A stretch of DNA of 64,000 nt from an uncultured Armatimonadota bacterium (GTDB lineage Bacteria; Armatimonadota; Fimbriimonadia; Fimbriimonadales; Fimbriimonadaceae), in assembly GCA_903833215.1 (NCBI GenBank), contig CAILEM010000160.1:62001-126000 (forward strand). The letters run 5' to 3'. Of the stretch, positions 1 through 64,000 are shown one piece after another. The translations under genes were made by a program, and so were the position numbers. Numbering within the stretch: the first letter of the stretch is position 1; the number at the start of each line of letters is the position of its first letter. The notes beneath the pieces were generated by a model that was not told where the DNA came from, ran no database searches, and saw nothing but the letters and a program-made list of their open reading frames with translations.

Positions 1-1
1 T

Positions 2-1555
2 ACTGCTCTCACCGCCTTGGATCCAACGAGTGCGGCAACCCTCGGAACATATGCGTGGCCGGTTAAATCGCTCGTCGTATCTCCCGATAGCAGCATGGTC
101 GGTTTTACTACGGTTAATGCCCTCGTTGTGGGTGCAAATCCACTCTTCTTGGATCCGGTGCTGACTCTGGATATGACTCCAGCCACGGTTCAGGGCGGAG
201 GAACTTCGACGGGAACGATCACGTTGAAGCAAGCCGCGCCTCCGGGTGGTGAAGTCGTAAACCTATCGACAGATAACCGGGCAGCTACGGTACCCGCAAC
301 GGTTACGGTGGCAGCACACGCAACCACGGCAACCTTTCCAATTTCGACGAATCCGGTTTCGTCGGATACAGCGGTCAACGTGACGGCTACCGATCTTGCC
401 GGGCCTAAATCGTCGACTCTGACGGTGAAAGCGGCAACCATTGCGTCTATCTCGCTGAACCCGAACTCGGTTGGTGGTGGAACCTCACTTATCGGGACAG
501 TTACGCTCACTGGCTCTGCCGGACCAAATGGAGCCACCGTTACCTTGGTGAGCAGCACCAAACTCGCGTCGGTGCCGCCTGCCGTAACCATCTCAGCAGG
601 AACCACGACGCAGACGTTTCAAGTCGACACTTTGCCAACCGCAGTCAGTTTGTCCGCGGTCATCACTGCAAGTTTAGGAAAGTCATCGCAGAGCGCGACG
701 CTAGCGATTACGCCGCCCGATCTCGCATCCGTGACGGCCGGACCGATTCTCAGCGATGGAAGCGCGACAGGGACCGTCACGCTCAATGGAGTCGCGCCGG
801 CTGGGGGATTGGTCGTGAAATTGGCAAGCGGCAATACCGCTGTCAAAGTCCCCGCTTCAGTAAGCGTCACTGCTGGTCAATCCTCGAATACCTTCAAGGT
901 AACGACATCACCGGTTCCGAAAGCAGTGGTGGTCAGCATCACGGCAACTGCTGGAAAAACGGTCAAGTCAACGACGGTCTCGTTGGTTCCGCCAAGCCTA
1001 GTCTCGTTGGCTATCAATCCAAACTCGGTGACGGGGACAATGAGTTCCGTCGGCACAGTAAAGCTCTCGGGACTGGCTCCCACCGGGGGCATGTCGGTAA
1101 GCCTGACGAGCCATTTGAGTTTTGCCAAAGTGCCAGGGAGTGTGAAGGTGGCGGCTGGGAAGAATTCGGCAACCTTTTCGATTTCAACTCTCGCCGTCTC
1201 CAATCAAGCCACGGTGAAAATTGACTCGACGTTGAATGGGCTCGCAGAGGCGGCGACATTGACGATTTTGCCCCCCTCGCTGAAGGGTCTCACGCTAAAC
1301 CCAACATCCGTCAAAGGTGGGAAGTCGAGTACGGCGACGGTGAGCATTTCGACACCAGCACCCTCCGGAGGGTTGGTCTTGACTTTAACAAGCAGCTCGA
1401 AGGCGGCAACAGTTCCCCAATCGGTGACGATACCGGCAGGGAAAACCGCTATGACCTTCACTGTGAAAACCAACACGGTTGGCGTCAAGACGCAGGCAAC
1501 GATCGGGTTGTCGTACGGCGGGGCTTCGAAGTCGGCTGTCCTGACCATTTCGTGA
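2..1555 (+). CDS. Ig-like repeat surface protein, C-terminal part (5' end outside window)
   Basis: The reading frame is open to the window edge, so the gene starts upstream; the first possible internal start (TTG at 17) has no support as a real start. The first ~45 residues look like the end of a beta-propeller blade (short SPDSSMVGF motif). After that come about five tandem units of ~93 residues. Each unit starts with a consensus like L-x-P-x-S-V-x-G-G, continues with G-T-V-T-L, then P-A/S-G-G and V-P-x-x-V-T-V-x-A-G, and ends in a T-x-T-F strand. These are all-beta, Ig-like adhesive or spacer domains of exported proteins. The same repeat recurs at the C-terminus of the sedolisin at 30.3-33.1 kb. 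Function is unknown; a cell-surface or secreted role is inferred from the repeats. Confidence 0.8.
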   Translation, partial: TALTALDPTSAATLGTYAWPVKSLVVSPDSSMVGFTTVNALVVGANPLFLDPVLTLDMTPATVQGGGTSTGTITLKQAAPPGGEVVNLSTDNRAATVPATVTVAAHATTATFPISTNPVSSDTAVNVTATDLAGPKSSTLTVKAATIASISLNPNSVGGGTSLIGTVTLTGSAGPNGATVTLVSSTKLASVPPAVTISAGTTTQTFQVDTLPTAVSLSAVITASLGKSSQSATLAITPPDLASVTAGPILSDGSATGTVTLNGVAPAGGLVVKLASGNTAVKVPASVSVTAGQSSNTFKVTTSPVPKAVVVSITATAGKTVKSTTVSLVPPSLVSLAINPNSVTGTMSSVGTVKLSGLAPTGGMSVSLTSHLSFAKVPGSVKVAAGKNSATFSISTLAVSNQATVKIDSTLNGLAEAATLTILPPSLKGLTLNPTSVKGGKSSTATVSISTPAPSGGLVLTLTSSSKAATVPQSVTIPAGKTAMTFTVKTNTVGVKTQATIGLSYGGASKSAVLTIS

Positions 1556-1570
1556 CGTTGGTCGAGTGAC

Positions 1571-1613
1571 AACGTTCTCCACCTCGCCCTGCAATGGCAA
1601 GGTGGAGAACGTT
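1571..1613. terminator. Bidirectional hairpin terminator
   Basis: The arms AACGTTCTCCACCT (1571-1584) and AGGTGGAGAACGTT (1600-1613) are perfectly complementary around a 15-nt loop. The hairpin sits between two convergent genes. There is no good T-tract on either side, so termination by this hairpin is inferred from position and stability. Confidence 0.6.
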
Positions 1614-1629
1614 TGAGGCACCGCGGACT

Positions 1630-3192
1630 TTATCTGTGGAGCGTTTTGAATGCATCCCACAAGACGCCCAACTCGTGTTGGCCCTTGTAGAACGGTGAAG
1701 GATCCTTGTCGAGGCCAAGCAGGGTGTATACGGCGATCTGAGCAGATCGCACGGAGTACTCCACGGTGAATACGACGTCATCTGGCATTTCCGCGTATTG
1801 ACCGATGAACGCCAGATTCTTCGATTTCGGTGGAACAACCTGAGGACGGTCACCCTGCTTTCTAACCAAGAATTGGCTTGTGATGTAGGGCATCATGCAT
1901 GGAATGCAGATGGAGGAAGCGAGGATGGCTTCTTTGTCCTTTTCGAACCGAAGATGCCCAAGAACTTCCTCTAGGATCTCTTTGCCGGAGCATTCCTTCA
2001 TCGGCTTCTTGACGAAGTCGCCGACCTTGTCTGGGAAGAGTCCGTAGCCCCACCATACCGAGACGCCTCCTGGCTGATCGACATAGAACGGCTGCTTGAA
2101 GATGGAAAGTGTTAGGAGCCATTGAGATTCGGTGAACGTCAGCAATCCGCCACGGCCTGGTGCAGAACCGGAAAATGCCTCCATCAATCTGAAGAATGTC
2201 GGATCACTTTCGGTGACGGTAAAGGACTCCCAAGTGGATTCGTCGATATGATTGTTGAAAGCGCTTGGATTGCCGAACTCTGGTCGACCGGCAGCCAGGG
2301 TCTCCCAAAGTTGCCAAGCCTTTCCGCCCGGCGACACGGGTGGTGCCATCGTCATCGTTCCAAAGCTCTTGTCAGCCGTCATCGATCCGTTCGTGACAAA
2401 GACATAGTCCTTCTCGGCGATAGGAAATGTGCCCACCACACCATTGCCCTCGAAACTGAGTGAATTCACGGTGATGGAATCGGGATTTGTCGCAAATCCG
2501 AGCCCAGTCACTTGTGTTCCCATTCGGAATTCCACTCCCTTACCGCGAAGCCATTTCACGATCGGCAGTGCGATGGCATCGTATTGGTTGTAACGGGTTC
2601 GGAAGATCCCTTCTTGAGTATCGATTGTTGAGAAGTGATGGATGAATCGATGCAGGTAGCGTCGGAACTCAATCGCACTGTGCCAGCTCTCAAAAGCGAA
2701 AAGAGTGGACCACTCATACCAAAAGTTGGTTGTAAAGAAGTGCGTTTCAAAGCAATCTGTGATGCGCATGGAATCCATGGAGTGCTCGGTTCGCGCCATG
2801 ATGGCGACAAGATCCAAGCGATCCTTCTCGTTGAACCCCATCGCATGGAAATCCACGATCTTGCCTTCTTTATTGACGAGGCGAGCTTTGTTATGCCATT
2901 CGGCATCTTTTTCGACCTTTTCGGTTTCCTCCTTGATCGAAAGACGCGGATCGCTGATCGAAGGAATGAATGACAGAAGGTCGAGCGTAGCGTTGTAGTG
3001 GTGCTCGAACATGCGGCTACCACTCATGAAGTACCCGGTCTGCGGAGAGCCGTGGGCGTCGAGTGCTCCCCCAAAGTCTTCTTCTGATTCAAAAATGACG
3101 ATGTCTTTTCCAAGAGCTTCTCCGTCTCGGATCAGGTAGGCCGCCCCTGCCAAGGAAGCGATGCCGCTTCCTACAAAATAGAATTTATTCAT
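1630..3192 (-). CDS. ohyA: Oleate hydratase (myosin-cross-reactive antigen family)
   Basis: FAD-dependent hydratase that adds water to the cis-9 double bond of unsaturated fatty acids such as oleate to give 10-hydroxy acids. The protein (about 520 aa) opens with a dinucleotide-binding fold, GSGIASLAGAAYLIRD, followed by the family-typical RMFEHHY segment (conserved acidic residue near the active site) and the YNQYD segment, where the family has a catalytic tyrosine. The open frame extends 19 codons further upstream, but the Rossmann strand begins directly after the ATG at 3192, so I place the start there. It lies 66 bp downstream of a same-strand small gene and is probably co-transcribed with it. 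Family members are usually 560-650 aa, so this one is slightly short. Confidence 0.88.
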   Translation of the reverse strand: MNKFYFVGSGIASLAGAAYLIRDGEALGKDIVIFESEEDFGGALDAHGSPQTGYFMSGSRMFEHHYNATLDLLSFIPSISDPRLSIKEETEKVEKDAEWHNKARLVNKEGKIVDFHAMGFNEKDRLDLVAIMARTEHSMDSMRITDCFETHFFTTNFWYEWSTLFAFESWHSAIEFRRYLHRFIHHFSTIDTQEGIFRTRYNQYDAIALPIVKWLRGKGVEFRMGTQVTGLGFATNPDSITVNSLSFEGNGVVGTFPIAEKDYVFVTNGSMTADKSFGTMTMAPPVSPGGKAWQLWETLAAGRPEFGNPSAFNNHIDESTWESFTVTESDPTFFRLMEAFSGSAPGRGGLLTFTESQWLLTLSIFKQPFYVDQPGGVSVWWGYGLFPDKVGDFVKKPMKECSGKEILEEVLGHLRFEKDKEAILASSICIPCMMPYITSQFLVRKQGDRPQVVPPKSKNLAFIGQYAEMPDDVVFTVEYSVRSAQIAVYTLLGLDKDPSPFYKGQHELGVLWDAFKTLHR

Positions 3193-3258
3193 TGGATGCA
3201 CGTAACTTGTCCTTTGGAATTCGTTCGGTTGCGAAATTGCTTTCGGCAACGTAGGTGC

Positions 3259-3873
3259 TCAGAGCATGCTGAAGATCGTGGCGGCGGTCGTTGCGGGCGC
3301 AGTGACTGCTTCAGCAGTCCATGAGTTGGCGGGTGTTTCTAGCTTCGGATAGTGGGACCACGACACCATTTGGGCGGTGTTCCAGAGGCTGAATCCTCCA
3401 CCGAGTTTGCGACACGCAAGGGATGGGTTGGCAAAGAGGTGGTGCATTTCGGCTCGTTCTCCCATACCGCCCACCGAGATTTCACTAAACTCCAGAAACA
3501 GGTGCTCTCCACTGACAAAGATGATTTCGGAGAGGATGTTGCTTCTTCTGCCCTCTACCTTGGGCATCGTGTTGTGACGCTGAAGGTGAAAGCTTTCTTC
3601 GCTGATCTGAGTGACCACCGTTTTGGACATATTCTCACGGAGCGCAAAGGAACTAGGGAGCAACTCAGTCAGGATAGAGATGCCTATGAGCCCACGTCCG
3701 GCGAAGGCGGTGACCTCATCCTTGCCTTCTATGATGAGGGTCGGTTGGGTAAATACCCTGCCATCAAGGTCATTGCAAATCGTGGAAATGAAAGCGGGAT
3801 TGTCTTGATAAAAAATCCGCTTGAGTCCATTGGCCAGGTGGAGCTGGATGCTAATTGGGTGAAGGGTTTCCAT
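3259..3873 (-). CDS. Hypothetical protein upstream of oleate hydratase
   Basis: Protein of about 204 aa that I do not recognise. The ATG at 3873 is preceded by GAGAAG at good spacing on the minus strand, which decides the start over a longer frame. There is no signal peptide or clear membrane segment. The N-terminal half is a mix of short beta-type segments, the middle has FVSGEHLFLEFSEISVGG, and the C-terminus is Ala/Thr-rich. It ends 66 bp before the oleate hydratase and is on the same strand, so a role in the same fatty-acid step (for example an accessory or stress protein) is only inference. An overlapping plus-strand frame (3352-3972) is a weaker alternative. Confidence 0.5.
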   Translation of the reverse strand: METLHPISIQLHLANGLKRIFYQDNPAFISTICNDLDGRVFTQPTLIIEGKDEVTAFAGRGLIGISILTELLPSSFALRENMSKTVVTQISEESFHLQRHNTMPKVEGRRSNILSEIIFVSGEHLFLEFSEISVGGMGERAEMHHLFANPSLACRKLGGGFSLWNTAQMVSWSHYPKLETPANSWTAEAVTAPATTAATIFSML

Positions 3874-4218
3874 CGTGTTCTTCTCGCACTGCAACCATGC
3901 AGAAGCACTCGTCGGGCAGTGCAACCTTCAGTCTCTGCGAGGCGATGGGATCTCAGCAAGTCCACCCTTTAGCCGTCGGTTGAAGCATGTACACCGATGC
4001 TAGCTATGTGGAATTTTTGCTGCTACTCGGGGGTAACGGCCCAGGAAGGTGTCGGGTGATTTCGATGGGCTTTAAGCGGAAGCCGCATCCTGACGAGAAG
4101 GATTCAGTTCTTGTTTCAGGCCGAACGTGTATTTACACAGACATTTCCACAGATTAGTTTCCTGGAGTGAATGATTGATATGAGGAAGGTATGTTGTGCT
4201 TAAGGCGGGAGTCGCAAC
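3874..4218. other. Intergenic region between divergent genes
   Basis: No convincing gene. It must hold the promoters for the minus-strand hypothetical/ohyA pair and for the plus-strand oxidoreductase. A GGGAG sequence lies 8 nt before the oxidoreductase ATG. I see no strong hairpin or operator. Confidence 0.4.
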
Positions 4219-5274
4219 ATGGCTATCAAAGTTGGAGTTCTTGGATTTGCGCACGGGCATGTCAATGCTTATTGTTCGGTTTGGCGGGATCGGCCGGAGC
4301 TTGGTGTCGAAGTGGTGGCCGGGTGGGATCACGACTCCGAACGGCTCGCGAAGGCAGTCGATTCCTTTGGGTTAAGGGCGTGTGAAACTATCGCCGCACT
4401 TCTTGATGCGGTGGATGCCGTAGTGGTTGCATCGGAGACTTCTCGACATGCTGAGCTCGTTGAGCTAGCAGCCGAGGCGGGCAAGGCGATTGTCCTTCAG
4501 AAGCCGATTTCACTGACGACGCCGGAGGCGGATCGAATCGTTGATGCGGTCGAGAAGGCAGGCGTGCCCTTCACATTGGGTTGGCAGATGCGCGTAGATC
4601 CCCAGAACCTTCAGATCAAGGAACTCTTGGAGCGCGGAACCTTGGGCAAGGTCTTGATGGTGCGTCGCCGCCACGGCCTTGGAGTGCACCTTTGGCCTTG
4701 GTTTGCCGACAGCTGGCACAACGATCCGACATGCAACCGCGATATTTGGGCGGATGACTCGGCGCATGCGATTGATTTCCTTCTTTGGTTACTCGGTGTT
4801 CCCGAGACGGTGACTGCCGAAGTCGAAACGTTGCTCGACCCTAAAGTTCCCAACGACAACGGCATCGCGATCTTTCGCTATCCTGGTGGACCCTTGGCGG
4901 AAGTCTGCTGTAGTTTCACCTGCCCTGCCCACGAGAACACGGTTGAGATTGTGTGCGAACGAGGCACGATCATCCAAAACCTTGGCGATGCCCCAAGCTG
5001 CAATATCCCTCGCCCAGACGGATCTGTCGGCCTAAAGTGGTTCGATACCGCGACCGGAAACTGGACCATCAGCGACATCCCGTCCCCATCCAGCCACGGC
5101 GAGCGTATTGCCGCATTGGCAGAGCCATTGGCGGAGTTTCTGCATGGCCTGCGCCCCGCTTTGGCGACTGCTCGAGAGGGAAGAACCGCGCTGCAAATGG
5201 TGTTGGCAACCTACGTCTCCTCACGAGAGGGGCGGCGGGTTCGCCTCGATGATCCTGCGATTGCTTTGGTGTGA
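4219..5274 (+). CDS. Gfo/Idh/MocA-family oxidoreductase
   Basis: NAD(P)-dependent sugar or cyclitol dehydrogenase family, 351 aa. The N-terminal Rossmann half begins KVGVLGFAHGHVNAY, a histidine-rich variant of the usual GxGxxG loop. The usual EKP catalytic motif appears as LQKPISLTT, so the lysine is kept but the Glu is replaced by Gln. The C-terminal half has the alpha/beta substrate domain with WADDSAHAIDFLLWLLG, a typical DxxxHxxD-like helix. The substrate cannot be told. It is a single gene with its own GGGAG ribosome-binding site and no obvious operon partner. Confidence 0.85.
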   Translation: MAIKVGVLGFAHGHVNAYCSVWRDRPELGVEVVAGWDHDSERLAKAVDSFGLRACETIAALLDAVDAVVVASETSRHAELVELAAEAGKAIVLQKPISLTTPEADRIVDAVEKAGVPFTLGWQMRVDPQNLQIKELLERGTLGKVLMVRRRHGLGVHLWPWFADSWHNDPTCNRDIWADDSAHAIDFLLWLLGVPETVTAEVETLLDPKVPNDNGIAIFRYPGGPLAEVCCSFTCPAHENTVEIVCERGTIIQNLGDAPSCNIPRPDGSVGLKWFDTATGNWTISDIPSPSSHGERIAALAEPLAEFLHGLRPALATAREGRTALQMVLATYVSSREGRRVRLDDPAIALV

Positions 5275-5801
5275 GCTACCGGGTTAGTTGTAACTGTAGT
5301 CCAAGAAGGAGCCGTCGAGATTTCGCCATTTCTTTCCATTTTATGTATGGAAGGAGAGGGTAGTGTGCGGATGGAATCCGCTATGCATGCCTCTGGCACC
5401 GACGTTTCCGTAACTAAGGCCGTCTACGTGAGTTGGAGGACACCGACTCCATCGGGTTAGCGTAAAGCTACACACATGTAGAAAGAAATTCAGTTGGCGA
5501 AAATGGTCTTTCGTCAGCTGACCGCTTTTCTGGCTGTGTTCCCCGCGAGACACAATGGTCGACGATTCAGTGGCCGCATCCTTTAAGGACTGTCCCGACT
5601 TCGTCGAGACCGATTGGATGGCTGACCCCTCATCCTGACCTTCTCCCCTGCTAGGGTAGAAGGAATCTACACCCTCGTCGAAGCATTTGTCGCCAAGCTG
5701 GTAAGGTCAGAAGTGTGATAGTGGCCCAGGCCTGACTGGTCAGCCCATTTGTCGCAACAGCGATCCGGCCTTACAAGTAGCCAAACGAGAGATCCCAAGA
5801 G
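5275..5801. other. Long intergenic region with one REP-like hairpin
   Basis: I find no coding sequence that looks real here. A small hairpin, CCTTCTCCCC...GGGTAGAAGG (5639-5663), follows a ACCCCTCATCCTGA stretch. It resembles the inverted, GC-richer hairpin at 53814-53842 and may be a dispersed intergenic repeat. The promoter for the next gene should be near 5700-5800. Confidence 0.35.
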
Positions 5802-6938
5802 ATGATTTCACTTCTGCCCCTCCTGATTTCAATTCAAGTAACTCCCGCCCGTGTCCAGCCTGCGAAGACTCGGCTGGCGGTTTACGAGTCGGTGTTAGCT
5901 GAATTCAATCAGGCCCTCAAACCGCTTCCGACTGGACCTGCAAATCAGATGGTTCGATTTGGGAAGTTGCGTCCATTCCTTGAGAAATCGTTGGGCAGGC
6001 TTGTGGAGGCGCAGAAGCTGCCACTTGGCACTGGGCCCAAAACTTCCGTGGATTCGGCTTTCGATTTCCCAAACGATATGGTCCGCGTGGACCTGATGCG
6101 GAATTTCGCGCGGCTAGCCGAGGACCAACTGGGGGCCGGTCATCGAGCTCAGGCCGCCAAGACGATCACCATCGCCCAGGAAACCAGCCTCGAACTTACG
6201 ACTTCTGGTCAAATCCGTTTCCTCACCGCGGCGAGAGATGTTGCAATATTGACCTCGGTCGTCATCAACAACATCGAGCGGTGGGATAAGCCGTCTCTTG
6301 TCAGTTTTCTCGCCCTCCGTAAAAAGATGACGGATCCGAAGCGGTTTCGGGCGCTCATCGACAACTCCATTCGATCCAAGTCCCGCGAGGCCCTTGGGCT
6401 GGTTCCAGAACTGATAGCGGACACCGGAGGCCAGGCCGATGATGAGCAGATTCGAGAGATGGTGAAGTGGGTTCGTTCGCTCCCAGCTGGCAGTCGGCGG
6501 AAGGTTCTGGAATCGGAAATCGCTACCCGGATCAAGAAGCTAGAGCAAGTATTTCAAAATCTCCGGCCACCCGAATACACCTGGCCACTTTCGGATGCAG
6601 CCTATGCACGTGCGGTGAGGGTTGTGCCCATGCATGAGTTCCTTGACCTCATGACAACTCAGGGGTTGGCAGGGCTTCCCAAAGCCATCGCAAAGTCGGC
6701 AACTGTTGCGAGGCTCTTCGGCCTCTACGTTCAGGTCCAGATATATCGACTCGATCACGGGAAGCTGCCGTCCGTATTGACCGACGCCGTGCCGGCTGCC
6801 GACGCATTCGACACCCTCGCCAATCATCCCTTCCGATACTCATCGACCGGCAACAAGATCAACGTCTGGAGCGACGGCCACCCGGAGGTTGGGGGGAAGA
6901 TCGAACTCAAACCACGGAATCAGCAGCATCCCAATTAG
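5802..6938 (+). CDS. Exported hypothetical protein with pseudopilin-like C-terminal segment
   Basis: A 378-aa protein with a short hydrophobic start (MISLLPLLISI) that could be a signal peptide or anchor. The body is mostly helical. The last ~70 residues (RLFGLYVQVQIYRLDHGKLP, then an NHPFRYSSTG stretch and a VWSDGHPEVGG end) resemble the tail of GspG-like or planctomycete/armatimonadete proteins, where a short helix is followed by a beta hairpin. The function is unknown. It ends 12 bp before an alternative GTG start and 54 bp before the preferred ATG of the acyltransferase that follows, so the two are probably in one transcript. Confidence 0.6.
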   Translation: MISLLPLLISIQVTPARVQPAKTRLAVYESVLAEFNQALKPLPTGPANQMVRFGKLRPFLEKSLGRLVEAQKLPLGTGPKTSVDSAFDFPNDMVRVDLMRNFARLAEDQLGAGHRAQAAKTITIAQETSLELTTSGQIRFLTAARDVAILTSVVINNIERWDKPSLVSFLALRKKMTDPKRFRALIDNSIRSKSREALGLVPELIADTGGQADDEQIREMVKWVRSLPAGSRRKVLESEIATRIKKLEQVFQNLRPPEYTWPLSDAAYARAVRVVPMHEFLDLMTTQGLAGLPKAIAKSATVARLFGLYVQVQIYRLDHGKLPSVLTDAVPAADAFDTLANHPFRYSSTGNKINVWSDGHPEVGGKIELKPRNQQHPN

Positions 6939-6992
6939 CCGTTTGAATCAGTGTGTGACGGGGTAATCTTGGCTGCGATAGCGGTTCAATCC

Positions 6993-8396
6993 ATGCCATC
7001 TTCGGGTGCTGCTCCAAACTCTGGGTCCCGATCGCAGACCATCGATGTCCTCCGCGGGATGGCCATCCTCGGAATGATGCTTTCTGGTTGTGTGCCCTGG
7101 GATGGATTGCCAGCCTGGATGTACCACGGGCAAGAACCTCCTCCTAGCCACGCTTTCAATCCGAATCTCGCCGCGCTCACTTGGGTTGACTTGGTCTTCC
7201 CGTTCTTCATTTTTTCGATGGGTGTTGCGATTCCATTGGCGCTCCAAGCAAGTGTCAATCGAGGAGTTAGCCCGCTCCAAAGTGCCTTGAATGGACTGAA
7301 GCGTTTTGCTCTGCTGGTGGCCTTCGCCCTCATCAATCAGCACTTTCGCCCCTACGTCCTGGCAGATTCCCCCAGCACATCCATCTGGCTCATTGGCTTG
7401 TTAGGTTTCCTGCTTGTGGGGCTTATCTATGTGCGTTTACCAAGCGATTGGCCCAGATGGGCTCGCGCCTTGGTTCGGGTCGCGGGTTGGGCCGGCGTCG
7501 CTTTTGCGCTCTCTCAGTTAAGGTTTCCCAGCCAAACCTCTCCGACCTTCAGTTTGGATCGAACCGATCCAATCATCCTTGTCCTCGCCTCGGTTTCGTT
7601 CTTTGGCTCGCTAGCTTGGTTAGCTACACGACACAACGTTCAGGGCCGGATCCTTATCATGGCTATGCTCCTGTGCCTCAAGCTGGGCTCGCTTCAAGCG
7701 GGATCCTGGGCACAGTCTGTTTGGAACTACGGCGGGCCAATAGGTTGGTTCTTCCACGTGTCGTTCTTGGAGTACCTACTCATCCTCCTGCCGGGAACAG
7801 TTGTTGGTGATTGGCTCGGCAGCAACAGGGCTCAGGAGGCAAGTGATTCTGCAGGCTGGGATGTTGTGCGAGGAACGATGGCTTTCGGCGCGATCCCTAT
7901 ATGCCTCTTTTGCTTCTTTGATAGGGTTCCATCAGTCTATCTGCTTCCCTATGTCGGTACCTTAGCGTGGTTGGGAACGCGATCAAAGTCGACTCTGACG
8001 CAATCTTTACTTCTATGGGGCAGTGCTCTGGTTACCCTTGGGATTCTTCTCGAACCCTTTGAGGGAGGCATCAAGAAGGATCATCCGACCCTGAGCTATA
8101 TGCTTGTCACCCCCGGTCTCGCCATGCTGGCTCTCGTGGTCCTAACCCTTTTCGAGCGCTATCTACCGAGGTCCCTCACGTTCAAATTCCTTTCGGCGAC
8201 GGGTCAAAATCCCCTTCTCGCCTATGAAGCACTCACGAATCTTGTTGCTCCGGTTTGGGCGCTTACCATCGGAGGTTGGGTCTCTGAACACACCCCAGGA
8301 GCGGCACTCGGTCTGGGAAGAGCCGTGCTCCAGACGATATTTCTCGGGTTGGTCGTGAGCCTGTTCACGCGCTGGAAGGTCTACTTCCGAGCCTGA
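6993..8396 (+). CDS. DUF5009/HGSNAT-like membrane acyltransferase
   Basis: Polytopic inner-membrane protein related to heparan-alpha-glucosaminide N-acetyltransferase and DUF5009 proteins, which move acetyl groups across the membrane onto amino sugars. The family hallmark is near the N-terminus: TIDVLRGMAILGMMLSG, followed by WVDLVFPFFIFSMGVAIPL. About ten further hydrophobic segments follow over 467 residues, and the C-terminal TGQNPLLAYE motif is also typical. An in-frame GTG at 6951 is possible, but the ATG at 6993 gives a normal N-terminus. It converges with the GH20-like gene; a role in amino-sugar acetylation would fit that neighbour but is inferred. Confidence 0.78.
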   Translation: MPSSGAAPNSGSRSQTIDVLRGMAILGMMLSGCVPWDGLPAWMYHGQEPPPSHAFNPNLAALTWVDLVFPFFIFSMGVAIPLALQASVNRGVSPLQSALNGLKRFALLVAFALINQHFRPYVLADSPSTSIWLIGLLGFLLVGLIYVRLPSDWPRWARALVRVAGWAGVAFALSQLRFPSQTSPTFSLDRTDPIILVLASVSFFGSLAWLATRHNVQGRILIMAMLLCLKLGSLQAGSWAQSVWNYGGPIGWFFHVSFLEYLLILLPGTVVGDWLGSNRAQEASDSAGWDVVRGTMAFGAIPICLFCFFDRVPSVYLLPYVGTLAWLGTRSKSTLTQSLLLWGSALVTLGILLEPFEGGIKKDHPTLSYMLVTPGLAMLALVVLTLFERYLPRSLTFKFLSATGQNPLLAYEALTNLVAPVWALTIGGWVSEHTPGAALGLGRAVLQTIFLGLVVSLFTRWKVYFRA

Positions 8397-8401
8397 GTTG
8401 G

Positions 8402-10933
8402 CTATTGCTGAATCGAGACTCCGTGCCATTTCAACCCCGATAACCGATCAATTTGGGTTATCCGGCAGTATGAGATTGCCTTATCCGACGGAATGGAGAG
8501 GCCAACGGCAGAGATGCCGCCCGTTCGGTGTGCCAACACACATACACCCTTCTGAGTTTCCGCTCTGACCTGAAGCCCGTACTTCAGCTTGTAAACCAAC
8601 GGTTTTGAATCCTGGATTCCAATCTCAATTTGGGCAATCTGCTTGCCGTCTTCGACCGGTTGATCCGTGCTTAGGGCCAGAAAGAGTTTGCTTCCTTGTC
8701 CGTCCAAGTGCACCTCAAGTTGGGATGGGGAAACTTCAGGCTCCATGTTCAGGATGCTTGCCGAGTGAAGTGGCAGCTTAAGCAGCTTAAAGTTGACGCG
8801 GCCAATCCTCTGCTCGGTTGAAGCACTGCTTTCGTATTCCGTCCCCGGTGTCGTTACGGCAGAGGTTGGCGGGTCGAAGTACATCTTCTTCAGGACCTGC
8901 ATAGGGTCATAAGGAAGTGCTGAAACTGGTTCAAGCCGTGGATTCCATGCGTAGTCAGCGGCAACCACCATCGCCGCGTACTGCTTGAGGGCGGCAAGCA
9001 TCGTTTCTTCACTGCTCTCATATCCTGCCCAAGTCGTGATCAATGCCCCGTCGGATGCCGTTGTGGATGCGGCGTTGAAGAAGGAACGAAGGTTCTGGGA
9101 GTTAAACCACGCGCTCGCGATGGGTCGCTGTCCGCTCGCTTGCCAAACCTTGAGCGATGTTTCGAACTTGCTTGGGTTGGAATTCCCTGCATAGTGCCAA
9201 TCGCAAATGAAGGCACCCTTCGGGACGACGCTTCGTCTTTGCTCCGCTTCCTCTGCGTTATCTCCGAATGCGGCGTCAATCGCCTCATTCGGAGCCAAGC
9301 ACTTGTCTCCCCAGAGCATCATGCCTACGCTGTGCCTGTCGGCAATCGATGCTAAGAACGGAATGTGAAGTTTCCACATCTCGGTCACAAACTTTGGATC
9401 GGGCTTCCATCCTCGCATATCCACTTCATCCAATCCAAAGTGGACGGTTTTGGGCTTCAACGAGGCGATGATCTCATCCCATAGGGAAGTCAAGACTTCA
9501 CGTGTTCGTGGCTTTCTCGGGTCAAGCGAGTAGGGAACGTCGGGGTTGAGGGCGAGGTCGAGGTTTTTGCCGCGCACAAACATCCACTCCGCATGGCCAA
9601 AGCTTTGGATGAGTGGAATCGGGTCGACCCCAATGTCACGGTAATAGCGAAACAGCCGCACCAAGTTGGCGCGCTTCATCGTGATGGGAGTGTCGATTCC
9701 TGGAAGCGTACGCCACGATGTGCGTTCGCACTGCAGAACGACATGGTTGAACCCGAGCGGCTTCAGGAATCGATCCCATAGTTTGCGATGAAAGGCATTG
9801 GCTGTCGGCCCGACAAAGAGGTGAACCCCGCGCCAAGCAATGCCTGGTTCATCTTTGATCTGGCCTGAAGGGATCCACTGACGCCCATCCTTGACGAAGC
9901 ATAACGACCCTAGTCTCTCCCAAGCGGACTTGATCCCTTCATCGTCTCCAGCCCGGATGTCCACGCCACTGCTTTGCATGGAAAGCTCATAGCTTCCCGG
10001 CTTCATACCGTTTCGCTTGTCGAATTCGACATTGATGCCACCTGAGCGTAATCCAGGTGGGGAAGCAAACCTTCGAGCAAGCGTGTCAGAAAAGATACTG
10101 ACGAAAGGTAAGGCCCTCGGGACCTTGAATCCGCGGGTCACTTCGATTGGGCTACTGAATTGGAGCTCGGCAGATTTTGGCTTGGGTATGAGAATGGGTA
10201 GGTCTTCATTCGGAGCCACCAAATCATTGCTGTGAAGTGGCCGAAGAGACTGACTCATTGCCCCACCTGTGGCGGGAAGATGCACCGCGACTTGGTACAT
10301 TGCGTGGAGTTTTGCGGGATGACCTGCGCTCACGTTCAGGTCTTGAGCACCTAGCCAAAACTGATCGTCTTCGTCTGCCCACTCGTATCCTCTTGCATCA
10401 AATAGCGTGAGGGGAGCGTCGGATGAAATCCCCAATTCCCCCAAGCGAGATTGGAGGCGATACATTCGACTATCAGGGGTGAACTTTCGCTCTTCGATGT
10501 CCGTGTTTGACTTGAAGGTTCGTAGATTCAAACGTGCTGTGATCGAATCCGTACCCAGTTTGCCTTTATCGAAGACAGGTGCCCAGAGGTTTCCGAGCGT
10601 AACCTCCACTTTGACCGGCGTTGGCCCTGACCAGTTGAAAACGTAATCGACAGTCAGCGTCGATCCGTCCTTCCTAAAGGTCTCGGTACCGCTGGCGAGT
10701 CCGTCATCGGATGCGAAACTCACGACCGTCGAATGGTCTGGGAGCTGCTTAACGGTCTGCTGGTGGTATTTGCTTGAGTAGTAGCTCTTCTTCCACCCAG
10801 CCTCGTAGTATTCAAATCTGGAACCTTTGATCACCGGGATCCCTTCGGATAGGACGGTTAGCCCCCTCCCAGATTCAAGCGACGCTTGAGGAGCACTAGC
10901 TTGGACAACGAAGAACAGTGGGAGGATGGGCAT
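8402..10933 (-). CDS. GH20-like beta-N-acetylhexosaminidase, secreted
   Basis: Predicted exported glycosidase of 843 aa. It starts with a short signal peptide (MPILPLFFVVQASA), followed by a ~200-residue beta-rich N-terminal domain, a GH20b-like alpha/beta segment, and a GH20-type TIM barrel from about residue 365. The barrel begins GIAWRGVHLFVG and carries HFGLDEVDM, where D502-E503 match the Asp-Glu pair of substrate-assisted GH20 catalysis (usual form HxGGDE). A C-terminal beta domain follows. Substrate is likely a terminal GlcNAc or GalNAc. It is last in a minus-strand run: regulator, pseudopilin, lipoprotein, this gene. The barrel is divergent, so the exact linkage is uncertain. Confidence 0.75.
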   Translation of the reverse strand: MPILPLFFVVQASAPQASLESGRGLTVLSEGIPVIKGSRFEYYEAGWKKSYYSSKYHQQTVKQLPDHSTVVSFASDDGLASGTETFRKDGSTLTVDYVFNWSGPTPVKVEVTLGNLWAPVFDKGKLGTDSITARLNLRTFKSNTDIEERKFTPDSRMYRLQSRLGELGISSDAPLTLFDARGYEWADEDDQFWLGAQDLNVSAGHPAKLHAMYQVAVHLPATGGAMSQSLRPLHSNDLVAPNEDLPILIPKPKSAELQFSSPIEVTRGFKVPRALPFVSIFSDTLARRFASPPGLRSGGINVEFDKRNGMKPGSYELSMQSSGVDIRAGDDEGIKSAWERLGSLCFVKDGRQWIPSGQIKDEPGIAWRGVHLFVGPTANAFHRKLWDRFLKPLGFNHVVLQCERTSWRTLPGIDTPITMKRANLVRLFRYYRDIGVDPIPLIQSFGHAEWMFVRGKNLDLALNPDVPYSLDPRKPRTREVLTSLWDEIIASLKPKTVHFGLDEVDMRGWKPDPKFVTEMWKLHIPFLASIADRHSVGMMLWGDKCLAPNEAIDAAFGDNAEEAEQRRSVVPKGAFICDWHYAGNSNPSKFETSLKVWQASGQRPIASAWFNSQNLRSFFNAASTTASDGALITTWAGYESSEETMLAALKQYAAMVVAADYAWNPRLEPVSALPYDPMQVLKKMYFDPPTSAVTTPGTEYESSASTEQRIGRVNFKLLKLPLHSASILNMEPEVSPSQLEVHLDGQGSKLFLALSTDQPVEDGKQIAQIEIGIQDSKPLVYKLKYGLQVRAETQKGVCVLAHRTGGISAVGLSIPSDKAISYCRITQIDRLSGLKWHGVSIQQ

Positions 10934-10997
10934 TTTGTTCAGATTCCGGACTCATCTCTGCGAAGAGTCAGGCTTCAGGAAGATGATCGAGGAACAA

Positions 10998-11192
10998 TCA
11001 CGGCCCTGGATGAGCAGCGGCACGCCGAGCTTGGCCAGGTGAAGCTCCGCCAACTCCATCGGCGCCGACCACTTTGCCGTTGATGGTTCGCTTGTCGGAT
11101 TCATTTGATCCGCCCTCGGGGCCGGAGCAGCCGTAAGCCACGCCAGCAAGAATAACGACTAGAGCGAGTTCTTTGTTGAGTTTTAACTTCAT
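10998..11192 (-). CDS. Small lipoprotein
   Basis: A 64-aa product with a lipoprotein signal peptide: MKLKLNKELALVVILAGVAYGC, where the Cys is lipidated, followed by a Ser/Gly/Asn-rich stretch. It starts 52 bp after the pseudopilin and is on the same strand. The C-terminus (SPGQARRAAAHPGP) is odd; the neighbouring frame continues as a more protein-like sequence to 10952, so a one-base frameshift in the tail is possible. Function is unknown. Confidence 0.5.
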   Translation of the reverse strand: MKLKLNKELALVVILAGVAYGCSGPEGGSNESDKRTINGKVVGADGVGGASPGQARRAAAHPGP

Positions 11193-11243
11193 AGTGCACG
11201 TTGTGAGCAACCACCAAACTTGATGGTTGCCCAATGGGATGTC

Positions 11244-12092
11244 TTAGTTACAGCCTGACCAACTGTCCATGAGAACCGAAGAGTTAGCTCGGAAATACTT
11301 GTTCGTAGCAACGCATTCAGGATCATTTGGGGCAAGCGCGTACATCGCCACCGTATCAAGTGCGTAGATTACGGACTGCTGCATGGATTTGGCGTGTCCA
11401 TCTGAGAAAGCATAGTTCGCTTGCGAACCGTTGTGGCGCTGTGGCTTCTCCCAGTGGTCATTGGCAACTGTCTTGGGGTTGCTGATTGAAACTCCGTCCC
11501 ACCACTCTTCGAAGTAGGGTGGCGCTAGCTTGTTGGCTTCACGTGATTCGCCAGCAAATACGAGGTTTGCAGGGTCGCTGGCCGCGGTCTGGCTGATCGG
11601 GGGCGAGACGGCAGGGTCGTCGGGGCTAAATCCAGCAGGCGGTGAGTAGTTGCGCATGGCGAGGTGGTAGTTGAAACCGTACGATGGAAATCTCGAATTA
11701 GGTTGAGTGCCATCAGGGTTCGCAGTTGAATTATCGTCTGGGCATCGCCACATGCTGCCAGCGGCATCAAACGTGTAGCCGGAGATCGTAGCTGCTTTAC
11801 CGTTCTTGATGTAGGGCTGAAGAATTCCGTACCAGATGTTGGCTTGGTTCTCGTAAAGGCCGTGGTTGAAATGCGAGTAATCACCTTCGGTCGCGACCGG
11901 GACATACATGTCGTCGTTGTCGTTTGAGTAAATGAGTTGGCCTAGTCCGATGTTTTTGACATTGCTCAGACAAGAGGTCTTCTTCGCAGCCGCCTTGGCT
12001 TGAGCAAATACGGGGAACAAGATTGCAGCCAGGATGGCAATAATCGCAATGACGACGAGAAGTTCGATAAGCGTAAACGCCTTTGTTTTCAT
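11244..12092 (-). CDS. DUF1559 pseudopilin (type II secretion/type IV pilin-like)
   Basis: A 282-aa prepilin-like protein. The N-terminus [19 protein letters not shown] is the class III signal and hydrophobic alpha-1 helix, cut by prepilin peptidase between Ala6 and Phe7; the usual Gly at -1 is replaced by Ala. The helix is followed by the group-typical [20 protein letters not shown] stretch and the DUF1559 body with a C-terminal H/DGHAKSM motif. Its ATG overlaps the stop of the GntR regulator (ATGA), so it is translated from the same message. Co-transcription of a pseudopilin with a sugar regulator suggests an envelope role in glycan capture or export, which is inference. Confidence 0.9.
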
Positions 12093-13234
12093 AGGAATGA
12101 TTCCGAATTGGTTCTAGATGGATATGCGACAGCAGTACTGTCGCGAACGACGAGTGCAGGGTCCATGATCACCTGCTGAGATTCAATTTGCGTCAGGCTG
12201 CGTGCCTGCATCACCACCTCACAGGCCCTAACCGCCATGGCTTCCAGCGGCTGGGCAATGGTCGTAAGGGGCGGGTTGGTCATACGGAGGAAGGCTGGGT
12301 CATCGTAGGAAACGATCGAGAGTTCCGACGGAACCGAGATCCCTTCCCGCTGGCAGATGCCCAAGATCTGCATCGCAAGGTGGGGGCCCGCGGCGAATAC
12401 GGCAGTAAATCGATTGTTCGAACGGAGCCCGTGGATGAAACGCTCCACGGTGGGATCGTCGAGACCGCTTGTGTTTTGCCCCAAAAATACGTCGCTTTCG
12501 TCTAGAGCAAGCAGCCTGCCCTTGAGTGCGACGCGGAAGCCCCTGAGACGGTCGACGGTGTTGGAGTCTTCCAGGCCAGCTCCCACAAAGGCGATTCGCT
12601 TATGTCCGAACTCAACGAGGTGGTTTACGGCGAGTGCGGCTCCGAGAAGGTTATCGCTGTCGATGGTGTTGACGTGGCCACCTTCCCAGGAGGAGCCGAG
12701 AATGGCGACTTCCTTGCCCGCCCGTCCCATTGCCGAAAGCGCGGCAGCAGCGGCAGGATCAGGGTTCATCGCGATGAGAACGGTGTCGGAAGCTTCCTGG
12801 AATTGCTCGGCAAATCCAAGGTCCATTGGGGCAATGTCCACCCGAATATCGAAAGCCTGGAAGTAGTTCCGAATCCCCCAGTAGAGGGAACCGTGGTAGT
12901 AGTCCTCCACAGCACCAGCAAGCGCCAGTGGTCGCATAAGGATTACGCACCGATCCAGCACCCTTGAGGGCCTCTCCGCGACAAAAGTGCCGCGTCCCTT
13001 TTCCCGAACCAGCCATCCCTCAGCGGTGAGGCTGAGAATGGCCTTGTTGGCGGTCATCCTGCTTACGGCGAGTTGGTTTGCGATCTCGACTTCGGAAGGA
13101 AGCACCGCCCCAACCTTCAAACCATCGCCAAGCAAGGCATCGAGAATGCGCCTCTTTACTTGCGTGTGAGCGGGAATGTCGGAAAGCCGATCAATAGGCC
13201 CACCCAACATTTGAGCAGTGTATGAGTCTTCCAC
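12089..13234 (-). CDS. GntR-family regulator with LacI-type sugar-binding domain
   Basis: A 381-aa one-component transcription factor. A GntR winged helix is at residues ~25-90 ([20 protein letters not shown], then [13 protein letters not shown]). A periplasmic-binding-protein-like effector domain of the LacI/AraR type follows from ~95 to 370 ([19 protein letters not shown] is its C-terminal signature). A GTG at 13234 or an ATG at 13210 could be the start; neither has a clear Shine-Dalgarno sequence. A CAGTATATACAG site lies 8 bp upstream of the GTG, so self-regulation is likely. The gene heads the pseudopilin, lipoprotein and GH20-like genes and probably also controls the importer at 13.5-17.2 kb. 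Confidence 0.88.
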
Positions 13235-13241
13235 TGATAAT

Positions 13242-13253
13242 CAGTATATACAG
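13242..13253. promoter_or_regulatory. Candidate operator/-10 for the GntR operon
   Basis: CAGTATATACAG differs by one base from the core of the perfect palindrome at 17102-17119. It lies just before the GntR start codon. TATATAC on the minus strand could also act as a -10 box of a nearly leaderless transcript. Confidence 0.5.
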
Positions 13254-13396
13254 GATTAGGGGCTCGTGCAAGGGGAATATTCCAGAGAGATGGAATAACC
13301 CAAATTGAACCTATCTACCAGGGGGAATCTCGATTTTTCCTAAGGATATTGGTGAATGGATTGGTTCCTTTTGCGTTTCTTGGCGTGAAGAGTCAT

Positions 13397-13412
13397 AGCT
13401 TGTATACACAGC
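13397..13412. promoter_or_regulatory. Third candidate operator in the regulator/importer gap
   Basis: AGCTTGTATACACAGC is an imperfect inverted repeat around TGTATACA. It lies between the end of the second permease gene and the regulator promoter. It resembles the sites at 13242 and 17102, with GC flanks kept; support is weaker than for those two. Confidence 0.3.
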
Positions 13413-13463
13413 ATCGCGGTAAGTGTCTCATGGCAAGAGCCTTGAAGAGCTTTTTGGGAAGCC

Positions 13464-14699
13464 TTAGCCCTTCATGCCCGTCGTGGCAACGCCGGCGAGA
13501 ATGTATCGTTGAGCAATCAAGAAGAGCCCGGCGACGGGAAGCATGGAGAGTAGTGCCCCTGCCATCAATAGCGGTCGGTTGTCAACGTACGGGGACCGGA
13601 AGTATTCGAGCCCCGGGCTGATCGTTCGATAGTCTGGGTTGTCAAGGTAAATCAACGGCCCCATCACATCCTGCCAAGCCGCGACGAACGAGAAGAGTCC
13701 CACAATGATGAGAACGGGTTTACAGTTGGGAAGCACAATGCTTCGATACACTCGGAACGCTGAAGCCCCGTCGATCTCCGCTGACTCATCGAGTTCCTTC
13801 GGGAGGCCGAGCATGAACTGTCGAATCAAGAACACGTTGAACGCCCCCGCCGCAAATTGAGGAACGATGAGGGGCCAAAAGCTATCCATCCAGCCGATCG
13901 ACTTGAAGATGCAGAAGAGGGGAATCAGAGTGACCTGCCCCGGCACCATCATGGTCGCCAGCAAGATGATGAACAGCAGGTTTCTTCCTTTGAAGTTCGT
14001 TCTCGCGAACCCAAACGCGACGAGGCTGCTGCTGAGGATTTGACCCAAGACAGTCAAGACGCCTAACATCAGGCTGTTCCTCATAAAGAGCAGAAAGCCG
14101 CCGCTCTTGGCACCGATCGCGCCCTCGGGGCCCTTGAGCGCTTTCCCGAAATTCTCCCAATGAGCACTGAAGTGCCGGATATCTTGGTGGGGACGGTTCT
14201 TGACGACTTCTATGCGATCGACATTTGTGTTTGGCGGGGCCGTGAAAAGTAACTCATCAAAGGCAGCCTCTTTCTTACGGACCATCCTCGCTAAAACCGC
14301 TCGGCGGTTACTGTCTACGAGTTGAACAGGAATGCTGGGCAAGTCGAGCTGTGCTGATTGCCAAGGAATTGGTTTGGCAGATTCGGTGGCAAACCACTTC
14401 ACAAGCTTGGTTGCCTTGTCGCTTGCAAACTGCAGGAAGTAGGCACCCGGGCGTTGGTCGTTACCTAGGAGATCGGCAGAAGGGATCAATCGCATCCAAT
14501 TGCTGCCCTCGATATGAAAGAATCGGCCCCTTGATGGCATTCTGACCGACAGGCTGAGCTGCTCGGCTGGGTACATAGATGGTGGTTCCAAGTTCATGCC
14601 CTCCACCGATTTCAGAGAGCTGATCACGACCCAATAAAACGGAAACATTAGGAGTAGCGATACGACAGTGAGAGCCACATAGACCGGAAAGCGCTTCAT
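13464..14699 (-). CDS. Carbohydrate ABC transporter permease (MalG-type) with extended periplasmic loop
   Basis: Inner-membrane permease of 411 aa. The first membrane helix is at residues ~5-27. A long, largely beta-rich extracytoplasmic stretch follows (about 45-175), far larger than the ~50-residue loop of ordinary MalG-type permeases. The conserved core comes next, with the EAA loop (SAEIDGASAFRVYRSIVLP) that docks on the ATPase. The start ATG overlaps the TAA of the upstream fusion gene (TAATG), so the two are translationally coupled. No ATPase gene is nearby; a shared MsmK-like ATPase elsewhere is likely. The substrate is probably an oligosaccharide, possibly one released by the GH20-like enzyme. 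Confidence 0.87.
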   Translation of the reverse strand: MKRFPVYVALTVVSLLLMFPFYWVVISSLKSVEGMNLEPPSMYPAEQLSLSVRMPSRGRFFHIEGSNWMRLIPSADLLGNDQRPGAYFLQFASDKATKLVKWFATESAKPIPWQSAQLDLPSIPVQLVDSNRRAVLARMVRKKEAAFDELLFTAPPNTNVDRIEVVKNRPHQDIRHFSAHWENFGKALKGPEGAIGAKSGGFLLFMRNSLMLGVLTVLGQILSSSLVAFGFARTNFKGRNLLFIILLATMMVPGQVTLIPLFCIFKSIGWMDSFWPLIVPQFAAGAFNVFLIRQFMLGLPKELDESAEIDGASAFRVYRSIVLPNCKPVLIIVGLFSFVAAWQDVMGPLIYLDNPDYRTISPGLEYFRSPYVDNRPLLMAGALLSMLPVAGLFLIAQRYILAGVATTGMKG

Positions 14700-17155
14700 T
14701 AGTTCGCCTCCGTATGAACGAAGCGCTTTGCCAGCTTCAGTTGGCCATAAGTGATCGCGAATATGATCAGAAACAGGATGATGGCGTAGCAACATGCTTC
14801 ACCCATTTGAAGGTTGTTGAATGCCTTGTCGTAGATGTTGACTGCGTAGAAACGAAGCGAATCGTTGGGTGCGCCAATCTCCGTAGAAGATCCAGCAAAG
14901 AACAGCGCGGGGGTGAAGACCTGGAAGCTACCGATCGTTGTCATCACCACCATAAACAGAATGACGGGGGAGAGCATCGGGATCGTGATGGATCGAAACT
15001 TCCGTGCAGCGGACGCGCCATCCAGCTCGGCCGCCTCAAATAGGGCCTGGGGAATCTGCTTCATCCCTGCGTAATAGACGATCATTGCGCCCCCAACCCA
15101 GAACACATTCATCAACAGGACCGAGTAGAAGGCATGGCCCGAATCCATCCAATCTGGACCGGAGATATGCAGCCAGGAGAGGATGTAGTTCAGAACACCA
15201 TGGTCTTTGTTGAGCATATTGGTCCAAAGAACCGCGGTCTCCGCGCCGGTAAAGAGCGCGGGGAAGTAGATCAACGCTTTGAAGAAGTCCGCTCCTCGAA
15301 TTCCTGTCGTCAACAATCCAGCCGTGAAGAGTCCTCCCGCGAGGGAAATAGGGATCGCGATTGCGGCATAGGTGAAGGTAATGCGGATGCCGGTCAGGAA
15401 TTTCGCGTCGCTCGCCAGATCCAAATAGTGCTGAAACCCGACCCATTGCGGGCTCGAGATCATGTTCCAATTGGTGAAGCTCAACAGGACCGAAGCGAGG
15501 ATAGGCCCGACCACAAAGCAAGTCAGCCCGATGAGCCATGGAGTCAAGAAGAGCGCTCCACCTCGGGTGATCCTTGACGTTGCTTTGGCTGAATCATCTT
15601 GTCGTTCGCGCGATATTCCACGAAGGTATAAGCCTGCCAAAAGGAGAATGCCGATCAACGTGGCCGCGGGTAGTACCTGCCTCACAAAGGCACTTGAGTG
15701 TTTCGGCTGGTCTTCCTGAATGGCGGCTCGAATGCCGGAGTCCAAGTTCGTTAAACGGTCGCGAACGCACTTCTCGATAAAGGTATTCATTCCCGAAACG
15801 AACTGCGCATATTTCTGCGATGAAATCGGCTTTGGCAGAGCGACCAATCGACGTTCGTATTCACCAGCAATTGTCTCTTCGGTACCGCTCAACCAGTCGT
15901 CGCGGACCTTGGCTACTGTGGTGATCCCTGCGGTCAAGGCGGGCGACGCAACGCTCATATCGTGGATGAACGCCTCGCAACCGGGGATGCCATATTCATT
16001 CTTGAGGAATGACTGGACAGCGCCTTTACGTGGTGGGATGCCGCCTAAACGTGAGGCGCGTTCTCCGGTGACCTGATTGGAGGTCATATATTGCACGAAC
16101 TCCCACGCCTCGTCAGGATGCTTGCACCCTGCAAAGATCGCCAGTGAGTTGACGTTAATGAGAGCGTGATCGCCGGCTCCGTGTGGGACTGGCGTCAGAC
16201 CGAAATGAACTCCAGCATTCTTTAGCTCTTTGAGCGCCCAAGGGCCGGTGGTGCCCATGGCGATCTTGGAATTCAGAAGGAGAGAGTCGGAGTTCACCGT
16301 GAATGCGCCTGCGGAAAGTGGCTTCGGGCCCAAGGTTGTCGCATCACCATATTCGGATTGGAATAGCTCAATAATTGACTTGGCGAGGCGATCATTTCCC
16401 GCAACAGTGCTGCGTGTTGGATCGACGGGGCGATCCACGAAGTCCGATCCATCCTTGCCCGAGATCGTAAGGTTCCAGTTTTGTCCAGCCGACATTCCGT
16501 ACTGGGCGACGGTCCCGTCCGGATTCCGTAGCGTGAGCTTCTTTGCCAAAGACTGGAATTGATCCCAGCTCAACGATTTGTCACTTTTCGGCCATTCGGA
16601 CTTAGGGATGCCACTCTGTTCGAGGAGGTCCGTGGAATAAACAACCGACCAACCTGCGATGTCGGTGGGCAGTGCATAAAGGTGGTTGTTCCATCGACAA
16701 TTCTCGATCGTGACTGGAAAGAAATCATCCAGGCGATAGCGACTCTTTTCTGCGAGTTTGTCGAGGGGCATCAACGCACCTCGCGCAACCCAGACACCAA
16801 AACTGCCCGAAAAGAACTGCATGACGTCGGGTGCTAGGCCGGAAGCCATTTGGGTTTGAAGTTTGGCCCAGTACTGTCCCCAGGGATAAACGCCGATGTC
16901 TAGTCGAATATTGGGATGAGCCTTTACGAAGCGTTGCGCGAGATTGCGCGTGCTTACAACTTCGTCTGCTCCACCCCATAGTGCATAGCGAATCGTCGTT
17001 TTCGGGCCAGGAAAGCTTGTGTTCTCGACGATTTCCGCGCGGGCGCAAGCGGTCATCATGCCGACTGCCGCCAACAACGCGAAAGACACGCCCTTCATGA
17101 GCAAGCAGTATATACTGCTTCTCACGATGTTGCTCTGGCCCGTCACGTTGCTCAT
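14699..17155 (-). CDS. Fused sugar-binding protein and ABC permease (MalE-MalF-type)
   Basis: An 818-aa fusion of two importer parts normally encoded apart. Residues ~20-37 form a lipoprotein-type signal ending in MMTAC. Residues ~50-430 are an extracellular solute-binding protein family 1 domain (IRYALWGGADEVVSTRNLAQ near the start). After a linker and a membrane helix (VLPAATLIGILLLAGLY), residues ~530-818 are a MalF-type permease with EAAELDGASAARKFRSITIP as the EAA loop. AGGAG lies 5 nt before the ATG at 17155; a shorter start at 17098 would give a neater signal peptide but has no ribosome-binding site. With the longer start, the palindrome 17102-17119 is inside the coding sequence. Coupled to the second permease. 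Confidence 0.87.
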   Translation of the reverse strand: MSNVTGQSNIVRSSIYCLLMKGVSFALLAAVGMMTACARAEIVENTSFPGPKTTIRYALWGGADEVVSTRNLAQRFVKAHPNIRLDIGVYPWGQYWAKLQTQMASGLAPDVMQFFSGSFGVWVARGALMPLDKLAEKSRYRLDDFFPVTIENCRWNNHLYALPTDIAGWSVVYSTDLLEQSGIPKSEWPKSDKSLSWDQFQSLAKKLTLRNPDGTVAQYGMSAGQNWNLTISGKDGSDFVDRPVDPTRSTVAGNDRLAKSIIELFQSEYGDATTLGPKPLSAGAFTVNSDSLLLNSKIAMGTTGPWALKELKNAGVHFGLTPVPHGAGDHALINVNSLAIFAGCKHPDEAWEFVQYMTSNQVTGERASRLGGIPPRKGAVQSFLKNEYGIPGCEAFIHDMSVASPALTAGITTVAKVRDDWLSGTEETIAGEYERRLVALPKPISSQKYAQFVSGMNTFIEKCVRDRLTNLDSGIRAAIQEDQPKHSSAFVRQVLPAATLIGILLLAGLYLRGISRERQDDSAKATSRITRGGALFLTPWLIGLTCFVVGPILASVLLSFTNWNMISSPQWVGFQHYLDLASDAKFLTGIRITFTYAAIAIPISLAGGLFTAGLLTTGIRGADFFKALIYFPALFTGAETAVLWTNMLNKDHGVLNYILSWLHISGPDWMDSGHAFYSVLLMNVFWVGGAMIVYYAGMKQIPQALFEAAELDGASAARKFRSITIPMLSPVILFMVVMTTIGSFQVFTPALFFAGSSTEIGAPNDSLRFYAVNIYDKAFNNLQMGEACCYAIILFLIIFAITYGQLKLAKRFVHTEAN
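17102..17119. promoter_or_regulatory. Perfect 18-bp palindrome, candidate GntR operator
   Basis: AAGCAGTATATACTGCTT is a perfect inverted repeat between (or just inside) the divergent starts of the importer fusion gene and the serine hydrolase. Its core CAGTATATACTG recurs with one change upstream of the GntR regulator gene. It is most simply read as that regulator's binding site. Confidence 0.6.
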
Positions 17156-18059
17156 TTTCGCTCCTGTTAGCTCCCCAATGCAGCGACTCGAGAAGGCGAT
17201 GGTCGAGGTCTGCGGGACCTTTCATGGTCGTATCGGCTTTTACGTCAAGAACCTCAAGACCGGGGAGGCAATTGGGCTGCATGATGTGGACGCCTTTCCA
17301 TCGGCCTCAACGATCAAGACGGCGATCATGACTGAGGTCGTAAACCAGGTTGAGGAGGGCAAACTCAAATGGTCAGAGAAGATCAAAATCCCAAACAAGA
17401 AGCAGAGAAGCCCAAGTATGTGGACCGCCTATTTGGAGGAGGGCACCTTGGTGAATATCGACGGTCTGACCAACCTCATGATGAACGTGAGCGACAATAC
17501 TGCCGCCGTCATGCTAGCCGACCGGGTCGGGGTCGAGAATATCGAGAAGCGCATGTTGTCATGGGGGCTGAAAGACACCGCATGCACCATCCACGAACCG
17601 GCCACCAACGAGCGACTTCGGAAGCTGCATGAAAAATTCGCCAACATGGGGGTTACTTCGCCGAGGGACATGGGGATGCTTTTGGAGCGGCTCTATCGTG
17701 GAACCGGAGCAACCAACCGTGCCGCATCGGAGCGGATGCTTCGAATCATGAGCCACCAATATTGGGATGACTTCTTCACGAGCCAGATCCCGCCAGGAAC
17801 CTATGTGTGCTCCAAAGTAGGGGCCTTGGAACGGAGCCGGAGTGACTCTGCGATTGTGTTCGGGCCCACGCCATACATCATCACCGCCTACACCGACGAC
17901 GCCAAAGATCGAACCTGGGGCGACCATTGTGAGGGGCACGATACACTTCGGACTCTGAGTCGACTTGCCTGGCAATACCTAGAGCCGAAACACCCCTTCA
18001 CTGCCCCGAAAGACGCCGAACGATGGTTCCCCACCGGATCTGGCGTTGAGGATTCCTAA
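17127..18059 (+). CDS. Class A beta-lactamase-fold serine hydrolase, exported
   Basis: A 310-aa protein with an N-terminal signal segment (MLLWPVTLLIFAP). The class A beta-lactamase motifs are in order: S61-T-I-K64 (SxxK nucleophile), S122-D-N124 (SDN) and K230-V-G232 (KTG-box equivalent). The usual Glu of the omega loop is not obvious, and KTG is KVG, so it may be a beta-lactamase-like peptidase or esterase rather than a resistance enzyme. The ATG at 17127 is preferred; an ATG at 17097 overlaps the alternative start of the divergent importer gene, and neither has a clear ribosome-binding site. The product acts in the periplasm or outside the cell. Confidence 0.8.
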   Translation: MLLWPVTLLIFAPVSSPMQRLEKAMVEVCGTFHGRIGFYVKNLKTGEAIGLHDVDAFPSASTIKTAIMTEVVNQVEEGKLKWSEKIKIPNKKQRSPSMWTAYLEEGTLVNIDGLTNLMMNVSDNTAAVMLADRVGVENIEKRMLSWGLKDTACTIHEPATNERLRKLHEKFANMGVTSPRDMGMLLERLYRGTGATNRAASERMLRIMSHQYWDDFFTSQIPPGTYVCSKVGALERSRSDSAIVFGPTPYIITAYTDDAKDRTWGDHCEGHDTLRTLSRLAWQYLEPKHPFTAPKDAERWFPTGSGVEDS

Positions 18060-18198
18060 GCTTAGTCCCCTCGCAAAGCGTCATCTCCGCCTCCATATTG
18101 CTGTCACACCGCAGATGTGATTTACCCTTCGCGACACTGGCGGCAGTGCTGGTGTCGAGTTGAGGTTGCTGGCGAGGAAATCAGAGCCGCGCGGTCCC

Positions 18199-21100
18199 TC
18201 ACCGCATCAGGCGATCGCATTCGTTTGCCAAAATACTCGCTCGCAGCACCTTGAGGGTGTCGTCGAAAGTGTGGCAATCGTTGGCTTTTTCGATAGTGCG
18301 AAGTTTCGCAGCGCAGTCAGCCAATGCGGCGTGATAGGGTTGACCGCCTTCCCGTCGCTTTAAGAGGGCGCGGGCAAACAGTCCCTCCGGTTCGTCCTCG
18401 AAGACAACATTCGATGGGCGGATCCCCTTGCGCGCAGAAAGGAGAAGCTTGGCGACACCCGCATCACGATCCCCGTCTTGATTCTCGAAATTCCCAATCA
18501 ATTCATCCCACCGACCTTGACTGGCATTGAGATCGAGAGCTGATCTGGCCAACAGTGGAGAGAGTCCTCCGTAGGTGTTAGGGTCTGCAATACGATAGCG
18601 CTCCAGAAATGACTCGAAGCGAATCTGAGCGGACGGATCTCCATTTGCAGCTAAAGCAAGAGCTGCCATTGTTGGCCTTCGAACTCTCCATGACGCGGAT
18701 TCATCGGAGAACGCATTTTCAACGACGGAAACCGCTTTCACAAAATCGCGGTTTCCGACAGCGGCTTGAAAGAGTGATGTGCCGGTTGTCTTCGATTTGT
18801 CCAGGGACCACAACGCCGTAAAGGCTTTCTCAGCTTTAGCGTATTGACGAAGCCTGAGGGCGACGGTGCCTTCTAGATACAGGACCCCAGCGTCAGTCAC
18901 TCCATGCTTCTTTGCTTCGGCTAAGGTATCGGAAGCCGCCTCGTAGAGACCGGCACTCACCTCCGCCCTTGCTGCGGCAAGGAGTGATGTTGCGTCGCGG
19001 GTGGGGAGACCGATGTCGCCGACAGCATCGTCAACGGCATATTCTGTGCGTTGGCCATGTGACGCCGGCTCTGATTCTGCCTGATTCACACCTTTCGTCG
19101 AGCGTGTGAGCCGGGTGCGTAGTTTTTTCCAGGTGGTCGAGTCTACGCGACGCATTGTGATTGCTTCTGCCGCTTGTTTGAGGAGTGCCTCGTTAGAAGT
19201 TTGACTATAAAGGCGTCGCACCACTAAGTAATCACCGATCTTACTAGCGTAGGCGCTTTGATCTGGTGAAAAGCAGTAACCACTTCCTCCTGCCAAATCG
19301 GGAAGCACCTGCTCTCCCGTTTCAGGATCACGAAACCCAATCCGGCTACTCAAAATCACTGCCAGCAATTCGCCACGTGTTGCTATTCTTGGAACTGCAA
19401 ATGCTCCAAGAAAAATGGGGCCAGCCATGTGGTGCGTCTTGAGGTTGAGCACACTCATTGAAGTTGCGGTTGAGATAGCGAGGTAGCGTCCGTCTTGACT
19501 GAACCAGTTTTCAATGGGACGCTCGTCAGTTAACTGACCTGTTACCGCCGCGCCATTATCGAACCTGTGCAGTGCACGCGTCGAGGGATAGAAGAACCAC
19601 CGATTCTGGGGATCTTCTGAGACTCCAAACATCTCAGGGCGGTCGAACGGAAGTTGAGGATAGGAGGCAACCACGCGCCCGGATTTCATATCCCATAAAT
19701 GGCCGTAATCGGTATCCAGAACTCGATCCACCGCAGAACTGTGAAGCAAGTTGTTGGTAAAGTGCAGCCCACGGAGTTGAATAAGTGGATGGCCATCTGC
19801 CGTGCGAAATGTACTTATGCTCCACACACCATTTCGCACACGATAAGCCCCAAACAACCTTCCATTTGGGCTTGTTACAAGGAGCTTTGCTCCTGACCCC
19901 GGTTGGGCCGTCGCAATCAGCCGGCCCGTGTGCATGGACCAGATGTCAGCTGCACCGGTGGGACGGAGCGCGATGACACGATCTATTTGCGGAAAAATCG
20001 CCAACTCGGGATTTCCCATTCTTCCGTTTCGTGCGTCATCTTCCCTAAGCACTATATCGGCTGACAATTCAATCGTGCAGATTGTTTTGCCCCCAGAATC
20101 CAAGTCCAGAATTCGAGCTCGTTTGGGAGCGTACTGATCGAAAAGATACCGCTCGTCATCCGTTAGGCAGGCATAGGATCGAATCCGCGCTGTACCTCCT
20201 TCACACTTTAGAGGCGGCGTGATGAACCTATTGGCTGAGAAATCGAACACACGAATAGCGTTCCCTCGCAAAAAGATTCCCCTTCGATGGGCGGCTTCTA
20301 ATGATCTGGGAAAAAAGAACTGGTAGCCGGGAAGGTATGAGTTCCACCCAATTGACGGAGTCCATCGATAGGTTGACTCTATATCGGATGCTACCAATGT
20401 TCCACCGGTCGTCCAATACCAAATGGGAGGAGCCTTAAAACGAAGATGCTGTGTCGAGGATTCAACGAGTCCTACGGTTTTCGCAACCCAAAGTCTGGCG
20501 GTGCCATCCTTACTGCAGGTGAGAAGCTGCGTCCCTGCCTCATTGAAGCGAACTTTTGTCACTTCCTGGCGGTGCCATAAAGTTGAACCGACCTGCTCTC
20601 CGGTCTGTACATTCCAGGTTCGAATCGAGCCGTCAGTGCCTGCAACTGCTGCTAACGCTCCATCGGGCGAAACATCGCAATCTACAACTTTGGCATGAGA
20701 TCGGATGGTGGGACCAACTCGCGATCCGGTTCTTACGGAAAACAGTTGCACCGTCCCGTGATCGGTGGCAGTCAGCACTAATTCTCCGTCTCGGCTTAGC
20801 CGAAATGCCGACCCAATTCCATCTTCCGCCGATACATTTCGGAGTTTTTGAACGACAGACCCAATTTTTGGAAGGCAGATTTGGGCGACGCCTGCTGTCT
20901 CGGGAGGGTATGCGCCGTTTATCAAAAGACCGTTCCCGCCACGCACAAAGGCGGCTTGGTTCGCATTGAAACAAGTCGATATGGAATGGTTCCCCGCACC
21001 ATCACCAAGATCCACACTGTAGGCAATGTAGTTCGCAGAACAGATAACCAGGCGCTTGGCGGTAGGTGAAAACGTCAGGGCAGTAACTCGAACAATGGAG

Positions 21101-23010
21101 GCATCCTGAAAGGCATGCGACAATAGCCTTCCGTCATGCAGATCCCAAACCCAGACATCAGTGTGTTCTGACCCGCCCAGTGTTCTGGAGGCTCCCGCCA
21201 GTATCCGGCCGTCCTCTGAGTAACTCAATCGAAGCATGGCGCCTGGTGCGCGAAGACGGCGGATGGCTTGCCTTTTGTTTACATCCCAGATGCAAATCTC
21301 TCCTTGGCCATTTCCAGATGCAACGTGCCGCTGGTCTCTGGCAATCGCTACACAACTTAGCCCGAAGTGATGCATTGGATTTCCAACGCGCTCACCATTC
21401 TTCGCGTCCCAAACCGCAATTTGCCCGTCTTGGTTTGCGGTGATCACGCTGATTGTTGAGGGGACAAATTCCGCATCAAGCATCTCCCCCGAACCCGACC
21501 ACACTTGCCTGAGGTTCGAGGCGGCGCGAAGAGCGTACTCCAGACGGATTCGATGCATTGATGCTCGATGAGCATCGTTTCGGTCGAGTTGTAGCGCGCT
21601 GGCGAGAGGAGCAATGGCTCCGGCCGGATCTCGGGAGTCGAGACGCTGCATGGCAGTCGCGACCAGTGATTGGCTTAGGCGTTGGTTTGCAAGGTCGGTC
21701 GCCGTTTTGGCGTTGGTTGCCTCGATCGCAGCTTTGCCAGCCGCTGTTTTGGCCAGTCCGCGTTGGAATTCGGCCTGTGCCGCCGCTTGACGAGATTCCG
21801 CCTGTGACCGGGTGGCGTCTCCGAGGGCGGAATTCGTTTTGCCTAGTGCATTGCGTAGATTTTCCTCGGTGCGACTCAGATTTTGGGTGAGTATGCGCGA
21901 GTTGGAGAGTGCAGAACGGGCAATTCTTGCCTGCGTAAATGCGTAGACGGCTAAGCTTCCCACTGCTAGTAAGCTGGCAGCTCCAAAGGCCGCTGCCCGA
22001 ACGACACCTGACCAGTAGGCGGCTCGACGGCGACGCTCTTCTGCATCCGGCATGTGGTGGTGGACCCACGCCATGTCGAAGACCTCGGCGTAGATTCGGT
22101 TTCGCACCTTAAGGGTGCCGGACTCCACTCGCGTGATACCCGCCATTCGCAAAACCGAACAGATCGGATTGGCGGGATCGTCTTTTACTTTCTTGCCAGA
22201 CCGGACATCTGCATACAGCTCAAGAATCGACGGCACATCCGATTCATCCTTCAGGATGCGATCGCGGACAAAGGCAAGATTGTCGTCGCTTTCCTTTGCT
22301 CTTCGCTCAAGGAACAAAGAACGGCACACACTATCCACGTCTCCGCTCCCAGAAACAGAAACTTCCTGACATAGCCGCTGGGTGAGATAGGGATGACCGC
22401 CTGTCCAATTGAGGATGCGACGGAGGACTGACAATTGGTTTCCCGGAAGTCCCTCGGCAAGCACCTGCGCCTCTTCGGTTCGAAAGTCTTGCAACTCGAT
22501 GCGTCGACCGATATTGAAGGGAGAAACACGGGTGTCTTTGATGAGTTCGGCTGGTGTCGCAGTACCAAAAAGGCTGAACGTGAGCCTCTGCAAACTTGGG
22601 TTCGTCGCTCGTCCCACATAGCATTGCCGAATGCCGGCAAAGAACTCGTCGGTATCAAACGGTAGGGAGCGCGTGACGTCGATTTCATCGATGAAGATAG
22701 CGATCTTGCTTTCGACTTCGTGAAGTGCCACATCCTGAATGGCTCCGAAGAACCTTTGGACCGGTGCTAATTCGGTATTGGCCCTCCAGTATCCAAGCAG
22801 TTCCTGAGAGAGTCCAAGACTCCTTCCCAACTCGCGTAACATGGCCATGAACCATTGGTCTGGCGTTATGTTGCGTACACCAAACTTCGTTAGATCTAGG
22901 AATGCAGTTCGGACACCCAATCCGTTAAGTTTCACGAGGGCACGGATACACAACGACGACTTGCCCATCTGACGTGAGTCAAGCGTGAAAACGTAATCCC
23001 CGGCAAGCAC
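18199..23010 (-). CDS. AAA_35 NTPase with transmembrane helix, WD40 propellers and TPR tail
   Basis: Giant protein of at least 1603 aa. Residues ~1-330 are an AAA_35 (AAA-like) NTPase with Walker A SRQMGKSSL and Walker B AIFIDEID, then a winged-helix-like segment. A membrane helix is at ~345-365, followed by a coiled coil rich in Ala/Gln. From ~500 to ~1370 there are many WD40-type repeats (for example DGQIAVWDAKNGERVG and DGTARLWVAK), probably two propellers. The C-terminus (~1395-1600) is helical and TPR-like. The first usable start is GTG at 23010, but the conserved AAA_35 N-terminus (FYITGGTLPDTATCYVER) is encoded upstream to about 23100 with no ATG, GTG or TTG. It is the third gene of the XRE/TIR operon. 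A sensor-scaffold role in conflict or signalling is inferred. Confidence 0.8.
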   Translation of the reverse strand: MLAGDYVFTLDSRQMGKSSLCIRALVKLNGLGVRTAFLDLTKFGVRNITPDQWFMAMLRELGRSLGLSQELLGYWRANTELAPVQRFFGAIQDVALHEVESKIAIFIDEIDVTRSLPFDTDEFFAGIRQCYVGRATNPSLQRLTFSLFGTATPAELIKDTRVSPFNIGRRIELQDFRTEEAQVLAEGLPGNQLSVLRRILNWTGGHPYLTQRLCQEVSVSGSGDVDSVCRSLFLERRAKESDDNLAFVRDRILKDESDVPSILELYADVRSGKKVKDDPANPICSVLRMAGITRVESGTLKVRNRIYAEVFDMAWVHHHMPDAEERRRRAAYWSGVVRAAAFGAASLLAVGSLAVYAFTQARIARSALSNSRILTQNLSRTEENLRNALGKTNSALGDATRSQAESRQAAAQAEFQRGLAKTAAGKAAIEATNAKTATDLANQRLSQSLVATAMQRLDSRDPAGAIAPLASALQLDRNDAHRASMHRIRLEYALRAASNLRQVWSGSGEMLDAEFVPSTISVITANQDGQIAVWDAKNGERVGNPMHHFGLSCVAIARDQRHVASGNGQGEICIWDVNKRQAIRRLRAPGAMLRLSYSEDGRILAGASRTLGGSEHTDVWVWDLHDGRLLSHAFQDASIVRVTALTFSPTAKRLVICSANYIAYSVDLGDGAGNHSISTCFNANQAAFVRGGNGLLINGAYPPETAGVAQICLPKIGSVVQKLRNVSAEDGIGSAFRLSRDGELVLTATDHGTVQLFSVRTGSRVGPTIRSHAKVVDCDVSPDGALAAVAGTDGSIRTWNVQTGEQVGSTLWHRQEVTKVRFNEAGTQLLTCSKDGTARLWVAKTVGLVESSTQHLRFKAPPIWYWTTGGTLVASDIESTYRWTPSIGWNSYLPGYQFFFPRSLEAAHRRGIFLRGNAIRVFDFSANRFITPPLKCEGGTARIRSYACLTDDERYLFDQYAPKRARILDLDSGGKTICTIELSADIVLREDDARNGRMGNPELAIFPQIDRVIALRPTGAADIWSMHTGRLIATAQPGSGAKLLVTSPNGRLFGAYRVRNGVWSISTFRTADGHPLIQLRGLHFTNNLLHSSAVDRVLDTDYGHLWDMKSGRVVASYPQLPFDRPEMFGVSEDPQNRWFFYPSTRALHRFDNGAAVTGQLTDERPIENWFSQDGRYLAISTATSMSVLNLKTHHMAGPIFLGAFAVPRIATRGELLAVILSSRIGFRDPETGEQVLPDLAGGSGYCFSPDQSAYASKIGDYLVVRRLYSQTSNEALLKQAAEAITMRRVDSTTWKKLRTRLTRSTKGVNQAESEPASHGQRTEYAVDDAVGDIGLPTRDATSLLAAARAEVSAGLYEAASDTLAEAKKHGVTDAGVLYLEGTVALRLRQYAKAEKAFTALWSLDKSKTTGTSLFQAAVGNRDFVKAVSVVENAFSDESASWRVRRPTMAALALAANGDPSAQIRFESFLERYRIADPNTYGGLSPLLARSALDLNASQGRWDELIGNFENQDGDRDAGVAKLLLSARKGIRPSNVVFEDEPEGLFARALLKRREGGQPYHAALADCAAKLRTIEKANDCHTFDDTLKVLRASILANECDRLMR

Positions 23011-23099
23011 GCCTTGGACAAGTTGACTGTCGGCTGCCCTCTCGACGTAGCACGTTGCCGTGTCGGGAAGGGTGCCTCCAGTGATATAGAAGGGGCGGT

Positions 23100-24554
23100 T
23101 TAGCTCAGGTGCCGTGCCAAATACCTCCGATAAAGCTTGCAGCGGATCATGTGGTTACCTACCGAGTTCTTGGTTAGGATGCCCGCGGCGACGAGTCTAT
23201 CCACCTCGGGAGATGATTCCACGAATTGGTTGGCGAGGACCCGCTTTACGGCATCTCGCACCGTTGAAAGTTGGCTTACGGAGACAAGAACACGGCGTAG
23301 GTGATCACCGAATGGGCCATCATCTCGATCGGCAGAAGCGAGCAGAGCCCGCAAGTGTCCCTGGGTGCGAAGGAGAACATCGAATGCGGTCCGCGTCAGG
23401 TACGGTTGGCCATCAAGAAGCTCCTGCAACTCATGTACTTGGTCGATGCCGTGCAAGGGCTCAGCGTATCTACGATTAAGCTCTTCAGATTGGCGTAACG
23501 TGAAGCCAGAGAGGAGGATTTTCCGACCGACGTTGAATGGCGATTGGTTGATATCCTGGATAAACAGATGGGCTTCGGTTGCATAGGCGATGACAACCGA
23601 GAATCGGTGCCAAACAGGATCGGTTGAGAGCGCGTGAGCGTTATGCCACGATCGGATGAGCGCAAAGAAGCCGTCCGCAAAGTTCGTGGAAAAGAGCCAG
23701 TCCGCCTCATCCAGGAACCAAATGATTTGTCCAGGATGAGCACTGAGCAGGGAGATCATAAACTCATCCAGGTTGGAGGTCGGGGTGAAACCTTCTTCCC
23801 ACGACCAGTTCCACGAGGATCCGGTTGAGGCTTGAATTTGTCGTGCCAATCCCCTCGCGATCAAGAGGTACAGATCGTTCTCATCGGCTTGGAGGTTAGA
23901 ACCCATCCGTTGAAAGTCGGTGAAAAGAGGGTGAGCACCTATCTCGCGGCAGTACTGAACCCCTTGGGCGAGGAGAGAACTTTTACCGGTCTGTCTTGCC
24001 CCCTTGACGAGCACCGTCGGCTCACTTACCTTAAGGCAATCTTTGAGGTCGGTATCGGCTTCACGCTCCAGATAGTAGGGTGATTCCCACCCGACCGCAC
24101 CGCCTGCGGAATCGAAAGACAGGACCTGGGTGGGCCGTTCAACTGGTTCTTTCAGTACGGCAAGAATCTCGGCAATGAGCGGGCCCGTGTCGTCATCCGA
24201 CCTCCAGGCACCCGTGTAATGGGCTCCAGCGAGAGGCAAATCGTCTTCAGGGTTCCCAGGAGGAATCGGAACACAGATGAATCGAAGTTTGGGATTCTTC
24301 AGCCGAGCGTCAGCCACGACCTCCAACTCATATCGGAGCATTTCGCTTCTGAGAGATGCGTCCGATATCACAGCAAGGACGGAATCGGCGCTTCGGATTT
24401 TTTCGTCGACCGAACGTGCCCAGTCGACACTGATCCGCAAATGTCGATCGACATACGTTCCGTAACCAGACTCTGTCAGGGCCTCTTCGAGCGTGCATAC
24501 GAGTTGATCTTGGGGACCAGTCGCGCGATCAAAAAGGATAACAAGTTGATTCAT
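23100..24554 (-). CDS. TIR domain-AAA_35 NTPase
   Basis: A 484-aa protein. Residues 1-135 are a TIR-type domain (RHLRISVDWARSVDEKIR, then SDASLRSEMLRYELEV; E76 lies where TIR NADases have the catalytic Glu). Residues ~165-480 are an AAA_35 NTPase with Walker A GARQTGKSSL (K191) and Walker B IIWFLDEADWLF, plus a C-terminal winged helix. The ATG at 24554 is chosen because the TIR strand starts there; the frame is open further up but without domain. Its stop overlaps the conserved 5' part of the next gene by ~50 nt in another frame. TIR domains of bacterial defence proteins cleave NAD or make cyclic ADP-ribose signals; that this one does so is inference. Confidence 0.85.
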   Translation of the reverse strand: MNQLVILFDRATGPQDQLVCTLEEALTESGYGTYVDRHLRISVDWARSVDEKIRSADSVLAVISDASLRSEMLRYELEVVADARLKNPKLRFICVPIPPGNPEDDLPLAGAHYTGAWRSDDDTGPLIAEILAVLKEPVERPTQVLSFDSAGGAVGWESPYYLEREADTDLKDCLKVSEPTVLVKGARQTGKSSLLAQGVQYCREIGAHPLFTDFQRMGSNLQADENDLYLLIARGLARQIQASTGSSWNWSWEEGFTPTSNLDEFMISLLSAHPGQIIWFLDEADWLFSTNFADGFFALIRSWHNAHALSTDPVWHRFSVVIAYATEAHLFIQDINQSPFNVGRKILLSGFTLRQSEELNRRYAEPLHGIDQVHELQELLDGQPYLTRTAFDVLLRTQGHLRALLASADRDDGPFGDHLRRVLVSVSQLSTVRDAVKRVLANQFVESSPEVDRLVAAGILTKNSVGNHMIRCKLYRRYLARHLS

Positions 24555-24627
24555 GACGTTAAGGCAACAGACGACAAGGTAAATGCTAGGCTCTATTTTG
24601 CCTGGATGTACAATGCGGCAAAAAGTG

Positions 24628-25893
24628 TCACCATGTCTCCAGGAAAGGCTGACTCCATAGGAACTCTTCAAAAAAGCTGTGGTCAAGTGCGAGTTGTCGG
24701 GAAATTCGAACCGCAAGCGAGGACCAGTGTTGCGCCTCTTGCTTCTTCTCTAGAGAGTTGTGAATCTCGAATAGGCTGTGTGCCTCGAGCGCATTTATGA
24801 GTGGAGTCGAATCCGAGAGCCCAACAATCGCCCCCAAGGCGTCATCGGGTTTCCCCTCGGCTAGGTGAATTCTTGCCCGATTGAAACTGAGAAGTTTGAC
24901 GACCTTGGGACCTGAGTTCTTGGCAGACGCGAGTGCTCGGTCTGAATACGCAAGGGCTCTGGTGAAGGCACCCGTCCGGGTGTAGATTTCGGAATAGACG
25001 TCCATACGATGGGAAAGCAATTGCCAATCCAGCGGGCGTTTATCGAGTCCATCAAGGATGCGAATAGCCAGTTTTGGGCCTCGGACCTTTGAGGCACCGC
25101 TATGGCATCGGGCAAGCAAAATGTCTACCGCCAGTAGTGCTCGATCTCCAGGTTTTCTGCATTCTTCGAAGAGCTGTTTGGCATTTTCAGCATGGTGGAC
25201 GGCTTCTCTGTGCCGGTGCCGGGCCATCAGCTTCCAAGCGTATGCGCCGTGGACATGGGCTTGCCAACGTTTGTTTTCCGTTACGGTTGGAAAATCAAGC
25301 AGCCTCAAGAATTTGGCGTCGAAGAGTCGTATATCCGATCCATCCTTTGGAGCCAGGACCGATTCTATTGCTGTGATGAGTTCAACCTCTGATTTTGGTG
25401 GCATCAGCGAATCGGACATGAGACCACTGAGCTCACCGTCAGATATCTGCAGAACTTCAAAAAGCTTGTCGATTTCTGATGGAGATGGACTCAGTCGCCC
25501 AGATTCCCATCGCCTTACCGTCGTGGGATCACAATCAAAATGTTGAGCGAGTGCAGCATGAGACAAGCCCGATCGATTTCGGGCAAGTTTTAGTAAAAGT
25601 GCAAGTCTGCCCGTCCGAGCGGGATCGAATTCCCGTTTGGCTCGATTGCTGGTCAAGGTCATGGTGAGTTCTTCGACTTCTTCGGAACTGAGCCGGAGGG
25701 CTTCGATCACCGATGCCAGTTCAGGGACCCACGGCGAAACATCTGCATTTTCCCATCGGATGATCGTCCGGCGAGAAATTCCGGAAAGGTCTGCGAGTTG
25801 ACCCTGGGTCATCCCACGTCGCACTCTGGCTTCGCGTAGGGCATTTGAGAAGGATCCAGCATCTCTCAACTTAGGTGAAGACATTTCTGTCAT
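24628..25893 (-). CDS. Double-XRE helix-turn-helix protein with TPR-like C-terminus
   Basis: A ~421-aa protein (431 if started at 25923). Two XRE-type HTH domains come in tandem: the first with RRGMTQGQLADLSGISRRTI, the second ~60 residues later with SGLSHAALAQHFDCDPTTVR. The C-terminal ~230 residues are helical TPR-like repeats (AYAWKLMARHRHREAVHHAE, RALAYSDRALASAKN). Such proteins bind DNA and respond to a peptide or protein ligand. It is the first gene of the operon with the TIR-AAA_35 and AAA_35-WD40 genes, 73 bp upstream of the former, and likely controls them. Starts at 25923, 25893 and 25884 are all possible; none has a Shine-Dalgarno sequence. Confidence 0.82.
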   Translation of the reverse strand: MTEMSSPKLRDAGSFSNALREARVRRGMTQGQLADLSGISRRTIIRWENADVSPWVPELASVIEALRLSSEEVEELTMTLTSNRAKREFDPARTGRLALLLKLARNRSGLSHAALAQHFDCDPTTVRRWESGRLSPSPSEIDKLFEVLQISDGELSGLMSDSLMPPKSEVELITAIESVLAPKDGSDIRLFDAKFLRLLDFPTVTENKRWQAHVHGAYAWKLMARHRHREAVHHAENAKQLFEECRKPGDRALLAVDILLARCHSGASKVRGPKLAIRILDGLDKRPLDWQLLSHRMDVYSEIYTRTGAFTRALAYSDRALASAKNSGPKVVKLLSFNRARIHLAEGKPDDALGAIVGLSDSTPLINALEAHSLFEIHNSLEKKQEAQHWSSLAVRISRQLALDHSFFEEFLWSQPFLETW

Positions 25894-25961
25894 CACTGAT
25901 AATGTGACATATTTTGCCCACATCTGAACAGGTTGGGTTGGGCACCTAGATTGTAATCGTC

Positions 25962-28900
25962 ATGGAACGCTCACCCAGTCCCGACCTATCGGCCGCTATT
26001 AGCAGCCGTCGGAAGAAACAACGGCCACTCAGCGCGCTTGCCTGCGCGTTGGCTTTGACGATGCCTCTGCACATTTTCGCGCAGACCGACCCAATCGAGA
26101 GCCGACTGCCCTTTGGCACTCATCCGATCCTCCAAGCCATACCAGAGACGGGTATTCCCATTAGCGGTCGTCCACTGGCGTTACGTGGCAACGTACCCCC
26201 AAGAGCCCGGCTCGCAGCCGATTTGGGCCCCGTTTCACCCGACACGAGCCTAGCGGTTACCTTTCATTTGAATAGACACAACCGAAAGGGCATGGATGAC
26301 CTAGTGAAGCGGATCTACACACCTGGTGACTCGCTCTACCATCGATTTCTCAGTGTGGATGAGCGAACCAATCTGTTTGCTCCTTCTTCCCAGGAGGCCC
26401 TGACGGTTGCTCGGTATGCCCAAGCCCAAGGATTCATAGTGGTGGATATCGCCCCCGACCGCTCGACAGTTCAGGTCTCAGGAAAAGTAAGTCAAATCCA
26501 TAAGGCTTTCGGAGTGAATCTGCGGAAGTATCACGACAGAGCTGCATTCCACGGCGACTTCTTTGCACCCGACCGCGATCCGCAGATTCCAGAATCGGTG
26601 GTCAAACTCCTTTCAGGAATCGACGGCCTCACGGATGCTAATCGACCGCGTCCATCCCTGAAGTCAGATCCCTCAAGTTGGTGGCCATTCAGCAAAGGTT
26701 TCCCTGCCGCATTTATTCGTACCGTTTACGGATTGAACGGACTAAAACTGAACGGGACGCCCCTAAACGGGAAAGGACAGACCGTCGCCCTTGTAGAATT
26801 CGGCGACCTTGATACGACAAACCTCGACGGCTACATTGCCTATAACGCCAAGGGCTACGATCCGACGGATGGAATTTCGAACGGGACCCAAATCTCACTC
26901 AAGAAACCCAGTATCGTCAAAATTGGCTCGGCCCCACTGAACGATGTCCAGGGCGAGGCCGAACTCGACCTCAACATGCTTGTCGCCCTGGCCGATGGTC
27001 TATCGACGATTTATGTCTATGAAGGGAACGACGTCGCGACTGTGTTCAATAAGGTCAAGAACGATAACAAAACTAAGATTGTTAGCTACTCCTATGGATC
27101 GAAGGAGATCCACTACGGTGCCAGTTCTTTGGAATCCTTGAATACCATTTTTGAGGAGATGGCTCTTCAGGGACAAAACGTGTTTGCCTCTTCGGGTGAT
27201 CAGGGCGACTACATTCCCGATGACCCCCACGGCACACCCCATAGCTACGAAAAGACAGTTGAGGTTCCCGCCGATAGCCCGTACGTCACCGGTGTCGGAG
27301 GAACGCTTATTGGCTTCAATGCGATGACCTACGGCTGGAGCAGCGAGACGACTTGGAACAATAATGCGAACTCTGCCACCGGTGGTGGTGTGAGCACCCA
27401 CTTTCCCATCCCTTGGTACCAGCAAGACTATCTAGGGATCAATCCCGGATCAATTAACTCTGACATGCTTGGCACCAATGCGATGAGTCATTACCGAAGT
27501 GTGCCAGACGTTGCCTTGAACGCACGACACTTCTACTCGTACTCCAAAGGTTCGGGTGGACCCGTCGGAGGTACGAGCGCTTCGGCACCGTTGTGGGCGG
27601 CTTTTACCGCTCTCGTCAATCAGGGACGAGCCATTCTGGGTGAAGATTCCATTGGCTTCCTGAACCCAGTGCTCTATCGGCTGGCATCCAATTCGACAAC
27701 TTACGCGAAAGACTTTCACGACATCAGCGATTACAGCAACAACGCAAACTACGTCACCACTGACGGCTACCAAGCGGTTGCGGGCTACGACGCTGCCACG
27801 GGCCTTGGTAGCTTTGTTGGTAAGAACCTCCTTTCCGATCTCCTCCTTGCCGATCACGCATGGAGTATCGGGCTCAAAGCGAGTACACCAAGCATTCCGC
27901 TGACCTCTTCCATCGAGGTTGGAAGCGGAACCGACATTAACTTCACAGCAACCTTGTCACAGGCTGCACCTGTGGAGACGACGGTTGGGCTGTACGGCTC
28001 AGGTAAAGATCACACGTACTACGGCAAGATCACGATTCCCGCAAACCAGCTTTCGGGAAGCACCACGGTTACGGCCCCGTACGTGAAGATCAAGAACAAG
28101 CTCTCGATCCAAGGCACCTATTCGCTCGGCGGATTTCAGCCGATCGTAAGCGTCACGGTGGATCCGCTGACGGTGGCTTCCTTTACGTTCCCAGCGGGTT
28201 CGTTCTATTCGGGTAACCCTGGCGATACGATTGTTGGGACCATTACGCTGAATGGCGTGGCACCCAAAGATGAAGTGCTGAGCGTGCAACTCAAATCGCC
28301 CAACTACGACGTAACTTTTCCAAAGACAATTACGATTGAGAAGGGATCGAGCACAGGAAAAGTCGCGATCCAGGCCAACAATGGCTCCGTCGGGGTGGAG
28401 CAACAGATCCAGGTTTGGGTCAACACCCTTGGCTCTGACATCGTTCGAAATATCTACAAGGCTAACCTCGCTTTGGAGCCTGCGCCTATCGTCACCGGTG
28501 TCACGATTACGCCACGCGATCCCAATGGTCCTGCCAATGCAGGAAAGGTCCTTAGCGGACTGTCCGCTGTTGGAACTGTAACCCTTCAAAGCCCTGCCCT
28601 AGGGTTGGGGGCGACCATGATGGTTCCTTCTAGCTACAGTGGCGTTCATCCCGTCACTTTTATGGTGGCACCTGGTGAGACCACTGCCAGCTTTACCATC
28701 AACACGGATCAGTCGCTGACCGACTACACGGCTCAGATGGTGGTGGAGACAACGTATAACACCCCAGCATCAGCGAAGCAGTTTTCGTTGCTGGTTCAGG
28801 GGCACGAACCCTTCATCCAGACGACGACATCCGTCACGAGTACCTCGCCGACGGCGGTGGCTGGTTCGCCTGTTACGATCACGGCAACGGTTTCGGCAAC

Positions 28901-30032
28901 AAAGGGTGTAGCGACGGGCAGCGTGTACTTCAGCGTGCCAGGGGTAAATGTTCCTCTCGACGGAACAGGAACGGCCCGAATCGTTATGCCAACCGAGCTT
29001 TCGCTTCCTGCCGGAACTTACAAGTTCAAGGTGAGTTATGCAGGAGATGGCGTGTACCAGCCATCGAGTGGCTCAGTCACCCAGGTGCTGCTTCCACCGA
29101 CAACGGTGAAGCTAACTGCTAATCCAACTACTGCCGTTCAAACTCAGACCATCTATTACGTTGCGGGAATTCCTTCCAAGCCAGGCTTGCCCATACCGAC
29201 GGGAACGATCACGTTTGTAGATCAGGGCGCTGGACCTGGCAACTACGTAACGCTCGGAACCCAGACTCTGGACAACGCAGGACTTGCGTTCTTTGCCGAC
29301 AACTCTTTGCTCCCCTTCCAAACCCACCTGATCGTTGCGAACTATAGCGGCGATGCGAACTATCCGGCGGGCTTTACGGCAACGCCAATCAACATCACGA
29401 TCAACCCGTGCACCATCACCGGCAAACTCGTATCTAGCCTCAACCCGTCACCCATCGGTCAGCCGATCACCTATACGGCATCGTTCACCGTTCCGGCAAA
29501 CGCGGCTCTCCCCGTCGGCACAGTGCTTCTGGTAGACAACGATAATATTATCGATCAGCAGCCAATTACCGAAGCCAACAAAGGTGTCGTGGCCTTCAAG
29601 ACATCTGGACAATTCGCGGGAACCCATTTCATGCAGGCGCAGTTCATTGGCAACGCGCCCGGGCTGGTCAGTTCGGGAGAAATGACTCAAACGATCGCGG
29701 GCAACGTCGGTCCCACCACCTTCAGCGAAACCGTGACACTAACGAAGGGCTCCTATGTGAGAGCCATCAATGCGAACGTGGTACTCAAGAATGTGGGAGC
29801 CAATCCGGCCGGATCTGTCAGGATTACTTCCGCCAGTCTCGGTAGTACTAGCTCGGTGACAGTCCTGCCAATGGAGTTAGGAACTCTAAGCCCAGGCGCG
29901 AGTAACTCCTTCACGCTCCAGTTCAATCAGGTCTCTGCCGGATTCAAGGTTTTCACCTTGAATGGAACCTACGATGATGGATCGGCTGCAGGAGGGAAGT
30001 TCACCTTGACCGTTAGGGTAAGAGTGCCGTAG
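25962..30032 (+). CDS. Sedolisin-family (S53) peptidase with Ig-like C-terminal domains
   Basis: Secreted acid serine peptidase of 1356 aa. A basic signal peptide ends near residue 40 (IFAQ). The pro-kumamolisin activation domain is at ~85-225 (TPGDSLYHRFLSVDER motif). The S53 domain carries the E332-A-E-L-D336 pair, oxyanion-hole D413 (SSGDQGD) and nucleophile S539 (GGTSASAP), with a C-terminal Ca-site-like DISDYSNN...GYDAATGLG. From ~630 onwards come several Ig-like domains, including a Big_3_5-type copy (SYAGDGVYQPSSGS). It diverges from the XRE operon with a gap of ~40-70 bp. It lies upstream of a second sedolisin but is separated from it by a terminator. Confidence 0.9.
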   Translation: MERSPSPDLSAAISSRRKKQRPLSALACALALTMPLHIFAQTDPIESRLPFGTHPILQAIPETGIPISGRPLALRGNVPPRARLAADLGPVSPDTSLAVTFHLNRHNRKGMDDLVKRIYTPGDSLYHRFLSVDERTNLFAPSSQEALTVARYAQAQGFIVVDIAPDRSTVQVSGKVSQIHKAFGVNLRKYHDRAAFHGDFFAPDRDPQIPESVVKLLSGIDGLTDANRPRPSLKSDPSSWWPFSKGFPAAFIRTVYGLNGLKLNGTPLNGKGQTVALVEFGDLDTTNLDGYIAYNAKGYDPTDGISNGTQISLKKPSIVKIGSAPLNDVQGEAELDLNMLVALADGLSTIYVYEGNDVATVFNKVKNDNKTKIVSYSYGSKEIHYGASSLESLNTIFEEMALQGQNVFASSGDQGDYIPDDPHGTPHSYEKTVEVPADSPYVTGVGGTLIGFNAMTYGWSSETTWNNNANSATGGGVSTHFPIPWYQQDYLGINPGSINSDMLGTNAMSHYRSVPDVALNARHFYSYSKGSGGPVGGTSASAPLWAAFTALVNQGRAILGEDSIGFLNPVLYRLASNSTTYAKDFHDISDYSNNANYVTTDGYQAVAGYDAATGLGSFVGKNLLSDLLLADHAWSIGLKASTPSIPLTSSIEVGSGTDINFTATLSQAAPVETTVGLYGSGKDHTYYGKITIPANQLSGSTTVTAPYVKIKNKLSIQGTYSLGGFQPIVSVTVDPLTVASFTFPAGSFYSGNPGDTIVGTITLNGVAPKDEVLSVQLKSPNYDVTFPKTITIEKGSSTGKVAIQANNGSVGVEQQIQVWVNTLGSDIVRNIYKANLALEPAPIVTGVTITPRDPNGPANAGKVLSGLSAVGTVTLQSPALGLGATMMVPSSYSGVHPVTFMVAPGETTASFTINTDQSLTDYTAQMVVETTYNTPASAKQFSLLVQGHEPFIQTTTSVTSTSPTAVAGSPVTITATVSATKGVATGSVYFSVPGVNVPLDGTGTARIVMPTELSLPAGTYKFKVSYAGDGVYQPSSGSVTQVLLPPTTVKLTANPTTAVQTQTIYYVAGIPSKPGLPIPTGTITFVDQGAGPGNYVTLGTQTLDNAGLAFFADNSLLPFQTHLIVANYSGDANYPAGFTATPINITINPCTITGKLVSSLNPSPIGQPITYTASFTVPANAALPVGTVLLVDNDNIIDQQPITEANKGVVAFKTSGQFAGTHFMQAQFIGNAPGLVSSGEMTQTIAGNVGPTTFSETVTLTKGSYVRAINANVVLKNVGANPAGSVRITSASLGSTSSVTVLPMELGTLSPGASNSFTLQFNQVSAGFKVFTLNGTYDDGSAAGGKFTLTVRVRVP

Positions 30033-30049
30033 GGCACATTCGACTCCAT

Positions 30050-30087
30050 GGGCCGCAGCCATCTCCGGCTGCAGCCCTTTTCTGTCT
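30050..30087 (+). terminator. Rho-independent terminator after the first sedolisin
   Basis: GGGCCGCAGCC and GGCTGCAGCCC form an 11-bp stem (one mismatch) with a 6-nt loop, followed by TTTTCTGTCTT. It is 18 bp after the stop codon. Confidence 0.8.
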
Positions 30088-30272
30088 TAAAACCACGATG
30101 CAGAGCTTTCAAACGATGTTTGTCCCAGAAAGCGGTTCAATATTCTGCGATCTTCGCCGCGGCAACTCAGTCTAAGAGTGAAAAGCGGGCAAAGCAGCCC
30201 GTTGGTAAGGTTGTGACCGAGCCTTGTATTCAAGACACGATTGTAGCCATGCCATCAAATGGTAGGTAAAGG

Positions 30273-33077
30273 ATGTCACTATTTTCGAAACCTGGGCGAT
30301 TGGGCCTGGTTACTGCAGTCATTTTCTTAGCGAGTTTTTCCTTAGCTCAAACGCAACACCCTCGGTGGGCTCCCGTCGAAATGCAGGTTCCTGACGGAGT
30401 CTTCCGCTCCTTGCCGATGGGGCCGAAATCGGCGACAGACATTATCCAAGTGTCGGTATCGCTCCCATTTCGAAATCCAGTCGGAATACAAAAGTTCGTC
30501 GACTCGGTGTCGGATCCGGCAAGCCCCAACTACCGGCAGTTCCTAACTCCCAAGCAAGTGGGGGAAAGATTTGGACCTTCGGCTACTGAGATCAATCGGG
30601 TTGCAACGTATCTTGCTTCCAATGGTTTGAAGGTGAGTTTGGTGGCAGATAACCGCACGTGTGTTGTCGCTCAAGGGAGCGTTGCTCAGGTTCAAAATGC
30701 ATTCAACACCACCATAGAGCAATTTACGCCCATCGTAGGTGGCCAACTCGTCAATGAAACACGGTTTTCGTACACAACGCCTCCGTCCCTGCCGATGAAT
30801 GTGACCATGAACGCGACCTACATCGGTGGACTTGATAACTTCATCGACATCAAGCCACAGGCTGCGATTACTCCAACCCAGATGCGTGTTCTGTATAACC
30901 TGACCTCCTACAACAAGGGCTTTCGTGGAAAAGGCCTTACGGTGGGAATCACCAACTACGTTGGATACCGGCTATCGAACGTCAAATTGCTGTACAAGCA
31001 GTACGGCTTGCCGACCCCTCTAGGCGGAGTCGGCTCGAATATTATTGTGAAAGCCGTTGATGGAACCAATGTCGGAAGCAATTCAACCGAAAATGGCGAA
31101 GGCGATATCGACATCGAAGCCGTACTTGCGATGGCTCCGCTGTGCACCCTGATCGTCTACGATCTCCCGGTACCCAACGATGCGATCAGCATTTACGCAT
31201 ATGAAGCCAACGATAACAAGGCGGACTTCATTAGCGAAAGCTACGGGATCAACCAGACGAAGGCGTTTTACGCTGCGGGGCATACGCAACATCTTGCGAT
31301 GAGTGCTCAGGGCATCACGTATCTCACTGCGTCCGGCGATAAGGGGACGAGCGACGTTCAAGCCGCGCCCTGGCCGAGAATGGATACCGAGGTTCTTGTC
31401 GTAGGGGGCACGACGGCAACAGTCGGGGCTTCTGGCCTTCGCGTGACAGAGACCGGATGGTCGGGCAGTGGTGGAGGATGGGCAACGATTGATGTTCCCG
31501 CAAATACCAAGCCTTCCTATCAATCAAACATCTTTTTGACCGATACCCATCGGGCCTTTCCAGACGTAGCCCTCGACGCAGATCCGAACACCGGATACTC
31601 CCTCTATGTGAGCGGGAGCTTGACCAACGGCGTTGGCGGAACAAGTTGTTCTTCGCCGACAATGGCCGGCGCCCTTGCCGCCTGTGCCAACCAAATCATT
31701 GCTGGAGGTGGATTGAAGAAAGATGCCAATGGCAAACAGCGATTTGGTCGAATCCAAGACCTCCTCTATTACTACGGATCAGACAAAACCGTTTTCACCG
31801 ATATCGTCAGCGGTGCCAATGGCGACCTTCCTGACGGAAATAAGTCGTTTGCAGCCCCTGGATGGGACTCGGTGACAGGATGGGGAGTGATGAATTTTGC
31901 CGGATTCGTCAACCGCGTCATGAACTACAGCACCCTTTCTAAGGTAATGGTGTCGCCAACAAGCGTGACCGGGGGGAGTTCGGCGACAGGCGCGATCAAC
32001 TTGAACAAACCTTCACCCTTCGGAGGCACTGTGGTGACGATCACGAGTGGACCGGCTGGAGTGACCGCTCCCGCAACGGTTACAATTCCTGCGGGTTCTT
32101 CCTCGGGCACCTTTACCATCAATACCACACCGGTGGTGAAGCAAACGAATGGGACGATTCTCGCTTCTGCCAACAGTAGTGCTTCGATGGCTGGCCTCAC
32201 GATCAAGCCAGCGGTTCCAACCAAGCTGGTGTTTGCGAATAACACCGTGGTGGGTGGAGCAACCGCTCATGCCACCGTCACGATCAGTGGTCCAGCGCCA
32301 GCGGGTGGATTGTTGATTGACGGCGTGACCACTTCAAAATCTGCCGTCCCACTCGGCGTCATCAAAGTCCCCGCCGGTCAAACTCAAACGACGTTCGATG
32401 TGACGACCTATGCGGTGTTGACAAACACGCCCGTAAAGATAACGGCCCGCGCGAACGGAGTGAGTGTGATACAGCCGCTCACTGTTGTTCCGGCTTCATT
32501 GATGAGTCTCACTGTTTCGCCATCCTCTGTGAGGGGAGGTGGTTCAGACTCGGTCACAGGGACTGTTCTCCTTGACGGACCTGCACCTGCGCGTGGTGCA
32601 GTCGTCACTCTGACGAGTTCGAATCCGTCAGTCGTGACCGTTCCCGCGACGGTCACCGTTGCCGGTGGGGCGTTGTTCGTGAAGTTCCCGGTCACGACCT
32701 CGGCGGTTGCATCCTCAACAGATGTGACCATCACCGCGAGTTACTCTCATAGCAGCAAGCAAGCTGTTTTGACCGTCACCGGCATCGTCCTGACCGACCT
32801 CTCCGTTCGACCTGCGACCGTTAAGGGCAACTCTACTACCGTGGTTACCGGAACCGTAACCCTGAGCGCAGCCGCTCCCGCTGGTGGAGTTGTGGTCGCG
32901 ATCACGAGTTCGCAATCAACTCTGGTCACTGTCCCCGCGACGGTGACAGTTCCGGCAGGTGCGACCTTCGCCACCTTTACCGTCAACCACTATGGGGTGA
33001 CAGCAACCATCAACGCGACGATCTCAGCGACCTTGGGCTTGGTAACCAAGACCGCGCCGCTGTCCGTTACTCAGTGA
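30273..33077 (+). CDS. Sedolisin-family (S53) peptidase with four Ig-like repeats
   Basis: Secreted peptidase of 934 aa, a second S53 enzyme next to the first but only distantly similar. Signal peptide ends near FSLAQ (residue ~26). The prodomain has DPASPNYRQFLTPKQVGERF. The catalytic set is E276-G-D-I-D280, D356 (TASGDKG) and S458 (GGTSCSSP). From ~545 on there are four ~95-residue Ig-like units of the same family as the repeats at the start of the window (SVTGG...VPATVTV-AG pattern). It has its own promoter region, because a terminator separates it from the upstream peptidase. Acid-active extracellular protein degradation is the known role of the family. Confidence 0.9.
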   Translation: MSLFSKPGRLGLVTAVIFLASFSLAQTQHPRWAPVEMQVPDGVFRSLPMGPKSATDIIQVSVSLPFRNPVGIQKFVDSVSDPASPNYRQFLTPKQVGERFGPSATEINRVATYLASNGLKVSLVADNRTCVVAQGSVAQVQNAFNTTIEQFTPIVGGQLVNETRFSYTTPPSLPMNVTMNATYIGGLDNFIDIKPQAAITPTQMRVLYNLTSYNKGFRGKGLTVGITNYVGYRLSNVKLLYKQYGLPTPLGGVGSNIIVKAVDGTNVGSNSTENGEGDIDIEAVLAMAPLCTLIVYDLPVPNDAISIYAYEANDNKADFISESYGINQTKAFYAAGHTQHLAMSAQGITYLTASGDKGTSDVQAAPWPRMDTEVLVVGGTTATVGASGLRVTETGWSGSGGGWATIDVPANTKPSYQSNIFLTDTHRAFPDVALDADPNTGYSLYVSGSLTNGVGGTSCSSPTMAGALAACANQIIAGGGLKKDANGKQRFGRIQDLLYYYGSDKTVFTDIVSGANGDLPDGNKSFAAPGWDSVTGWGVMNFAGFVNRVMNYSTLSKVMVSPTSVTGGSSATGAINLNKPSPFGGTVVTITSGPAGVTAPATVTIPAGSSSGTFTINTTPVVKQTNGTILASANSSASMAGLTIKPAVPTKLVFANNTVVGGATAHATVTISGPAPAGGLLIDGVTTSKSAVPLGVIKVPAGQTQTTFDVTTYAVLTNTPVKITARANGVSVIQPLTVVPASLMSLTVSPSSVRGGGSDSVTGTVLLDGPAPARGAVVTLTSSNPSVVTVPATVTVAGGALFVKFPVTTSAVASSTDVTITASYSHSSKQAVLTVTGIVLTDLSVRPATVKGNSTTVVTGTVTLSAAAPAGGVVVAITSSQSTLVTVPATVTVPAGATFATFTVNHYGVTATINATISATLGLVTKTAPLSVTQ

Positions 33078-33092
33078 GTCGTGATTCATCGC

Positions 33093-33137
33093 GAGGTGTC
33101 TGTGTAGTCGTTACCCTAACGCCGAAACAGACGCCTC
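33093..33137 (+). terminator. Hairpin terminator after the second sedolisin
   Basis: GAGGTGTCTGT and ACAGACGCCTC pair over 11 bp with one G-T pair and a loop of 23 nt. No T-tract follows, so the assignment is tentative. Confidence 0.4.
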
Positions 33138-33231
33138 ACTGATACCGTGAATTCGGCAATTCGATCCCATGCCGAGGAGTGGACCTTGCGCAATTGGCCT
33201 AGTGTACGAACAAATCTGGCACAATCCCCGC

Positions 33232-34467
33232 ATGCTTCTTGTCGGCATCCTTCTCGCTCAGCTAGTCAGCACTGACCTGCGTCCGAATCGGTCGGATCTT
33301 GCGGATCGAGTCAAGCGGATGGATGCGTCTTGGGTCTCGCACAAGGACGTTGTCCGACGGCAAGCTGCTGTTGTAGAAATCAGCGGCGCCGTTATGGCTT
33401 TTTTCAGTGGTCAGACCGGCGACGCGTGTCGCGCTCTTGATCGGGCGATGTCGGCCCTCGAGAAGAAGGCACCGGCAGGGCTTGATGCCTTGATCGTGCG
33501 TAGCGAACCAAGGGTGGCTAAGCCCGGCGAGGACGTCAAACTCACATTTGGGTGGGCGTACTCTGCGTCGGATACTCCGATAAAAGTGTTGGGTAAGACC
33601 TATATGGTTGAACCCAGCAAGAACCTCGTGGTCTCCGTGCATGCAGCGAAGACGGAAGGAGTTCAACGGATCTCCTTCGAAAGCGGAAAGGAGCGCCGTG
33701 TTGCCTCGATCAACGTGATCAATGATTTCGATGCACGGGTCGCGAAACTCAAGACTTCTCCAACAAGTTCGGCGATCGCAGACGCTCTTCAGCAAGTGGC
33801 GGCGGGAACGTACGAAACGGAAATCCCAGCGGCCGATTGGTTGGCGCGTGGCGAAAGAATTCAAAAATTGAGTTGGAAAGCGGTTGAAGAGATTCCCGCT
33901 GTCGACTATGTAGGGACCCGGTTCCGAGTCCAGATCCCTGCTGGCGCACCGACCGACGCTCCCGTCGTCATTGCCTTGCATGGTGCAGGCGGTTCGGAGA
34001 ACATGTTCTTCGAAAGCTACGGCGCGGGGGCCGCACCTAAAGAAGCCAAGAAGCGCGGATGGGTGTTCATGAGTCCCCGTTCGAGCACCGGGGCGGTTCC
34101 AGCCTGCCTAGCTTGGCTTCGCGATCAGCGCAGAATGAATCCGCGCAAAGTCTTCGTGATGGGTCACAGCATGGGTGGCGGACTTGCCTTGAGCAAGGAG
34201 ACACTTGGCGCAAAGCCAGATGCACTTGCTTTGTTTGCACCTGCCACTGCTGGGAGCCTGCCCACCGCAATAGGAGATACGCCAGTCTTCCTCGCGGTCG
34301 GCAAGCAGGAAATGGCAATGTTGCACACGTCTGCCGCGCGTTTGGGGATCCAGTTGGAGAAACGTCCCAAAAGTATCTACAAACAGTACGACCGCTGCGA
34401 GCACCTCATGATCGTTGCTGAAGCTGCTGCAGACGCCTTCCGATTCTTTGATAAATTGTGTCGTTGA
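33232..34467 (+). CDS. Exported alpha/beta-hydrolase esterase
   Basis: A 411-aa protein with a short signal peptide (MLLVGILLAQLVS). After a helical and a beta-rich N-terminal part, residues ~225-411 form an alpha/beta hydrolase. LHGAGGSENMFF is the oxyanion strand, GHSMGGG holds the nucleophile Ser, and CEHLMI near the C-terminus should supply the catalytic His. It resembles PHB-depolymerase/feruloyl-esterase-like hydrolases (LpqC group). The frame is open upstream to 33169, but the signal peptide fixes the ATG at 33232. It lies downstream of the sedolisins in the same orientation, with its own start signals. Confidence 0.78.
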   Translation: MLLVGILLAQLVSTDLRPNRSDLADRVKRMDASWVSHKDVVRRQAAVVEISGAVMAFFSGQTGDACRALDRAMSALEKKAPAGLDALIVRSEPRVAKPGEDVKLTFGWAYSASDTPIKVLGKTYMVEPSKNLVVSVHAAKTEGVQRISFESGKERRVASINVINDFDARVAKLKTSPTSSAIADALQQVAAGTYETEIPAADWLARGERIQKLSWKAVEEIPAVDYVGTRFRVQIPAGAPTDAPVVIALHGAGGSENMFFESYGAGAAPKEAKKRGWVFMSPRSSTGAVPACLAWLRDQRRMNPRKVFVMGHSMGGGLALSKETLGAKPDALALFAPATAGSLPTAIGDTPVFLAVGKQEMAMLHTSAARLGIQLEKRPKSIYKQYDRCEHLMIVAEAAADAFRFFDKLCR

Positions 34468-34680
34468 TCCATCAAGACGGCCCCCTTAAGTATCTGACGT
34501 ACTCGGTTTTGCGTCTTTGCGAGGCATCCTCCCGCATAAGTTCTTGATCGAATCGCATTCCCAAGCATCTGTCGTGTCAGTTGGTTAGCAGACACAAAAA
34601 GGCTGACTAGCTCGAGACGAAAGTCCAAGGCTAAAGTGACAGTGTAGGTTGTCAATTTCCGTTAGGAGGAGTTTGAAATC

Positions 34681-34866
34681 ATGGACAAGAATCGCATCGA
34701 AGGGAAGGTCAAGCAGGTTGAAGGGAAGCTTCAAAAAGTTAAGGGTGATTTGACCGATTCCAATTCGGACAAAATCGCGGGCACAGTTAAGGAAATTGAG
34801 GGGAACGTACAGGAACAGGTCGGCAAGGCAAAGGATGCCGTGCACAAGGCGGCAAAAGAGTCCTAA
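34681..34866 (+). CDS. CsbD-family stress protein
   Basis: A 61-aa, highly charged protein of the CsbD family (general stress, function unknown). It shows the NRIEGKVKQVEGKLQKVKGD repeat, followed by DKIAGTVKEIEGNVQEQVGK. An AGGAGG ribosome-binding site precedes the ATG. Its stop overlaps the start of the next gene (TAATG), so the two are co-translated. Confidence 0.93.
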   Translation: MDKNRIEGKVKQVEGKLQKVKGDLTDSNSDKIAGTVKEIEGNVQEQVGKAKDAVHKAAKES

Positions 34867-35525
34867 TGTCAGACCGTGGCGAAGGAACTGTCATGAACGA
34901 ACTCAGCGGACGAGAAAACCAGGTGGTTCTTCTCGCCGCAGATGGCCTAACTGACAAAGAGATCGCCAAACACCTCAATCTTCAAGTCGCCACTATTCGC
35001 ACGTACTGGGAGCGAATTCGAGAGAAGCTCGGAACGGCGAACAAGGCACAGTCAATTAGTCGGATGCTCGCGCAACTGTACCGCGAGAAATCGCGCAGTG
35101 AGAGAGAGTACGAGCACATTATGAAGCTCGTCGTCGAGACCATCCCAGATTTCGCGATCTTCCTCATGGAGCCGAATGGCACCATTCGCACGTGGAACGA
35201 AGGTGTGAAGCGGGTGTTCGGATACGACGAGGCCGAATGGGTTGGCAAAAACGGCGATATCATTTTCACCGAGGCCGATCGTAAGGCTGGTGCCCTGCAG
35301 CAAGAATTGGCGGCTGCGATGGAACTCGGGCGCGCCAACAACCAACGGTGGCACCAGCGAAAGGACGGTTCCATTTTCTGGGGAAGCGGATTCGCAAGCA
35401 CGGTCCTTGACGAGGAAGATAACCTAATCGGAATTGTAAAGATCTGCCGCGACCACACGCTTCTCACTGGCGACAGAACGACTCTTCAGCCTGCAGACGT
35501 CGAGACCGATCAGCCAGAAAAGTAG
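34866..35525 (+). CDS. LuxR-type HTH followed by PAS sensor domain
   Basis: A 219-aa regulator with the DNA-binding part first. Residues ~10-70 are a LuxR/GerE helix-turn-helix (LSGRENQVVLLAADGLTDKE, then LNLQVATIRTYWERIREKLG). Residues ~85-205 form a PAS domain (FAIFLMEPNGTIRTWNEGVK, VFGYDEAEWVGKN and a C-terminal PAC stretch). In most regulators of this kind the sensor precedes the HTH, so the order is reversed. There is no phospho-receiver domain, so a small ligand, redox or light signal may be sensed directly. It is translationally coupled to csbD and is likely its regulator. Confidence 0.83.
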   Translation: MSDRGEGTVMNELSGRENQVVLLAADGLTDKEIAKHLNLQVATIRTYWERIREKLGTANKAQSISRMLAQLYREKSRSEREYEHIMKLVVETIPDFAIFLMEPNGTIRTWNEGVKRVFGYDEAEWVGKNGDIIFTEADRKAGALQQELAAAMELGRANNQRWHQRKDGSIFWGSGFASTVLDEEDNLIGIVKICRDHTLLTGDRTTLQPADVETDQPEK

Positions 35526-35708
35526 CCTCGTGTGGGGCAAAATAACGATAGGAGTCCTTATGCGCCAAGCTCCATCATATTTCTGAGGGCGCAGCTACCA
35601 AGCTATTACCGGGTGGGTGGGACTGAAATGTCGCACGAGTAGGCCCAAGCGTCCTCGTTCCAATAACGCCATGTCGCGCTGTTTGGTCAACTCCTTTTCG
35701 AAGTCTTC

Positions 35709-36155
35709 CTATTTGCCCCGAGACTCTGAAATATCTGCGACGAGACTTACATATTCGTGAATGCTAAGGGCGCGGGCTTTTACGATTTGGCTCTTATCGC
35801 CAAGCTTCATGGTTGAGTACATGGTTCCCGATGCGTGAGCGTATTCGGAGTCTAGGAACCCAAACTCGCTGTCTCGAAAGGCTATCCAGGCCCTTTGGGC
35901 GACGACCAACTTCTTCCGCGTCTCAGCGGATACGGCTGAAGTGAGCTTCTTGTAGTCTCGGTTCATCTGGGCATCCCACGCTGCGGTCGCCTTCTCCGTG
36001 CAAGCATTCATTCCAGCGGTAGAAGGGTGCTTGTCGATGCACTGGGACAAAGCGAGATCAATCGGATGTTGCTCAGATTTTTGAATGCCAGGTGACTTGG
36101 CAACGCAGACGAATAAAGCGACTATAACAACAGATAATATATTATGGTTGGCCAT
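35709..36155 (-). CDS. LprI-like (DUF1311) periplasmic protein
   Basis: A 148-aa exported protein with a signal peptide (ILSVVIVALFVCVAKS). The DUF1311/LprI pattern is clear: CIDKHPSTAGMNACTEKATA, DAQMNRDYKKL, and AQRAWIAFRDSE. Family members inhibit lysozyme or are of unknown periplasmic function. It stands alone, downstream of the ATPase operon on the same strand. Confidence 0.8.
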   Translation of the reverse strand: MANHNILSVVIVALFVCVAKSPGIQKSEQHPIDLALSQCIDKHPSTAGMNACTEKATAAWDAQMNRDYKKLTSAVSAETRKKLVVAQRAWIAFRDSEFGFLDSEYAHASGTMYSTMKLGDKSQIVKARALSIHEYVSLVADISESRGK

Positions 36156-36226
36156 GTGAACCTCAGTGGGAGGTTAGTGCTCCCACCAAGAATAGATTAT
36201 CATGCCGCGCTCACCAGAGGATGAAC

Positions 36227-38902
36227 CTACTTCCCAGTTAGCCCACGTAAGCGGAATGACTTTATGATCTCCAGAGTGACCAGGGGTATCGCACCGACGA
36301 ACAAAAGCCCAGCAACGGTAACTGGAGGCAGGTATGACACATTGAGAAGGAGTCCTACGGCTTGGTTTTGTAGACTCAAGACTTGGATGCCGCACGAGAT
36401 CACAACCACCAAGACTAAGTTGAGATTCGAGAGTGGGTTGATACGCCAGATTGGCTTTGTCTCGCTGCGTCCACCCAGAGACCGTAGGAGTTCGGCGAAC
36501 ACCAGAACCGTGAAGGCCGATGTTCGAGCTGTTTCGGCGGTTCCCACCCTCAGCGCTTCTAGGTAAACAGCGAACGCCACCCCTGCCGTTAAGAATCCAG
36601 TCAGCAGCATCGTGTGAATGAAGACCGGATTCGCTATCCGCTCCGAGGGTGGCCGAGGTAATCGGTGCATCACATCGGGATCGATTGAGTCGGTTGCGAG
36701 GCACAGTGCGGGCAATCCGTCTGTGACGAGATTGATCCACAGAAGATGGATAGGCAGCAGTGGCATCGGCAAGCCAATGACAACACATGTGGTCATCAAC
36801 AGCAATTCACCAATATTGCCAGCAAGAAGATATTCCAGGGTCTTGCGGATGTTGTCGTAGATCCCTCTTCCCTCTTCGACCGCCGCGACGATCGTGGCAA
36901 AGTTATCGTCGGTAATGATCATGTCCGCCGCCTGCTTAGTAACTTCTGTGCCGGACTTGCCCATCGCGATACCGATATCGGCCCCGGTGATCGCAGGGGC
37001 ATCGTTCACACCATCGCCGGTCATTGCAACAACCGATCTGTCCTCCCTTAGAGCCCGGACAATTCGTAATTTGTGCTCGGCAGTAACTCGGGCGTAAACC
37101 GTGACTTCGTGGGCGTGCAGTCGCAACTCTTCGTCGGATTGCTTCTCAATTTCTGCACCGGTGACTGTGGTTCCTGAAGTGATTCCCAACTCATGCGCGA
37201 TGGCAGCCGCAGTGTGAGGATGGTCGCCTGTAATCATGATCACCCTAATTCCGGCACGTGCGCACGTTGCGATCGCAGACTTCGCTTCCGATCGAGGTGG
37301 ATCGTACATCCCCGTCAACCCGACAAACACGAGATCGTGTTCGACAGAATCAGCACTGACTTCGAGGGGCGTTCCCGGGTCAAGGTCTCGATAGGCCGAT
37401 CCAAGCACACGCAGGGCCTGCTTCGCCAGTTTTGAGGTTTGCCCTAATATCCGTTCTCTGTCCTCAGGCATGAGTGGACGGATGCCAGCACTGGTGTGGA
37501 TGTGGGTGCATTGCTTGAGCAGAGTGCCAGGAGCACCATTGATAAAGGCACGGAGCCCTGCTTTGGAGATGTGTCGGATAACTGTACTTCGCTTGCGGTC
37601 CGAGTCGAACGGAAATTCCAGGAGCTTTGGAAAGTCACTTTCGATACGCTGCCGATCTACACCTGCCTTCAATCCAAACGTCAGTAGGGCACCTTCGGTA
37701 GGGTCGCCTTCGGTTTTCCAGGCACCGTCGCTGTGAACCAGGTTGGCATTGTTGCAAGCCAAGACGATGGTCGCGAGTTCCAGGAGGGGCAAGTCGTCCT
37801 GGACTTTCGCTCTTGTGTCGACACGGCTAACTTCACCCTCCGGTCCGTAGCCTTCACCGGTTACATCGTATTGAATGTCATCAACGTAAGCCGCACGTAC
37901 TGTCATTTGCCCAACCGTGAGCGTCCCCGTCTTGTCAGTACAAATCACGCTGGTGGAGCCCAACGTTTCGACTGCGGCCAGTTTTCGAACGAGGGCGTGG
38001 CGTTTGGCCATCCTTGCCACTCCAAGCGAAAGAGCAACCGTCACGACCGCAGGCAACCCCTCGGGAACCGCAGCCACCGCGAGGCTGATGGACGTCATGA
38101 GCATTTCCACCGGCTTCTCTCCGCGATAGACTCCGAGTACGAACAGCAGGCCGACGATGCCCAATGCCGCTCCGACGAGGACGCGTCCCACCGAATCCAG
38201 TTTTCGCTGAAGAGGGGTGCCTTCGTCTTTGGCAGCGGTTTTGATGAGCCCAGCGATATGCCCTAACTCGGTTGCCATGCCGGTGGACACGACAACCGCC
38301 TCACCTTTCCCGACCGCAATGCTAGTCCCCATGAAAACGATATTCTCTCGGTCACCCAGGGCAGTACCCGCGTGCAAAATGGTCTTGGCTCGCTTCACCA
38401 CCAGATCGGATTCTCCAGTGAGCGTGGCTTCCATACACGAGAGCGAAGCCGCCTGCAGTAGGCGGGCGTCTGCCGCAACGATGTCTCCCGCTTCCAGCAC
38501 GAGGATGTCGCCAGTGACGATTTTGGCGGCAGGAACCAAAGTGGTTTCGCTGCCTCGCAATACTTTTGCCATCGGTGCCGTCATCTTTTGCAACGCGGTG
38601 ATTGATTTTTCTGCGTTGTACTCCTGATAGAACCCGATAGCGGCGTTTAGGACGATGATCAGAAAGATGGCGATTGCATCCAACTTCTCCCCGAGCACAA
38701 GCGAGACGATGCCCGCCGCGATCAGAATCCAGATGATCACGCTCCTAAACTGGCTCCAAACGATCTGCAACCAGTTTCCACGTTCGGCTTCCGATTGAGT
38801 AAGCCCCTTCGGTGACGAATCTACCGACACCAATGCCTGTTCAATCGACTTGGAATGCCAGCATTCGGCCTTTGCAGGGTTGGCTTCTGAGGTTCGCCTC
38901 AT
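36227..38902 (-). CDS. SERCA-like calcium-transporting P-type ATPase
   Basis: P2A-type ATPase of 891 aa that should pump Ca2+ out of the cytoplasm. The actuator has TLTGES. D323 in CTDKTGTLT is phosphorylated, and TGDGVNDAPA is the hinge. The ion-site motifs of the SERCA class are kept: PEGLPA in M4, GNIGELL in M5 and WINLVTDGLPA in M6. The N-terminal cytoplasmic stretch is short. It starts 16 bp downstream of the P1B ATPase stop and is likely its operon mate; the shared message may begin at the ExoD-like gene. Confidence 0.9.
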   Translation of the reverse strand: MRRTSEANPAKAECWHSKSIEQALVSVDSSPKGLTQSEAERGNWLQIVWSQFRSVIIWILIAAGIVSLVLGEKLDAIAIFLIIVLNAAIGFYQEYNAEKSITALQKMTAPMAKVLRGSETTLVPAAKIVTGDILVLEAGDIVAADARLLQAASLSCMEATLTGESDLVVKRAKTILHAGTALGDRENIVFMGTSIAVGKGEAVVVSTGMATELGHIAGLIKTAAKDEGTPLQRKLDSVGRVLVGAALGIVGLLFVLGVYRGEKPVEMLMTSISLAVAAVPEGLPAVVTVALSLGVARMAKRHALVRKLAAVETLGSTSVICTDKTGTLTVGQMTVRAAYVDDIQYDVTGEGYGPEGEVSRVDTRAKVQDDLPLLELATIVLACNNANLVHSDGAWKTEGDPTEGALLTFGLKAGVDRQRIESDFPKLLEFPFDSDRKRSTVIRHISKAGLRAFINGAPGTLLKQCTHIHTSAGIRPLMPEDRERILGQTSKLAKQALRVLGSAYRDLDPGTPLEVSADSVEHDLVFVGLTGMYDPPRSEAKSAIATCARAGIRVIMITGDHPHTAAAIAHELGITSGTTVTGAEIEKQSDEELRLHAHEVTVYARVTAEHKLRIVRALREDRSVVAMTGDGVNDAPAITGADIGIAMGKSGTEVTKQAADMIITDDNFATIVAAVEEGRGIYDNIRKTLEYLLAGNIGELLLMTTCVVIGLPMPLLPIHLLWINLVTDGLPALCLATDSIDPDVMHRLPRPPSERIANPVFIHTMLLTGFLTAGVAFAVYLEALRVGTAETARTSAFTVLVFAELLRSLGGRSETKPIWRINPLSNLNLVLVVVISCGIQVLSLQNQAVGLLLNVSYLPPVTVAGLLFVGAIPLVTLEIIKSFRLRGLTGK

Positions 38903-38917
38903 GATGCGAGTGCCGAA

Positions 38918-40867
38918 CTAGAAATCGTGCATCACCTTGGGTGGAAAGGCGGCTCGGAGGGCGTTAAGCACGGCGAGGACGTCGATGACTTCTTGCGTGA
39001 TGGCACCGTTTACGGGGCTCAAATATCCTGCTGCCGCGAAACCCATGCCTACGATGCTGAATACCATCCCTCCGACCGCACTCTGAAGGGCAATGACTCG
39101 CATACGCCGGCTGACATGAAGGAATTCATCCACTTTGCTGAGGTCGTTATCCATCACGACAACACCTGCCGCTTCTGCGGTTACGTCGCTGTTTTGCCCG
39201 ATTGCCATGCCGACGGTGGCGGCCATCATCGCGGGGGCGTCGTTGATACCGTCGCCGATGTACAGCGTCTTAGCTGCTGCAGTCTCCTTGCGGACGATGG
39301 CGAGTTTCTCCTCTGGGCTCTTCTCAGCGTAGATTTCCTTGATGCCGACCTGATCCGCGAGATACCGCACTTCAGATTCCCGGTCTCCCGAGATGATCAT
39401 CATTCGGCCAAATCGATGGTTCGGACCCAGATGGCGCACGAACGAGCGGCTATCGGCTCGGGGTGCATCCCTAAAATGCAGAGCGCCCGCGTACTTCTTA
39501 TCGATTGCTACCACGCATTCCAATCCACCACCTATGGGCGGGAGGTTTTCTATCCCTGGGGTCTTTTGGGACTCAAGTTTGCCCCGACTCGTGATCTGGA
39601 CATGATGACCGCTGACGGACCCTACTAGACCCTGACTAGGACGTTCGCTAACTTCGGTCGCCTCGGGCAGTTCGAGCGAGTCCTTCTTCGCCGCATTGAG
39701 GATGGCGCGAGCGAGGGGATGTTTTGAGTAGCGCTCAAGGCTTGCGACAAGAGTCAACAACTCTGGCTGCTGAAATCCGGGGGCAACGAGTTGGTCGGTG
39801 AGGGTTGGTTCGCCGTAGGTCAGGGTGCCCGTCTTATCGAAGATCGCGGTGCGACACTCGCCGACCTGCTCAAGCACGACCGGGCTCTTGACGATAATTG
39901 CACGTCGAGCACAAAGGGAAATCGACCCAATGATCGCGATGGGAATGGCGAGGAGTAGCGGACAGGGGGTGGCGATCACGAGAACAGCCAAGAATCGTAT
40001 GGGGTCGCCACTGTAAGTCCATGCTCCCGCAGCAACAGTCAGAGCGATCGGAGTGTAAATCGTCCCTAACTGGTCGCCCAACCGACGAAGTTGGGGCCGC
40101 TTGGATTCTGACTCTCGCATGACCTCCATGATCTTTGCGTAGCGGGAGTCGGCTGCCTTCAAGGTAGTACGAATTGTCAAGGCGCCTTCACCATTCACGG
40201 CACCGGATATCACCAACGAACCGCGTGTCTTGGTGATTTTGAATGGCTCGCCGGTCAGATATGATTCGTCCATCACACCGTGTCCTTCGATGACTTCACC
40301 ATCGGCAGGGCAAATCTCGTGGGGATAAATGATGAGGGTGTCGCCAACCGCGATGTCTGCCAGGGCCACATCCACAACTTCTGAACCACGTTTGCCGTGG
40401 GCAACCGATGGCATGCGCTTTGCCAATGCCGCGAGTACCGAAGACGCACTGCGGAGAGCGTAGTTTTCTAGAGCTTCGCCTCCGGCCAGCATCAGAACGA
40501 TGATGGAGCCCGCCAAATACTGGCCGAGCATTACCGACGTTACGATGGAAATTCCGCCAAGGAGGTCCGTTCCAAAATCCCGTTTCAGAAGCTTCCGCAG
40601 GAGGTCCACAAGAAGCGGGATGCCCCCTACTGCGAGCGTAACGAACAACGGTATTTCGTACGTCGCCTGCGTACTGTGCACCGCGTAACGAAGAATAAGA
40701 TGCACGACGATCGCGACGATCGACAACGCAGCACTCATCGTGCTCTTACGCCGCCAAAGCATGGCTGGCGAATACCAAGGCAGATTGGGTTTATCTTCAG
40801 AAGCAGTGGCTGCCGCAGGAGCCTTCGGGAGGCTACTCACGGATGGAACTGGGAGGGTTGTTTTCAT
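38918..40867 (-). CDS. Heavy-metal-type P1B ATPase with a TPC motif
   Basis: A 649-aa metal-pumping ATPase. It lacks any N-terminal HMA metal-binding domain. The transmembrane metal site reads TPCPLLLA (C302) rather than CPC or SPC, which matches the less-studied P1B-5-like group; substrate could be Ni, Fe or Co. SYLTGEP, IFDKTGTLT (D344), YSKHPLA (the His-Pro of P1B enzymes) and GDGINDAPA are all present. It lies 21 bp after the ExoD-like gene and 16 bp before the SERCA-like gene on the same strand. Confidence 0.88.
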   Translation of the reverse strand: MKTTLPVPSVSSLPKAPAAATASEDKPNLPWYSPAMLWRRKSTMSAALSIVAIVVHLILRYAVHSTQATYEIPLFVTLAVGGIPLLVDLLRKLLKRDFGTDLLGGISIVTSVMLGQYLAGSIIVLMLAGGEALENYALRSASSVLAALAKRMPSVAHGKRGSEVVDVALADIAVGDTLIIYPHEICPADGEVIEGHGVMDESYLTGEPFKITKTRGSLVISGAVNGEGALTIRTTLKAADSRYAKIMEVMRESESKRPQLRRLGDQLGTIYTPIALTVAAGAWTYSGDPIRFLAVLVIATPCPLLLAIPIAIIGSISLCARRAIIVKSPVVLEQVGECRTAIFDKTGTLTYGEPTLTDQLVAPGFQQPELLTLVASLERYSKHPLARAILNAAKKDSLELPEATEVSERPSQGLVGSVSGHHVQITSRGKLESQKTPGIENLPPIGGGLECVVAIDKKYAGALHFRDAPRADSRSFVRHLGPNHRFGRMMIISGDRESEVRYLADQVGIKEIYAEKSPEEKLAIVRKETAAAKTLYIGDGINDAPAMMAATVGMAIGQNSDVTAEAAGVVVMDNDLSKVDEFLHVSRRMRVIALQSAVGGMVFSIVGMGFAAAGYLSPVNGAITQEVIDVLAVLNALRAAFPPKVMHDF

Positions 40868-40888
40868 TGTAATGCCGACCTATCGACT

Positions 40889-41485
40889 TCAGCCAAATCT
40901 GTTCAGGGCATGCATCAGCAGGCCTGGACTCGCTGCGACAGCGACCAGCAGTCCGAGGCAAACGATGTAGCCAGCAACGACGAAGACGCCGTCACGATTT
41001 GCTAAGCCCAATGCCATCAACATAATGCCAAGAGCTGGGATGGTATTGAGGAATGGGAGTGGGAGCACCAGAATGACCCCCGAGGTAATTGTTAGCAGGG
41101 CGACTCCCGCGGAACCAATTCGTCCGGTGCAGAAGGGCCACCTCGGTCGCGTGACCCGCTCGATACGCTTTGCCCACCGAAGCCCGTGCAAACGGAGCAG
41201 AATCGAAGCCTTCTCTGAAAAGACAAAAGCCCTCAGGCAAGCAGGTAGCCAGGGTTGCTTCATACCGATGGCCATCTGGATGCCAACCAGTACCAGCATG
41301 AGCCCGACAAGGGTCGAGCCAAAGGGAAGAAGCGGGATAAGTGCGGGCAGGGCGACCAAGAAAAGTGCCAGTCCAAATCCAGTATCCGCCGTGGCGGCCA
41401 TGGCTTCTCCCACATGAATCCGAACCGACCCGCGTGGGGTGACAAACAGGTCAGATAGGCGAAACGTCGGTTTGGGAGTCACCAT
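40889..41485 (-). CDS. ExoD-family membrane protein
   Basis: A ~198-aa inner-membrane protein of the ExoD family, linked in rhizobia to exopolysaccharide production and alkaline tolerance. Several hydrophobic segments are seen (FGLALFLVALPALIPLLPFG and VALLTITSGVILVLPLPFLN are typical). The frame is open to a TTG at 41512; I prefer the ATG at 41485, without a strong ribosome-binding site. It probably heads the operon with the two ATPases. Confidence 0.78.
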   Translation of the reverse strand: MVTPKPTFRLSDLFVTPRGSVRIHVGEAMAATADTGFGLALFLVALPALIPLLPFGSTLVGLMLVLVGIQMAIGMKQPWLPACLRAFVFSEKASILLRLHGLRWAKRIERVTRPRWPFCTGRIGSAGVALLTITSGVILVLPLPFLNTIPALGIMLMALGLANRDGVFVVAGYIVCLGLLVAVAASPGLLMHALNRFG

Positions 41486-41729
41486 CAACTCACGCACTGC
41501 TGGTGAGGGCAAGCGATGCCGATCGAGATGGTCTTGTAGGTACGCATAGGATTCGAACGAGCCTCGTTCGTTGGCGCCTCGCCACTCTTGCGAGAACGCA
41601 GGGACCTGACGAAAGGAAGCCCATAAATGTTCCTAAGTGAGGAGACCTCGCGGGAACCTTGCGCCACCGAGTCAGTCCATCTGTTGTGTATGGTCCCAGA
41701 TAGGGCCCTAATGACACGAAGAAGGAACT

Positions 41730-42602
41730 ATGAAGACGCTCATTGGAATCGATGAAGAAGGAAAGTACAAGGCGGCCATGGACCTCTGTATGGCTCTGGA
41801 TTTTTCAGACCAGCACATCCTCCTTGCACATGCCATACAGCCACCGACCTTCCTGGTGCCCATATTTGCTCCGACGGATATCGTCATGTCCTCACTGCAA
41901 TCAGGTCTTGAGGCGCAGGGCGACAGACTCGTTGAGAAGGCACGAAGCCACATTGATCTCGCAATGCCGTGCGAGACGGCGGTTGTCGTCGGCACCCCGG
42001 TTGAGCACCTTTTGGGGTTGGCCGTCGAGAAGAAGGTCGATCTGTTTGCGTTGGGCGCGGGGCATAGAAGTGGCGCGAGCTACTACTTCGGGAGTGTCTG
42101 CCGTGGAATAGCGGTGGGAGCGGAGCAGTCGTTTCTTGTCGCGAAAGGGAAGGTCAAGACCAACAAGAAGCTGAGCGCGATCTTTGCGACCGATCACTCG
42201 GAGTACTCAAACAAATGCTTGGAGAAATTCTGCTCTTGGGCTCCCAAAGGTATCGATACCATCCATGTCGTGACGGCCTACGATCCGGGTGGGGCGGCCC
42301 TAGACCTTCTTAAGAGCAAGATTGAGATTGATATCGACCTTGAAAAGGTTATCCGCACTGAAGTCGAAGCGCTTTGCGCCAACTCAGTGGCGCGACTCGA
42401 ATCTGCTGGTTACAACGCCGATTACCTGGTTTATGAGGGACATCCAAACGATGCCCTCCACGAAGCGATGGAAACCTGCGATGCCGATCTCCTCATTCTC
42501 GGTGCCCGTGGTCACGGGTTCGTCGAGCAGGTGTTGATCGGAAGCATCTCGCTTCATCAGATCTCCCGAGAAAGCTATTCGGTGCTTGTCATGCGGGTCT
42601 GA
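41730..42602 (+). CDS. Tandem universal stress protein (UspA x2)
   Basis: A 290-aa protein with two UspA domains (about 1-145 and 150-290). The C-terminal domain has an intact ATP-binding loop, GARGHGFVEQVLIGSIS (G2xG9xG-S type). The first domain has a degraded equivalent (LGAGHRSGASYYFGSVCRG). AGAAGGA precedes the ATG. Such proteins bind ATP under stress. It is divergent from the ExoD/ATPase operon. Confidence 0.9.
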   Translation: MKTLIGIDEEGKYKAAMDLCMALDFSDQHILLAHAIQPPTFLVPIFAPTDIVMSSLQSGLEAQGDRLVEKARSHIDLAMPCETAVVVGTPVEHLLGLAVEKKVDLFALGAGHRSGASYYFGSVCRGIAVGAEQSFLVAKGKVKTNKKLSAIFATDHSEYSNKCLEKFCSWAPKGIDTIHVVTAYDPGGAALDLLKSKIEIDIDLEKVIRTEVEALCANSVARLESAGYNADYLVYEGHPNDALHEAMETCDADLLILGARGHGFVEQVLIGSISLHQISRESYSVLVMRV

Positions 42603-42902
42603 GCTTTTGCCAGTGCCATTAGCCAGCCTTCGACCATTAGCAGAAGCACAATTCATTTGCCCATGGGATTCTCCTTCTAGGTCCGGAGAGGCGTCGATGT
42701 ACTTTCCTGGGGAGCGATGACTTTCATCTCAATGCAGCACCAAGTTTACTGGCGCGGGACGAGATTCATGGACAAATCTAAGGTGATTGCGTATCCCCCG
42801 GGCCAGCGATGCCTTTGCAGCAACAGATATTTGGCTTGGTTAACGAGGTTGAACGGCACCTAAGCCAATTCGATCAACCCGCATGTTGCCGGCTCCTCAC
42901 GA
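42603..42902. other. Intergenic region, no gene seen
   Basis: Nothing coding is convincing between the stress protein and the convergent NTF2-like gene. No clear terminator hairpin or repeat is visible. Confidence 0.3.
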
Positions 42903-43346
42903 TCATTTCATTTCGGAGAGCTTATCGACGCTTTTGACGATCTTCCACGTTCCGGCAAACTTCTTCCACGTGTCAACGCCGATCTCGTGAAAATGGCTCG
43001 TCTTGTTGTCCTTCGAAATTAAGACCCACTTGGCATCGTAGGTGATATCGACTTGGTCGCTCTTCTTCGATGCACTGATGACTTTCTCGCCACCCGTGAT
43101 GGTCTTCATTTCGAACAAGGGTTTGAACTCTGCCAACGAGTCCTTACGATTCTTTGTCTTACCGTCGGGCGTTAACCACGTGTAGTTATCTGCAACGAGA
43201 CTTTGAAATTTAGCAAAGTCTTTTGAACGAACCACCTTTGAGAGGTTGTCATATCTGGATTGCCACTCTTGCGAGAGCTTGTCTGCATGCGCAAGTGTCG
43301 AAGCAGCGATAACGAACAAGGCGAGACTACTACTCAACCGGGGCAT
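42903..43346 (-). CDS. Secreted NTF2/SnoaL-like (DUF4440-type) protein
   Basis: A 147-aa exported protein with signal peptide ALFVIAASTLAHA. The mature part has the cone-like NTF2 fold pattern of DUF4440: a helix with YDNLSKVVRSKDFAKFQSLV, then SLAEFKPLF and a terminal WKIVKSVDKL strand. Ligand or enzymatic role is unknown. Single gene. Confidence 0.7.
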   Translation of the reverse strand: MPRLSSSLALFVIAASTLAHADKLSQEWQSRYDNLSKVVRSKDFAKFQSLVADNYTWLTPDGKTKNRKDSLAEFKPLFEMKTITGGEKVISASKKSDQVDITYDAKWVLISKDNKTSHFHEIGVDTWKKFAGTWKIVKSVDKLSEMK

Positions 43347-43468
43347 AGCTGAGAATACCTAGCCCTGAACGGAGTCCTCGGGAATCTGCTTTCGGAACCC
43401 TCCCGGTACTCGGAATCGGTTGCTTTACCATCGGGACAGCCTAGAGTGAGGCCAGGTGCAGCCAAATC

Positions 43469-43993
43469 TCATATCTGCTTTGACATCCGGACGACTGGCA
43501 TTCTTAATCCGTTGCTCGCATCGATCTCTGCTGCTTCGGTTTCTTTGAAGCCAAAGTGGGCATAAAGGGGCACACCCGTTAGGGTCGCTACGAGCGTCAG
43601 CATTTTGAATCCTTCGGACTTCGCGGCGATTTCAGAGGCGCGCATGATCGCTGCGCCGATTCCGCGGCGAGCGAAGTCAGGGTGGACGAAGAATGCTCGA
43701 ATGGACGCAGGTTCACGGCTTGGATCGAGGTATCGACCGCTTCCTTGGTTGCTGCCATAGAGGCGGTCTCGCTTGCTCCAACCTCCGCATCCAACGATTT
43801 TCCCTTCAGCTTCGGCGACGAAAAAGGTTTGGTCTTCAATCAGAAGTTCGTCGACCGCGAAAATCGGGCCAAGTGCCGCCTCAATGAGTTCCGGAGAGTA
43901 ATCGTCTGCCTGCAAGCCGTGGGCCGAAACGGGAATGAGCTCCGCTATGGCAGGAATATCGTTCTTCGTAGCTAAGCGAAGAGTGAAAATCAT
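43469..43993 (-). CDS. GNAT-family N-acetyltransferase
   Basis: A 174-aa acetyl-CoA-dependent transferase. The CoA pyrophosphate loop is VHPDFARRGIGAA (R/Q-x-x-G-x-G/A), and the C-terminal LYAHFGFKETE is typical. The ATG at 43993 directly precedes the first beta strand (FTLRLATKNDIPAI). It lies 13 bp downstream of the winged-helix regulator gene, in one operon with it. Target unknown. Confidence 0.85.
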   Translation of the reverse strand: MIFTLRLATKNDIPAIAELIPVSAHGLQADDYSPELIEAALGPIFAVDELLIEDQTFFVAEAEGKIVGCGGWSKRDRLYGSNQGSGRYLDPSREPASIRAFFVHPDFARRGIGAAIMRASEIAAKSEGFKMLTLVATLTGVPLYAHFGFKETEAAEIDASNGLRMPVVRMSKQI

Positions 43994-44006
43994 TCTCGAA
44001 ATGACC

Positions 44007-44330
44007 CTAAGCGCTATGCGGCAGGCCGAGAGCGATGAGGTCGCCAACGGTTCGGTGCCACTCGACCGGGTGTCGAAGGGGGAGATCTTTATTGATCCGG
44101 TAGCGATTACTTCGCCCCTGCCTCTCACGAACTAAAATGCCTTCGCCTTCTAGGTCGGCAACGATTCTCTGAACTGCCCGTTCTGTGATTCCAACTGAAA
44201 CGGCGACCTCGCGAAGGGTGGCCTCGGGCGAAACGTCGAGGCATATCAGCACATGCGAGTGGTTGGTCAGAAAGGTCCAGGCTGACCTGGTCTGAAGATT
44301 TTTCGTGTTTTCACTAATCGAGCTTGACAT
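44007..44330 (-). CDS. Small winged-helix transcription regulator
   Basis: A 107-aa single-domain winged helix of the MarR/ArsR-like kind: [14 protein letters not shown], then [20 protein letters not shown] as recognition helices, and [16 protein letters not shown] as the wing. It is divergent from dabB. The inverted repeat ACGACA-TACT-TGTCGT is 14 bp upstream of the ATG at 44330, so it probably controls itself, the GNAT gene and perhaps dabBA. Confidence 0.78.
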
Positions 44331-44344
44331 GGCGATCATCATAT

Positions 44345-44360
44345 ACGACATACTTGTCGT
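44345..44360. promoter_or_regulatory. Candidate operator between winged-helix gene and dabB
   Basis: ACGACA (44345-44350) and TGTCGT (44355-44360) are perfect arms with a 4-bp spacer, inside the 64-bp divergent gap. The position suits a site for the adjacent regulator. Confidence 0.45.
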
Positions 44361-44393
44361 GATTTATGGTACGCGATACACATTTCGGAATGT

Positions 44394-45926
44394 TTGTATC
44401 ACGAATCAACTAAGTATGACCGGAAGGAGAACACCATCAAGCATTTGTCTGGAAACTCAATACTATCGACGGAGCCAAAGGTGATCGTCACCCCGCGCCT
44501 TCACTTGGGGCTACAGGTGGGCATGGCAATCGTTGCTTTCCTGATGGGTCTATTACTGCTGATGAGCTTCGCATCCTCCAAGCCAATCGTTGTCGGTGGA
44601 CTTGTTTTTAGCCGATTAACTTGTTCTCTCGGGTTTCTTGTCACCGTGGTCGGATCCGTTGTCATCCGATACTCCGAGAGGTACTTGGACGGCGACGCCA
44701 AACAGGCGTCCTTCACAAGGTTCCTTGCGCTTTCGGTCTGTTCATCGCTTTGCATGATGCTGGCCGATAACCTCCTCGTACTTGCAGGTGGATGGGCGAT
44801 CACCAGTATCGGTCTTCACCGCCTTTTGACGCACTACGGCGCCGAACCCGATGCTCATATCGTCGCTCGGAAGAAATTCCTCATCAGCCGTTTGGGCGAC
44901 ATTGCTCTGCTCCTCGCACTTGGATCCATCTATCAATCCTACGGAACGCTTTCCTTGACCCACCTGTTTGAGCAAATGCGAATATCACACCAAGCCCCGG
45001 TCGCGGCAGTTTGGTGGATATGCATCGCCGCGATCTCAAAATCTGCCCAATTCCCCTTTCACACGTGGTTGCCCGACACACTGGCCTCTCCGACGCCTGT
45101 TTCCGCGCTGATGCACGCTGGAATCATCAACGGTGGCGGTGCTTTGCTCCTCAAATTTGCACCGGCACTTGTCGAAGTACCGTCGGCAGGTTTGTTCCTG
45201 GCCATCGTGGGCAGCACCACGATGGCAATCGGAATGGTAAGCATGTGGGGGCAAACCAGTATCAAGCGAAAACTCGCTTGGTCAACCGTGAGCCAGATGG
45301 GCTTCATGACCGCAGAATGCGGAATGGCGGCATTCGTTGCCGCACTCATTCATATCCTTGGACACGGTCTGTACAAAGCAACTGCCTTTCTCGATTCGGG
45401 CACGGTTGAACCCATTGCACCACGGTCGATTCACATTTCAGGAATTCGTACGGTTGCACTTCTGTGCACAGGACTGGTCCTTTCCATTCCGCTCCAGGTG
45501 AGCCTCCACTCTGGAGCCTTTGTTCCTGCGCAGTTGGCAGTGATGGCGATGACTGGACTTGCGATTGGCCACGTCATGGTTACTTTGCACTCCACCTTCT
45601 CTGCCAGTAGGCCACCGATTTTCACCTGGATGGCAATGATTGCTTGCTCCCAGTTGATAGCACTGGTTTCTGGTCTCGTCTTCCGAGTGGCAACTCAAAC
45701 GCTCTCATTACCACCGGCTCATGCCTCAAACTTGGCGACGATCACGAGTGCCATCCCGGTTGTCACGCTACTTAGCCTCAGCTTATTCAGGGCGTTCGAG
45801 ACAGAAATCCGTCGATCAAGTTTCGGCCGATCCCTCCACGTTCACTCCCAGAACGGCTTCTATATTGGGCTGCTCGCCGATAAGGTCGTCTCAAGAATTT
45901 GGAATCCTCTTCTCACGAGAATCTGA
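44394..45926 (+). CDS. dabB: DabB, proton-channel subunit of inorganic-carbon accumulating complex
   Basis: A polytopic membrane protein of ~500 aa, homologous to NuoL/Mrp-type proton-conducting subunits. The conserved KSAQFPFHTWLPDTLASPTP and SALMHAGIINGGG segments and the later GHGLYKATAFLDSG are seen. It is followed by the DabA gene after 1 nt. Together they are known to couple the proton gradient to CO2 hydration and bicarbonate build-up. The start is unclear: the TTG at 44394 lacks a ribosome-binding site, while an AAGGAG sequence sits 6 nt before an ATC codon at 44436. Confidence 0.9.
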   Translation: MYHESTKYDRKENTIKHLSGNSILSTEPKVIVTPRLHLGLQVGMAIVAFLMGLLLLMSFASSKPIVVGGLVFSRLTCSLGFLVTVVGSVVIRYSERYLDGDAKQASFTRFLALSVCSSLCMMLADNLLVLAGGWAITSIGLHRLLTHYGAEPDAHIVARKKFLISRLGDIALLLALGSIYQSYGTLSLTHLFEQMRISHQAPVAAVWWICIAAISKSAQFPFHTWLPDTLASPTPVSALMHAGIINGGGALLLKFAPALVEVPSAGLFLAIVGSTTMAIGMVSMWGQTSIKRKLAWSTVSQMGFMTAECGMAAFVAALIHILGHGLYKATAFLDSGTVEPIAPRSIHISGIRTVALLCTGLVLSIPLQVSLHSGAFVPAQLAVMAMTGLAIGHVMVTLHSTFSASRPPIFTWMAMIACSQLIALVSGLVFRVATQTLSLPPAHASNLATITSAIPVVTLLSLSLFRAFETEIRRSSFGRSLHVHSQNGFYIGLLADKVVSRIWNPLLTRI

Positions 45927-45927
45927 T

Positions 45928-48285
45928 ATGAATATTGCAGAACCACCTCCCATCACTACGTCCGAGGAAATTTCCATCGCAGCGGTTCGGTCTGCCTGCG
46001 CACTTATTCCACCGCTCTACAATCTTGAGAACTTCGTGGCAGTAAATCCATTCTTGGGTTGGTCTGGGACACCGTTGACAGAAGCTTCGGCGAGAATTTC
46101 TGCCGGGCTTAATGCCGAATTTCTTCCTAGCATCCAGTACTACCAAGAGCATTGGCAAAACGGAAGAATCTCCTCTGAGGATGTAGCTCGTGCGGCAATG
46201 AGGCACGGAATTCCTACAGACGTGGTCATGAGCGCCTTGTCGAACCCAGAAACTTCTGCAGAATCAGCACGTTCCAAGGTTCTTCTTGAGTCAGAGCGAG
46301 TGTTTCAACAACAGGGCATCGAACTTCCCAAAGTCATCAGGAGATTTGTCTCCAGAAGCCTCGCCGATATTTGCTCCCACCCGGTGAGCGACTCCGGAGA
46401 CAGCATCACTCCCGCCGAGGTCTATATGGAACTCATCGACAGAGCCTCAATAGACAGAACATTCGAGCTTATAGGAGTTACTGGTTGGAGAAACTGGATG
46501 GCATCCGCGCCGAGCGATCCGCTGGAAGCGATTCGATGGGTCTTTGAGGCAAGGCCGCGTGCGATGAGGGAGGCCGAAGATTATGCCTATCGACTCCTCG
46601 GATCGCAATATGGGTGGGCTTCTTTTCTGCGGGGCTTAGGTTGGAATTCTGGTTCGGGTGAATTGGGATACCTTGAAGCCTTATGTGCTGCCCTGCAAAC
46701 CTTCGACCTCGCCATAGCTGAGTTGATGCCTTCCGACGGACGTTTGGAGTCTGACTTAGTCGTGTCTCGACAACGTGATGACATCCGACTTTGCCTTCAA
46801 GATGCCTATGAGGACCGGCTAGTGAAATCCCAACTGGCCGAGTTCCTTGGCAAGAATCAGCCACCACCATCAGTGCGGGCCGATTTTCAAATGATGTTTT
46901 GCATCGATGTTCGCTCAGAAGTAATGAGACGAAATCTCGAAGCTTTGAGCCCACACGTTGAGACGGCTGGCTTCGCGGGATTCTTTGGGGTGGGTGTGGA
47001 TTTCGTCACCCAAGATCATTCCAGTCCAAGATGTCCGATACTCCTTCAGCCTCAGATTGAGCTCAATGGTGACCAAGCTGGCATTACTGAAATGATTCAG
47101 GCGGCTTCGAGGAAGGCTTATTCCACGCCTGGTTCATTCAATCTGATTGAGACGATCGGGATCGGATACATTGGCACGCTGCTGAGCAAGGCAACCGGAC
47201 GAAACCGAAAGGTTCGACCGGACGAGAGTTCAGTCGTGGCAAGTACCTATGCGCGGACTCACTTTGGACTGACACTTGCCGAGCGGGTTGCCCTTGCAGA
47301 ATCCATTCTCACCAACTCAGGAATCGGAAACCGCCTAGGTCGCATCGTCGTGCTCTGCGGGCACGGAGGACGATCCTCAAATAATGCACATGAAGCCAGC
47401 CTCGATTGCGGTGCCTGCGGAGGACATTGCGGTGCGCTCAACGCGCAGATGGCGGTTGAAATGTTGAACGACACCAGTGTCCGTGAGGAACTTGTGCGAA
47501 GAGGTTATGCCGGAATCGCTGACGCGTTGTTCATTGCGGCGCAACACGATACTTCGACCGATGTTGTGACGCTCTTCCAAACAAGAGATATTCCTCAGCT
47601 TCAAAGACAAATGGTAATGGAACTCCAAGAATTACTAGCACATGCTGCTACTAAGTGTCGAGTGGAGCGAGCGCGGATGATGGGGATTGAGGAACAAGAT
47701 GATCAGAAGCTGCTCGCAACTCTTGATCATAAAGCCAACGACTGGTCCGAGGTGCGTCCCGAGTGGGGACTGGCTCGAAATGCCAGCTTTATCGCGGCTC
47801 CCCGGTCGAGAACTCGTCAGGCAAACCTTGAAGGGCGCAGCTTCCTGCACGACTACGATTCGACGTCGGATATGGACAATTCCATCCTCAAACTTATCGT
47901 TAGCGCCCCAGTGGTGGTTGCCTCATGGATCAACCTACAATACTTCGCTTCTACGGTCAATAACGAACGGTTTGGTTGTGGAACAAAGGCATTACTCAAC
48001 CGAATCGGCAAGATCGGCGTGATTTCTGGAAATGAAGGTGACCTTCGACCTGGACTTCCGCTTGAGTCCGTTCACCGTCCCGATGGAACCTGGTTCCACG
48101 ACCCAGTAAGGCTACAGGTGATGGTGCAGGCCCCCATGCAAAAGATCGACGCCGTTCTTGATCAAGTCCCAGCCGTGGCGGAACTCTTCAAGAACGGATG
48201 GGCACGACTCCTTGCGATCGAGAAGGAGTCTGATACGGTCCACCTGAAAAGAATGGACGGCGACTGGGAAGTGGTTGCATCATAG
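45928..48285 (+). CDS. dabA: DabA (DUF2309), carbonic-anhydrase-like subunit
   Basis: A 785-aa soluble or peripheral subunit of the DAB complex. The zinc-site residues of the family are all present: C325-I-D327 (MMFCIDVRSE), H479 (VLCGHGGRSS) and C494 (DCGACGGHCG), with the same 15-residue His-Cys spacing as in the described Halothiobacillus protein. This is a beta-carbonic-anhydrase-like site that works one-way when paired with DabB. The ATG at 45928 is 1 nt after the dabB stop. A heterotroph can use it to supply bicarbonate for carboxylases at low CO2; that use here is inferred. Confidence 0.93.
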   Translation: MNIAEPPPITTSEEISIAAVRSACALIPPLYNLENFVAVNPFLGWSGTPLTEASARISAGLNAEFLPSIQYYQEHWQNGRISSEDVARAAMRHGIPTDVVMSALSNPETSAESARSKVLLESERVFQQQGIELPKVIRRFVSRSLADICSHPVSDSGDSITPAEVYMELIDRASIDRTFELIGVTGWRNWMASAPSDPLEAIRWVFEARPRAMREAEDYAYRLLGSQYGWASFLRGLGWNSGSGELGYLEALCAALQTFDLAIAELMPSDGRLESDLVVSRQRDDIRLCLQDAYEDRLVKSQLAEFLGKNQPPPSVRADFQMMFCIDVRSEVMRRNLEALSPHVETAGFAGFFGVGVDFVTQDHSSPRCPILLQPQIELNGDQAGITEMIQAASRKAYSTPGSFNLIETIGIGYIGTLLSKATGRNRKVRPDESSVVASTYARTHFGLTLAERVALAESILTNSGIGNRLGRIVVLCGHGGRSSNNAHEASLDCGACGGHCGALNAQMAVEMLNDTSVREELVRRGYAGIADALFIAAQHDTSTDVVTLFQTRDIPQLQRQMVMELQELLAHAATKCRVERARMMGIEEQDDQKLLATLDHKANDWSEVRPEWGLARNASFIAAPRSRTRQANLEGRSFLHDYDSTSDMDNSILKLIVSAPVVVASWINLQYFASTVNNERFGCGTKALLNRIGKIGVISGNEGDLRPGLPLESVHRPDGTWFHDPVRLQVMVQAPMQKIDAVLDQVPAVAELFKNGWARLLAIEKESDTVHLKRMDGDWEVVAS

Positions 48286-48348
48286 CGATGGTTAGGTTGG
48301 CCACTTGAAAGCGGGTCAACTACCACAAAAAACAAGAACAAGCTCTGG

Positions 48349-50010
48349 TTACTTGTGATCAAGATAGCCTTGGGCGAGCAACTCGCCCAATTGAACAATG
48401 CCTAAGGTATTGAACACGAGTTTGTCTTGCTGCGGTGAAAGTCCGAAAGCGCTGAGGTGGATGAGAGAAGGATCCGTCGCTGCGAGCGCGGTGAGTTGAG
48501 CGGTGACGTCAATACCGTCAAGCCCTTTCTCATTGGGAGGAACTTGCTGGCTCACAAACCATTTTAGCGACGGCAGCCCCAAGTCCTGGCGACTCTTGGC
48601 GATGGTGGATTGCAGCCATTTCGCCGCGTTTCTCCGGTAGGGACCAAATGCCATATCGTTCTCTCCAACATGGTAAAAGACGCCCGCCACTTCCACTGGA
48701 TGCCCCTTGGCTTGAAGCTCCTTCATGGATTCTTGGATGAAGGCGATGAATTTGGGATAGTCGTTTCGATCCTTAGCAGAGGTTCCCTGGGGCGTCCAAT
48801 CGTTTATTTGCGATCCGCTGTCTGTAAATTTTGCGATCGCAATGTTGCCGGGAACCTTGTCTTGCAGCATCTTTCCGAAGCTAAGTTCAGGGCCGAACGT
48901 GTCATAGAATCCGTCGGGGCCGAGCGGCAACCAGCCTTTGGAGGATTTATAGCCGCCACCGATGTTGTATCTATATGCGATCTTGGCATTGGGCTTTGCC
49001 AAACCTTCTGTTCCAGGCAATGACTTCAGGTCCTCGGCGAAGGCCCGTTCGCCCTCCATATTGCGATGTCCAGCGAGAATGAAAAGCTTGACGGGGCTTC
49101 CTTTGGCATATGGCCATCGTTTCAGCTGCTGGGGCTTCGCAGGCTTTTTGCCAATCGTGCGCAGGTAGGCGTCGGCATAGTTGATGCCGTGTTCCAGTTG
49201 TCCCAGAGTGCCGTAGTGGTAATGCAATCCTGCTCCACCGCCTATTTCGACAGCATCGTGGGAGGTTGGGATGTACTCGGCGTTCGGATCCGATTCGGTG
49301 ACGGCTTTCTGCCCCGCGCGGATGGCATACATATTCTCGCGGTTGTCCATTCCCCAAATCGTCTTCGTGCAAAGCTCTCCAATATAGAATTTCAGTTTGG
49401 GAGTCTTTAGGTCCCGTCGCCACTTGGCCAGGAAATTCTGTAAGTTCTTGCCATAGTTCGGCCGGAACTGCTTGTCGAACATGTCGTTCTCGCCCTGGTG
49501 CCACATGAGCCCCTCGATTCGGTAAGAAACATGTCGCTGGTCGAGCTCGGCCAGAGAGGATTGGACCAGTTGGAGGGCCAAGGGGTACAGCTTAAAGCCG
49601 CTGGGGTCGTCTGGGTTCTAATCGGCACCCAGCGTGGTTCCGCCCGCCGCACATTTGATAATGGCGATGGGAGCCTGTATCTCTTTCGAAACCTTTCTGG
49701 CAAAACTAAGCTCTGGTCCGACGACGTTGTCTACTGGCTGCAAAGGAACCCAGCCTTTTGACAGGAGCTTGTCCTCACGGCCGATGTTATATGAGAACAA
49801 GACTTTGTCTTGGGGCTTATCGAGTCCTGCAAACGGAGGGAAGAGTTTGATGTCCTCCACTTTTGAATCAGAGCCAACCATATTGGATTGCCCCGCAAAG
49901 ATGAACACTCGCAGGGTTTTCTTGTCACCATCCGCCTTGGGGAGTCCTGTGCTGCGTGCTGCGGCTGAAGCCAATACTAGAGTGATAAGGAATATGGGAG
50001 TGGTCTTCAT
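48349..50010 (-). pseudogene. Sialate O-acetylesterase-like (SASA) tandem protein, interrupted by an in-frame TAG
   Basis: One frame of 553 codons is broken at codon 131 by TAG (49618-49620). Protein similarity to SASA esterases runs straight across the stop: GGTTLGAD before it, NPDDPSGFKLYPLALQL after it. Related proteins have Trp here, so TGG to TAG is the likely change. The signal peptide (ALVLASAAARS) and the GQSNM block (residue ~40) are before the stop, and the WHQGEND block is after it. From ~260 a second, degraded SASA domain follows (AGHRNMEG, YHVGENDM). The family removes acetyl groups from glycans. It is 15 bp downstream of the GH95 gene. Readthrough or sequencing error cannot be excluded. 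Confidence 0.8.
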
Positions 50011-50025
50011 AATCAGTCGTTAGGA

Positions 50026-52371
50026 TCAAGGTTTTTGCTTAAGTGGATAGGATTTGCCAGCCGTAGTTTGGAACTCCCAAATCTGGTTGCCGAAAACGAC
50101 TCGACAGGGAAGTCCAGACTTGGAATGGATCACGGCCTTCAACAATCGGCCATCTGCCCAAACCATATCCACCTCAAATCCACCACGCGCGCAAAGTCCG
50201 GTGACCTTACCGGCTGGCCAGGCTTTGGGTAGTGCGGGGAGCAACTGGATGGAGCCTGTGTGACTTTGAACCAACATTTCACAGTAGCCGGCGGTGGCAC
50301 CGAAATTTCCATCGATCTGAAACGGTGGATGTGAGTCAAACAGATTTGGATAGACTCCGCCGCCACTTTTTCCGTAGATGGTCTGCGTCTCGCGAACGAC
50401 GTTTAGAAGGCTTCTCAACATCGTATAGGAGTGGTCTCCGTCCCAAAGCCTGGCCCAAAAATTGATCTTCCAAGCGCGACTCCAGCCAGTACTCTGATCG
50501 CCTCGAGCATGGAGAGAAACCTTAGCGGCTTCCCCCAGTTCGGGCGTACCTGCCTGGGTGATCTGTCGCCCCGGAAAGAGGGCGTAAAGGTGAGAGACGT
50601 GTCGATGGTCATCTTTGGGATCGTCTTTATCGGATTCCCACTCCTGCAGTTGACCCCAGTGTCCGATTTTGGGTTTCAGTAACTTTTCGCGGAGGCTGGC
50701 AATGTGATCTCGGAATTCCTTATCATCGCCCAATACATCGGCGGCCTCGATTGTGTTGGTGAACAGATCGTAAATGATCTCCTGATCGTACGTGACCCCT
50801 TCCTCTTCTGGACCATGCTCAGGTGACCAGCCGTCGGGGGTGACCAGCGTTCCATCGGGCCGCCGCTTTAGGTGATCGTCCCAGAACTGACAGACTTCTT
50901 TCAGTACGGGGTAGGCAGTGCTGCGTAGGTAGGCCTGGTCCCTACCAAAGGCAAAATGCTCCCAGAGATGGAGCGCGTACCATGCGCTACCGGGTGGGTT
51001 CCACTTCCAATAAGAAACGCCACAGGAGTTGTTCATTGTCTGCACCGTCCAACCCCGGACGTTGCCGTATTTGCGCCGAGTGTTCTTCTTACTGACTTCG
51101 CGGATACTCGTAACGTAGTCGATAAACGGCCGATGGCACTCGGCGAGGTTGGTTGTCTCGACTGGCCAGTAGTTCATCTCGACGTTGATATTCGAGTGGT
51201 AGTCACAAGCCCAGGCTGGCTCGTTGCTGTCATTCCAGACTCCTTGAAGGTTGGCGGGTAAGGACCCTGGGCGGGAACAGCTGATCATGAGGTAGCGCCC
51301 AAACTGGCAGAAAAGGGCTTCGAGGTTCGGATCGGACGTCTTGTTCTGGGCGTAGTCCTCGAGGCGCGCCAAGGTGGTTTTGGCGATCAGTTCAGGTGGT
51401 GTGGTGCCGACATCGAGGGTAAATCGGCGGAAGAGGGACTGATAGTCCCGCACGTGGCGGTTCAGGAGGTCTTTCTCACTCTTGATTGCAGCAGCTTCCA
51501 CTCGCGCGGTTATTTCGGCATGGGGGTCTCTGCCCAGCCACCCTTTGGTGTGGTCTTGAACAAAGCTTGTACCGGCTCCGAGTATCAGGGTGAGACTGTC
51601 GCATTGATCGAAGGCCAAGTTCGTGGAGGGGACAGTGATATTCCACGCATTGTTGGCGACACCCGCTTCGCTTTTGGCTTCGACAGTGCCTTTTTTGTGA
51701 ATCACCCGAACTTGGGCCTCGTATTCGATCCCATTTTCCAGTTTGCCGACGGTGGTTAGTACGTTGCCCTCGGCTGTTATTCGCCCCTTATGCATGTCAC
51801 ACAAGTGAATGCGACCGGTGTAGGAGGCTGGCTTGCTGGCAGTGAGGCGGATGACGATGACTCCAGCCGGATGACTGGCGAAAGCCGTTTGCTGGTAACG
51901 CACTCCATCGTATTCGTAGGTCACCTGGTGTACAGCTCGGTCAATATCGAGTTCCCTGCGGTATTCGGTCACCTTTGAGAAGTCGTGGCCGAGATGGATC
52001 AGGATGTCGCCGAACGCCTGATAAGCCCCTAAGTTTTGGCCTTCATCGCCAAGACCCTCCACTGCCATGCGATCTCCCGTCCAAAGACTGATTTCGTTGA
52101 ACTGAATTCGCTCGATCTCAGTGCCACCGAAGAGCATCGCCCCCATCGGCCCGTTCCCAATCGGGAAAGCTTCCGTCATCCAAGCCTTTGCCGGACGGTC
52201 GGACCACAGGCATAGTTTTGCGGGCAAGTTTGCGCGTGTGACGCCGTTGCGCGCCATGGCGACAACCCCTGTCAATGGCTCAAGACCCAGGGCAGTTGTT
52301 GCCAAAGAAGCGGAGACCAAAAGCTGACGCCGCGAGATGGAAAATTTAGGTTCGACTGATTCGTTGTGCAT
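50026..52371 (-). CDS. GH95 alpha-L-fucosidase (or alpha-L-galactosidase)
   Basis: A 781-aa glycoside hydrolase. A twin-arginine-like signal (SRRQLLVSASLATTALG) leads to the N-terminal beta domain (GNGPMGAMLFGG), then the (alpha/alpha)6 barrel. The GH95 catalytic asparagines are in NINVEMNYWPVE, the general acid region is DGWSPEHGPEEEG, and FQIDGNFG carries the conserved Asp. It should cut alpha-1,2-linked fucose or a similar sugar. It lies between a CE1-like esterase (122 bp upstream) and the broken SASA gene, all on the minus strand, so acetylated fucose-containing polysaccharide is a likely target. Confidence 0.93.
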   Translation of the reverse strand: MHNESVEPKFSISRRQLLVSASLATTALGLEPLTGVVAMARNGVTRANLPAKLCLWSDRPAKAWMTEAFPIGNGPMGAMLFGGTEIERIQFNEISLWTGDRMAVEGLGDEGQNLGAYQAFGDILIHLGHDFSKVTEYRRELDIDRAVHQVTYEYDGVRYQQTAFASHPAGVIVIRLTASKPASYTGRIHLCDMHKGRITAEGNVLTTVGKLENGIEYEAQVRVIHKKGTVEAKSEAGVANNAWNITVPSTNLAFDQCDSLTLILGAGTSFVQDHTKGWLGRDPHAEITARVEAAAIKSEKDLLNRHVRDYQSLFRRFTLDVGTTPPELIAKTTLARLEDYAQNKTSDPNLEALFCQFGRYLMISCSRPGSLPANLQGVWNDSNEPAWACDYHSNINVEMNYWPVETTNLAECHRPFIDYVTSIREVSKKNTRRKYGNVRGWTVQTMNNSCGVSYWKWNPPGSAWYALHLWEHFAFGRDQAYLRSTAYPVLKEVCQFWDDHLKRRPDGTLVTPDGWSPEHGPEEEGVTYDQEIIYDLFTNTIEAADVLGDDKEFRDHIASLREKLLKPKIGHWGQLQEWESDKDDPKDDHRHVSHLYALFPGRQITQAGTPELGEAAKVSLHARGDQSTGWSRAWKINFWARLWDGDHSYTMLRSLLNVVRETQTIYGKSGGGVYPNLFDSHPPFQIDGNFGATAGYCEMLVQSHTGSIQLLPALPKAWPAGKVTGLCARGGFEVDMVWADGRLLKAVIHSKSGLPCRVVFGNQIWEFQTTAGKSYPLKQKP

Positions 52372-52494
52372 GACCGGTGCTCGAGACCCGGCGGTAACAC
52401 TTAGTCGCCCGGATCACTCATTCTGTACGGAGACTTGGATCGAGTATAGGGTACGTGTTGAAATCCATCTCTGCAAACGCTGGTTTTGGCTGGA

Positions 52495-53974
<1,480 letters not shown>

Positions 53975-54565
53975 CTATGACAGCAAATTGGTGATCGCGT
54001 CGGGATGGATATGCCAACCGAGGAGACCGGCAAGACCCATGATGACGCCAAGTAAGGTGGGCACCAGCGCCAGCCAGAACAGCCACTTTTTCTGGGTCAG
54101 AGACGTGATGGCAAGGAGCGTGATCGCGAGGGCGAGGAGTGCGTCGGAGAGGTCGAATTGGTCGTCTCGGTAGTTCAGTAACTCGTAGTCCTTGTCATAC
54201 CCTTCTGCCTTCTTCTTGTACTCGTCTTTCTTGCCTTCCTCTTCTTTGGCCTTGTCGAGCATCTTTTTGGCGCTGGCTTCGGCGCGGACTCGGGCGGGGG
54301 CCGGGAGGAAACTCGTCTGGATCTGGAGGATTTCGGCAGATGAGGTGAGCAGTTTGGACTGCGTGTTCTTCGCCTGGTAATAGCCCCAAGCGTCAATTTT
54401 GTCCGCCTGATCTTTGGCCATTGCCTGACAAATATTGTCGTCCTTTACTTTGCAGACGCCCATGAAGCTGGCGAGCAGCGCAATCGTGACTGCGACCATG
54501 GCATTGAGCAAACTCTTCGCAGCCTCTTCCGCTTGCTCTTTGATTTCAACCGGATTAACGTCCAT
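53975..54565 (-). CDS. DUF4337 membrane protein
   Basis: A 196-aa protein of the DUF4337 family, function unknown. One membrane helix is near the N-terminus (AVTIALLASFMGV), a charged coiled coil lies in the middle (EASAKKMLDKAKEEEGKK), and two or three helices follow at the end (LALAITLLAITSL, WLFWLALVPTLLGVIMG). The stretch KDDNICQAMAKDQADKIDAW is typical of the family. Confidence 0.75.
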   Translation of the reverse strand: MDVNPVEIKEQAEEAAKSLLNAMVAVTIALLASFMGVCKVKDDNICQAMAKDQADKIDAWGYYQAKNTQSKLLTSSAEILQIQTSFLPAPARVRAEASAKKMLDKAKEEEGKKDEYKKKAEGYDKDYELLNYRDDQFDLSDALLALAITLLAITSLTQKKWLFWLALVPTLLGVIMGLAGLLGWHIHPDAITNLLS

Positions 54566-54709
54566 CGTCGGATTATGGATGGATCGTCCTGCAAAGTGTT
54601 ACTCTGGCCCTGAGATGAAAATGGAGTTTGGCCGATCGAGGAGGCCTTCGTCGCCGAGGTACCAGTTCAGTTCGGTGGGATTCCGGAAGAATTTCATCCA
54701 CTGAGATGT

Positions 54710-55390
54710 TCAACTCGGCTGGCATAATTCGCGAGCAAGACGGAACTCGTTGTTGAGCAATTGTTCGATGATGTGGCGGGCAGTCGCTGCAGTCTTCAAG
54801 GCGAAGGGGGGATACATATCGGGGTTGGTCCACATTGCGAAAACGGTAGAGGCTTCGATAAGGCCCCGCTCCAACTTTTCAAGGTCGGTCAATCTTGAGT
54901 CGTCTAGGATGTAACGCATTTCGTAGAACATATCGGCGTACCGGAAGTGGGACTCAGGGTCATCGTGGGCATACGATCCCGCAAGAAATAGGGAGTCTGG
55001 AGGCTCGGTACATCCTTGGTCTTCGATTTGCGTGGCATAGGCGGCTTGACCGGCTTCACGTTCTGCTAACGCTTGTTCAATTTCCTGCGCAGTCATCCCG
55101 AATGCCCCTCCATCATCTCCAAATTTGTGGTCATCTTCTTCAGGCAAATGATCATAGATGTCCTTTACCATCACTCGGGTCAAGGCGAGATTGCCTTCTG
55201 CGAGCATGCTAAGAGCACGGCGACAGTGGGATCCGGTGGCCTCATCGGTTTGTGAGTCCATCATTAATGTGATCAATCCTTGCGCGGCCTGACCACGATC
55301 ATAGGCACCTCCATCGCTGCCAGGTGCCATGTGGGCTCTGGCTAGCAGCTTGGTTATGGCGGTGACTTCTACCGAGTGTTTTCTTGTCAT
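54710..55390 (-). CDS. Hypothetical soluble protein
   Basis: A 226-aa, mostly helical, acidic protein with no signal or membrane segment and no motif I recognise. Codon usage resembles its neighbours. It lies 22 bp downstream of the 112-aa gene on the same strand and may share a transcript with it. Confidence 0.55.
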   Translation of the reverse strand: MTRKHSVEVTAITKLLARAHMAPGSDGGAYDRGQAAQGLITLMMDSQTDEATGSHCRRALSMLAEGNLALTRVMVKDIYDHLPEEDDHKFGDDGGAFGMTAQEIEQALAEREAGQAAYATQIEDQGCTEPPDSLFLAGSYAHDDPESHFRYADMFYEMRYILDDSRLTDLEKLERGLIEASTVFAMWTNPDMYPPFALKTAATARHIIEQLLNNEFRLARELCQPS

Positions 55391-55412
55391 TCGTAGAGAC
55401 CTGCGACAACCT

Positions 55413-55751
55413 TCAATTGCGTGCCAACGCGCTATGGATTACTGCCCAGACTTTGTGAAGTGCGTGAGCATAATCCTTATCCGGTAGAGCATCACATCTG
55501 CTCTTGAAGTTTGAGTAGTCGATCGCCTTGGCCTGTGCACTAAGTTGCAGAACAAACGTCTCCGAGGAAATCTCGATCCGGTACTCGTAGTCCGCAGAAG
55601 GCATTTGGATGATATCACTACCAGTCCACGGACCACTGGAGGCAAGGAAGGCCGCTAGATGTTCTCTGCGTCTGGCCCTAACCAGCATCATGCCCGGCTT
55701 ATCTCGGTGGGCAACCGCACTGACCATTCCCGTTTCTGAAAAGATCCACAT
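55413..55751 (-). CDS. Conserved hypothetical protein (MWIF...HRDKP type)
   Basis: A 112-aa protein. Its start, MWIFSETGMVSAVAHRDKPG, is a recurrent pattern in small proteins of unknown function of bacteria and phages, followed by VRARRREHL and a YEYRI strand. It starts 41 bp after the antitoxin-like gene stop. Function unknown. Confidence 0.6.
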   Translation of the reverse strand: MWIFSETGMVSAVAHRDKPGMMLVRARRREHLAAFLASSGPWTGSDIIQMPSADYEYRIEISSETFVLQLSAQAKAIDYSNFKSRCDALPDKDYAHALHKVWAVIHSALARN

Positions 55752-55792
55752 GCATCAGCATGGCAGGATTTGGGTTTCGGCGCGGACAACAG

Positions 55793-56119
55793 TTAGTCCC
55801 AGTCAGCCCGGAGTTCTTGAATGTGCTTATGGGCTGCTTCCTTGCTTTCAAACCCTTTGGTTTCCATGATCCGAGTGAAAAACTCTTGTGGCGTGATTGG
55901 CTCCAAAGGCTTCCGTTCTGCGCGAGGTTTCCGCAAGAACTCCACCAAATCGACCGTGACCTCGGGTTCTGCCTCGTCAGATTGATCTTGGGCAGCAAAG
56001 CCACTATTCCCCGCTGTGAACTTCTCTGGCTCTCTTTCTAAACGATGGAGCAGGCCAATCAGAATCTCCCTTCCCTCGGGCGTTAGGTTCTGATCCTGAA
56101 TCTCAAGACTGATTCTCAC
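55793..56119 (-). CDS. Orphan antitoxin-like protein, copy A
   Basis: A 108-aa charged protein that matches copy B (58752-59078) at 94 of 108 positions by my hand alignment, without gaps. Copy B is followed by a PIN toxin; this copy is not, and the next gene is unrelated. The duplicated DNA also includes ~40 bp upstream, which in copy B is the 3' end of the 91-aa gene. An antitoxin role is inferred from copy B only. It may act as a solitary anti-toxin against the PIN partner. Confidence 0.7.
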   Translation of the reverse strand: MRISLEIQDQNLTPEGREILIGLLHRLEREPEKFTAGNSGFAAQDQSDEAEPEVTVDLVEFLRKPRAERKPLEPITPQEFFTRIMETKGFESKEAAHKHIQELRADWD

Positions 56120-56203
56120 GATTTATGTCCTCTGAGATAATATGACGCCGATTCGCCACGGTGTTGCTCCAACTCTGACTACGGGCGTTGACAATAGGCG
56201 TCG

Positions 56204-56684
56204 TCACATACTTGCCAAGAAGTCTTCAAGCGAGTCGTACGACTTGCCTGCGCCATACTCAATCCCAGAGGCAGCGTGGCCGTCTCGGTTTTCGCGGCTC
56301 AAGTGGCGAATCACGATTTCAACTGTGGTGAGTCCATCTGCCTCCGAAAAGGTGGCGGTTTCGGTACAAACGGCTTCAAGGATGACGGGGACGTTGTAGA
56401 TATAGGATCGAACGAGTCGATTCGGCGCCTCTGAACTCTAGAGTCTGACCGAAAGTGTCGAATACACCGTGCTCACCCATGTCCATCTTGTGTCGCTACA
56501 CGCCGCCGATCTCATAGTCAGCGATGCACAGCGTCGTCTTTCCCATCCCGCAACCTAGCCATTTCGGCAGAATCTCGGGATCGGTGAAGCATTTGAAAAC
56601 CATTTGTTGAGGGGCACGGAATTGGCGATTTAGCACTATCTCGGTGTCGCCGCGAAGCTCAAGTCTCAGTTTGAAATCAGCCAT
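56204..56684 (-). pseudogene. Frameshifted SRPBCC (AHSA1-type) gene
   Basis: The N-terminal half reads DFKLRLELRGDTEIVLNRQF and continues to GGV, then hits TAG at 56496-56498. The same frame goes on with MDMGEHGVFDTFGQTLEF, and from about 56430 the family sequence resumes in another frame (RLVRSYIYNVPVILEAV, later SYDSLEDFLASM) and ends at a TGA at 56204. A Tyr-Arg-x-x-Trp stretch usual after the GG seems deleted at the stop. So this is an SRPBCC lipid/ligand-binding protein gene with at least two lesions. It follows the intact SRPBCC gene with an 8-bp overlap. Confidence 0.85.
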
Positions 56685-57177
56685 TTTGCACCTTTTCCAA
56701 GTAGCTATCCAAGTTGTTGAACGTGCCACCCCAACCTTGGGTCATGCTTGGCCTGCCCGCTTCAAATGTCTTGAGCTGGACGGGGTCTGAGCCGACCGCC
56801 GATAGCTCAAGGCGAATGCGGGTACCGCCATGCTCGTCGGAAAAATGGGTTTTCGATAGGAGTTCGAGTGGCCAGTCGGGAGCCATGGGGTGACGTGTGA
56901 TTCCGCATCCCTCATCGGAGAAGGAAACGTGGCAGATGATCATCTCCTGATCGACGACATCGCGAAAGATCCATCGACCCCAGTGCGAAGTGTGGTTCGG
57001 CGGGACGATTTCATAGTGGTAGACGCCGCCCGGTCGAAAGTCCATGAAATTCCTACCTGGCGTCATTCCCGCCGGTGAAAGCCAGTGTGCGAGGTGATTC
57101 GCTTGGGTGAAGGTTGCCCAAACGAGAGCCCGAGGGGCTTTGAAGGTGCGATCGAGCACAAAGGGCTCAAAGTTCAT
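56677..57177 (-). CDS. SRPBCC (AHSA1) domain protein
   Basis: A 166-aa member of the START/Bet v1-like AHSA1 group: DRTFKAPRALVWATFTQANH at the N-terminus, FRPGGVYHYEI in the middle, and MTQGWGGTFNNLDSYLEK at the end. These bind hydrophobic ligands or act as Hsp90 co-chaperone-like proteins; in bacteria they often sit in ArsR operons with unknown ligand. Its ATG overlaps the ArsR stop by 4 bp. Confidence 0.87.
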   Translation of the reverse strand: MNFEPFVLDRTFKAPRALVWATFTQANHLAHWLSPAGMTPGRNFMDFRPGGVYHYEIVPPNHTSHWGRWIFRDVVDQEMIICHVSFSDEGCGITRHPMAPDWPLELLSKTHFSDEHGGTRIRLELSAVGSDPVQLKTFEAGRPSMTQGWGGTFNNLDSYLEKVQNG

Positions 57178-57509
57178 TGCTGTTCTCCTGATTGAAGTTC
57201 TTGTAGGTAGGCATCCAGCCGATCAAAGCTGACCTCCCAATATTGGCGATACTGCTCCACCCAGCTGTTGGCCTCGGCAAGGGGCTTGGCGTTGAGGCTT
57301 CGGGGACGCATTTGCCCCTTCCGGTCGGTCTCCACCAAGCCGGCTCTTTCCAGAACCTTCAGGTGCTTGATCACGGCCGGTTCCGAAATATCGAACGGCT
57401 TCGCGATCTCCCCGACCGGCATCGGCCCAAGGGCAAGCGCAGCCAAAATTGCCCGCCGAGTCGGATCAGCGAGGGCAGAGAAGATAAGACTCAGTTTGTC
57501 GGAAGCCAT
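57174..57509 (-). CDS. ArsR-family regulator of the SRPBCC operon
   Basis: A 111-aa winged-helix repressor: IFSALADPTRRAILAAL, then EIAKPFDISEPAVIKHLKVL as recognition helix, then LVETDRKGQMRPRSLN. It lacks the metal-binding Cys of classic ArsR, as is usual in the ArsR-SRPBCC type. An ATAACCAT/ATGGTTAT inverted repeat lies just upstream. Operon: arsR-like, SRPBCC, broken SRPBCC. Confidence 0.9.
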   Translation of the reverse strand: MASDKLSLIFSALADPTRRAILAALALGPMPVGEIAKPFDISEPAVIKHLKVLERAGLVETDRKGQMRPRSLNAKPLAEANSWVEQYRQYWEVSFDRLDAYLQELQSGEQQ

Positions 57510-57511
57510 AG

Positions 57512-57543
57512 ATAACCATTCGATTATATAACTATATGGTTAT
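57512..57543. promoter_or_regulatory. ArsR-type operator
   Basis: ATAACCAT (57512-57519) and ATGGTTAT (57536-57543) are perfect arms with an AT-rich 16-bp spacer containing TATATAACTAT. The site is 3 bp upstream of the ArsR ATG and fits autoregulation. Confidence 0.65.
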
Positions 57544-57737
57544 CATTCGTCAACGGGCTTGACGGGATTTTTTGGATTTTTGTCTTCGGGATTGAGGCGC
57601 CCAACCAAAGGGGAAGGAAGTGCGATGCCGTGATCGGTCGTTAGGCGTGGACAAGGCTCGATTTCATGGAGAAATGGCCCCACTTTGGCCCCTTCTGGTG
57701 TCGAATTGCAGTCTTGTCCTGTACTTTGATCACCACC

Positions 57738-58298
57738 ATGCCGAATCCGTTGCACCGTGTTCCTCGTGCCCTTACCCTGGCCATCACAATTGGAATCGCT
57801 GCATCGGGACAGGCACAGGTGAAGACTTGGCACAACATCGGTGAGATCGGTGGTCCGATTCTTTGGGTTGTTGGGTTGGGCTCGTCGCTTGTCCAAGACG
57901 GAAGCCAAGGCCTTGAGCATTCGGCCCGCACGCTGGACGGCATGATCGTCTCTGGTGGCTTGGCGGAGTTGATTCACTTTGCCGTGCCCGAGCGACGGCC
58001 GTATGGAACGACGTTGGATAGCTTTCCAAGCGGGCACACCACGTTGAGCTTTGCTGTAGCCGCCGCGCAGTCGCATTACCATCCCAAGCAAGCCCCGTTC
58101 TGGTACGCCGCGGCTGGTCTCATCGGGTACGCCCGGTTCGCCGGCCACGACCACTACCTTCAAGACGTCCTCGTCGGCGCCGGACTCGGCTATGCGGGCG
58201 GACAACTCTCCGCGTCCAGCCGCCACGGCTGGATCGTGGCTCCCATGGTAGAAAACCGGCATGTGAGTCTGATGCTTGGCTTTTCGAAGACCCTTTAG
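57738..58298 (+). CDS. PAP2-superfamily phosphatase, exported
   Basis: A 186-aa protein with a signal peptide (LTLAITIGIAASGQAQ). The three PAP2 motifs are present: PERRPYG, SFPSGHTT and YARFAGHDHYLQDVLVG. The family removes phosphate from lipid phosphates or undecaprenyl pyrophosphate. It is smaller than membrane-type PAP2 enzymes, and the hydrophobic segments are short. The ATG at 57738 is set by the signal peptide. A 239-aa antisense frame on the other strand is rejected. Confidence 0.85.
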   Translation: MPNPLHRVPRALTLAITIGIAASGQAQVKTWHNIGEIGGPILWVVGLGSSLVQDGSQGLEHSARTLDGMIVSGGLAELIHFAVPERRPYGTTLDSFPSGHTTLSFAVAAAQSHYHPKQAPFWYAAAGLIGYARFAGHDHYLQDVLVGAGLGYAGGQLSASSRHGWIVAPMVENRHVSLMLGFSKTL

Positions 58299-58311
58299 GC
58301 TAAGAGGGCAG

Positions 58312-58761
58312 TTACTCCTTCAGTAAAGCCACCAGGTCATCCGCCGTGAGGATCGACAGGCCGAGTTTGCCCCACTTTTCGTCCTTTGTGAGAAACGCGC
58401 TGCAGTTTGCGGAAAGGCCAGTCGCCACATGAATGGCATCAGGTGATTTCAGTCCGAACTGGACACGAAGGTTGAGGGCATCTTCGATTAGTTCGAGATT
58501 TACGGGCCTCGTTTCGATAAAAGTCGATGGGGTCAGGAAACGCCTGATACTTGCTTGTCTTCTCTCATCCTCATTCCGACGTGCATGGACAAGCGTCTCG
58601 AGAATGGTGATTTCGCTCGTGACGAAGACTAGCCTCCCGCCTTCCAAGGCGTCACTGATCTTCTCCTCGCTCTCGTCATCAGACAGGGTTCCCGGTGTGG
58701 TTAGGTCAAGTAAGCCATCGGCGTCGAGATAGATTCGCAAAGGGAACACCTTCAATCCCAC
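58312..58761 (-). CDS. PIN-domain toxin
   Basis: A ~149-aa PIN ribonuclease-type toxin. The acidic tetrad is visible: Asp in IYLDADGLLDL, Glu in TSEITILETL, Asp in SPDAIHVATG, and Asp in FLTKDEKW. The start overlaps the last 10 bp of the antitoxin-like gene. A shorter start (TTG) is possible. It is the third gene of a 91-aa protein/antitoxin/toxin operon. VapC-type activity is inferred from the family. Confidence 0.85.
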   Translation of the reverse strand: MGLKVFPLRIYLDADGLLDLTTPGTLSDDESEEKISDALEGGRLVFVTSEITILETLVHARRNEDERRQASIRRFLTPSTFIETRPVNLELIEDALNLRVQFGLKSPDAIHVATGLSANCSAFLTKDEKWGKLGLSILTADDLVALLKE

Positions 58762-59078
58762 TCGTCGCGGAGTTCTTGAATATGTTGGTGAGCCGCTTCC
58801 TTGCTTTCGAAGCCTTTTGTCTCGCGCATTGCAGCGAAGAACTCCTGCGGCGTGATTGGCTTCAAAGGCTTCCGTTCTGCGCGAGCTTTCCGCAAGAACT
58901 CCACCAAATCGACCGTGACCTCGGGTTCTGCCTCGTCAGATTGATCTTGGGAAGCAACGCCACTGTTTTCCGCAGTGAACTTCTCTGGCTCTTTTTCTAA
59001 ACGATGGAGAAGGCCAATCAGAATCTCCCTTCCCTCGGGTGTTAAGTTCTGATCCTGAATGTCAAGACTGATTCTCAC
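58752..59078 (-). CDS. Antitoxin-like protein, copy B (partner of PIN toxin)
   Basis: A 108-aa protein, nearly a twin of copy A at 55793. It has a short N-terminal pattern (ISLDIQDQNLTPEGRE), an acidic linker and a C-terminal helix pair (PQEFFAAMRETKGFESKEAA). It overlaps the upstream 91-aa gene by 17 bp and the PIN gene by 10 bp, so all three are co-translated. It does not match a common antitoxin fold that I recognise; the role is from context. Confidence 0.75.
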   Translation of the reverse strand: MRISLDIQDQNLTPEGREILIGLLHRLEKEPEKFTAENSGVASQDQSDEAEPEVTVDLVEFLRKARAERKPLKPITPQEFFAAMRETKGFESKEAAHQHIQELRDEWD

Positions 59079-59337
59079 GGTTCATGTCCTCTCCGATATT
59101 ATGACGCCGCGCCTCTTGGACTTCATCGCTGGCTCCTTTCCAAAAACCGTCTACAGGATGAGGACTACTTAAGAGCGCGCTTAGGATCGCGGGGCCGTTC
59201 CCACCGCTTTCGATGCTTGCTGAGGACTCTCTATAGAGAAGAATGACCTCTGCTGGACCCACGGGAACGTCTGACGGCAACTTGAGGGTCACCGTATGAT
59301 CGGAGGCAACGTTCGCGTCAATTCTAAGTGCTTGCAC
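59062..59337 (-). CDS. Small protein of the PIN operon, AbrB/antitoxin-like
   Basis: A 91-aa protein. Its start is beta-rich (TVTLKLPSDVPVGPAEVILL), a pattern found in short proteins that precede toxin genes; a C-terminal helical part follows. It could be the DNA-binding half of a split antitoxin. Its 3' end is partly duplicated upstream of copy A. Confidence 0.6.
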   Translation of the reverse strand: MQALRIDANVASDHTVTLKLPSDVPVGPAEVILLYRESSASIESGGNGPAILSALLSSPHPVDGFWKGASDEVQEARRHNIGEDMNRENQS

Positions 59338-59479
59338 TGGAGTTAACTCATTTTACAGCGAAAACTCAATTACCAAACGGTTCTCAATCACCCAGTTGGA
59401 ACACGCCTGAAATCACGGTCCTGGCGAGATAAGGAAGTGCTGCGCCCCATGAATTAATCCCTAAGGCATCGGCGCTTTG

Positions 59480-59617
59480 GTGGCGAATCAGCACGATCTT
59501 GGTAACGCCACGAAGATTGAGTTTCAGTTTGAAATCAGGTGTTTTGCACCTTGGCCGGCCGTCGTCGAACCTTTTCAGTTGGACGGGATCTGAGCCTATT
59601 GCCGAACGTTCCAGGTG
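59480..59617 (-). pseudogene. SRPBCC gene remnant (second copy)
   Basis: The minus strand reads TPDFKLKLNLRGVTKIVLIRH, aligned with the N-terminus of the broken SRPBCC gene (DFKLRLELRGDTEIVLNRQF); no start codon is left. From 59561 it continues with DNA like the middle of the intact SRPBCC gene (AGTTGGACGGGATCTGAGCC against AGCTGGACGGGGTCTGAGCC). A deletion joins the two. The 3' end of the next gene runs into this remnant. Confidence 0.7.
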
Positions 59618-60699
59618 AGCATGTCCTGAATCCCTTCGTTGGCTGAGTCCACAGAAAATGTCTCAGAGTCGTAGTTCTCTGGCAGCCACTCGATAAAGGA
59701 TTCATATTCGTCGTCCGAGGGATCGTTTAGAACCCTCAGCATGTGCTCATATCGTGCTGCGCCTCTGACATCCTCGGGAGGGCAGGCGCGCTCACCGGCA
59801 AGGCAACTTGGGACGTGTGGTTGCTCGGACACAACACGCTCCTCCAACTGGATCGTATGTTGCCAGTGATCTCCATAGTCATACACGTACTCGCAGGAGC
59901 CACCACCCATCATCAGAAGGTCATAGAACCCAACCTGAGTTTCGTCTTTGCCTTCATATTCATCGAACTTGTCATAAATAGCCTCGTACGCCATTCCGCC
60001 TGCCCGAAAAATATGTAAATGAGAATTGGACCAGCCAAATGCCCCCTGAATGACCAAGTGGGCCTTATCCAATCTGAACGCTGAGGGAATCAGACTTCGA
60101 CGCCAAATCGGAGGCTCGACACCTTGCAGCGTGACAAGAACCTGGCACATATCAAGGTGCCATTGCCGTTGGATAAGTCGATTCTCCAATGGTTCGCCGA
60201 TTATCTCGCCAAATGCCTTGATCGGATTCCAGGTTGGACCGCTGATACCGTGCGCAATCATGACATGAGCTGCTCGCTCGAGCGCCGCTGGATCGGTCAA
60301 TACTGAACGCGACATCGAGAACCCAGCATCGCGTATTGCATGTACGAGATGGGCACGCGCTTTTCGATCGGAGGTGCGGCAAATGAAGGGGTTTTCCATT
60401 GCCGTCAATAGGCCGTTCTCACTCTCTTCAGAGACGCCGTCGTCTTTCAGAGCATCCTTATAGGTGCGCAACAGTTCCGCGCTCAGGTTGGCAATTCGCT
60501 TCTTAGTGACGTACGCCGCCACCATCCCATAGCCAGTTGTTGGGGTGTAGAAAACCAGGCACTTACGCCGATTGAAGTTGAATACGTCGGCGTACCACGT
60601 CGATAGCGGAGTCAGGTCCTGACGCTCGGCAGGGATCTTGGTGGGCATCAAATCCATCGCCTGCAAGAGCTTGGTTGAACAGCAGATTTGTGATTCCAT
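59596..60699 (-). CDS. DUF6933 plus pRiA4b ORF-3-like protein
   Basis: A 367-aa protein of two parts. Residues ~1-135 are DUF6933-like (CSTKLLQAMDLMP, DVFNFNRRKCLVFYTPTTGY). Residues ~190-360 are a plasmid pRiA4b ORF-3-like domain (VLVTLQGVEPPIWRRSLIP, YEYVYDYGDHWQHTI-type core). The second domain is found near mobile elements but is not a transposase. Function unknown. It is 33 bp downstream of the truncated AbiEii remnant. Its last codons lie in the SRPBCC remnant, so the native C-terminus may be altered. Confidence 0.75.
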   Translation of the reverse strand: MESQICCSTKLLQAMDLMPTKIPAERQDLTPLSTWYADVFNFNRRKCLVFYTPTTGYGMVAAYVTKKRIANLSAELLRTYKDALKDDGVSEESENGLLTAMENPFICRTSDRKARAHLVHAIRDAGFSMSRSVLTDPAALERAAHVMIAHGISGPTWNPIKAFGEIIGEPLENRLIQRQWHLDMCQVLVTLQGVEPPIWRRSLIPSAFRLDKAHLVIQGAFGWSNSHLHIFRAGGMAYEAIYDKFDEYEGKDETQVGFYDLLMMGGGSCEYVYDYGDHWQHTIQLEERVVSEQPHVPSCLAGERACPPEDVRGAARYEHMLRVLNDPSDDEYESFIEWLPENYDSETFSVDSANEGIQDMLTWNVRQ

Positions 60700-60732
60700 T
60701 TTGTCGTTGGCCCGCGAATCGGTTGTCTCGGA

Positions 60733-60990
60733 TTATGCCTTGAGGTGGGTGGACTGGACGACTATGGGCGCATCTCTGGAGCCGATCACGCCAAATCGAC
60801 CGTGACCTCCGTCTAGAGCGACCAGCAACATGGCTCCCTTGAGTACAAATGTCTGGACGTAACCGGAGGCTGCTAACCGCCTGAAGAAGCATTCGTAGTC
60901 GTATCGGAGCATGAGACGCTGTACGTCTTGGTATCCCTTGGAAGATCGGCGATACAACTGGAGTTGCCTCTTGACTTCGTCGGGGGGCAT
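60733..60990 (-). pseudogene. Truncated AbiEii-type nucleotidyltransferase toxin
   Basis: Only ~85 residues are left. The start (QRLMLRYDYECFFRRLAASG, then FVLKGAMLLVAL) is the N-terminus of an AbiEii/AbiGii toxin, which should be about 300 aa. After DGGHGRFGVIG the sequence goes astray and stops; the Asp-x-Asp catalytic segment is lost. It overlaps the antitoxin frame by over 110 bp, an abnormal overlap caused by a shifted antitoxin stop. Confidence 0.75.
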
Positions 60991-61589
60991 GCCATTGCCT
61001 CGGCATACGGGCGGATCACATTCCACATCCGTGTCAAGGTCGCGAAGTGATATAGCTCGTCAGATGTGATCAGATTGCGGCGGAGGGCATCTTTCAGCGC
61101 TTCGATCGCGACATCGGTGCCGACCTTGGTGCGAAACTTGAAGCAATCGACGATCGTCTTGGCGATCCCCGTCACGTTAACCTTGACACCATCGATGAGA
61201 TGGACCTCGGAGCCCGCGGCCAGAACCTTGGGCGCCATTCGTGTGACGACCAAAGGCGCCGTATCGGAGATCGGGGCGCGATCCTTTAGACCGATGGCGA
61301 CCCAAACTGCAGCCGGCAATTGCGTTCCGATCTGATGATATGCGAGAGCACTCAGCAGGCAAATCGTGACCTTCGGATATCTGGCCGAAATCTCGACAAG
61401 GCTTTGTTGGGCTGAGAGATTGGAATCCGAAAGAGCATAGAGGCCACGGCCGATTTTCATGATTCGGCCCGACTTGGCAAGCCAGTATAGGTAATTGTGG
61501 CTAGCCCCAATCTCTGCGAGGTCACTGGCTCTGATCACGCCCCTATTCCGCGCAAGCTCTTGAACTCGTTCGATCATCGTCGACTCCAT
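60873..61589 (-). CDS. AbiEi-type antitoxin (type IV TA), C-terminus altered
   Basis: A 238-aa protein. The N-terminal winged helix (VIRASDLAEIGASHNYLYWL, then GRGLYAL) and the AbiEi body (TICLLSALAYHQIGTQLPAA, VNVTGIAKTIVDCFKFRTKV) are intact. Family similarity ends at about residue 200 (MWNVIRPYAEAMA); the remaining ~38 residues are read in the frame opposite to the toxin and look random, so a frameshift removed the normal stop. AbiEi represses its own promoter and opposes the nucleotidyltransferase toxin. The neighbouring toxin is broken. Confidence 0.8.
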   Translation of the reverse strand: MESTMIERVQELARNRGVIRASDLAEIGASHNYLYWLAKSGRIMKIGRGLYALSDSNLSAQQSLVEISARYPKVTICLLSALAYHQIGTQLPAAVWVAIGLKDRAPISDTAPLVVTRMAPKVLAAGSEVHLIDGVKVNVTGIAKTIVDCFKFRTKVGTDVAIEALKDALRRNLITSDELYHFATLTRMWNVIRPYAEAMACPPTKSRGNSSCIADLPRDTKTYSVSCSDTTTNASSGG

Positions 61590-61616
61590 GTCAATATGTT
61601 ACTTGAAGGAAGTCGG

Positions 61617-61632
61617 ATGTTATCAATAACAT
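61617..61632. promoter_or_regulatory. Inverted repeat upstream of AbiEi gene
   Basis: ATGTTAT-CA-ATAACAT is a perfect inverted repeat 27 bp upstream of the antitoxin ATG. AbiEi-type antitoxins bind such repeats in their own promoters; this is the best candidate site. Confidence 0.5.
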
Positions 61633-61822
61633 TTGATCTTTCTCAAGTGGTCTCACCGTATGGAATGCAGAACGAACTCGGAACGGCCGTCGACATGATC
61701 GTCCGGGCCTACGTAGGGAATGGCGACGACCGGAGCGAACGCATGGTCCTCCATTCGTGCAGAACACACGACGAATCGTTCAGACATCGCAAATAGCCGC
61801 ATCTTCTAAACTGCAGGCTCGG

Positions 61823-62812
61823 CTAGGTGAGCTTCTTTCTGTGCGCTTTGGCGTTTTGCGCCTTCCAAACCAAGTGCGGATGTTTCCTGAGGTTCCCAGC
61901 CAGTTCCGGGTCTTGAGGGAATAGGATATCAGGTTGGAGCTCGCCTGTATCGAGAGCCATCACGAACTCTAGCTCTTCGCGGTCGAGCGTCAACATCGGC
62001 GAAAGGATCGCCTTTGCATTTTCCTTCATCGCTTCGACATCCAAAACGACTTTGCGACTCAGCATTGGAATCAGGGCTGAACTTACTTCTTGCTCGCTAA
62101 GTGGATCGAGCCGGTCCGCCGAATAGGTGTGCAAAGGATGATTCAGTGAGCCGGAGTAGAAGACGAACAATCGTTTTTGGTGTTTGCCGGGCCACGGACC
62201 ATCAGCAAGTGCTGGGAGAAAGGTCGTGTCGTAAACATCGCGTGCGGCAACGCGATCAACAAGTGCGCAGAGTTTTCCAGCGATCAGTTCCTCGCGCGCG
62301 CAAAGCCGCGCTAGCGGACGGACGACTCCGTCAGGTTGCCATATTTGACATTCGATGGGTGCTACTAGTGGCACCCGATTTGTAAACGAGATGTCGATTT
62401 CGACGCGGTCGGGCGTGCCAAGGGAATTTGAGTAATTGAGAACGAAGCCGCCGCCCGCATGTTCGCCCTTTCTGAGAACGACCCCATATCCGAGACCTCC
62501 CGCCAAGCGTTGGAGTGCATCGAGTACCTTTGGCTTTTCGGTAAGCATCGTTTCTCGGTCGATTGCACCGATGTAGTTCAGGTCTATGTCGACAGAAAGG
62601 CGGCGAGGTGCCTCGGGCATGAGGTTGATTGCCGTTCCGCCTTTGAGCAGTACCTGAGAGCGAAGAAAGGGATGCTCAAAGATGAGTCCAAGCAATTCAC
62701 CCAAACGGACGACCTTTTCCAAGGTCTCAGGCAGGAAGCCGGTCGCAACACCTGCCGCTAGATATCCTTCACGGCTAAGCCTCAACGTCTTCACCACCTC
62801 GGAGCAGCACAT
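61823..62812 (-). CDS. AbiEii/AbiGii-type nucleotidyltransferase toxin
   Basis: A 329-aa type IV toxin that looks intact. LLKGGTAINL and RLSVDIDLNYIG are the nucleotide-binding Gly-Thr and Asp-x-Asp motifs; DRVEIDISFTNR gives the third Asp, and REELIAGKLCALVDRVAARD is the conserved Lys helix. It should add nucleotides to tRNA or another target. The start overlaps the antitoxin gene by 38 bp. Confidence 0.88.
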   Translation of the reverse strand: MCCSEVVKTLRLSREGYLAAGVATGFLPETLEKVVRLGELLGLIFEHPFLRSQVLLKGGTAINLMPEAPRRLSVDIDLNYIGAIDRETMLTEKPKVLDALQRLAGGLGYGVVLRKGEHAGGGFVLNYSNSLGTPDRVEIDISFTNRVPLVAPIECQIWQPDGVVRPLARLCAREELIAGKLCALVDRVAARDVYDTTFLPALADGPWPGKHQKRLFVFYSGSLNHPLHTYSADRLDPLSEQEVSSALIPMLSRKVVLDVEAMKENAKAILSPMLTLDREELEFVMALDTGELQPDILFPQDPELAGNLRKHPHLVWKAQNAKAHRKKLT

Positions 62813-63569
62813 TTGGAACCATTAGGTTCCATGAAGAATCAAAGGTCGCTTCACCCGAATGTCGAGCCATGTACTTGGGAGAAGTCGGGCGCCGACTGAG
62901 AAGCTCGCTAAGGATCTGCTCATCCGCATAGAACTGTTCACGGTTCCGATTCAAGAACCAACCGACGCATGCATAGAGCTTAGGGCTCGCGTAACCGTCG
63001 AGAACCTTGAGGATGAGATCGAAGTTCAGAACTGGAAAACCGGCCGCGGACCGAACCAGCTCTTCCAAACCACCTACACGGCCTGGCATCCAAAATCCGT
63101 CGACCAAAGTTCTTTCCCTACCAGTGAGTTTGACGGCCTTACCAAGCCGATCACCCGATTCGACTCCAACACTGGACAAACCGTGCTTATCCAAGGGAGC
63201 CGGGTTAGCAAAAGCCCATAAGGAAACGTCGTCTAAATCCAGCGACGCACGTCGGCCACACGTATAAGCTAAGCACCAATTCCAAGTTGAATGGCTTGCC
63301 CCCAAAAGCTCTAGGGCACTGTGGCCGCAGAATATCGCGTCTGGTCGCAACGTCAGCATGACCAAGAAACGATCGGGATTGTAAGTTTCTGGAACCGCGC
63401 CGACAGGGACAGTCGCGAACAAGTCCTTTTGAAGTCGCTTGACCTTGCCAGAAGCCATCGCGCGACGGACCCTCTTAAGTGCTGCTTGAGGTGATGAATC
63501 CGGAAACGCCGCACGGACGCGGTTAAGATCGAATACAGGGTTTATGGCCAGAAAATCTATGAAGGTCAT
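62775..63569 (-). CDS. AbiEi-like antitoxin of the intact pair
   Basis: A 264-aa protein with an N-terminal helix-turn-helix-like part (FDLNRVRAAFPDSSPQAALK, RLQKDLFATVP) and an AbiEi-like body (FCGHSALELLGASHSTWNW, LTGRERTLVDGFWMPGRVGG). Upstream of the ATG there is an AT-rich segment with TACGTA (63578-63583). It is operon-paired with the toxin. The two AbiE pairs here are not close relatives. Confidence 0.85.
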   Translation of the reverse strand: MTFIDFLAINPVFDLNRVRAAFPDSSPQAALKRVRRAMASGKVKRLQKDLFATVPVGAVPETYNPDRFLVMLTLRPDAIFCGHSALELLGASHSTWNWCLAYTCGRRASLDLDDVSLWAFANPAPLDKHGLSSVGVESGDRLGKAVKLTGRERTLVDGFWMPGRVGGLEELVRSAAGFPVLNFDLILKVLDGYASPKLYACVGWFLNRNREQFYADEQILSELLSRRPTSPKYMARHSGEATFDSSWNLMVPNVLLRGGEDVEA

Positions 63570-63586
63570 TTCATTCTATGTACGTA

Positions 63587-63890
63587 TTATGCCCCGCTGT
63601 CGGGCAATATGTGTACAAAAAGTGAAAAATGTTGAATCCCTGGATGATGCTTCGTGGGTACGACAGTGCAAGGTGGGGCAGTTTTCGTCAGAAAGGAGGC
63701 GAAACCGGATGTGCAATTTGCGATGAGGGCATCCGGAAAGAAATTCGAAAAACCACTCCAAAAACTCGCTGAGTAGCTGGCCATGTCGATGAATTTCGAT
63801 CCGATTTTCCTTGAAGCGGACGCCGACATCGCAACGGATCTCGGTGGGGTTAGGTCAAGCAAGGCATCTCCATCGGCATCGACACATTTC
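63587..63890 (-). pseudogene. Probable PIN-toxin remnant
   Basis: The minus strand from ~63885 encodes CVDADGDALLDLTPP, similar to the start of the intact PIN toxin (YLDADGLLDLTTP). About 100 codons later there is PDALIANC...SFLTKTAP, like the PIN SPDAIHVATG...AFLTKD. The part between is not PIN-like in this frame, and no start codon is in place, so it is degenerate. Confidence 0.4.
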
Positions 63891-63932
63891 CGGGATTGCC
63901 GATCACAAACAGCGGAGGGCCTGACAGTAGCT

Positions 63933-63950
63933 GTTATAACGGCGTTATAA
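63933..63950. repeat. GTTATAA direct repeat
   Basis: GTTATAAC and GTTATAAT lie 11 bp apart (one helical turn). The first unit is itself a palindrome. It could be a toxin-antitoxin operator or a promoter of a gene beyond the window. Confidence 0.35.
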
Positions 63951-64000
63951 TAAAATTTGGAATCGAAGTTCCCAAGAGATTACGGACAACCGCATGACAA

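Follow-up and report, generated by a model that had tools for sequence, protein, structure and literature searches.

The minus strand of a 64,000-nucleotide stretch of DNA from an uncultured Armatimonadota bacterium (the window) carries two genes, one for a TIR domain fused to an AAA_35 STAND NTPase and one for a second AAA_35 NTPase with a membrane helix and WD40 propellers, which probably give rise to an NLR-like signalling unit divided between two STAND NTPases that act as partners. Proteins of the first kind are called type A here, and proteins of the second kind type B. At least six bacterial phyla have such a pair of genes, and A and B are inherited as pairs.

Results

As shown in Table 1, the operon consists of three minus-strand genes that run in one direction, namely a regulator with two XRE-type domains and a TPR-like part, the TIR–AAA_35 gene and the AAA_35–TM–WD40 gene. 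This layout and its coordinates had been proposed in a sequence-only reading of the same DNA, and both were borne out. Pfam likewise recovered the double XRE domain (HTH_31, 1.5e-23; HTH_3, 6e-22), the fusion of TIR to an NTPase (TIR_2, 5.5e-11; full AAA_35, 3e-56) and, in the third gene, the second AAA_35 (3.8e-21, rising to 1.2e-23 when the N-terminus was included) with its WD40 propellers. The membrane helix of that reading was found again as a hydrophobic peak that directly follows the AAA_35 module, at about residue 373, and is kept in 108 of 114 B proteins. The TPR assignments held less well: matches in the regulator were weak and below the cut-off, and the tail of the WD40 gene gave one weak match (TIGR02917, 2e-4). 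Translation of the TIR gene begins at ATG 24554, for a product of 484 residues, and not at TTG 24716; counted from this ATG, the residue numbers E76 and K191 read earlier are correct. Around the operon the window is metabolic, with transport and sugar genes. At 14699-17155 of the window, a sugar-type ABC transporter solute-binding protein and a permease are seemingly fused in one 818-aa frame.

Table 1. Coordinates of the features described in the text (window positions, except where locus L201 is named)
Feature	Position	Strand	Remarks
XRE regulator	24628..25923	-	two XRE-type HTH and TPR-like helical C-terminus; Pfam
XRE-type HTH domains of regulator	25678-25839 and 25429-25608	-	Pfam HTH_31/HTH_3
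Type A (executor) protein, 484 aa	23100..24554	-	TIR and AAA_35 STAND NTPase; Pfam
TIR of type A protein	24141-24554	-	catalytic Glu76
AAA_35 of type A protein	23103-24122	-	Walker A Lys191
Type B (sensor) protein	18199..23115	-	about 1638 aa if the start is ACG 23115
Candidate non-canonical start ACG of gene B	23113..23115	-	from sequence; inference
AAA_35 of type B protein	22057-23091	-	
Membrane helix of type B protein	about 21937-21993	-	
Coiled coil of type B protein	21637-21837	-	
WD40 propellers of type B protein	20482-21513; 19585-20400	-	second less sure
Weakly TPR-like tail of type B protein	about 18601-18984	-	
L201 pair with complete diversity-generating retroelement (DGR)	L201:5275-11409		
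L201 DGR parts	VR 9528-9655; TR 11282-11409; RT 10221-11270		HRDC accessory protein

In 291 Armatimonadota genomes, searches with Pfam AAA_35 and with a profile built on the module of the WD40 type distinguished the two protein types; as each genome contributed only its few best candidates to the scoring, the counts are lower bounds. In type A the match spans the entire Pfam AAA_35 model, and an output domain precedes it. In type B the match is mostly to the first three quarters of the model, the C-terminal part is B's own, and the AAA_35 module is followed first by a hydrophobic helix, then by a coiled coil and last by the sensor. The genome from which the window comes has seven AAA_35 genes, among them a second tandem pair.

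Both free ends vary. When the outputs on A were tallied once per distinct protein with Pfam checks, SARP-type DNA-binding domains were the commonest (56), followed by cyclase-TIR (31), TIR (25), cyclase (8), kinase-TIR (8) and kinase (7), with a few other fusions and nine proteins without an assigned output. The sensors on B were WD40 in 89 cases, FGE-sulfatase in four and others in 29, including PEGA, MORN/RHS and Ras-TIR. Cyclic-nucleotide-binding proteins adjoin 8 of 41 cyclase-type loci, none of 59 SARP loci and none of 33 TIR-only loci, so the outputs seem to be functional and specific to their loci. At two loci (L008:6451-11254 and L043:7352-9904, in G000:C99 and G012:C87), a cyclase-TIR-AAA_35 gene lies directly beside a gene for a conserved cyclic-nucleotide-binding protein on the opposite strand. 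In a Verrucomicrobiota locus (L204:1044-6250) a TIR-type A is followed by an AAA_35-Roc/Ras-TIR protein, i.e. a B protein that has a TIR too, and a Chloroflexi locus (L218:1684-5103) unites SARP/BTAD, protein kinase, TIR and AAA_35 in a single protein of 1140 residues.

We then examined how the two types are placed and inherited. Of the 106 type A genes of Armatimonadota (again lower bounds), 82 lie no more than 12 kb from a B gene, in the arrangement A-then-B tandem (37), B-then-A (21), convergent (23) or divergent (1), where about one such case is expected by chance, by simple arithmetic from some two B genes per 4-5 Mb. Both types are present in 53 of the 57 genomes that have either. A wider survey was seeded by TIR-AAA_35 alone, and the best 80 of 450 relatives from the genome collection were kept; outside Armatimonadota, B lies directly downstream of 27 of the 30 TIR-type A genes that have room for it. 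The 27 belong to Acidobacteriota (11), Verrucomicrobiota (6), gammaproteobacteria (5), Planctomycetota (2), Aminicenantes (2) and Chloroflexi (1). A mirror-tree comparison of 110 pairs gave r = 0.82, against 0.00±0.06 for freely shuffled partners. Such a value could stem from species history alone, and partners were therefore shuffled only within genomes, using those that hold at least two pairs. The observed correlation was then 0.71 and the shuffled one 0.32±0.10, with none of 2000 shuffles as high. The putative sensor and executor STAND proteins are thus encoded together and co-inherited, in analogy to paired NLRs. In the window's genome, a SARP-type A gene and a B gene lie on separate contigs (G000:C12:62250-63224 and G000:C42:28860-30152) and are possibly a split pair; genes of their kind are convergent neighbours in other Fimbriimonas.

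The start of gene B sets the window apart. The conserved N-terminus of its AAA_35 (FYITGGTLPDTATCYVERAADSQLVQG) lies upstream of the listed GTG 23010, which is accordingly too late: the module begins about 27 codons 5' of this GTG, and its reading frame reaches back into the end of the TIR gene. No ATG, GTG or TTG is available to gene B in the stretch upstream of GTG 23010. Among 69 tandem junctions, most genes overlap or abut, typically by a 4-bp overlap with the first stop (ATGA, GTGA, TTGA), and 68 offer one of the three codons to the second gene; the window is the sole exception. A perfect Shine-Dalgarno sequence, GGAGGT, is found at 23123-23128 (minus strand), 7 nt before an in-frame ACG, and the TIR stop codon TAA (23100-23102) comes just after it. 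This ACG (23115-23113) is the best candidate start, with assembly error and early decay as alternatives.

Three other readings of these genes were weighed. It is extremely improbable that A and B are neighbours by chance and work separately: one of the two does occur alone in some genomes (24 of 106 A genes), but many of these cases sit on short contigs, and the pairing across many phyla, the overlapping starts and the within-genome co-inheritance all argue against it. Nearly as improbable is that -1 ribosomal frameshifting close to the TIR stop codon joins A and B of the window into a single polypeptide. The B frame is indeed open in -1 for about 18 codons ahead of this stop, and B has no standard start; yet no slippery heptamer was seen by eye in the overlap stretch, the loci examined include no fused TIR-AAA_35-AAA_35-WD40 protein, and the relatives use overlapping starts at their tandem junctions. 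The lack of a standard start codon for B means that the window copy may be weakly expressed or decaying. A full loss, in which the start codon is gone and the system no longer functions in this strain, is less far-fetched than the two readings above but still improbable. The window's solitary position among the junctions favours it, as does the fact that translation from GTG 23010 would remove about 27 conserved residues, whereas the B frame of 1600 codons is intact with every motif present, a perfect GGAGGT stands 7 nt ahead of an in-frame ACG, and a single-base sequencing error would also explain the missing start. The A–B pair is very probably one functional unit.

The XRE gene behaves differently from the pair. 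A full-length homologue, 32% identical, lies upstream of the same A/B pair in Fimbriimonas sp. MAG_BO249, a congener of the window's genome, where it ends 3 bp upstream of the TIR gene. Elsewhere in the locus set no full-length homologue was found beside an A/B pair, and weaker homologues occur among unrelated genes. Alignment to the sole pair-associated homologue puts the likely start of the regulator at an ATG near 25890. The three genes were therefore rejected as a conserved unit. Co-occurrence, which the sequence-only reading had named as a check on its exact three-gene system, holds for the TIR/WD40 pair in many phyla, but for the XRE gene in two species only. This gene is plausibly a local regulator of the operon and not a core part.

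Structure models gave both proteins NLR-like folds. The AlphaFold2 model of TIR-AAA_35, built with 43 sequences, reached a pLDDT of 90. By fold comparison its AAA_35 matched the archaeal STAND-type ATPase 2qen (Z 22.9, rmsd 4.0, 313 aligned) and CED-4 (Z 17.9, rmsd 4.4, 290 aligned), and NLR resistosomes were matched too. The whole A chain matched the plant TIR-NLR RPP1 over residues 1-484 (Z 17.5), both domains included, with a large rmsd, presumably because the domain angles differ. Its TIR matched that of SPARTA TIR-APAZ (Z 16.4, rmsd 2.8, 132 aligned) and also RUN1 and SARM1 (SARM1 Z 14.7), and profile matches were found to Cat1 and AbTIR. The B model (1190 residues, pLDDT 76) had full-length Apaf-1 as its best Foldseek match (E 3e-33), and in a second fold search Apaf-1 stood near the top with Z 35.8, a result in which the propeller fills the rows and the AAA part is little tested. 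No solved structure matching the AAA_35 of type B by sequence was found. From these fold matches, A is an NLR core with an effector and without a sensor, and B an NLR core with a sensor and without an effector.

Catalytic and nucleotide-binding residues are conserved. The catalytic Glu of the TIR (Glu76 in the window) is kept in 91 of 94 sequences, and the Walker A Lys in 189 of 189 A and 156 of 156 B sequences having that column, in counts that include some loci twice, since two collections overlap. The Pro of GxP and the Walker B Asp/Glu are nearly invariant in both types. Both A and B thus show the NOD fold, Walker A, Walker B and C-terminal GxP of STAND P-loop NTPases, and the window A combines the TIR fold with the catalytic Glu. 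It is likely that this TIR cleaves NAD+. As to topology, no second strong hydrophobic segment was found in the sensor part of the 108 B proteins with the helix, and Lys/Arg residues flanking the helix number 4.7 before and 2.9 after it. This positive-inside bias predicts a cytosolic NTPase and a sensor outside the inner membrane, in indirect support of the earlier suggestion that the helix may part the ends of B across the membrane.

One locus, L201 on an uncultured Methylococcaceae contig, encodes a TIR-type A, an AAA_35-FGE protein, an HRDC protein and a reverse transcriptase, in this order. A 128-nt stretch of the FGE C-terminus of B recurs after the reverse transcriptase. Between the two copies (VR and TR), 15 of 17 mismatches fall at template adenines, which make up 31 of the 128 positions (binomial about 5e-8, by simple arithmetic). 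Such adenine-biased mismatches are the signature of a DGR and mark the B sensor as its target. DGR-diversified FGE sensors on STAND proteins have been proposed as antigen sensors (PMC10907252).

The neighbourhoods were searched for defence genes. The raw PADLOC count was 85 families near TIR loci and four near SARP loci, and SARP-type neighbourhoods have almost no defence genes. Several matches at TIR loci are generic, such as a RecQ-type helicase called DpdF and an NtrC-type regulator called RtcR, and the defence-island evidence is therefore treated as weak. The earlier reading had named location in defence islands as a check. Genuine defence neighbours, namely restriction genes of types I and III and HerA paired with SIR2, stand at a few TIR loci only, and the surroundings of the window are metabolic. 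In Chthonomonas (L048:6488-12208, G021:C30), genes for HerA and a SIR2-like protein stand between a truncated B and a TIR-type A, so that one defence module looks inserted into another. In another genome (L047:5568-17985, G007), two adjoining B genes without A lie beside a type I restriction locus (HsdR, HsdS-like).

Discussion

The NLR-like STAND logic split over two NTPases, as first read in the window, is upheld by a pair that is conserved, co-inherited and NLR-like in structure, with its TIR and P-loop residues kept. We consider it probable that B senses and A executes: the DGR-varied FGE domain of the B protein in L201 speaks for the sensor role, and the cyclic-nucleotide-binding neighbours of cyclase-type loci speak for the output role. 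In the proposed mechanism B would hold its AAA_35 in the cytosol and, across one membrane helix, its WD40 domain (elsewhere FGE or others) outside the inner membrane. A ligand on this sensor would switch the NTPase of B from ADP to ATP, and the switched B would nucleate co-assembly with A through AAA_35-AAA_35 contacts. The assembly would gather the TIR domains of A and turn on NAD+ cleavage, which may stop growth, kill the cell or make a nucleotide signal. The two-XRE regulator probably controls expression of the operon.

As to its use, we lean slightly towards a role in conflict with phages or other attackers over one in ordinary signalling. A general transmembrane signalling platform in place of an immune system, in which B would sense an envelope or environmental cue and A relay it by whichever output is fused (transcription factor, kinase, cyclase or a nucleotide signal made by TIR), seems rather unlikely, although several observations agree with it: SARP-type outputs are the most frequent and kinases and cyclases are also used, cyclic-nucleotide-binding proteins adjoin cyclase-type loci, SARP-type neighbourhoods are nearly without defence genes, and the sensor is predicted to lie outside the inner membrane. 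For the TIR branch, however, outputs with a conserved catalytic Glu, one locus with a DGR-diversified sensor, and restriction, HerA and SIR2 neighbours at some loci fit conflict better. Since SARP-type outputs are the commonest in Armatimonadota (56 loci), the platform is not only lethal, and part of the AAA_35 pair family evidently serves regulation through them.

To our knowledge, characterised bacterial NLR-like defences keep effector and sensor on a single chain or rely on adaptor domains. In the A/B pair the NLR is divided between two NTPases that are obligate partners, with outputs exchanged on A and sensors on B in the course of evolution. The pair therefore offers a ready system for asking how a sensor STAND protein activates an executor STAND protein and how paired-NLR logic arose, and whether a single switch can drive either cell death or transcription; its conserved tandem and defined active-site residues make it directly testable. 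Tentatively, it may exemplify a widespread bacterial 'STAND two-component' architecture, possible rather than probable at this breadth, in which a transmembrane sensor NTPase (with an extracytoplasmic WD40 or FGE domain, sometimes DGR-hypermutated) would switch a partner NTPase, the executor, with an exchangeable output (TIR, kinase, cyclase or transcription factor) that leads to immunity or gene regulation, as a counterpart of paired plant NLRs.

The A/B pair is a real paired-STAND system and apparently an undescribed one. PADLOC-DB (2023) held no good match for either NTPase of the window pair, and no literature on AAA_35 as a signalling or conflict family, or on the pair, was found in a search whose scope left out most subscription papers and preprints. 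All parts are of known kinds; what we did not find described is their obligate pairing, with an effector-only and a sensor-only STAND protein and swappable ends.

Several known systems share parts of this design. Avs (AVAST) and bNACHT proteins also place a STAND switch between an effector end and a sensor end, and Avs5 was among the fold matches of the A model; they are, however, single polypeptides without a membrane helix, whereas here there are two chains with an NTPase of a different family (AAA_35). No Avs model matched the window proteins in PADLOC at E<=0.01, and effector and sensor are on separate chains; Pfam gave no NACHT for A and none among the 25 families listed for B. As to Thoeris, the operon has no ThsA-like gene (SIR2/macro-SLOG), and no Thoeris model matched the window proteins. 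AfsR and other SARP-STAND regulators fuse SARP (BTAD) to a STAND-type NTPase, as the commonest type A does, but here the same chain has no TPR sensor, and the sensor is the partner B.

The nSTAND/VMAP/EAD conflict systems of multicellular bacteria, with DGR-diversified CLec/FGE sensors (PMC7159879, PMC8195603, PMC10907252), draw on the same outputs as the A/B pairs (TIR, cyclase, kinase) and on the same sensors (propeller, FGE), and at one locus the DGR is shared as well; the name AAA_35 is absent from these three papers. In contrast to those systems, the pairs do not rest on MoxR-vWA or adaptor domains (Pfam found neither MoxR AAA+ nor vWA genes in the three-gene operon), and the effector is coupled through a second AAA_35 NTPase.

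Other parallels come from eukaryotes. Apaf-1, Dark and CED-4 resemble the pair in that NOD is joined to WD40 propellers as in B, and the NOD of A is close to that of CED-4; here, however, the effector sits on a separate STAND protein of the operon instead of being recruited by CARD, and a membrane helix and coiled coil stand between NOD and propeller of B. In plant TIR-NLRs (RPP1, ROQ1) the chain unites a TIR with a NOD that has the fold seen in A, and in paired plant NLRs of the RPS4/RRS1 type a sensing and an executing STAND protein are likewise encoded side by side. In contrast to the plant proteins, the executor here has no sensor repeats and the sensor no effector, WD40 or FGE behind a membrane helix takes the place of LRR, and the two are joined in a bacterial operon with exchangeable outputs.
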